Assembly: GCA_002305045.1 (NCBI GenBank)
Contig: DBPX01000008.1
Span: forward strand, 1-22,672
Origin: Ruminococcus sp. UBA1409
GTDB lineage: Bacteria; Bacillota; Clostridia; Oscillospirales; Ruminococcaceae
Length of the DNA stretch: 22,672 nt
Reading direction: 5' to 3'
Numbering within the stretch: the first letter of the stretch is position 1; the number at the start of each line of letters is the position of its first letter. The notes under the pieces are model-generated. The model did no database searches and had not been told where the DNA came from. It was given only the letters and a program-made list of their open reading frames with translations. The position numbers and the translations under genes were made by a program. Below, in pieces: positions 1-22,672 of this stretch.

Positions 1-47
1 GACTGAAAATCCCCGTGTCGGTGGTTCGATTCCGCCCGGAGGCACCA
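1..47 (+). tRNA. tRNA-Phe (GAA), 5' part outside the window
   Basis: Only the 3' part is present. The window opens in the 5' side of the anticodon stem; the loop CTGAAAA gives anticodon GAA (Phe). A T-arm with a TTCGATT loop and an acceptor strand follow, and CCA is encoded at 45-47. It lies 4 nt upstream of the tRNA-Gly gene, so the two are probably one tRNA transcript. Confidence 0.85.
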
Positions 48-51
48 TATT

Positions 52-127
52 GCGGGTTTAGCTCATTCGGTAGAGCGCCACCTTGCCAAGGTGGAGGTAG
101 CGAGTTCGAGCCTCGTAATCCGCTCCA
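52..127 (+). tRNA. tRNA-Gly (GCC)
   Basis: Complete cloverleaf. The anticodon stem CCACC (78-82) pairs with GGTGG (90-94) around loop TTGCCAA, anticodon GCC at 85-87. The D-arm is in the usual place, the T-arm has a TTCGAGC loop, and CCA is encoded at 125-127. It is the last gene of the tRNA cluster, followed within 4 nt by a terminator. Confidence 0.95.
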
Positions 128-130
128 TAT

Positions 131-161
131 AAAGCCTGTCCTTTGGGGCAGGCTTTTTTTC
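131..161 (+). terminator. Rho-independent terminator of the tRNA cluster
   Basis: The stem AAAGCCTGTCC (131-141) pairs with GGGCAGGCTTT (146-156) across a TTTG loop, with one T-G pair, and runs into seven T residues (154-160). It ends the tRNA-Phe/tRNA-Gly transcript. Confidence 0.9.
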
Positions 162-901
162 TGCCCTTTTGGATAGGCTTCATCCTGTCCGCTATATGCG
201 TCCGCTAGTGGGCGGGGCTTATCCTAAGAGCCGGTAAGAGCGTCCCGGAGTCCAAGACGGCGGGGCTGGCAGAACCTCCCTTCCTGCGGGACCCGCAGGC
301 GGCAGCCCAGCTCCCCCGAGTCCCAGCCGCAAGCCGTGTCTAAGCGCCTCCCATTCCAGGCGTCACCAGTATGCCCGCCCCCTCCCGTGCGGAGGGCTTT
401 TCTCACTCCGGCTTGCGGCTTTTGGGACCTCGGGCAGGGGGCGAAGCCGGGGCTTCACGGCGATAGGTCAGCTTCCCCTCCGGCCAGTCGTCCCGGTCGC
501 CGGTTTTTTTGGGGGACCGGGCGCCCCGGCTTCGCCCGGATGCTCCTCGAGCCGCTTGGAAGCAGGCTGTCCGGGCAAATAAGGCTCAGCCCGGCGGCAA
601 GGCGGTAAGCCCCAAGACTAATTTATGCGGCTCGGGGAGCATTGGCTGGGCTGCCGCCCCGTCCGCCGTGCGGACCTGTCCCGCCGCAGGATGGGGTGAG
701 CCGACAAGGGATTCCCTTTCTCCGTTTTCGGCAAGAGGCGCAGATTGCCAGCTCTTTCCCTGCGGCGGGAGGCGGGTCCCTGTGCGGCTGGAGTCTATGC
801 CTTCCTTCCCGTTGCCCTCCCTGCCGCCGTCAGCCCAGGACGGCAAGGCTCTCCTCTTTAGCTGAAAATGCCCCGCCCCCTTGTGGGACGAGGCAGCTTT
901 T
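162..901. other. GC-rich gene-free region packed with nested inverted repeats
   Basis: No open reading frame here has a ribosome binding site or a recognisable product. What stands out is complementarity. A ~20-bp interrupted stem joins 317-336 to 409-432, including an uninterrupted 11-bp block GCCGCAAGCCG/CGGCTTGCGGC. It encloses hairpins at 345-362 and 380-396. A second uninterrupted 12-bp stem joins 679-690 to 759-770, extended by GGACC 672-676/GGTCC 775-779, and encloses hairpins at 700-732 and 733-756. Simple hairpins lie at 263-308 (inner 8 bp at 283-299), 443-456, 517-539, 571-594, 661-675 and 826-844. A 6-bp stem (458-463/497-502) followed by T7 at 504-510 could act as a plus-strand terminator. 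It could be one or more structured RNAs or accumulated palindromic repeats; it does not match tmRNA, RNase P or SRP RNA as I know them. It occupies the place where prfA often follows prmC. Confidence 0.6.
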
Positions 902-1759
902 CTACCTTTTTCCGTATACTACTCTGTCTTTTCCAGAGAGGTCCTTTTTCACTCCTATCTCGCTAAGTCCGGCACGGGACATTATCCCGGCGACAGCCTC
1001 AGCCTGCGAACATCCGATTTCAAATACCAGCCAGCCGCCCGGAGCCAAGGACGCCGTCCAGAGCCTGCAAATCCCACGGTAGTAATCAAGACCGTCCTCC
1101 CCGCCGTAGAGGGCGCTTCTTGGCTCATGCCTGAGCTCGGCCTGAAGCCCCCGGATATCCTCGCCGTCGAGATAGGGCGGATTGCAGGTGATAAGCTGAA
1201 GCCCGGAAAATAGCCGTGGCGAGCCTTCGTCCATGACATCAAGCTTTACCGGCACCACCCCCGATAGGCTCTCTCTTATGTTTTTTTGCAGGTATGAATA
1301 CGCCTCGTCGTAAAGCTCGGCGGCGTATATTTTTTTTAGGTTCAGCCTTTTTTCCAGAACTATCGGTATACAGCCCGTCCCGGAGCAAAGGTCTATCGCC
1401 TCTATCCCCTTGCTTTCGCCAAGAAGCTCTATACAGCAGTCGATGAGCGTCTCGGTGTCCTGTCTTGGGATTAAGACTCCCCTGCCGACCGAGAACTCCA
1501 TGCCGTAAAACTCCCAGCTTCCTATTATATACTGGAGCGGCTCGGAGCTAAGCCTCCTTCTGACAATCTCAAGAGCCTCTTTTATCCTGCCGTCCCGAGA
1601 CTCCCCAAAGCCGCCGGTAATGAGCTTAGTCCTAAAGTCCCTGCCGTAAAGCTCCTCGGAGATTATAATCGCCTCGGTCTCGAAGTTCTCGACGCCGCCC
1701 TCCCTGAGACGCTCCCTTATCAGCCTGTATACCTCGGCGGGAGAGCTACCATCTGTCAC
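902..1759 (-). CDS. prmC: Peptide chain release factor N5-glutamine methyltransferase PrmC (HemK family)
   Basis: 285 aa, the normal length for PrmC, which transfers a methyl group from S-adenosylmethionine to the glutamine of the GGQ motif in release factors RF1 and RF2. The N-terminal helical domain occupies about residues 1-75. The PLQYIIG...FYG segment (74-86) and VLIPRQDTETLI (95-106) are family hallmarks. The SAM-binding loop DLCSGTGCI is at 123-131, the diagnostic NPPY at 193-196, and HEPRSALYGGEDGL at 211-224. The start is GTG at 1759, supported by GGAGG 9 nt upstream. It overlaps the end of the DUF1385 gene by 14 bp, so the two are translationally coupled. It is the last gene of the five-gene minus-strand operon. 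Its usual partner prfA is not found downstream, and no clear terminator with a T-run follows. Confidence 0.95.
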   Translation of the reverse strand: MTDGSSPAEVYRLIRERLREGGVENFETEAIIISEELYGRDFRTKLITGGFGESRDGRIKEALEIVRRRLSSEPLQYIIGSWEFYGMEFSVGRGVLIPRQDTETLIDCCIELLGESKGIEAIDLCSGTGCIPIVLEKRLNLKKIYAAELYDEAYSYLQKNIRESLSGVVPVKLDVMDEGSPRLFSGLQLITCNPPYLDGEDIRGLQAELRHEPRSALYGGEDGLDYYRGICRLWTASLAPGGWLVFEIGCSQAEAVAGIMSRAGLSEIGVKKDLSGKDRVVYGKR

Positions 1760-2726
1760 TTTCCCTGTCCTCCGGCACGCAGGGCAAAAACGCCGCTATT
1801 GCGACCTCTATCTGACCGTCGTCAGGCTCCCTGGTCGTAAGCCTCTGAATCCAAAGCCCGGGAGCAGAGATTATTTTTGTCAGGATGTTGTCATACCGTC
1901 CGGCAAGCTTTATAAGCTCGTAGGCAATAGCCACCACCACCGGCAGGACGCAGAGCTTTAAAATCGCCCTCAGCCAGACGGCATCCCAGGGCAGCATAAA
2001 GACGCTGTTTACAAATATGGAGATAAACAGCACCAAAAACATAAACGAGGTGCCGCAGCGGGGATGGAACCTTTTGTACTTTCTTACATTCTCGACGGTC
2101 ACCTCGTCCCCCGCCTCGTAGCAGGTTATCGTCTTATGCTCGGCTCCGTGGTACTCATAGGTCCTTCTTATGTCCTTTAAGAGGCTGGTGAGCCAGATAT
2201 ATGCTATAAATATAGCTATCTTGATAAAGCCCTCCAGTATGTTTTTCAAAAAGTATATCTCACCTAGCGCCGGGATAAGAAGGCTAAGTCCCTTTACCGT
2301 CAGCGCAGGAAGGTAGACAAACAGCCCGACAGCCAGCGCCACTCCTAGGACTCCTGCGATTCCCATGATTATCCCCATGAGCTTGTCGCCCAGCTTCTCC
2401 TCCAGCCATTTTTCAAACCTTGACGGCTCCTCCTCAAGCTGCTGCATAGACTTGTCCGCAGACCTTGAGATATATTTGTACCCGCTTACAAGGGTGGTCA
2501 CGAAGTTGACGGGTCCCCTGACAAAGGGACACCTTTGAAACCATTTCGCCTTGGGCAGCATCTTCTCCTCGACATCTATACTGCCGTCGGGGAGCCTGAC
2601 AGCCATACACTCTCTGTCAATTCCCCTCATCATGATTCCCTCGATAAGCGCCTGGCCGCCTATTTTAGACTTAAACCTGGGAGGCTTCATGCCGCCCCTT
2701 GAATTTTCGCTTTCATTGCTTGACAT
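1746..2726 (-). CDS. DUF1385 (YqhQ-family) multi-pass membrane protein
   Basis: 326 aa. The signature GGQALIEGIMMRG is at residues 23-35 and YEYHGAEHKTI at 190-200, followed by HPRCGTSF (221-228); these are the conserved blocks of the DUF1385/YqhQ family. Hydrophobic stretches at about 118-145, 157-183, 225-245 and 253-272 predict four membrane segments, with the conserved His/Cys-rich motifs near the membrane and so possible metal ligands (inference). The biochemical function of the family is not established to my knowledge. The ATG at 2726 has AAGGAG 8 nt upstream, inside the end of the kinase gene. It lies 3 nt after the histidine kinase stop and overlaps prmC, a pairing common in Firmicutes (family knowledge). 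Confidence 0.9.
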   Translation of the reverse strand: MSSNESENSRGGMKPPRFKSKIGGQALIEGIMMRGIDRECMAVRLPDGSIDVEEKMLPKAKWFQRCPFVRGPVNFVTTLVSGYKYISRSADKSMQQLEEEPSRFEKWLEEKLGDKLMGIIMGIAGVLGVALAVGLFVYLPALTVKGLSLLIPALGEIYFLKNILEGFIKIAIFIAYIWLTSLLKDIRRTYEYHGAEHKTITCYEAGDEVTVENVRKYKRFHPRCGTSFMFLVLFISIFVNSVFMLPWDAVWLRAILKLCVLPVVVAIAYELIKLAGRYDNILTKIISAPGLWIQRLTTREPDDGQIEVAIAAFLPCVPEDRESDRW

Positions 2727-2729
2727 CTT

Positions 2730-4151
2730 TTACGCTCCTTCTTTTTTGCCGCTCGCCACGGGGATGGATATCGTAACCGTCGTCCCGGAGCCCAGCTTGC
2801 TGCTTATAAGAAGCCTTCCTCCGTGCATCTCCACTATCTCGCTGGCTACAGCCAGACCGATACCTGAGCCTCTGCGTGTTTGGTTGGCTTTATAAAACTT
2901 TGTCTTGACCTTGGGGAGGTCCTCCTCGGAGATTCCAACCCCTGTGTCCTTCACAACGACTATTATGTCCTGCTTGCCGGAGTACGCCTCCACAGTGACC
3001 CTGCCGCCGCTGTTGGTATACTTGACGGCGTTGTCGATTATATTAATAAACACCTGCCTGAGCCTCGCCCTGTCGCCGTAGACAAATGGGAGCATCTGCG
3101 GCTCGTTGTATATAAGCTCTATCCCTAGGGACCTCGCCCTCTCGGTGTAGATAAGGACAGCGTCGCCAAGCTCGGCTAGGATATCGCAGCTCTCCGGCTT
3201 GAGGGTGAATCTGCCGTCCTGAATCCGTGAGAAGTCCAAAAGCTCCTCGACCATGTTAGACAGCCTCTCGGTCTCCCCGGTGATGACCCTCATCGCCTTT
3301 GTCACGGTGTCGGGGTCGTCCGGCATCTCGAGCACCGTCTCGCTCCAGCCCTTTATCGCCGTCAGGGGAGTCCTCAGCTCGTGCGAGACAGAGGATATGA
3401 ACTCGTTTTTCATCCTGTCCGAGCTTTCAAGCTCTGACGCCATGTAGTTTATTGTGTTGGCAAGCTCGCCTATCTCGTCCTCCCCGGTGTTTTCAATCCT
3501 TCGCTTGAAGTCCCCCAGGGCGTATTTTCCGGCAATCTCGCTCATCTGGCGGACGGGTATAACTATCGAGCGGATAAAGTAAAGCCCGGAGAACAGCATA
3601 AGCACTATTACAATGAGAAGAGCCGCCGATATCAGCACTCCCAGACGGAGCATCTGGCTGTACACCTTGGTCATCGAGGTCATTATCCTCATTGCGCTGT
3701 ATTCGTAGGCGGGACCGGGCAGAATCATCGTGTGGACCATTACACGCTCCCCGCTACCAAGCTTGATGACCCTTGTGTACTCGCCGTCGGCGGAGTCTCT
3801 GGCCTCACGGTAGTCCTCCAGCTGCATCCACTCGGCAGCCTGAAATCCCGAGCTTGAAAGAACAACCTCTCCCCTTGAGTCAAGCGCCATAAGCTCGTAC
3901 CTATCCTTCTCGTCAAACCGCTCGACGATGCTTTTTACCTCGCTTGAAAAGCCGGAGGGGGTGCTGTAGTTTGAAATGTCCGAGGTGACATTCTCCAGCT
4001 TTAAGACAAGATACTGCCTCACCGTCATGTTATAATAGTTCCATGCCACGATAAGGGCAAGCACCTCGACTATCATCATGACCGCAACGGCAATTCCCAG
4101 GGAGTTTAAAAGCCATCTTTTTGTAATGCTCTTTCTTTTTACAAGCGACAT
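2730..4151 (-). CDS. Sensor histidine kinase (PhoR/WalK-like)
   Basis: 473 aa from the chosen ATG. Membrane segment at about 14-38, extracytoplasmic sensor region about 39-170 with no domain I can name, second membrane segment about 171-193, then a HAMP linker. The HisKA motif SSVSHELRTPLTAIKG puts the phosphorylated His at about 257. The ATPase domain shows the N box NIIDNAVKY (about 370-378), G1 DTGVGI (402-407) and G2 GSGIGLA (428-434). The reading frame stays open 18 nt further upstream to a TTG at 4169, but the ATG at 4151 has AGGAGG 7 nt upstream and is preferred. It follows the response regulator by 31 nt and should phosphorylate it. Signal unknown; the lipoprotein encoded first in the operon may be part of the sensing apparatus (inference). 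Confidence 0.93.
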   Translation of the reverse strand: MSLVKRKSITKRWLLNSLGIAVAVMMIVEVLALIVAWNYYNMTVRQYLVLKLENVTSDISNYSTPSGFSSEVKSIVERFDEKDRYELMALDSRGEVVLSSSGFQAAEWMQLEDYREARDSADGEYTRVIKLGSGERVMVHTMILPGPAYEYSAMRIMTSMTKVYSQMLRLGVLISAALLIVIVLMLFSGLYFIRSIVIPVRQMSEIAGKYALGDFKRRIENTGEDEIGELANTINYMASELESSDRMKNEFISSVSHELRTPLTAIKGWSETVLEMPDDPDTVTKAMRVITGETERLSNMVEELLDFSRIQDGRFTLKPESCDILAELGDAVLIYTERARSLGIELIYNEPQMLPFVYGDRARLRQVFINIIDNAVKYTNSGGRVTVEAYSGKQDIIVVVKDTGVGISEEDLPKVKTKFYKANQTRRGSGIGLAVASEIVEMHGGRLLISSKLGSGTTVTISIPVASGKKEGA

Positions 4152-4182
4152 CCCTGCGCCTCCTGACAAGCGGCTGCGAAAA

Positions 4183-4887
4183 TCACTCCGAGCCTGCGGA
4201 CCATTTGTAGCCGTATCCCCATATGGTGATTATATATCTTGGGTTGGACGGCTCGTCCTCTATCTTCATCCTAATCCTTCTTATGTTGACATCGACTATC
4301 TTTTCCTCGCCGTAGTAGCTCTCTCCCCAGATGTGCCTTAGTATGCTCAGCCTGTCAAGAGCGGTGTTCTGGTTTTTCAGGAAGTATTCCATTATCTGGT
4401 ACTCAACCTGGGTGAGATTCACAGGCGTCCCGTTTTTCATGACCACCCTGCTCTTTAGATTTATAGTAAACGGTCCGGAGTGAAGCTCGTTTTCATCCCC
4501 GGAGCGAAGCTCGGTAAGACCTACCCTGCGGCATACGGCGTCCACCCTTGCAATCAGCTCGGATATGGAAAAGGGCTTTGTGATGTAATCGTCCGCCCCT
4601 ATCATCAGGGAGGACACCTTGTCCATCTCCTGGGACTTTGCGCTGAGCATGATTATCCCAAGCTTTTCGCTTTTCTGCCTGAGACGGCGGCAGACCTCAA
4701 AGCCGTCGATTCCGGGGAGCATGATGTCCAAAAGAGCACAGTCAAAGCCCTCGGGGTCCTTTGAAAAGGCGTCTATGGCAGCCTCCCCCGTTGAGACCTC
4801 CACCACCTCGTAGCCGCTTCTTTTAAGGTTGAGGACAACAAACTCCCTGATGGAGTCCTCGTCCTCCAAGACCAAAATTCGCTTCAT
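4183..4887 (-). CDS. OmpR/PhoB-family response regulator
   Basis: 234 aa from the ATG at 4887. The receiver domain begins with KRILVLEDEDS carrying the acidic pocket; the phospho-acceptor Asp is in LLDIMLPG (about residue 54), the switch Ser in MLSAKS (about 82) and the conserved Lys in ITKPFS (about 104). The C-terminal winged-helix DNA-binding domain covers about 135-231, with VDVNIRRIRMKIE as recognition-helix region and the closing RYIITIWGYGYKW hairpin typical of the family. An ATG three codons upstream (4896) would have no spacing to the AAAGGA ribosome site, whereas the ATG at 4887 sits 9 nt from it. Partner of the kinase encoded immediately downstream; it may also autoregulate this operon (inference). 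Confidence 0.93.
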   Translation of the reverse strand: MKRILVLEDEDSIREFVVLNLKRSGYEVVEVSTGEAAIDAFSKDPEGFDCALLDIMLPGIDGFEVCRRLRQKSEKLGIIMLSAKSQEMDKVSSLMIGADDYITKPFSISELIARVDAVCRRVGLTELRSGDENELHSGPFTINLKSRVVMKNGTPVNLTQVEYQIMEYFLKNQNTALDRLSILRHIWGESYYGEEKIVDVNIRRIRMKIEDEPSNPRYIITIWGYGYKWSAGSE

Positions 4888-4921
4888 ACTATACATTCCT
4901 TTCCCGCCCGGCGCTCCGAGG

Positions 4922-6244
4922 CTATAGTATCACATGGAAGATATTGTCGCTTATTTCATCCTGAGTTAGGAGCATAGGCTCCCCCTCAGGCGCAAGGTTT
5001 TTGGACAAAAACGCCATAACGCCGTCCCCCTTTACATAGCTGTAGCCGCTTTCGATGTAGCTCTCGCTCTCGTCCGCCGGGACAGCCGCAAGGGTCATAA
5101 GCCTTGGCATATCGTCGACGCTCCCCGCCTCGATGTCGTATTGGCAGAAGGTGACCTGCCCGGGGTCGTCGTCATGCAGGACGGTGACAAGATTCTGCCA
5201 TCTGCCCGGGATTCTGAACACCACTCCCATGTCCTCGCTGTAATAGGTCGCAGATTCTATTATGAACACTCCTATGCCGGAGTCGTAGTGCATCCAGCTC
5301 GTCATGTATTCCGTCCTTGAGGAGGGCACCGAGTAATAGCCAAGAAACGGCGTGGAGACGGGTATTTCAACTATGCCGTCGCTGTCGTAGTCGACGCTTC
5401 TGAGAGCCGTATACCTCGAGGTGAGCTGATACATCCCGGTGGTGTCCAGCGTGGGAGAGAGTATCTCCCCCTTCATCATGTAAAAGACATGGGTGTACAT
5501 CACTCCGCTGGTGTCAAGGATGTCGACAAACACAGCGTCGGTATCCTCGGTCATCCCTCCGAAGCAAAAGCCCACGATGCTCTGGGTGCTGAGGCTAAGG
5601 GTCCTCTCCTTTATGTCGTAGCTGACTCCGTTGCCCGTCTTTATAACCCTGACGGAGGCTGTAGAGCCCTCCTTTTTCAGCATCACTATCTCCTTTGTGC
5701 CGCAGCCGTCGAGGTCGACGCAGTCCATAAGGGCGTATGCGCCGTCAAAAATCGAGGACAGCACTCCCGTCTGACTGCACCTGTATATGCTGACATTGTT
5801 TTCGTCAAAGCTGGGCGTCTCGTAGCCGATGATGATGTCTATAATCCCTCCGTAGTCTGCAAGCATCACCTTGTCAACAGCCTCTCCCCTGCCCTCCAGG
5901 GTGCAGACGCTCTGCCAGCTCTCGCCGTCCGGCTTGTCAAGGACGCTCAGCATGACTACAGGCTCCACCGCCTGGGAGTAGGTGTAAAAGCATATAGCCT
6001 CCTCCAGACCGTCGCCGTCTATGTCAAAAAGGACAAACGCCGAGGGATAGTCCCCGCTTCTAGGGTAGCAAAGGGATATCGGTCTCCCCACGCTGCTGAT
6101 TAACGCATTGTAGACCTCAGCCTGCTCGTCGGCTATGCTTGGAGCCGTCAGCAGGTCGCTGACATTGAAGGTAAGGGACTCACAGCCGCAAAGAAGAAAA
6201 ACGGCTGTCATAGCAGCAGCGATAACGGCGGCAACAGCTCTCAA
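4922..6244 (-). CDS. Lipoprotein with acidic Asp-Gly repeats, function unknown
   Basis: 440 aa, not a family I can name. A signal peptide runs into the lipobox L-C-G-C with the lipidated Cys at residue 21, so it should be anchored on the outer face of the membrane. Three spaced blocks have the calcium-loop-like pattern DxDxDGxxE: DIDGDGLEE (74-82), DLDGCGTKEI (177-186) and DYDSDGIVEI (285-294), with a weaker one near 130, resembling FG-GAP/VCBS beta-propeller blades. The start is TTG at 6244 with GGAGG 7 nt upstream; no nearer ATG has a ribosome site. It is the first gene of the operon, 34 nt ahead of the response regulator start, which suggests a role tied to that two-component system, as sensor partner or output (inference). 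Confidence 0.8.
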   Translation of the reverse strand: MRAVAAVIAAAMTAVFLLCGCESLTFNVSDLLTAPSIADEQAEVYNALISSVGRPISLCYPRSGDYPSAFVLFDIDGDGLEEAICFYTYSQAVEPVVMLSVLDKPDGESWQSVCTLEGRGEAVDKVMLADYGGIIDIIIGYETPSFDENNVSIYRCSQTGVLSSIFDGAYALMDCVDLDGCGTKEIVMLKKEGSTASVRVIKTGNGVSYDIKERTLSLSTQSIVGFCFGGMTEDTDAVFVDILDTSGVMYTHVFYMMKGEILSPTLDTTGMYQLTSRYTALRSVDYDSDGIVEIPVSTPFLGYYSVPSSRTEYMTSWMHYDSGIGVFIIESATYYSEDMGVVFRIPGRWQNLVTVLHDDDPGQVTFCQYDIEAGSVDDMPRLMTLAAVPADESESYIESGYSYVKGDGVMAFLSKNLAPEGEPMLLTQDEISDNIFHVIL

Positions 6245-6300
6245 GATAACACCTCCCGGCAGAAAAACAGCGCTGGGTCACAAAACCGCTGATTATCACA

Positions 6301-6329
6301 ATTATATCACGGCAAATATAAAGTTTCAA
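6301..6329 (-). promoter_or_regulatory. Sigma-A promoter of the lipoprotein/two-component/DUF1385/prmC operon
   Basis: On the minus strand, -35 TTGAAA (6324-6329), a 17-bp spacer, and a perfect -10 TATAAT (6301-6306). Transcription would start near 6294, about 50 nt before the TTG start at 6244. Confidence 0.85.
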
Positions 6330-6352
6330 GTAAGTTTTATGAAAAGCTGCTG

Positions 6353-6390
6353 AAAAAAGCCGCCCGTCCCGGCAAATCGGGAGAGCGGCG
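6353..6390 (-). terminator. Rho-independent terminator of the citrate synthase gene
   Basis: Read on the minus strand, a GC-rich stem (GCCGCTCTCCCG against CGGGACGGGCGGC, imperfect) closes on an ATTTGC loop and is followed by six T residues (6353-6358 on the plus strand as A). It lies about 20 nt after the citrate synthase stop. Confidence 0.85.
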
Positions 6391-6409
6391 TTAGCGTTTT
6401 TTAGAGTGT

Positions 6410-7768
6410 TTATTTCCTGTCGTTTATGTCGACATACTTTTTTGCCTTGTGTAGCGCCTTGTAGGCAGGACGCATTATCCTCGAGCAGGTTATCTTCTCC
6501 TCAAACCGATGAGCGCACCAGCCCGCCATCCTGGATACGGCAAACAGAGCCGTCGACAGCTCCTCGGGTATGCCCAGCATCCTGTAGCAAAGACCTGAGT
6601 ACATATCCACATTGGCGCAAAGAGCCTTGTCGCTGCCGGTTATCTCGGCGAATATGCCGGGCGTGAGCCTCTCCACAGCGTCAAGAAGCTTAAACTGGGC
6701 CTCGTACTCTGTGCCCTTAGCCATCTCCATAGCCTTTCTTTTTAGGATGACGGCTCTTGGGTCGGAGATGGTGTAGACTGCGTGTCCCATTCCGTAGACA
6801 AGGCCGGAGCGGTCGGAGGCTTCCTTTCTTACAATCCTTCTAAGAAGTGCGGCTACCTCGTCGTCGTTCGACCAGTCCTCGACATTTGCCTTCATATAAT
6901 CAAGCTGCTCTAGGACCTTTAGGTTGGCTCCTCCGTGCTTGGGACCCTTTAGCGAGCCGACCGCCGCCGCATAGGCTGAAAACGGGTCTGTCCCCGAGCT
7001 TGTCAGCACCCTGCAGGCAAAGGTTGAGTTGTTTCCTCCGCCGTGCTCTGCGTGGAGCATCAGGATAAGGTCTAAAAGCTTTGCCTCCTCATAGGTAAAC
7101 ACCCTGTCCTTCCTGAGAAGGGACAAAACCGTCTCCGCAGTCGACTCCTCCGGCCTCACCTGATGCATATACATGCTCTTGCCGTCATACGCCCTTCTTT
7201 TAACCTGATAGGCGTCCGTCATGATGACGGGAAGCTTGGCAATGATGGAAATTGCGGTGTAGAACTCCTCCTCCGGGGTCTTTGACTCGGGGTTCTCCTC
7301 GTAGGAGTAAAGGGCGAGAATAGACCTCGCCAGCTTGTTCATTATGTTCTTGGAGGGAGCTTTAAGTATCATGTCCTCGAAGAAGCCGTCGGGAAGCTCC
7401 CTGTTGTCGGAAAGCACCCTGTTGAAGCTGGCGAGCTCCCTTGCGGTGGGAAGCTTTCCTAGCATCAGAAGATAGGCGACCTCCTCATAGCCGAAGCGCT
7501 CCGAGCTTTCAACACCCCTGACGATGTCGTTTAGATTGTATCCCCTGAAGTAAAGCTCGCCGGGGATGTTCTGCTTCTCGCCCTCGTCCATGATATAGCC
7601 GTGAACATTACAGATATTTGTAAGACCGGCAAGCACTCCTGTGCCGTCGGCGTTTCTGAGTCCTCTTTTTACATCGTACTTGCCGTAGTTGGCGGGGTCG
7701 ATGCTGTTGTTTGCAAGAAAGGCGGCGACTAGCTCCTTTCTGATTCTTTCATCGGTGTGCAGCTTCAA
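6410..7768 (-). CDS. gltA: Citrate synthase (citrate/2-methylcitrate synthase family)
   Basis: 452 aa. The enzyme condenses acetyl-CoA with oxaloacetate to citrate, in the cytoplasm. The catalytic His corresponds to HAEHGGGNNS (His-242), followed by the substrate loop GSLKGPKHGGAN (271-282), the second active-site His in YGMGHAVYTISDPR (His-329), the catalytic Asp in ANVDMYSG (Asp-388) and an Arg in CAHRFEE (421). The N-terminal ~45 residues are longer than in short bacterial enzymes, as in the ~450-aa clostridial type. The start is TTG at 7768 with AAGGAAGG 9 nt upstream; no ATG nearby fits. It has its own promoter and terminator, and no other TCA-cycle gene is adjacent, so it probably serves glutamate or citrate biosynthesis (inference). 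2-methylcitrate synthase activity cannot be excluded from sequence. Confidence 0.93.
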   Translation of the reverse strand: MKLHTDERIRKELVAAFLANNSIDPANYGKYDVKRGLRNADGTGVLAGLTNICNVHGYIMDEGEKQNIPGELYFRGYNLNDIVRGVESSERFGYEEVAYLLMLGKLPTARELASFNRVLSDNRELPDGFFEDMILKAPSKNIMNKLARSILALYSYEENPESKTPEEEFYTAISIIAKLPVIMTDAYQVKRRAYDGKSMYMHQVRPEESTAETVLSLLRKDRVFTYEEAKLLDLILMLHAEHGGGNNSTFACRVLTSSGTDPFSAYAAAVGSLKGPKHGGANLKVLEQLDYMKANVEDWSNDDEVAALLRRIVRKEASDRSGLVYGMGHAVYTISDPRAVILKRKAMEMAKGTEYEAQFKLLDAVERLTPGIFAEITGSDKALCANVDMYSGLCYRMLGIPEELSTALFAVSRMAGWCAHRFEEKITCSRIMRPAYKALHKAKKYVDINDRK

Positions 7769-7808
7769 TTTACAGTACCTTCCTTTTCATTGACATCATA
7801 TCCCTTTC

Positions 7809-7837
7809 ATTATATCACTACAGCGTATTAATGTCAA
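7809..7837 (-). promoter_or_regulatory. Consensus sigma-A promoter of citrate synthase
   Basis: Minus strand: -35 TTGACA (7832-7837), 17-bp spacer, -10 TATAAT (7809-7814). Both hexamers match consensus exactly, predicting strong basal transcription starting near 7802. Confidence 0.9.
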
Positions 7838-7973
7838 CCTTTGATGCATGAGCCGGCAGATAACACTGCAAAATTAAGCATAACATACTAATTTCAGCCC
7901 CGGACTCACCTCGTTTTTGCAGGATTTTCTTCAGTGCAATTCAAAAGCATGATAAGGAGTCCCACGAAGAAGC

Positions 7974-9986
7974 TTACGATTCCCCGCCTGTCATGGTGTA
8001 ATAGGTGTAGAAATTATAGATGTTTAGAATCTCGTCACGGTAGGTATCCTTGCGCTCGTTCCAGCTCACCGTCTTGTCGAAATACCCCCAGGTGTTCATG
8101 GCTGTTGCGACCTCCTGGGCGTCTTTGATCATCTGCCACTCCCTTGAAAGGGGGACTCCCGCACACTCTAGGGTCCTAAGAGCTAAATAGTTTGCACTGA
8201 TTATTCCCTGATTCTTCTTTACGGACTCGTCAAGCTCGTAGTTTGACCAGATAAGAAACGGGGTTTCGTACCTTGTAAGGAAGCTGTTTACTATGAGCTT
8301 GCGCTGGGGTGCGAGATAGTCTATCAGCCAGGACTCGACATTGGGCTGATGGTCCCCGAAGAACACGATAAGCGTCTTTTCATCGACCTGCTCAAAATAC
8401 TCTATAAGCTCCCTTAGAGCCTCGTCCGACTTCTTGACCAGCGAGAGGTACTGCTCCGCCCTGGGACAGCTAACCTCGTAGTCCTCGATGTGGACATCGG
8501 TGACAAAATCCTCGCCGTCATACTCATAGCCGGAGTGATTCTGGACGGTCACTCCGAATATAAAAATCCTGTCCTCGGCTTTGTTCTCGAACTTATCTAT
8601 CACCTGCTTGTAGAAGTAGCTGTCGCTTATAAGCGTCCTGACATACTCGACCTCGTCTCCGAAGCCCTTTTCCCAGCGGTCGGCGCTTGTGTATCTGCTC
8701 TTGTAGTCGGTCATGTCCTCGCCGCTGATGAAATCGTCGAAGCCCATAAGCTCGTAGACGGTGTTTCGCTTCCAGCAGACCTCGTAGAAGGGATGCATGG
8801 CGACCGTCTCGTAGCCGTATCCGTCAAGATAGGAGGCAAGCGAGGGTATCTCCTGCTTTATATGCTGCATATAGGTGTAGCAGTTGTTGGGGGTGTACAT
8901 CATCGACAGCCCGGTCAGGTACTCAAACTCGGTGTTGCAGGTCCCTCCTCCTAAAACCGAGACTAAAACCCTGCCGTTTGGGTACTCCTTTGCAAGCTCG
9001 TTGTAGTATTCCATATAGGGCTGGTCGGTCTTTAGCTTTCCCAGATAGCTAAGGTCGGAGAAGCTCTCGTTCATTATGACTATGATGTTAGGAAGCTCCT
9101 CGCCGTCTGCAAGCACCTCGTCCTCGTAGGCCAGAAGAAACTCCTCTATAGCCGCAGGGTCGTAGCCCTCGGGAGGGTCAAAGCTCGACTTCCTGAGATT
9201 GATATAAAAGCTCAGGGCGACACCGTTTAGGTTGTTGGTGGACTCGGTGTCAAAGGTGGAGGTCGAGTAGGAGAGATAGTCTATATTTATAATGTACCGG
9301 CAGCCCATCACCAAAACGGCAAGTGCGGGAAGCACAGCCGCCGCTCTTACCCATTTTCTGGGATATCCGTTTTCCAGTCCGAGGGAGACTGCCACCAGGA
9401 CAAAGAGTATACAGGTCCCGGTGAGAAGGTTTATATCAAGCTTCCAGTCGCCGGGTGTGGTGACCGTCATGGCTGTTCTTATCGCCAGAAGATCGGTGGG
9501 GACGAGCGGCGTTCCCCTTATCAGCAGGACAAGCTGATTTGCGGCGTGGAGTATGTAGCTTATTATGAAGCTTGCCGTCAGCGATATCCTCACCGACTGC
9601 GTGAGGACAAAGACGGCGAACTGGAGCACCACATAAAACACGAGGTTGTCAAGATATATATACCAGGCGTAGCGCTGCGCTCCCACAAGCACCCTGACCA
9701 TCTCGAAGCACAATACAGGTCCTGACAGGAAGATAATCCAGCTTGCAAGGATATGAAGCCATCTTTTCGGCCTCAGCCTGACAAAAAGGACTGCCGCAGC
9801 CGCTATAAGCGAGAATATGTACTTTAAAAAGGGTCGGAGGGCAAATCCTCCCTCCGCCCCGACCGACGACCCTGCGCCGGACGAATTATTGACAATCGAA
9901 TCAAGATTCAAAAGGGAGATCAGCACCAAAACGGCAAATGCCGCCGCAGAGGCCGCAAGTCTCCAGCCTTTTTTAAGTTCAACCAT
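7974..9986 (-). CDS. LtaS-family membrane sulfatase-fold enzyme (phosphoglycerol transferase-like)
   Basis: 670 aa from the preferred ATG. Several membrane segments fill about the first 230 residues, followed by an extracellular alkaline-phosphatase/sulfatase-fold domain from about residue 298. The metal-binding Glu is in NIIVIMNESFSD (about 307), the likely nucleophile Thr in LGGGTCNTEFEYLTG (about 349), a metal His in FGVTVQNHSG (about 484) and the Asp-His pair in FFGDHQPN (545-546). Relatives polymerise or transfer glycerol phosphate from phosphatidylglycerol outside the membrane, for example in lipoteichoic acid synthesis; the exact acceptor cannot be told here. A GTG at 9998 is an alternative start but has no ribosome site, whereas the ATG at 9986 has AGGGTG 9 nt upstream. 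It follows the CotH gene by 74 nt with no obvious promoter, so it may be co-transcribed. No terminator with a T-run was seen downstream. Confidence 0.88.
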   Translation of the reverse strand: MVELKKGWRLAASAAAFAVLVLISLLNLDSIVNNSSGAGSSVGAEGGFALRPFLKYIFSLIAAAAVLFVRLRPKRWLHILASWIIFLSGPVLCFEMVRVLVGAQRYAWYIYLDNLVFYVVLQFAVFVLTQSVRISLTASFIISYILHAANQLVLLIRGTPLVPTDLLAIRTAMTVTTPGDWKLDINLLTGTCILFVLVAVSLGLENGYPRKWVRAAAVLPALAVLVMGCRYIINIDYLSYSTSTFDTESTNNLNGVALSFYINLRKSSFDPPEGYDPAAIEEFLLAYEDEVLADGEELPNIIVIMNESFSDLSYLGKLKTDQPYMEYYNELAKEYPNGRVLVSVLGGGTCNTEFEYLTGLSMMYTPNNCYTYMQHIKQEIPSLASYLDGYGYETVAMHPFYEVCWKRNTVYELMGFDDFISGEDMTDYKSRYTSADRWEKGFGDEVEYVRTLISDSYFYKQVIDKFENKAEDRIFIFGVTVQNHSGYEYDGEDFVTDVHIEDYEVSCPRAEQYLSLVKKSDEALRELIEYFEQVDEKTLIVFFGDHQPNVESWLIDYLAPQRKLIVNSFLTRYETPFLIWSNYELDESVKKNQGIISANYLALRTLECAGVPLSREWQMIKDAQEVATAMNTWGYFDKTVSWNERKDTYRDEILNIYNFYTYYTMTGGES

Positions 9987-10060
9987 AGATATCTGCACCC
10001 TGAGACTAAAATTATTTTGCTATCCTATCTTCCTCCTGCCGGTCGGCAGGTCATGCCGGG

Positions 10061-12457
10061 CTACCCGATTTTTTCAAAGTTTGCCTTTAGGCTGTACGCC
10101 CTGCTTGGATTCAGGCTTATCTTGGACGCCGTCCCGCTGTAGGAGCCTGACCAGCCGACAAACCTATACCCCGGAGCCGGCTTTGCCTCGAGTATGACCG
10201 AATACCCGGGAAGAAGCTGACCAGTCCACTTGGTGGAGGTAAACCTTATGTCGGTGTCGTCAAAGGATATGGTTCCGCCCTCCAGCGAGCTTACCGACAG
10301 CGTCAGCGTGACCGTCTTGGAGGAGGAGAGCTTCAAATCCTTTTTCAGCATCTCGGGGAGGTATCTTAGCCTGTTGTCAAGCCATGCCTTCCAGCTCGAG
10401 ACATTATTTCTTATATCGCTTACCGACCTCCAGCCGATAAACCTGTCAAAATGCTCCTCAAGATAGGGGGTGTAAAGGTCAGAGTAGTCCTGGAGCCTTT
10501 CCTTGGCGTAGCCGGGATTGAAGCAGACATTTGCAACCTTTTCCATGGTGACGATAAACTCCGCCTTGAACTCCTTGTTTTTAAGCAGGGAGGTCAGCAT
10601 CTTGGAGAAAAAGCCGTCCCCCTTTATTACAAGCTGCTCTAAAACATCGTACTTATAATCCCTGCCGGCGTTGTAGAGGTCCATGGAAAACTCAGTGTCA
10701 TAGAGCATAAATCTCCATCTTGAGTCATGATACTCGCCGGCGGAGCCGTCCGCCGTCCTTGTCGACCATACCGCCCAGTTGCCCCCTATCCAGTCCTGAT
10801 TGCCTATATACATCTCGACCGCCATATAGTCCATAAGGCTGTCCATGTCAAAAAGCTCGCACGCCTTTTGATAGTTGGCGGCTACAGACATATCGTTGTT
10901 CTCGACAAAGCTCTTGTCGCTGTAGAAGGCGGCGTCGTCGCCCTCCTTGCCCTCCTGGAGCCCCCCTGCCTTTATCATTATGACCTCGTCCTTGGGGACG
11001 CCGTAGTTGTCCGAGATATAGTTATCGTCGTAGACATTGTTCAGAGTGTAGACTCCCCAATACTCGCCGTCAAGGAAGCAGACGACAATTCTGTCGTTCT
11101 GGGTGCAAAACTCCAAATCGTCGACCAAGGACTGCGTCCATGCGCACTTGAACTTGAGCATGAACTCGTCGTTTCCGCCGTTTCTTATCATAAACCGCTT
11201 GTAATCGGTTATAAGCTCGCCGTCGTCATAGCTGTAGTTGTCCTCAAAAAGGGTGTAGCTTAGCTTTGAATCGCCGTACTCGCTCCGCATATAGAACTTC
11301 AGGCTCTTCTGCTGGCTGTTTCTCGACCAGCCGCCCTGCACCCTGACTCCGCACTCCACCGAGAAGCCAAGCTCGTTTTTGTCGAAGAAGTCGACATGAG
11401 CCTCTTTCTCCCAGTCGCTTCCCCTTTGGTTGAAGTTTGCCGGCGTGGAGCCGTCAAGAGTGCCGGAGGGATTCTTGGCTCTCCACTCCTTAAAAACATT
11501 TCCTGCGGTGTAGATTCCCGTTTCCTGGTCGAAAAGATTGTCGGGGTCGGTGACAACCGATATTACCGAGATATCGTCGTACTTCTGGCAGATATCCTTT
11601 CCGACAAAGTATGTAGCCGTCGTGACGGGACTTTTGTTTCCCTTGGAGTCAACCGCAATCGCACGGATAACCGTAGCCAAGGGGAAGCTTCCGCTCGGGC
11701 TGTACTCCGACGACTCGTTTACGGTCATCCCCTTTGTGAACATCAAAACTGCACGCTCGCCAGCCCTGCTCGTTATCGGGACAGAGCCGGAAAATTTTTT
11801 GAAACGAGTTGTCGGGACGCTGCCGTCTGTGGTATAATATATTGTAAGCCCGGCGTCCGCCGTGATGCCAAGCTTAAACTCGGAATCATAGAAGCCGCTC
11901 GCCGCCGAGAATATGGGAGCCGCAACCGTGACGCTCTTAGAGCCGCTGTTAGAGCTTCCCGGAGTCCCCGACAGGATTCTTAGGCTGCTGCCGCCGTCGG
12001 GATATCTTCCGTAGGTGGTGTCCTCATACATATTGGGGATGGCTATGCTGTCGACCGACTTTTTGTCGCTCCCGGAAAGAATTATGCTCTCATCCCCTGC
12101 CGAGAGCTTGAAGCTCGTGTGAAGCTCGCCCGAGGTCCTGTCCTTGTCGGAGCAGAACACTATAAGATACTCTTTCGGCTTCAGCCTGACATCCGGAAGC
12201 CTCCATTTGTCCGGCTGGTCGGGGTCGTCCGACAGGTATGCTCCGCCCAGGCTTACGGTTTTGCTCCCGGAGTTGTAAAGCTCTATCCAGTCGGAGGAGT
12301 CGCCGTCAGAGTCCTCAAGAAGCTTCCTGTTTGAGGGACAAACCTCGTTTATCACAACGCCGTCAAGTCCGCCGCTTGCCGAAACGGACGGTGTGTTTGA
12401 TATCATAAGAACAGCCGCCAGAAGTGCCGACAGCGCTCTTGACGCTCTTTTTCTCAT
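10061..12457 (-). CDS. Secreted CotH-kinase protein with lamin-tail, chitobiase-type and InlB-type domains
   Basis: 798 aa from ATG 12457. Signal peptide 1-28 (hydrophobic, ending ASVSASGG-like). A lamin-tail domain follows (about 30-165; VVINEVCPSN, DWIELYNSGSKTVSLGGAYLSD). A chitobiase/hexosaminidase C-terminal-like domain covers 178-285 (LTIYYTTDGSVPT). The CotH protein-kinase-like domain covers about 295-705: RFMIRNGGND (421-430), FLDGEYWGVYTLN (461-473) and the metal-ligand-like MLYDTEFSMDL (584-594). A C-terminal repeat (715-798; PAPGYRFVGWSGSYSG) is of the divergent InlB B-repeat type. CotH kinases phosphorylate secreted proteins, in Bacillus spore coat; the target here is unknown. The frame stays open upstream to 12598, but the ATG at 12457 begins a proper signal peptide and has GGGGAGG 10 nt upstream. 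Its promoter is at 12558-12586. Confidence 0.88.
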   Translation of the reverse strand: MRKRASRALSALLAAVLMISNTPSVSASGGLDGVVINEVCPSNRKLLEDSDGDSSDWIELYNSGSKTVSLGGAYLSDDPDQPDKWRLPDVRLKPKEYLIVFCSDKDRTSGELHTSFKLSAGDESIILSGSDKKSVDSIAIPNMYEDTTYGRYPDGGSSLRILSGTPGSSNSGSKSVTVAAPIFSAASGFYDSEFKLGITADAGLTIYYTTDGSVPTTRFKKFSGSVPITSRAGERAVLMFTKGMTVNESSEYSPSGSFPLATVIRAIAVDSKGNKSPVTTATYFVGKDICQKYDDISVISVVTDPDNLFDQETGIYTAGNVFKEWRAKNPSGTLDGSTPANFNQRGSDWEKEAHVDFFDKNELGFSVECGVRVQGGWSRNSQQKSLKFYMRSEYGDSKLSYTLFEDNYSYDDGELITDYKRFMIRNGGNDEFMLKFKCAWTQSLVDDLEFCTQNDRIVVCFLDGEYWGVYTLNNVYDDNYISDNYGVPKDEVIMIKAGGLQEGKEGDDAAFYSDKSFVENNDMSVAANYQKACELFDMDSLMDYMAVEMYIGNQDWIGGNWAVWSTRTADGSAGEYHDSRWRFMLYDTEFSMDLYNAGRDYKYDVLEQLVIKGDGFFSKMLTSLLKNKEFKAEFIVTMEKVANVCFNPGYAKERLQDYSDLYTPYLEEHFDRFIGWRSVSDIRNNVSSWKAWLDNRLRYLPEMLKKDLKLSSSKTVTLTLSVSSLEGGTISFDDTDIRFTSTKWTGQLLPGYSVILEAKPAPGYRFVGWSGSYSGTASKISLNPSRAYSLKANFEKIG

Positions 12458-12557
12458 TATCGCCCGGCCTCCCCAAAATAAAATCACGCCGCCCTCAGAC
12501 AGCTGACAGGATATCCCGCCGGTTGATTTTAGTACGGGATATCGCCTGCACGGTATA

Positions 12558-12586
12558 ATTATAGCGGTTTTTTCGTTTCTTTGCAA
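12558..12586 (-). promoter_or_regulatory. Promoter of the CotH-kinase gene
   Basis: Minus strand: -35 TTGCAA (12581-12586), 17-bp spacer, -10 TATAAT (12558-12563). It gives a leader of about 95 nt. The -35 hexamer is a palindrome, so the plus strand also reads TTGCAA here, 17 bp ahead of a weak CTTAAA that could serve the divergent YitT gene. Confidence 0.75.
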
Positions 12587-12633
12587 GATAATTCGCAAAA
12601 TAGCTTAAAATTTTTAATCCGAGGTGTAAATCC

Positions 12634-13500
12634 ATGAAAAAAATGCTAAAATCGCTCTTGACAGACTACCTGATAATCTCGCTCGGCTCTGCGATATACG
12701 CAGTCGCCATCAGCCTGTTTCTAGACCCCAACGGCATCATCCCGGGAGGCTTCACCGGGCTTGCCATGATAGTCGGGCTGTTTATCCCCGGGGTCAAGAC
12801 GGGAACAATCGTGTTCTTTTTAAACATACCCATCATCGTAGTGGGGATTGTGGTCTTTGGGTTAAAATTTTTAAGCTCGACGATATACTCCGTTGTCCTC
12901 TCCTCGCTTATAATGAATCTTTTGGCTCCTCTAGGACCTCTTACCAGGGACCCTCTTTTATGCTGTGTAGCGGGAGGCTGTCTTATGGCTATAGGTCTTG
13001 AGATGGTGCTAATGCGTGGAGCCACCACCGGCGGAACGGACATCATCGTAAAGCTTTTAAGAAAAAAGATACGCTCGGTCTCTGCGGGGACGCTGTTTAT
13101 CGCCACCGACGGCCTTGTCATCCTCTTTGCGGCTATAGCCTCGGGAAACATAGACTCCGGGCTTTACGCCGCCCTTTGCACAATTATATCCTCTGTCGTG
13201 ATGGACTATATTCTCAACGGCAGAAGCGAGGCAAAGATGCTCCTTGTGGTGAGCGACAGCTTCGAGGAGATAGCCTCCCGGCTTATGGTAGAGCTTGACG
13301 CCGGCGTCACCCTGCTGGAGGGCATGGGAGGCTACTCGGGGGCGCAGAAAAGGGTGCTCCTGTGCGTTGTGAAAAAGCAGTCGGTATCCAAGGCTCTAAG
13401 GATTATAAAGCAGCTCGACGACCGCTCCTTCGCTATCATCACGACCGCCGACGAGGTGTTCGGCGAGGGCTACAAGCACCACGGTGCGGAGAGCTTCTGA
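12634..13500 (+). CDS. YitT-family membrane protein with C-terminal DUF2179 domain
   Basis: 288 aa. The YitT membrane domain covers about 12-195 with roughly five hydrophobic helices; the conserved NGIIPGGFTGLAM (33-45) and RGATTGGTDII (128-138) motifs define the family. The cytoplasmic C-terminal DUF2179 domain (about 200-280) includes GVTLLEGMGGYSG and ends FGEGYKHHG. The family is widespread in Firmicutes; its transport or sensing role is not settled. The ATG at 12634 has GAGGTG 7 nt upstream. It is divergent from the CotH gene, monocistronic, and followed by a terminator-like hairpin at 13531-13556. Confidence 0.92.
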   Translation: MKKMLKSLLTDYLIISLGSAIYAVAISLFLDPNGIIPGGFTGLAMIVGLFIPGVKTGTIVFFLNIPIIVVGIVVFGLKFLSSTIYSVVLSSLIMNLLAPLGPLTRDPLLCCVAGGCLMAIGLEMVLMRGATTGGTDIIVKLLRKKIRSVSAGTLFIATDGLVILFAAIASGNIDSGLYAALCTIISSVVMDYILNGRSEAKMLLVVSDSFEEIASRLMVELDAGVTLLEGMGGYSGAQKRVLLCVVKKQSVSKALRIIKQLDDRSFAIITTADEVFGEGYKHHGAESF

Positions 13501-13530
13501 CAGACCAGGCTTGCCGTGGGTTGACAGCAG

Positions 13531-13564
13531 CGCTCCCTGGGAATTTCCGGGGAGCGTTCATCTT
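13531..13564 (+). terminator. Terminator hairpin after the YitT gene
   Basis: Stem CGCTCCC (13531-13537) with GGGAGCG (13550-13556), inner loop containing GGGAATTTCC, then the weakly T-rich TTCATCTT. About 30 nt after the stop. A near-identical hairpin in inverted orientation is at 13865-13888. Confidence 0.6.
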
Positions 13565-13589
13565 GCCTAAAAGCGACATCCTCGCAGGC

Positions 13590-13750
13590 TGCGCAAAGTG
13601 AGCCGCCACGGCTTTAGCCGTGGCGGATTGATTGCCGGCTGATGTTAAAAAAGGCCTCCCGAAATTTTCAAGGAGGCGTACATTTGCAGGCTCTTATGAA
13701 ATTTTAGCGGCAATCACTCGGTCAGCATCGCTGACAGCTCACTTTGCGTA
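13590..13750 (-). repeat. Four-way-junction inverted-repeat element, copy A
   Basis: 161 bp between the convergent YitT and FN3 genes. The terminal repeats GCAAAGTGAGC (13593-13603) and GCTCACTTTGC (13737-13747) pair perfectly. Inside are a long hairpin CCGCCACGGC-loop-GCCGTGGCGG on the left and a short GTCAGC-ATC-GCTGAC hairpin on the right, plus a central stem GATTGCCG (13630-13637)/CGGCAATC (13708-13715). The central loop holds GCCTCC/GGAGGC. Against copies B and C the hairpin order is reversed, so this copy lies in the opposite orientation. Read on the minus strand, the central hairpin is followed by six Ts, making it terminator-like. Origin and function unknown. Confidence 0.85.
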
Positions 13751-13861
13751 GGCGGGGTCCCCCTCAAGCTGCGTAGGGGGGCAAAATTCGCTGGTAAGCG
13801 AATTTATACCTGCCAGGCAATTTCACTGCGAGGCAATATCTCTTGCCATTAGGCAAATAAC

Positions 13862-13889
13862 AAAGCTCCCCGGAAAATTCCAGGGAGCC
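13862..13889 (-). terminator. Terminator hairpin after the FN3 gene
   Basis: On the minus strand, GGCTCCC...GGGGAGC (13865-13888) with an AATTTT-containing loop, followed by the short T-rich TTTGTT. About 30 nt after the FN3 stop. It closely resembles the YitT terminator in mirror orientation. Confidence 0.6.
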
Positions 13890-13919
13890 TTATCTTTTGC
13901 TTATCTGCCCTTGAGCCTA

Positions 13920-16589
13920 TTATCTTACTGTAACAGTAAGAGGAGCACAGGCGGAGAGGCACTCGCTCAGAGTTCCGTAGGACTTGTAGTCGCTCCTTAC
14001 GATTCTGACCTTGTAGGTCTGACCGGAGGTGAAGCTCTTAGCGCTGGAGCCGTTTCCGAATCTTGTCAGGGTAGCTCTTGTTCCGTCATAGGTGCCGCAG
14101 TACTTGTAGGTGCTGCTGGTTCCCTCGGCTATATAGATTCTGTAGCCGGGTGCGCCGATGTTGTTCCAGGATACTACTACCTGACCCCTCTGGGTGCTGG
14201 TTACGGAGGTGAGGGAGGCATAGTTCTCGTCAAGAGAAACATCGCTGTCGCTTCCTACCGGGTCGGGTGCTCTTACGGTTGTCGAGGTGGTGGAGGGAGC
14301 AATCTTGAGGACGCCGGACTCATAGCCGCCGTCGGTGACAATCTTGAACTCGTACTCTATGCCGTTAGTTAGACCGTTGACATTTACAGCGGACTTGGTA
14401 AGACGCTGGTTGACCTTGAGCCATGTCGAGCTGGTAGCCCTTCTGTAGTAGAGGGTGTAGTAGTCGGCATTGTCAGCCTTATCCCAGGAAAGAGTTACCT
14501 TCTTGTTGCCGGATACAGCCTTGAAGTTGGTGGGATACCTGTTGTCGCTGGAGCTTCCAGAATCGGTGTCGGGAGTGGAGCCGGCGACATTGTAAAGGTG
14601 GCCTATCTCATACATCCTGTTGCTGTTGGTGATGGCTATAACGGTTACCTGGAAGTCCCTGCCGAGTCCCATGGGAACATCGTAGGTGGTGCCGATTACC
14701 ATATCCTCAAAGGAGGTCTCGGCGCCGAGAGGACCGTACCAAATCATATAGCCGTAAGCGTCGGGCGCCTTCTGCCAGGAGATGGTGGTGGTTGTGGCGT
14801 TCTTGTAGGAGTAGGTCAGGTTCTCAACCTCGGTCTTGGTTATGGTGGAGCTGGAGCCGGAGCTTGAGGCCCTGCCGGTTACATTGGCATAAGCAACCAG
14901 GTTGTTGTTCATGTCGATAACTCTTACATAGTAGCTCTTGGTTATCGGAATGTTGAGGGTTGCGGTTGTCGCCTGAGCGGTGTAGTTGAAGGTTGAGCCG
15001 TCAACGGTGTACTGGATGTTGTACAGATAGCTTCCAGAGGAGTTCCATCTGATTACAGCGTAGCTGTCGTAAGAGGTTACCATGCAGTTGTAGCCGCTGG
15101 TGACATTGGTGCCGGAGGTGCCGATGCTGGAGCCGCTTCCGCCTGTCTGGGTTATGGTAGAGGGAGTTACTACAGCTCCGCCTACATATCCGATGGCGCC
15201 GTTGTAGCTGTATGCCTGAACGGATACCTGCCAGGTGTCGGTAGAGGCGTAGTTAAGGCTTATATAGGGGTAGGTTATATTGACGGTGCTGGAGCTGCCG
15301 TTAGACTTGGAGTGAGTAACGACATAGTAAGCTGCGCCGCTTACAGGCTGCCAGGTTACGGTTGCATTTGTTGTGCCCCTTGTTATATTAAGAGTGCCTG
15401 TTCCTACTGTGCCTGAGGTTGAGCCGGGGGACGAGGATGTCGCATATGCTGCAAGATATGCCCTTGCAAAGACAGTGGTGCTGCCGAAGGACATTACCTC
15501 GAAGGTCCAGCTCTGGGTGTAGTCAAGGTTAAGAGAACAGCTGGTGCCTGTTCTGATAATAGTATTACTCTGGCCGAGGGTGTTGTAGTATCTTATGGTG
15601 TAATAGCCCATAGAGCTTGTTCCCTGCCACGAGAGGGTGACGGTGGAAGCGGTAGAGTAGGGTCTGGAGGCTATCATGTTAGAGGTCGCCGAGCCGGAGC
15701 CGTAGGGAGAAACCATAACGGAGCCGATGACCTGCGAGCTGTTTGCCAGGAATACATAGTAGGTCATTCCGCTGGGAAGGGTTGTAGTGTACTGAGTCAA
15801 GCCTGAAACGGATACCCAGCTGGCGTTGCTGTAGCTGCTGCTGGTGGAGATTCCAAGACGGGTAGCTCCCAGGGAGGCAGCCCATGTGAAGTGTACATAG
15901 TTGCCGTTTCTGGTGTAGCTGATGTTGGTTCCGCTTACGCTTCCGCCAGTGCTGCCGGAGCCGGTGTTAGTCCAGCTGATGAGCGGGCTGGCAGTGTGGT
16001 TGCTCTTCGTACCGCCGTATACCCTTACGGAAAGGAGGTTGGAAAGAGCCACATTGATGATTGTAGAGTTTGTAGGCACGCTGTCAACAGTGCCGGAAGC
16101 ATTTTGTCCGTTGTTGCTGTAGGTGTACTCAACATAGTATTTGTCATGGCCTGCCTGTGGGTTCCAGGAAAGGGTGGTGGAGGTTGCGGTTGACCCGACA
16201 GCTTTAAAGCCGTTGGTGCCGGTTACCGTGGTGGAAATAAACTGTGAGTTGGATGTGAGTATGCCGACTCTACTTCCGCTTGCAGAGGTTCTTGCTGTAA
16301 CCTCTGCAGTATAGTTTCCTCCGACAGTAGCGGTATAGCTCGCCGTGCACTTATCGGGTATATTTGTGTCAGGGGTCACCGTAACTGCGGTCTGATGAAC
16401 TCGGCTGCCATCCTTAAGGAATAATACCTCATAGTAGGTCGCACCCGTTACCGGCTCCCAGCTAAGCGTCAAGGTCTTGGTACCGGTATTTAAATTCAGG
16501 GTAGCAGTACCATCCGCCGACGCCGGGAGCACAAACATGGTCAAGGCTAGAACAGCCGCCAGGACCATAGCGAATAATTTTTTTGTCAT
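13920..16589 (-). CDS. Secreted protein of about nine fibronectin type III domains
   Basis: 889 aa. Signal peptide about 1-26 (KKLFAMVLAAVLALTMF...ASA). The rest is a string of FN3-like beta-sandwich domains recognisable by the recurring hydrophobic-x-W-x(5-8)-Y-x-V/I pattern: TLSWEPVTGATYYEV, TLSWNPQAGHDKYYVEY, FTWAASLGATRLGIS, TLSWQGTSSMGYYTIRY, VTWQPVSGAAYYVV, IRWNSSGSYLYNIQY, ISWQKAPDAYGYMIWY, LSWDKADNADYYTLYY and VSWNNIGAPGYRIYI. Gly/Ser/Thr-rich linkers separate them. No catalytic domain, LPXTG motif, lipobox or SLH domain was seen, so it is presumably released or held non-covalently. ATG 16589 has AAGGAG 9 nt upstream. Role unknown; adhesion or matrix scaffolding is an inference. Confidence 0.88.
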   Translation of the reverse strand: MTKKLFAMVLAAVLALTMFVLPASADGTATLNLNTGTKTLTLSWEPVTGATYYEVLFLKDGSRVHQTAVTVTPDTNIPDKCTASYTATVGGNYTAEVTARTSASGSRVGILTSNSQFISTTVTGTNGFKAVGSTATSTTLSWNPQAGHDKYYVEYTYSNNGQNASGTVDSVPTNSTIINVALSNLLSVRVYGGTKSNHTASPLISWTNTGSGSTGGSVSGTNISYTRNGNYVHFTWAASLGATRLGISTSSSYSNASWVSVSGLTQYTTTLPSGMTYYVFLANSSQVIGSVMVSPYGSGSATSNMIASRPYSTASTVTLSWQGTSSMGYYTIRYYNTLGQSNTIIRTGTSCSLNLDYTQSWTFEVMSFGSTTVFARAYLAAYATSSSPGSTSGTVGTGTLNITRGTTNATVTWQPVSGAAYYVVTHSKSNGSSSTVNITYPYISLNYASTDTWQVSVQAYSYNGAIGYVGGAVVTPSTITQTGGSGSSIGTSGTNVTSGYNCMVTSYDSYAVIRWNSSGSYLYNIQYTVDGSTFNYTAQATTATLNIPITKSYYVRVIDMNNNLVAYANVTGRASSSGSSSTITKTEVENLTYSYKNATTTTISWQKAPDAYGYMIWYGPLGAETSFEDMVIGTTYDVPMGLGRDFQVTVIAITNSNRMYEIGHLYNVAGSTPDTDSGSSSDNRYPTNFKAVSGNKKVTLSWDKADNADYYTLYYRRATSSTWLKVNQRLTKSAVNVNGLTNGIEYEFKIVTDGGYESGVLKIAPSTTSTTVRAPDPVGSDSDVSLDENYASLTSVTSTQRGQVVVSWNNIGAPGYRIYIAEGTSSTYKYCGTYDGTRATLTRFGNGSSAKSFTSGQTYKVRIVRSDYKSYGTLSECLSACAPLTVTVR

Positions 16590-16621
16590 GGCATGACACT
16601 CCTTTTCTCGTTACTGAGTAT

Positions 16622-16650
16622 ATTATAACACTTTAATAATCTCTTGTAAA
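16622..16650 (-). promoter_or_regulatory. Promoter of the FN3 gene
   Basis: Minus strand: -35 TTTACA (16645-16650), 17-bp spacer, -10 TATAAT (16622-16627), about 30 nt before the ATG. Confidence 0.8.
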
Positions 16651-16699
16651 TAGATTGATAATTATTTTTTCAAAAAATTAATCAATTATTAATCTCCCA

Positions 16700-16728
16700 T
16701 TGAAATCCAACGCAAAAAGTGTTACACT
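16700..16728 (+). promoter_or_regulatory. Promoter of galactose mutarotase
   Basis: -35 TTGAAA (16700-16705), 17-bp spacer, -10 TACACT (16723-16728), about 60 nt before the GTG start at 16796. It is divergent from the FN3 promoter with about 50 bp between the -35 boxes. Confidence 0.7.
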
Positions 16729-16795
16729 GAATATACAACTTGGATGTGTGAAAAATTGCAGGACCAAAAAATATTTTTTTGAAAGGAGAAGAACT

Positions 16796-17857
16796 GTGAC
16801 TAGGATTGAAAGAAGATGCTTCGGGCATCTTGCAACCGGCGAGGAGGTCGGTCTTTACACCCTGACCAACCAAAGCGGAGCCTTTGTCGAGATAATCGAG
16901 CTGGGAGGAGCTATCCGCTCCATTGTCGTCCCCGACAAAAACGGCAGGCTTACCGATGTCGCCCTCGGCTACGACTCCGTAGAGGACTATGAGAAGCAGG
17001 ACAAGTATGTCGGTGCGCTTATCGGAAGGCACGGCAACCGTCTAGAGGACGCCAAGGTCAGGATTAAAAAAAGGGTTTATCACCTTGCCAAAAACGACGG
17101 CAGGAACAACCTCCACGGCGGAAATCAGGGCTTTGACAAGAAGCTCTGGCGCAGCGAGATAGACGGCGAGAAGCTCAGGCTTTACTACACCTCGCCTGAC
17201 ATGGAGGAGGGCTTCCCGGGTACGCTTGAGGTATGCGTTACCTACTCCTTTACCGACGACAACGCCCTTGTCATCGACTACAAGGCTAAAAGCGACGCCG
17301 ACACCGTCTGCAATCTGACTAATCACTGCTACTTCAACCTGGAGGGTCAGGGCAGCGGAAAGATAATCTGGCACTCCCTAAAAATCAACGCCAGCCACTT
17401 CACCGTCGGAAACTCTGAGTGCCTGCCCACCGGCTATGTAGCCAAGGTCGAGGGCACGCCGCTAGACTTCACAAGCTTTAAGACCATAGCCGACAGGATT
17501 TACGACAAGCATGAGCAGCTCGTCTTTGCCGGCGGCTACGACCACAACTACTGTCCCGACGGAAGCGGCTTCAGGGAGATGGCGGTCCTAAAGGCTCTAA
17601 AGAGCGGAATTGTCATGAAGGTATATTCCGACCTTCCCGGAATCCAGTTCTACTCCGGCAACTCCCTGGACGGCAAGCCTCCCTACGGAAAGGGCGGCGT
17701 CCCGATAGAAAAGAGAACGGGGCTCTGCCTTGAAACTCAGTTCTATCCCAACGCCATGAAGTACGACAACTTTGAAAAGCCGTATCTTGCCGCCGGCGAG
17801 GAGTACAGGCATATAACCGTCTACAGCTTCGGCGTGGAACAGCCCTACGAAAGGTGA
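16796..17857 (+). CDS. galM: Galactose mutarotase (aldose 1-epimerase)
   Basis: 353 aa, typical GalM length. It interconverts alpha and beta anomers of galactose and related sugars in the cytoplasm. Substrate-binding GRHGNRLEDA (78-87) and NNLHGG (104-109) are followed by the catalytic acid His in NLTNHCYFNL (His-177), the sugar-binding Asp in GYDHNYC (Asp-249) and the catalytic base Glu in GLCLETQFYPNA (Glu-313). The frame is open 32 codons upstream to an ATG at 16700, but that ATG lies in the -35 box; the GTG at 16796 has AAAGGAG 7 nt upstream and begins the family's usual N-terminus. No Leloir-pathway genes are adjacent. The stop is followed directly by hairpin repeats and, about 380 nt on, a T-run terminator. 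Confidence 0.94.
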   Translation: MTRIERRCFGHLATGEEVGLYTLTNQSGAFVEIIELGGAIRSIVVPDKNGRLTDVALGYDSVEDYEKQDKYVGALIGRHGNRLEDAKVRIKKRVYHLAKNDGRNNLHGGNQGFDKKLWRSEIDGEKLRLYYTSPDMEEGFPGTLEVCVTYSFTDDNALVIDYKAKSDADTVCNLTNHCYFNLEGQGSGKIIWHSLKINASHFTVGNSECLPTGYVAKVEGTPLDFTSFKTIADRIYDKHEQLVFAGGYDHNYCPDGSGFREMAVLKALKSGIVMKVYSDLPGIQFYSGNSLDGKPPYGKGGVPIEKRTGLCLETQFYPNAMKYDNFEKPYLAAGEEYRHITVYSFGVEQPYER

Positions 17858-17944
17858 GGCTCGCTTCACAGTGAAATTTGTCCTGCGGCAGTGAAATTTG
17901 CCGCAGGCGAAGCCCCCTGCCCTAGCTTGATAAGGAGGCGGGCT

Positions 17945-18107
17945 TACGCAAAGTGAGCTGTCAGCTTAGCTGACCGATTGATTGCCGGCTGGGTCTTGCA
18001 AAAGCCTGACGCCCATTCGCCTCCTAGGATACAGCAGGAGGCTGTCCTGCCTGCTAACCGGCAATCACTCCGCCACGGCTGACGACGTGGCGGGCTCACT
18101 TTGCGTA
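17945..18107 (+). repeat. Four-way-junction inverted-repeat element, copy B
   Basis: 163 bp with perfect 14-bp terminal inverted repeats TACGCAAAGTGAGC (17945-17958) and GCTCACTTTGCGTA (18094-18107). Left hairpin GTCAGC-TTA-GCTGAC, right hairpin CCGCCACG-loop-CGTGGCGG, central stem GATTGCCGG (17980-17988)/CCGGCAATC (18058-18066) with an inner GCCTCCT/AGGAGGC hairpin. Same orientation as copy C. It is identical to C over 50 bp at 17917-17966, which includes 28 bp outside the terminal repeat. Confidence 0.88.
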
Positions 18108-18236
18108 TCCGGGGCGGTTTAGCTTTGTAGGATGGAGGGGAATCCGCCTGACGGCAATGAAGCTGCTTCACAGCTAAGCTTCGACGCCGTGAAGCTCTTT
18201 GCAGCGATATTCGCCTGATGGCAGATGAAAATATTT

Positions 18237-18272
18237 GGGACGCTCTCTTTACCCAAGGGAGCGCCCTTTTTT
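18237..18272 (+). terminator. Terminator between galM and the beta-helix gene
   Basis: GGG (18237-18239) plus CGCTC (18241-18245), with a bulged A, pair with GAGCG (18259-18263) plus CCC (18264-18266), followed by six Ts (18267-18272) on the plus strand. On the minus strand it abuts the stop of the beta-helix gene and is followed by AAATATTTT, so it may work in both directions, more weakly on that side. Confidence 0.8.
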
Positions 18273-18273
18273 G

Positions 18274-21147
18274 CTATTCCACCGTCACCCTGGCGTCAGA
18301 CTGGGAGAGGATATTTCCCTCGCCGTCTACAACCGTGAGAATATATATACCCTTATTCTCGGGGGCGGTGATGCCCTCAGCCAAGCCGGAGGTCCTTGAC
18401 TGCGAGGGGTCTGTCTCGTCAAACGCCGAGAGTCCCGACGGCGCAAGCCAGATTACCAAATCGGAGTCGTTTAGCATCCTTGCAAAGTTCACCGCTCCTC
18501 CGGGAGCTACCGTTATATCCTCCGCCAAAAGCTTATTCGCCTCGGTGACATGGGTCGTGAAGCTTATGGACTCCGAGCCGTCTGAGGTCTCGAGCGTCCA
18601 CTCGCCAGCCTCGCTGATGCTGACTACCGACTCCGCCGGAGTGCCGTTGAGGACTGCGCCTACGCCCTCCCCTACGGTGATTTCAAGCGGCTTTTTCTCG
18701 CTGACGCTGTAGCTTCCGCCGTCGGATATGCTAAAGGCCGAATCCCTCTCGCCGGCATAGACGGTAAACTCGCCCTCGCCGGAGCAGCTTCCGTCGGCGT
18801 AGACTATATAAAGCTTGTACTCGCCGGGAGTATCGGGGACCTTTATTGACTTCTCGTTTCCGGCGGCGCAGGTCATGGTAGGACCTAGCGCAAGCTCCTT
18901 GGTACCAGAAGGCGCCAGCCAGACGGTATCCTCCGGGTCAAGAAGCCCTCTTCTCGGGACATCCTCGCCGCAGGTTATGCTTATGTTTGCCGCAAGCTCG
19001 TAGTAATCGTCCGGCATGACATCCTTTGAAACCATGTGGACATATTCGTCCTCTAGACCTGAGTAAAGAACGACCTCGTAGCCCTCTAGCGGCCAGATAT
19101 AGTCGCTGTTTACATACTGCTCGACGGTGCAGTTTGGCGCTGTGGTCTCGGAGCGGTCGGTGTTCGAGAAGCCGTTTGTGACTATGCAGTCGTGCTTTCT
19201 CATCCAGTCGTTAAGCTCGTAGACATTCCTTATTATGTTGGTGACGACATTGTGGTCGAACTTAATGAAGGCGCTGCCCTCGTCCGGGTGGAAGCCGTTT
19301 ACCATCCTGGAGCCGTTTGCCTGAGTGGGGGCACGGAAGCAGTTTATATAGTTGTAGCTCATCTCGCTGGACTCGCTCCAATCCTCGTTGCCCTGCTGTC
19401 CCAGAGTGTAGATGCCTCCCGCGTCCTGAAGCACCGAGCATATCTCCTCGACACGGTTGTAGTTGACATGGTTAAATCTCGAGGTGGTCGTCGGCTGACC
19501 GGGAAGCTGGGACTCCTCGGTGCCGTCAAAGTTGCACCAGCCCCAGCCTATGCTCATTCCGCTGTAGGAGCATTTGTAGACAAAGTTGTGCTCCACGGTA
19601 AGATTATAGGTGAAAAATGTGGTTATCGGGGAGTTTCCCGGGAAGAAATAGCAGTTTTCCAAAAGATAGTTGTTCTTTATGGTGATATTCTTGGGGACAG
19701 CCTCTGTGCCCTTGGGGAACTTCTCCTTGTCAGGTCCTGCCGAGGTCTCGCTCACCCTCTGCTCTTCGGTGTCGTTTTCGTAGATGTGCTGCAGATGTCC
19801 GACGGTTATTCCTCCTCCGCCGGTATAGGCTATGAGGTTGCCGATTATATCACAGTCGTAGACATCGTTCTCAAGATGGATTCCAAGATATCCTGTGGAC
19901 TCGAAGCCTCCGTTTATAAAGTCGACATCGTGTGCGCTCGAGACATGGACCGCCGCCGGTGCGACATCAAAGGACCTGTACAAATCGTTGTGCCAGAACA
20001 GGTCGGAGAACTTGGTGTGAATGGTACAGCCCTGGGTCGTGGCGTTGCCGTAGGAGCCGTCAAGCTCGTAAAGATTCCAGTCGGAATAGGCAAATGTAAG
20101 CCCGTCGAAGATGATATGCTCGGCGTACTTCTTCCCCGGCTCGCTTCCTGAGACCTCCACAAGCTTTTCAAGCCTCGGTATTACTACCTCCGCCGTGGCT
20201 AGGTCCTCTCCCTCTCTTGGGATGTAGTACAGCGTCGAGCCTGCCTGGTCGAAGTAGAACTCGCCCTCCTCCTCAAGCCACTCGAACACATTTATAATGT
20301 CGTTTTTGGCTGTCGGATTATAGCCGGTGTTCCAGCCTAAATTCTGTGCGACTGCGGCGTAGGGCATCTGAAGCTCCACCCTTATGTCCCCGCTGTCGGT
20401 GAGCCTTAGGCTGTCCGCACAGACGGTAGCCTTCACCCATGTCGAGCCGGACTCAAGCTCGATGTTTCTAGGATTTTTTGTATTCTCGGACAGCCCGAGC
20501 GTCCCGGGGAGGACAACCGCAGACTTTATGCCGTCCTGCGAAATCCACGCCCATTCCGCCTGCCCCGCCGTGACAGAATAGTAGCCAAGCGCAGCCACGG
20601 GGTCGGCTGACCGCCTCGTCATTGCGGCACGGGTGCCGTTTACATATATAGCACGGAGCTTTGCATCCCGGTTAAGAGTCGCCTTATAGGCTACAAGACC
20701 GTCGCTGAGCCAGTCGACCTCGTCTGCAACCTCCCACTCGCCCTCGAAGATATCCCCTCCGCTTATAACAGGCTCGGCTCCGGGTGCGGCACGGTAGATG
20801 ACCCTTGAGGTCTCGGTGCCGGAGTCCTCCTCGTCAAAGACAAGGGTGCTTTCGAGCTGGTAAAACCCGTCCGCTATGAGGACAACGATGTCCCCTCCCT
20901 TTTTGGACATATCCCTGACATGCTCCTTAGCTCTGCCTATCGTGGCATAGGGGCTTTCCTGCGAGCCGTCGCCGTCCGAGTCGCTTCCCTCCGGCGAGAC
21001 ATAAACATACCTCTCGGGGAGGTTCTCCCGGTCGGAATCGGCGCTCGAGCATCCGGCAAGAGCCGTAAAAAGCATCAGCGCCGCTAAAAGCAGTGCTCCC
21101 AGTTTGAAAAATAGCCTTCTTTCGGCATGGCAGTTGACTCTATTCAT
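18274..21147 (-). CDS. Large lipoprotein with right-handed parallel beta-helix domain
   Basis: 957 aa from ATG 21147, which has AAAGGAG 7 nt upstream; the open frame reaches 21219 but lacks a ribosome site there. The signal peptide ends in the lipobox L-A-G-C, lipidated Cys at residue 33. YVYVSPEGSDSDGDG...SPYATIGRAKEHVR just after it is the opening typical of DUF1565-like/pectate-lyase-like beta-helix proteins. The middle carries helix rungs such as HIIFDGLTFAYSDW, VDFINGGFESTGYLGIHLENDVYDCDIIGN, NITIKNNYLLENCYF and NLTVEHNFVYKCSYSG, with Asn/His-rich turns. The C-terminal ~250 residues look like beta-sandwich modules (PGEYKLYIVYADGS, AGEWTLETSDGS). Such proteins are often surface glycoside hydrolases or polysaccharide lyases; no catalytic residues can be assigned here, so activity is unproven. 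Confidence 0.85.
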   Translation of the reverse strand: MNRVNCHAERRLFFKLGALLLAALMLFTALAGCSSADSDRENLPERYVYVSPEGSDSDGDGSQESPYATIGRAKEHVRDMSKKGGDIVVLIADGFYQLESTLVFDEEDSGTETSRVIYRAAPGAEPVISGGDIFEGEWEVADEVDWLSDGLVAYKATLNRDAKLRAIYVNGTRAAMTRRSADPVAALGYYSVTAGQAEWAWISQDGIKSAVVLPGTLGLSENTKNPRNIELESGSTWVKATVCADSLRLTDSGDIRVELQMPYAAVAQNLGWNTGYNPTAKNDIINVFEWLEEEGEFYFDQAGSTLYYIPREGEDLATAEVVIPRLEKLVEVSGSEPGKKYAEHIIFDGLTFAYSDWNLYELDGSYGNATTQGCTIHTKFSDLFWHNDLYRSFDVAPAAVHVSSAHDVDFINGGFESTGYLGIHLENDVYDCDIIGNLIAYTGGGGITVGHLQHIYENDTEEQRVSETSAGPDKEKFPKGTEAVPKNITIKNNYLLENCYFFPGNSPITTFFTYNLTVEHNFVYKCSYSGMSIGWGWCNFDGTEESQLPGQPTTTSRFNHVNYNRVEEICSVLQDAGGIYTLGQQGNEDWSESSEMSYNYINCFRAPTQANGSRMVNGFHPDEGSAFIKFDHNVVTNIIRNVYELNDWMRKHDCIVTNGFSNTDRSETTAPNCTVEQYVNSDYIWPLEGYEVVLYSGLEDEYVHMVSKDVMPDDYYELAANISITCGEDVPRRGLLDPEDTVWLAPSGTKELALGPTMTCAAGNEKSIKVPDTPGEYKLYIVYADGSCSGEGEFTVYAGERDSAFSISDGGSYSVSEKKPLEITVGEGVGAVLNGTPAESVVSISEAGEWTLETSDGSESISFTTHVTEANKLLAEDITVAPGGAVNFARMLNDSDLVIWLAPSGLSAFDETDPSQSRTSGLAEGITAPENKGIYILTVVDGEGNILSQSDARVTVE

Positions 21148-21209
21148 TCTTCCACTCCTTTGATTTTGCTGTGATTTTTGCTGGTGAGGCACAGTCCGCC
21201 TCCCAGACG

Positions 21210-21238
21210 ATTGTATCACTTAGAAAGCTTATTTGCAA
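21210..21238 (-). promoter_or_regulatory. Promoter of the beta-helix lipoprotein gene
   Basis: Minus strand: -35 TTGCAA (21233-21238), 17-bp spacer, -10 TACAAT (21210-21215), leader about 55-60 nt. Confidence 0.75.
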
Positions 21239-21378
21239 TAGAATCTTACAATATATCATTAGCTTCTTTGCTTTAATCAGTCTTTTTGCGCTCCGAGACG
21301 GAAAAGGCACTCCTTGCGGCAGGTGAGGCTGCCTGACGGCAGCGATACCTCTGCCCTAGCTTGATAAGGAGGCGGGCT

Positions 21379-21540
21379 TACGCAAAGTGAGCTGTCAGCT
21401 ATGCTGACCGATTGATTGCCGGCTAGGTCTTGCAAGAGCCTGACGCCCATGCACCTCCTAAGATACAGCAGGAGGCTGTTTTACCCGCTAACCGGCAATC
21501 CATCCGCCACGGCTGACGCCGTGGCGGCTCACTTTGCATG
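21379..21540 (+). repeat. Four-way-junction inverted-repeat element, copy C
   Basis: 162 bp; left terminal repeat TACGCAAAGTGAGC (21379-21392), right GCTCACTTTGC (21527-21537) followed by ATG instead of GTA, so the outermost bases have drifted. Left hairpin GTCAGC-TAT-GCTGAC, right hairpin CCGCCACGGC-TGAC-GCCGTGGCGG (fully paired), central GATTGCCGG/CCGGCAATC, inner CCTCCT/AGGAGG. Identical to copy B over 21351-21400, which starts 28 bp outside the terminal repeat. Confidence 0.88.
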
Positions 21541-21628
21541 GGGAGCCTTCTGACCGTGAGAGCAGCTAAGCGGATTGTAGGGACAGCTCGGTTTTCGCAG
21601 GTGGCTTGGCTCAAATCCTAAGGACGGC

Positions 21629-21664
21629 AAAAAATAAGCCGGAGCAGGACAAGCCTGCTCCGGC
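21629..21664 (-). terminator. Strong terminator of unknown transcript
   Basis: Perfect 11-bp stem GCCGGAGCAGG (21638-21648)/CCTGCTCCGGC (21654-21664) with a 5-nt loop; on the minus strand it runs into TTATTTTTTG. No credible gene ends just upstream of it on that strand. It may be a leftover from before the GNAT cassette arrived, or a back-up terminator for GNAT. Confidence 0.85.
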
Positions 21665-21768
21665 GTGGAAGGGGTGGACACTTTAGATACCTTTTCATCC
21701 CTGATTATCCCTCGCAAACACATAACAGCTTGAGCTGTATCAGAGCTCTCCATCCATTTAAGATATAT

Positions 21769-21813
21769 AAAGAAAACGTACGGTTTAAGCTTTGTTTAAA
21801 CTGTACGTTTTGT
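21769..21813 (-). terminator. AT-rich palindromic terminator after the GNAT gene
   Basis: A 29-bp palindrome at 21778-21806: GTACGGTTTAAG and TTTAAACTGTAC with two G-T-type mismatches, flanked by GAAAAC/GTTTTG. On the minus strand it is followed by GTTTTCTTT. Its reverse complement matches the palindrome at 22561-22589 at 27 of 29 positions. Confidence 0.75.
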
Positions 21814-21897
21814 GAAAGGATTATGGAAAAGATATTATTCGCAATTCATCCGGTGGCTTTGAACCCTTGCAGATGGGATTACACTCATCATTTGAAA

Positions 21898-22488
21898 TCA
21901 CATTAATTCTTTTTTCATAATTATAGTCTCACCATGTTCTGATATTTTGCGGAATCCTGCTTTTTCATATAAACGGATAGGACCTGCACAGTCCCATTCA
22001 TATCTCTCGCTGCGTTTGACGGGAAACCCTACCACTGATTCATACTTGTTTGTCTTTGCATCAAAGATGACTTTATTTAAAAGAGCAGTGGCTATACCTT
22101 TACCTCTGTATTCAGGAGCTATTTCAAAGCAAACAACAGCAATTTCACGTTTGGGTATGGGAGAATAAAAAAGAACATCATAGTATGGTTCGCTTGGAAA
22201 GTTCGCTCTATCATTAGCATTGCACCAGCCAACAGATATGCCATCAACATACGCTAAATATCCACAAAGCGCACCAGTTTCAATTTGTTTCTTAGCTACA
22301 TTTTTACACAGCAAACCAGGATCAATACCGCGAGTATCCTCCATCAATTTTTCCCCTTGCTCTTTTGACAATTGATACATCTGACAATAACATCTGTAAG
22401 GAGAATTGTCAGTAAAAGCACGATTGTCAAAAAAATCAAAATAATCTGCTGATAGTTCCGCTGTAAGCTTTTTAATAGTTATTTCCAT
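21898..22488 (-). CDS. GNAT-family N-acetyltransferase
   Basis: 196 aa from ATG 22488. The acetyl-CoA-binding motif A is clear: FEIAPEYRGKGIATALLNKV (about 121-140), with motif B region IRLYEKAGFRKISEHG (171-186). Substrate unknown; members acetylate small molecules, antibiotics or proteins, and nothing here favours a resistance role. The ATG at 22488 has AGGGAG a short 4 nt upstream; an ATG at 22503 (201 aa) is possible but has no clear ribosome site. The gene is visibly AT-rich, with codons such as AAA, ATT, GAT and TTT, unlike its GC-richer neighbours, and it is bracketed by two nearly identical palindromes in inverted orientation next to tRNA-Tyr. Recent transfer is likely (inference). 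Confidence 0.88.
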   Translation of the reverse strand: MEITIKKLTAELSADYFDFFDNRAFTDNSPYRCYCQMYQLSKEQGEKLMEDTRGIDPGLLCKNVAKKQIETGALCGYLAYVDGISVGWCNANDRANFPSEPYYDVLFYSPIPKREIAVVCFEIAPEYRGKGIATALLNKVIFDAKTNKYESVVGFPVKRSERYEWDCAGPIRLYEKAGFRKISEHGETIIMKKELM

Positions 22489-22555
22489 GACACTCCCTAC
22501 CATTCCATTTCATACAATATACATAATTTCTATCATAATTATATCATACAAAATG

Positions 22556-22593
22556 AAAAAGTACAGTTTAAACAAAGTTTAAACTGTACTTTT
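22556..22593 (-). terminator. Palindromic terminator of tRNA-Tyr
   Basis: A perfect palindrome at 22561-22589, GTACAGTTTAAAC and GTTTAAACTGTAC around AAA, lies between AAAAA and TTTTT runs, so it can terminate in both directions. It begins 4 nt after the tRNA CCA end. The inverted near-copy lies at 21778-21806. Confidence 0.85.
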
Positions 22594-22672
22594 TGGTGGG
22601 AGAGGATGGATTCGGACCATCGAAGCTAAATAGCAACAGATTTACAGTCTGCCCCCTTTGGCCACTCGGGAA
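22594..22672 (-). tRNA. tRNA-Tyr (GTA), 5' acceptor strand outside the window
   Basis: Read on the minus strand: CCA encoded at 22594-22596, acceptor CTCTCCC, T-arm GATGG/CCATC with loop TCCGAAT, a long class II variable arm (GTTGCTATTTAGCTTC), and an anticodon stem-loop AGACTGTAAATCT with anticodon GTA (22643-22645). Only the ~7-nt 5' acceptor strand is missing. It precedes the GNAT cassette in transcription order. Confidence 0.92.

What the first reader, a model, noticed from the sequence alone, without database searches (positions are those of the whole stretch)
13590..21540. Three-copy ~162-bp element with a four-way-junction architecture
Copies A (13590-13750), B (17945-18107) and C (21379-21540) share terminal inverted repeats GCAAAGTGAGC/GCTCACTTTGC, a short and a long side hairpin, and a central stem ending in a GCCTCC/GGAGGC hairpin. 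Stems are kept while loops differ (short-hairpin loops TTA, TAT and GAT in the B orientation; the long hairpin is closed by TGAC, TAAA or a mismatched GCTGACGA). Copy A is inverted, with the side hairpins swapped accordingly. All lie in intergenic gaps and encode nothing. This fits either a MITE-like mobile element moved by an unlinked transposase or a structured RNA family. I do not recognise it as a described family.
Basis: partly seen in the sequence, partly recalled or inferred. Interest (0 to 1): 0.82.

Follow-up and report, generated by a model that had tools for sequence, protein, structure and literature searches.

The report
Palindromic repeats tied to nuclease elements
A 160-bp DNA repeat that can fold into a four-armed shape occurs about 25 times in this bacterium, and in related bacteria the same folded ends surround a small nuclease gene, so the repeats look like gene-less remnants of an unusual kind of mobile element.

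Summary
A, B and C belong to a family of about 25 copies in the host genome sharing a four-way-junction fold: 98.2% of stem cells paired, 12 pairs changed on both sides, 0/500 shuffles as good. No Rfam family fits. A model built only from the host's copies matches 41 of 198 genomes searched, own included.

In relatives, the same ends also enclose a DUF559 gene, a nuclease of the Vsr/EDxHD homing-endonuclease fold. The model matches 24 of 80 independent DUF559 loci and 0 of 24 distant ones. Of 77 DUF559 elements with arms, 11 abut direct repeats of 22 bp up to about 150 bp; in tandem gaps DUF559 faces the same way as both neighbours in 20 of 22. I read the window copies as gene-less derivatives of this element.

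Not shown: that DUF559 moves anything. No DUF559 was found in the 88.5%-complete host genome. Non-coding copies lack such flank repeats. Six of the 11 repeats lie in tandem arrays. Some non-coding copies ride inside another repeat.

The parts
13590..13750 (-). copy A of the four-way-junction element
   Evidence: R1 match 167.1 bits
13593..13603 (.). copy A, terminal arm GCAAAGTGAGC (partner 13737-13747)
   Evidence: sequence, exact-end pair
13737..13747 (.). copy A, terminal arm GCTCACTTTGC
   Evidence: sequence, exact-end pair
13603..13626 (-). copy A, long side hairpin
   Evidence: repeat family D3; helix 4 of the pair count
13721..13735 (-). copy A, short side hairpin GTCAGC-loop-GCTGAC
   Evidence: sequence; helix 2
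17945..18107 (+). copy B of the element
   Evidence: R1 match 167.8 bits
17914..17944 (+). left outer arm of copy B, shared with copy C (21348-21378)
   Evidence: direct repeat D1, 92% over 180 bp; shared with other copies
17960..17974 (+). copy B, short side hairpin
   Evidence: sequence; helix 2
17979..17986 (+). copy B, central stem left arm (partner 18060-18067)
   Evidence: helix 3
18019..18042 (+). copy B, central GCCTCC/GGAGGC hairpin; in several copies followed by a T run, so terminator-like (inference)
   Evidence: sequence
18060..18067 (+). copy B, central stem right arm
   Evidence: helix 3
18070..18093 (+). copy B, long side hairpin, with one mismatch
   Evidence: D3; helix 4
21379..21540 (+). 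copy C of the element
   Evidence: R1 match 173.7 bits
21348..21378 (+). left outer arm of copy C
   Evidence: D1
21394..21408 (+). copy C, short side hairpin
   Evidence: sequence; helix 2
21504..21527 (+). copy C, long side hairpin
   Evidence: D3; helix 4

Best explanation
A, B and C are gene-less (non-autonomous) members of a family of palindromic mobile elements. The full form, seen in related genomes, is about 420-460 bp: two inverted arms, two side hairpins and a central stem, with a DUF559 gene in the central loop whose likely ribosome site and last codons are part of the stem. Shown: the shared ends, the nuclease gene and its fold class, the position at gene 3' ends, and long direct repeats around some full elements. 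Inferred: the nuclease cuts or nicks the two target strands tens of bases apart near gene 3' ends, the element is joined there, and repair fills the gaps, leaving long direct repeats. Recombination between these repeats, or between the near-identical arms, then makes tandem arrays or collapses the element to one hairpin. Loss of the gene leaves short copies like those in the window, which now persist as diverged hairpins between genes, perhaps ending transcripts.
For: R1, built from host copies alone, matches 24 of 80 new DUF559 loci at E<=0.001 (in 11 of the 24 the match runs into the DUF559 match, in the others it lies 10-220 bp beside it) and 0 of 24 distant DUF559 loci. R1-positive and DUF559-positive genomes overlap in 26 (41 and 44 of 198; Fisher p 5e-11). 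20 of 29 DUF559 loci had an inverted repeat of score 13 or more (control 99th percentile 11, control maximum 15), and 44 of 94 in a second set. Model with pLDDT 88.7; nearest solved folds 3hrl and homing endonuclease I-Bth0305I, E<=0.001. Abutting direct repeats in 11 of 77 (score 20 or more; control maximum 8 in 229 mispaired flanks). Gaps: 25 convergent, 22 tandem, 4 divergent; 20 of 22 tandem co-oriented. Host copies: 11 convergent, 13 tandem, 1 divergent.
Against: No DUF559 was found in the host genome, 88.5% complete. Non-coding copies show no comparable flank repeats: relatives 2 of 39 above the control maximum, by one point and with 8-bp matches; host 0 of 21. 66 of 77 DUF559 elements lack repeats of that strength, and 6 of the 11 lie in arrays with a neighbouring element or hairpin, where duplication by recombination explains the repeats without insertion; the other 5 loci are 3 independent sites at most. 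Ends of a non-coding copy match the DUF559 element of the same genome best in only 4 of 16 genomes, one of these a tandem pair. Host copies in tandem gaps show no orientation bias: 7 to 6 (by hand). In one genome non-coding copies travel inside another repeat. 50 of 94 DUF559 loci in the second set had no arms at the threshold.
Confidence: 0.6

Rival explanations
1. A structured RNA family or 3'-end regulatory element: the repeats are transcribed at gene ends and kept for their fold (terminator, mRNA protection). Their spread is by recombination or by riding in other elements.
For: Strong compensated stems; 11 convergent against 1 divergent gap (p 0.006); in the long side hairpin (helix 4) 6 G-U cells and no A-C cell on the strand used; central hairpin followed by T runs in several copies.
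Against: No Rfam match. Copies sit in both orientations to their neighbours (7 to 6 in tandem gaps, by hand). The arms are themselves palindromic and the same ends hold a nuclease gene. Compensated stems also follow from DNA cruciforms, and the G-U count stands for only a few events.
Confidence: 0.2
2. Hitchhikers or terminators only: the hairpin ends are passive cargo or common terminators of this order, and DUF559 genes merely sit between them.
For: In G199 copies sit inside a larger repeat that I would call IS200-like (recalled, no call); two copies there have collapsed to a single hairpin. Many DUF559 loci lack arms.
Against: The DUF559 frame is built into the element: in the six full copies it ends in the central stem (QSLSQ.. 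C-termini) and begins a few bases inside it. R1 matches 24 of 80 against 0 of 24 distant DUF559 loci. 20 of 22 tandem gaps are co-oriented.
Confidence: 0.15
3. REP/BIME-type repeats moved by a RAYT (TnpA-REP) transposase.
For: Many palindromic intergenic copies; small hairpin arrays beside some copies.
Against: The unit is 160 bp with 11-14 bp inverted ends rather than 20-40 bp, and I see no GTAG or CGTC tag at a hairpin foot (by eye). RAYT genes were not searched for.
Confidence: 0.05

Closest known systems
Miniature inverted-repeat transposable elements (MITEs) of bacteria
   Same: Short, non-coding, multi-copy, intergenic, with inverted ends shared with a longer gene-carrying element.
   Different: The longer element carries a DUF559 nuclease, not a DDE or HUH transposase; ends fold into a four-way junction; no short fixed target duplication seen.
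EDxHD homing endonucleases (I-Bth0305I) in group I introns
   Same: Same fold class; a nuclease gene set in the loop of a structured element. Passages of PMC3943268 say that I-Bth0305I-type enzymes dimerise on a target of nearly 60 bp.
   Different: No intron, no Rfam intron match, multi-copy at many sites, direct repeats beside some copies.
Vsr / Vsr-like DUF559 endonucleases
   Same: PD-(D/E)XK superfamily; DUF559 is described as frequent in Vsr-like proteins (passages of PMC12907096); fold matches 1cw0 and 1vsr, weakly (E 0.05-0.08).
   Different: Here the gene lies inside a palindromic repeat. Distant DUF559 loci have no R1 match (0 of 24); 18 of 22 tested for flanking inverted repeats had none above background and 4 did.
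REP / BIME palindromic repeats
   Same: Intergenic palindromes in many copies.
   Different: Larger unit, defined four-way junction, different associated gene.

Membership tests
MITE | short non-coding repeat with terminal inverted repeats in many copies | tested here: met
   25 places, 13 with both exact ends, no spanning ORF in 20 of 25 copies and none for A, B, C; in the other 5 a chance-like frame of 261-705 nt overlaps, not followed up
MITE | ends shared with an autonomous element | tested here: met
   shared with DUF559-carrying elements in relatives; that these are autonomous is not shown
MITE | target-site duplication at insertion | tested here: not met
   host 0 of 21 and relatives 2 of 39 above the control maximum, by 8-bp matches; old age could hide it, and repeats under 8 bp were not looked for
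MITE | empty orthologous sites | tested here: inconclusive
   R1 finds nothing in 11 fetched loci of genus relatives, but only one genome is collinear at A, site B is fully covered in 4 of 6 and site C in none, and intergenic DNA is too diverged to align
DUF559-carrying palindromic element (this report) | DUF559 frame inside the central stem | tested here: not met
   absent from the window copies and not found in the host genome; hence 'gene-less derivative'
DUF559-carrying palindromic element (this report) | same arms, side hairpins and central stem | tested here: met
   R1 24 of 80 against 0 of 24; sequences
Rfam RNA family | match at the gathering score | tested here: not met
   window: only two tRNAs; 15 related loci: two tRNAs and a Gut-1 RNA outside the element
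REP/RAYT | 20-40 bp palindrome with GTAG or CGTC tag | tested here: not met
   by eye on the aligned copies; the tags are named in the abstract of PMC3733652 (listing)
REP/RAYT | RAYT transposase in the genome | not tested
   no search was left
IS200/IS605 derivative | IS200-type ends around the window copies | not tested
   seen by eye only in another genome

The most novel reading that the evidence does not exclude
DUF559 palindromic elements are a separate class of transposable element: one small Vsr/EDxHD-type nuclease and a cruciform-forming DNA (or its RNA) insert in the sense direction at gene 3' ends by cuts tens of bases apart, leaving direct repeats of variable length (22 bp to about 150 bp); the 160-bp window repeats are its gene-less derivatives.
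Probability: 0.33. Interest if true: 0.88.

Novelty: new variant of a known kind. Interest (0 to 1): 0.7.

Why it matters
If right, a very common 'unknown function' nuclease gene of gut Clostridia is the engine of a mobile element family, and a large class of unexplained hairpin repeats in these genomes gets an origin. Long, variable direct repeats that keep the 3' end of the target gene would be unusual for a bacterial element and would make a one-nuclease mechanism directly testable.

Tried and rejected
Rfam, no match to the element. blastn of copy B in 60 relatives found only the own genome and one weak 37-bp match, so a covariance model was needed. Viral contigs: pattern 0; DUF559 relatives in 26 loci, so phages are a minor carrier in that collection. 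Plasmids: 37 records, all under 60% identity; phages: 3 records. Host flank repeats: nothing beyond control except palindromic matches round copy A (34, inverted) and C16:9409, and one 22-bp match at C19:200369. The nearest named contig, L080, seemed to give a sister genome, but only that one contig of its genome matches the window region, so it may be misbinned. Among non-coding loci, L042 has a 47-bp, 88% repeat, but 18 and about 87 bp from the element; not counted. Same-genome matching of ends: 4 of 16. PADLOC: only partial matches to DpdF and a type II enzyme; NCBIfam: below cut-off. Literature: 'DUF559' 14 papers (listing, passages of two read); 'DUF559' + 'inverted repeat' 0; 'Vsr' + 'target site duplication' 4, none of whose titles concerns such elements; other searches. 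Preprint servers were not searched as such.

Rows dropped before counts: of the 100 loci only L063-L142 were scanned; one search entered 53 places and kept 50; one search entered 95 and tested 94; one search entered 39 and 21; entered 63, with 8 undetermined and 4 skipped for short flanks.
Full report
What is there. The three copies are real and at the stated places. Copy B has 27 blastn matches in the host genome, 25 distinct places, some of them partial; 13 copies keep both exact ends. Twenty-two copies, 19 from elsewhere in the genome, align well. Their stems hold: 98.2% of cells paired, 12 of 36 pairs with changes on both sides, no shuffle as good, and slid controls at 25.9-38.3%. The conserved part extends outward, mainly to the left. 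Copies sit at gene ends: 11 convergent, 13 tandem and 1 divergent gap by a crude ORF rule (11 against 1, p 0.006).

Relatives. blastn reaches almost nothing outside the host, but model R1, made from host copies only, matches 41 of 198 genomes searched, the own one included (at most 14 candidates scored per genome, so lower bounds). The wider family reads GGCTCCCTTGTGCAAAGGGAGC, short hairpin, TGAGGGATTG..CAATCCCTC, second hairpin, and the mirrored end.

The gene inside. I scanned 80 of those 100 loci: 84 matches, of which 19 are complete short elements, 6 are about 420 bp, 2 pair only with a distant unrelated end, and 57 have no right end by the strict rule, one of which (L090) is cut by a contig end. 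The six, and L090, have a frame of about 120 codons in the central loop. In the six it is PF04480, DUF559. Its start follows GGAGGG of the central stem by a few bases and its last codons (QSLSQ..) are the other stem arm. The model of the alignment is confident (pLDDT 88.7). Only three solved chains match at E<=0.001: the Neisseria protein 3hrl and two chains of homing endonuclease I-Bth0305I; Vsr follows at E 0.05-0.08. T21, E24, R41, Q42, D51, E62, D64, H68 and D77 are among the invariant residues of 31 sequences; that they form an active site is by analogy with Vsr.

Link between the two forms. 20 of 29 DUF559 loci of relatives have flanking inverted repeats at score 13 or more (random pairs: 99th percentile 11, maximum 15), and 44 of 94 in a second set. 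R1 matches 24 of 80 of the second set's fetched loci and 0 of 24 distant loci. Among distant DUF559 loci tested for inverted repeats, 4 of 22 had strong ones (the four best-scoring testable ones) and 18 had not. Genomes with R1 matches and with DUF559 overlap in 26, partly because R1 sees the ends of the DUF559 elements themselves. Ends match within a genome better than between genomes in only 4 of 16 cases.

Direct repeats. In L071 the last ~35 codons of an NAD synthetase gene stand on both sides of a DUF559 element, 104 bp at 99%; known NAD synthetase structures run through this part once, to the end. L132 has the same arrangement, 108-111 bp at 92%. Between the two loci the repeats, the gene and the element are all 77-79% alike, so one old insertion kept uniform by conversion, or two insertions, both fit. 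L167 has 56 bp at 98%, L169 and L170 (orthologous) 40 and 39 bp. With the rule that repeats abut the arms, 11 of 77 elements score 20 or more, while 229 mispaired flanks reach 8 at most. L171, L335, L341, L342, L365 and L407 stand next to another element or hairpin, so there the repeat may come from tandem duplication. The same test on non-coding copies finds nothing comparable.

Position. Full elements: 25 convergent, 22 tandem, 4 divergent, 8 undetermined, 4 skipped, of 63. In tandem gaps DUF559 faces as both neighbours do in 20 of 22 (p 1e-4). Host non-coding copies in tandem gaps: 7 to 6, no bias (by hand).

Loss and riding. In G199 the element sits inside a larger repeat (40 matches, some of them pieces). 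Two of its copies have only one hairpin left, one with the left-arm loop and one with the right-arm loop, as deletion between the two arms would give.

Orthologous places. In genus relatives at about 65-75% identity, R1 finds no copy in 11 fetched loci. Only G023 is collinear at A; the 3' side of gene 18274-21219 is covered far enough in 4 of 6; site C is not fully covered in any. This is presence against absence, not a base-exact empty site.

Mechanism. I take the window copies as gene-less derivatives of the DUF559 element. Shown: shared ends, gene, fold class, position, direct repeats at a minority of full elements. Inferred: that DUF559 makes the cuts, that the repeats are target duplications, and that the short form arose by loss of the gene. 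The host genome as held has no DUF559 match, so its copies are probably no longer moving.

Known or new. No paper found joins DUF559 with inverted repeats, within an open-licence library. The nearest kinds are MITEs and homing endonuclease elements; neither fits wholly.

Noticed in passing
window 21763-21812 and 22546-22595: Another ~50-bp palindromic repeat, 80% alike (90% as inverted arms of 39 bp), on both sides of the ORF 21898-22503.
   Followed up: no
window about 13800-13890 and 17850-17910; left flanks of other host copies: Arrays of small hairpins of the type GCCTGACGGC or TTCGCC..GGCGAA beside element copies.
   Followed up: no
window 13532-13558 and 13862-13888: Near-identical palindromic terminator on each side of copy A; it matches better inverted (34) than direct (24), so it is not clear evidence of a target duplication.
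   Followed up: partly
L196, L197, L198 against window 12634-17857 and L195: In G011, G021 and G012 the aldose-epimerase-like gene lies beside the first gene in the opposite direction; G023 keeps the window's order.
   Followed up: no
L108 and other loci of G199: The element rides inside a ~330-bp repeat that looks IS200-like (label recalled), with two collapsed single-hairpin copies.
   Followed up: partly
L027 (G000:C6:68252) and L024 (G000:C20:2864): Truncated copies: one has lost its interior, the other its last hairpin and end.
   Followed up: no
L335: A DUF559 element stands in line with single hairpins separated by the same spacer, as if one hairpin of an array had become a full element or the others had collapsed.
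   Followed up: no
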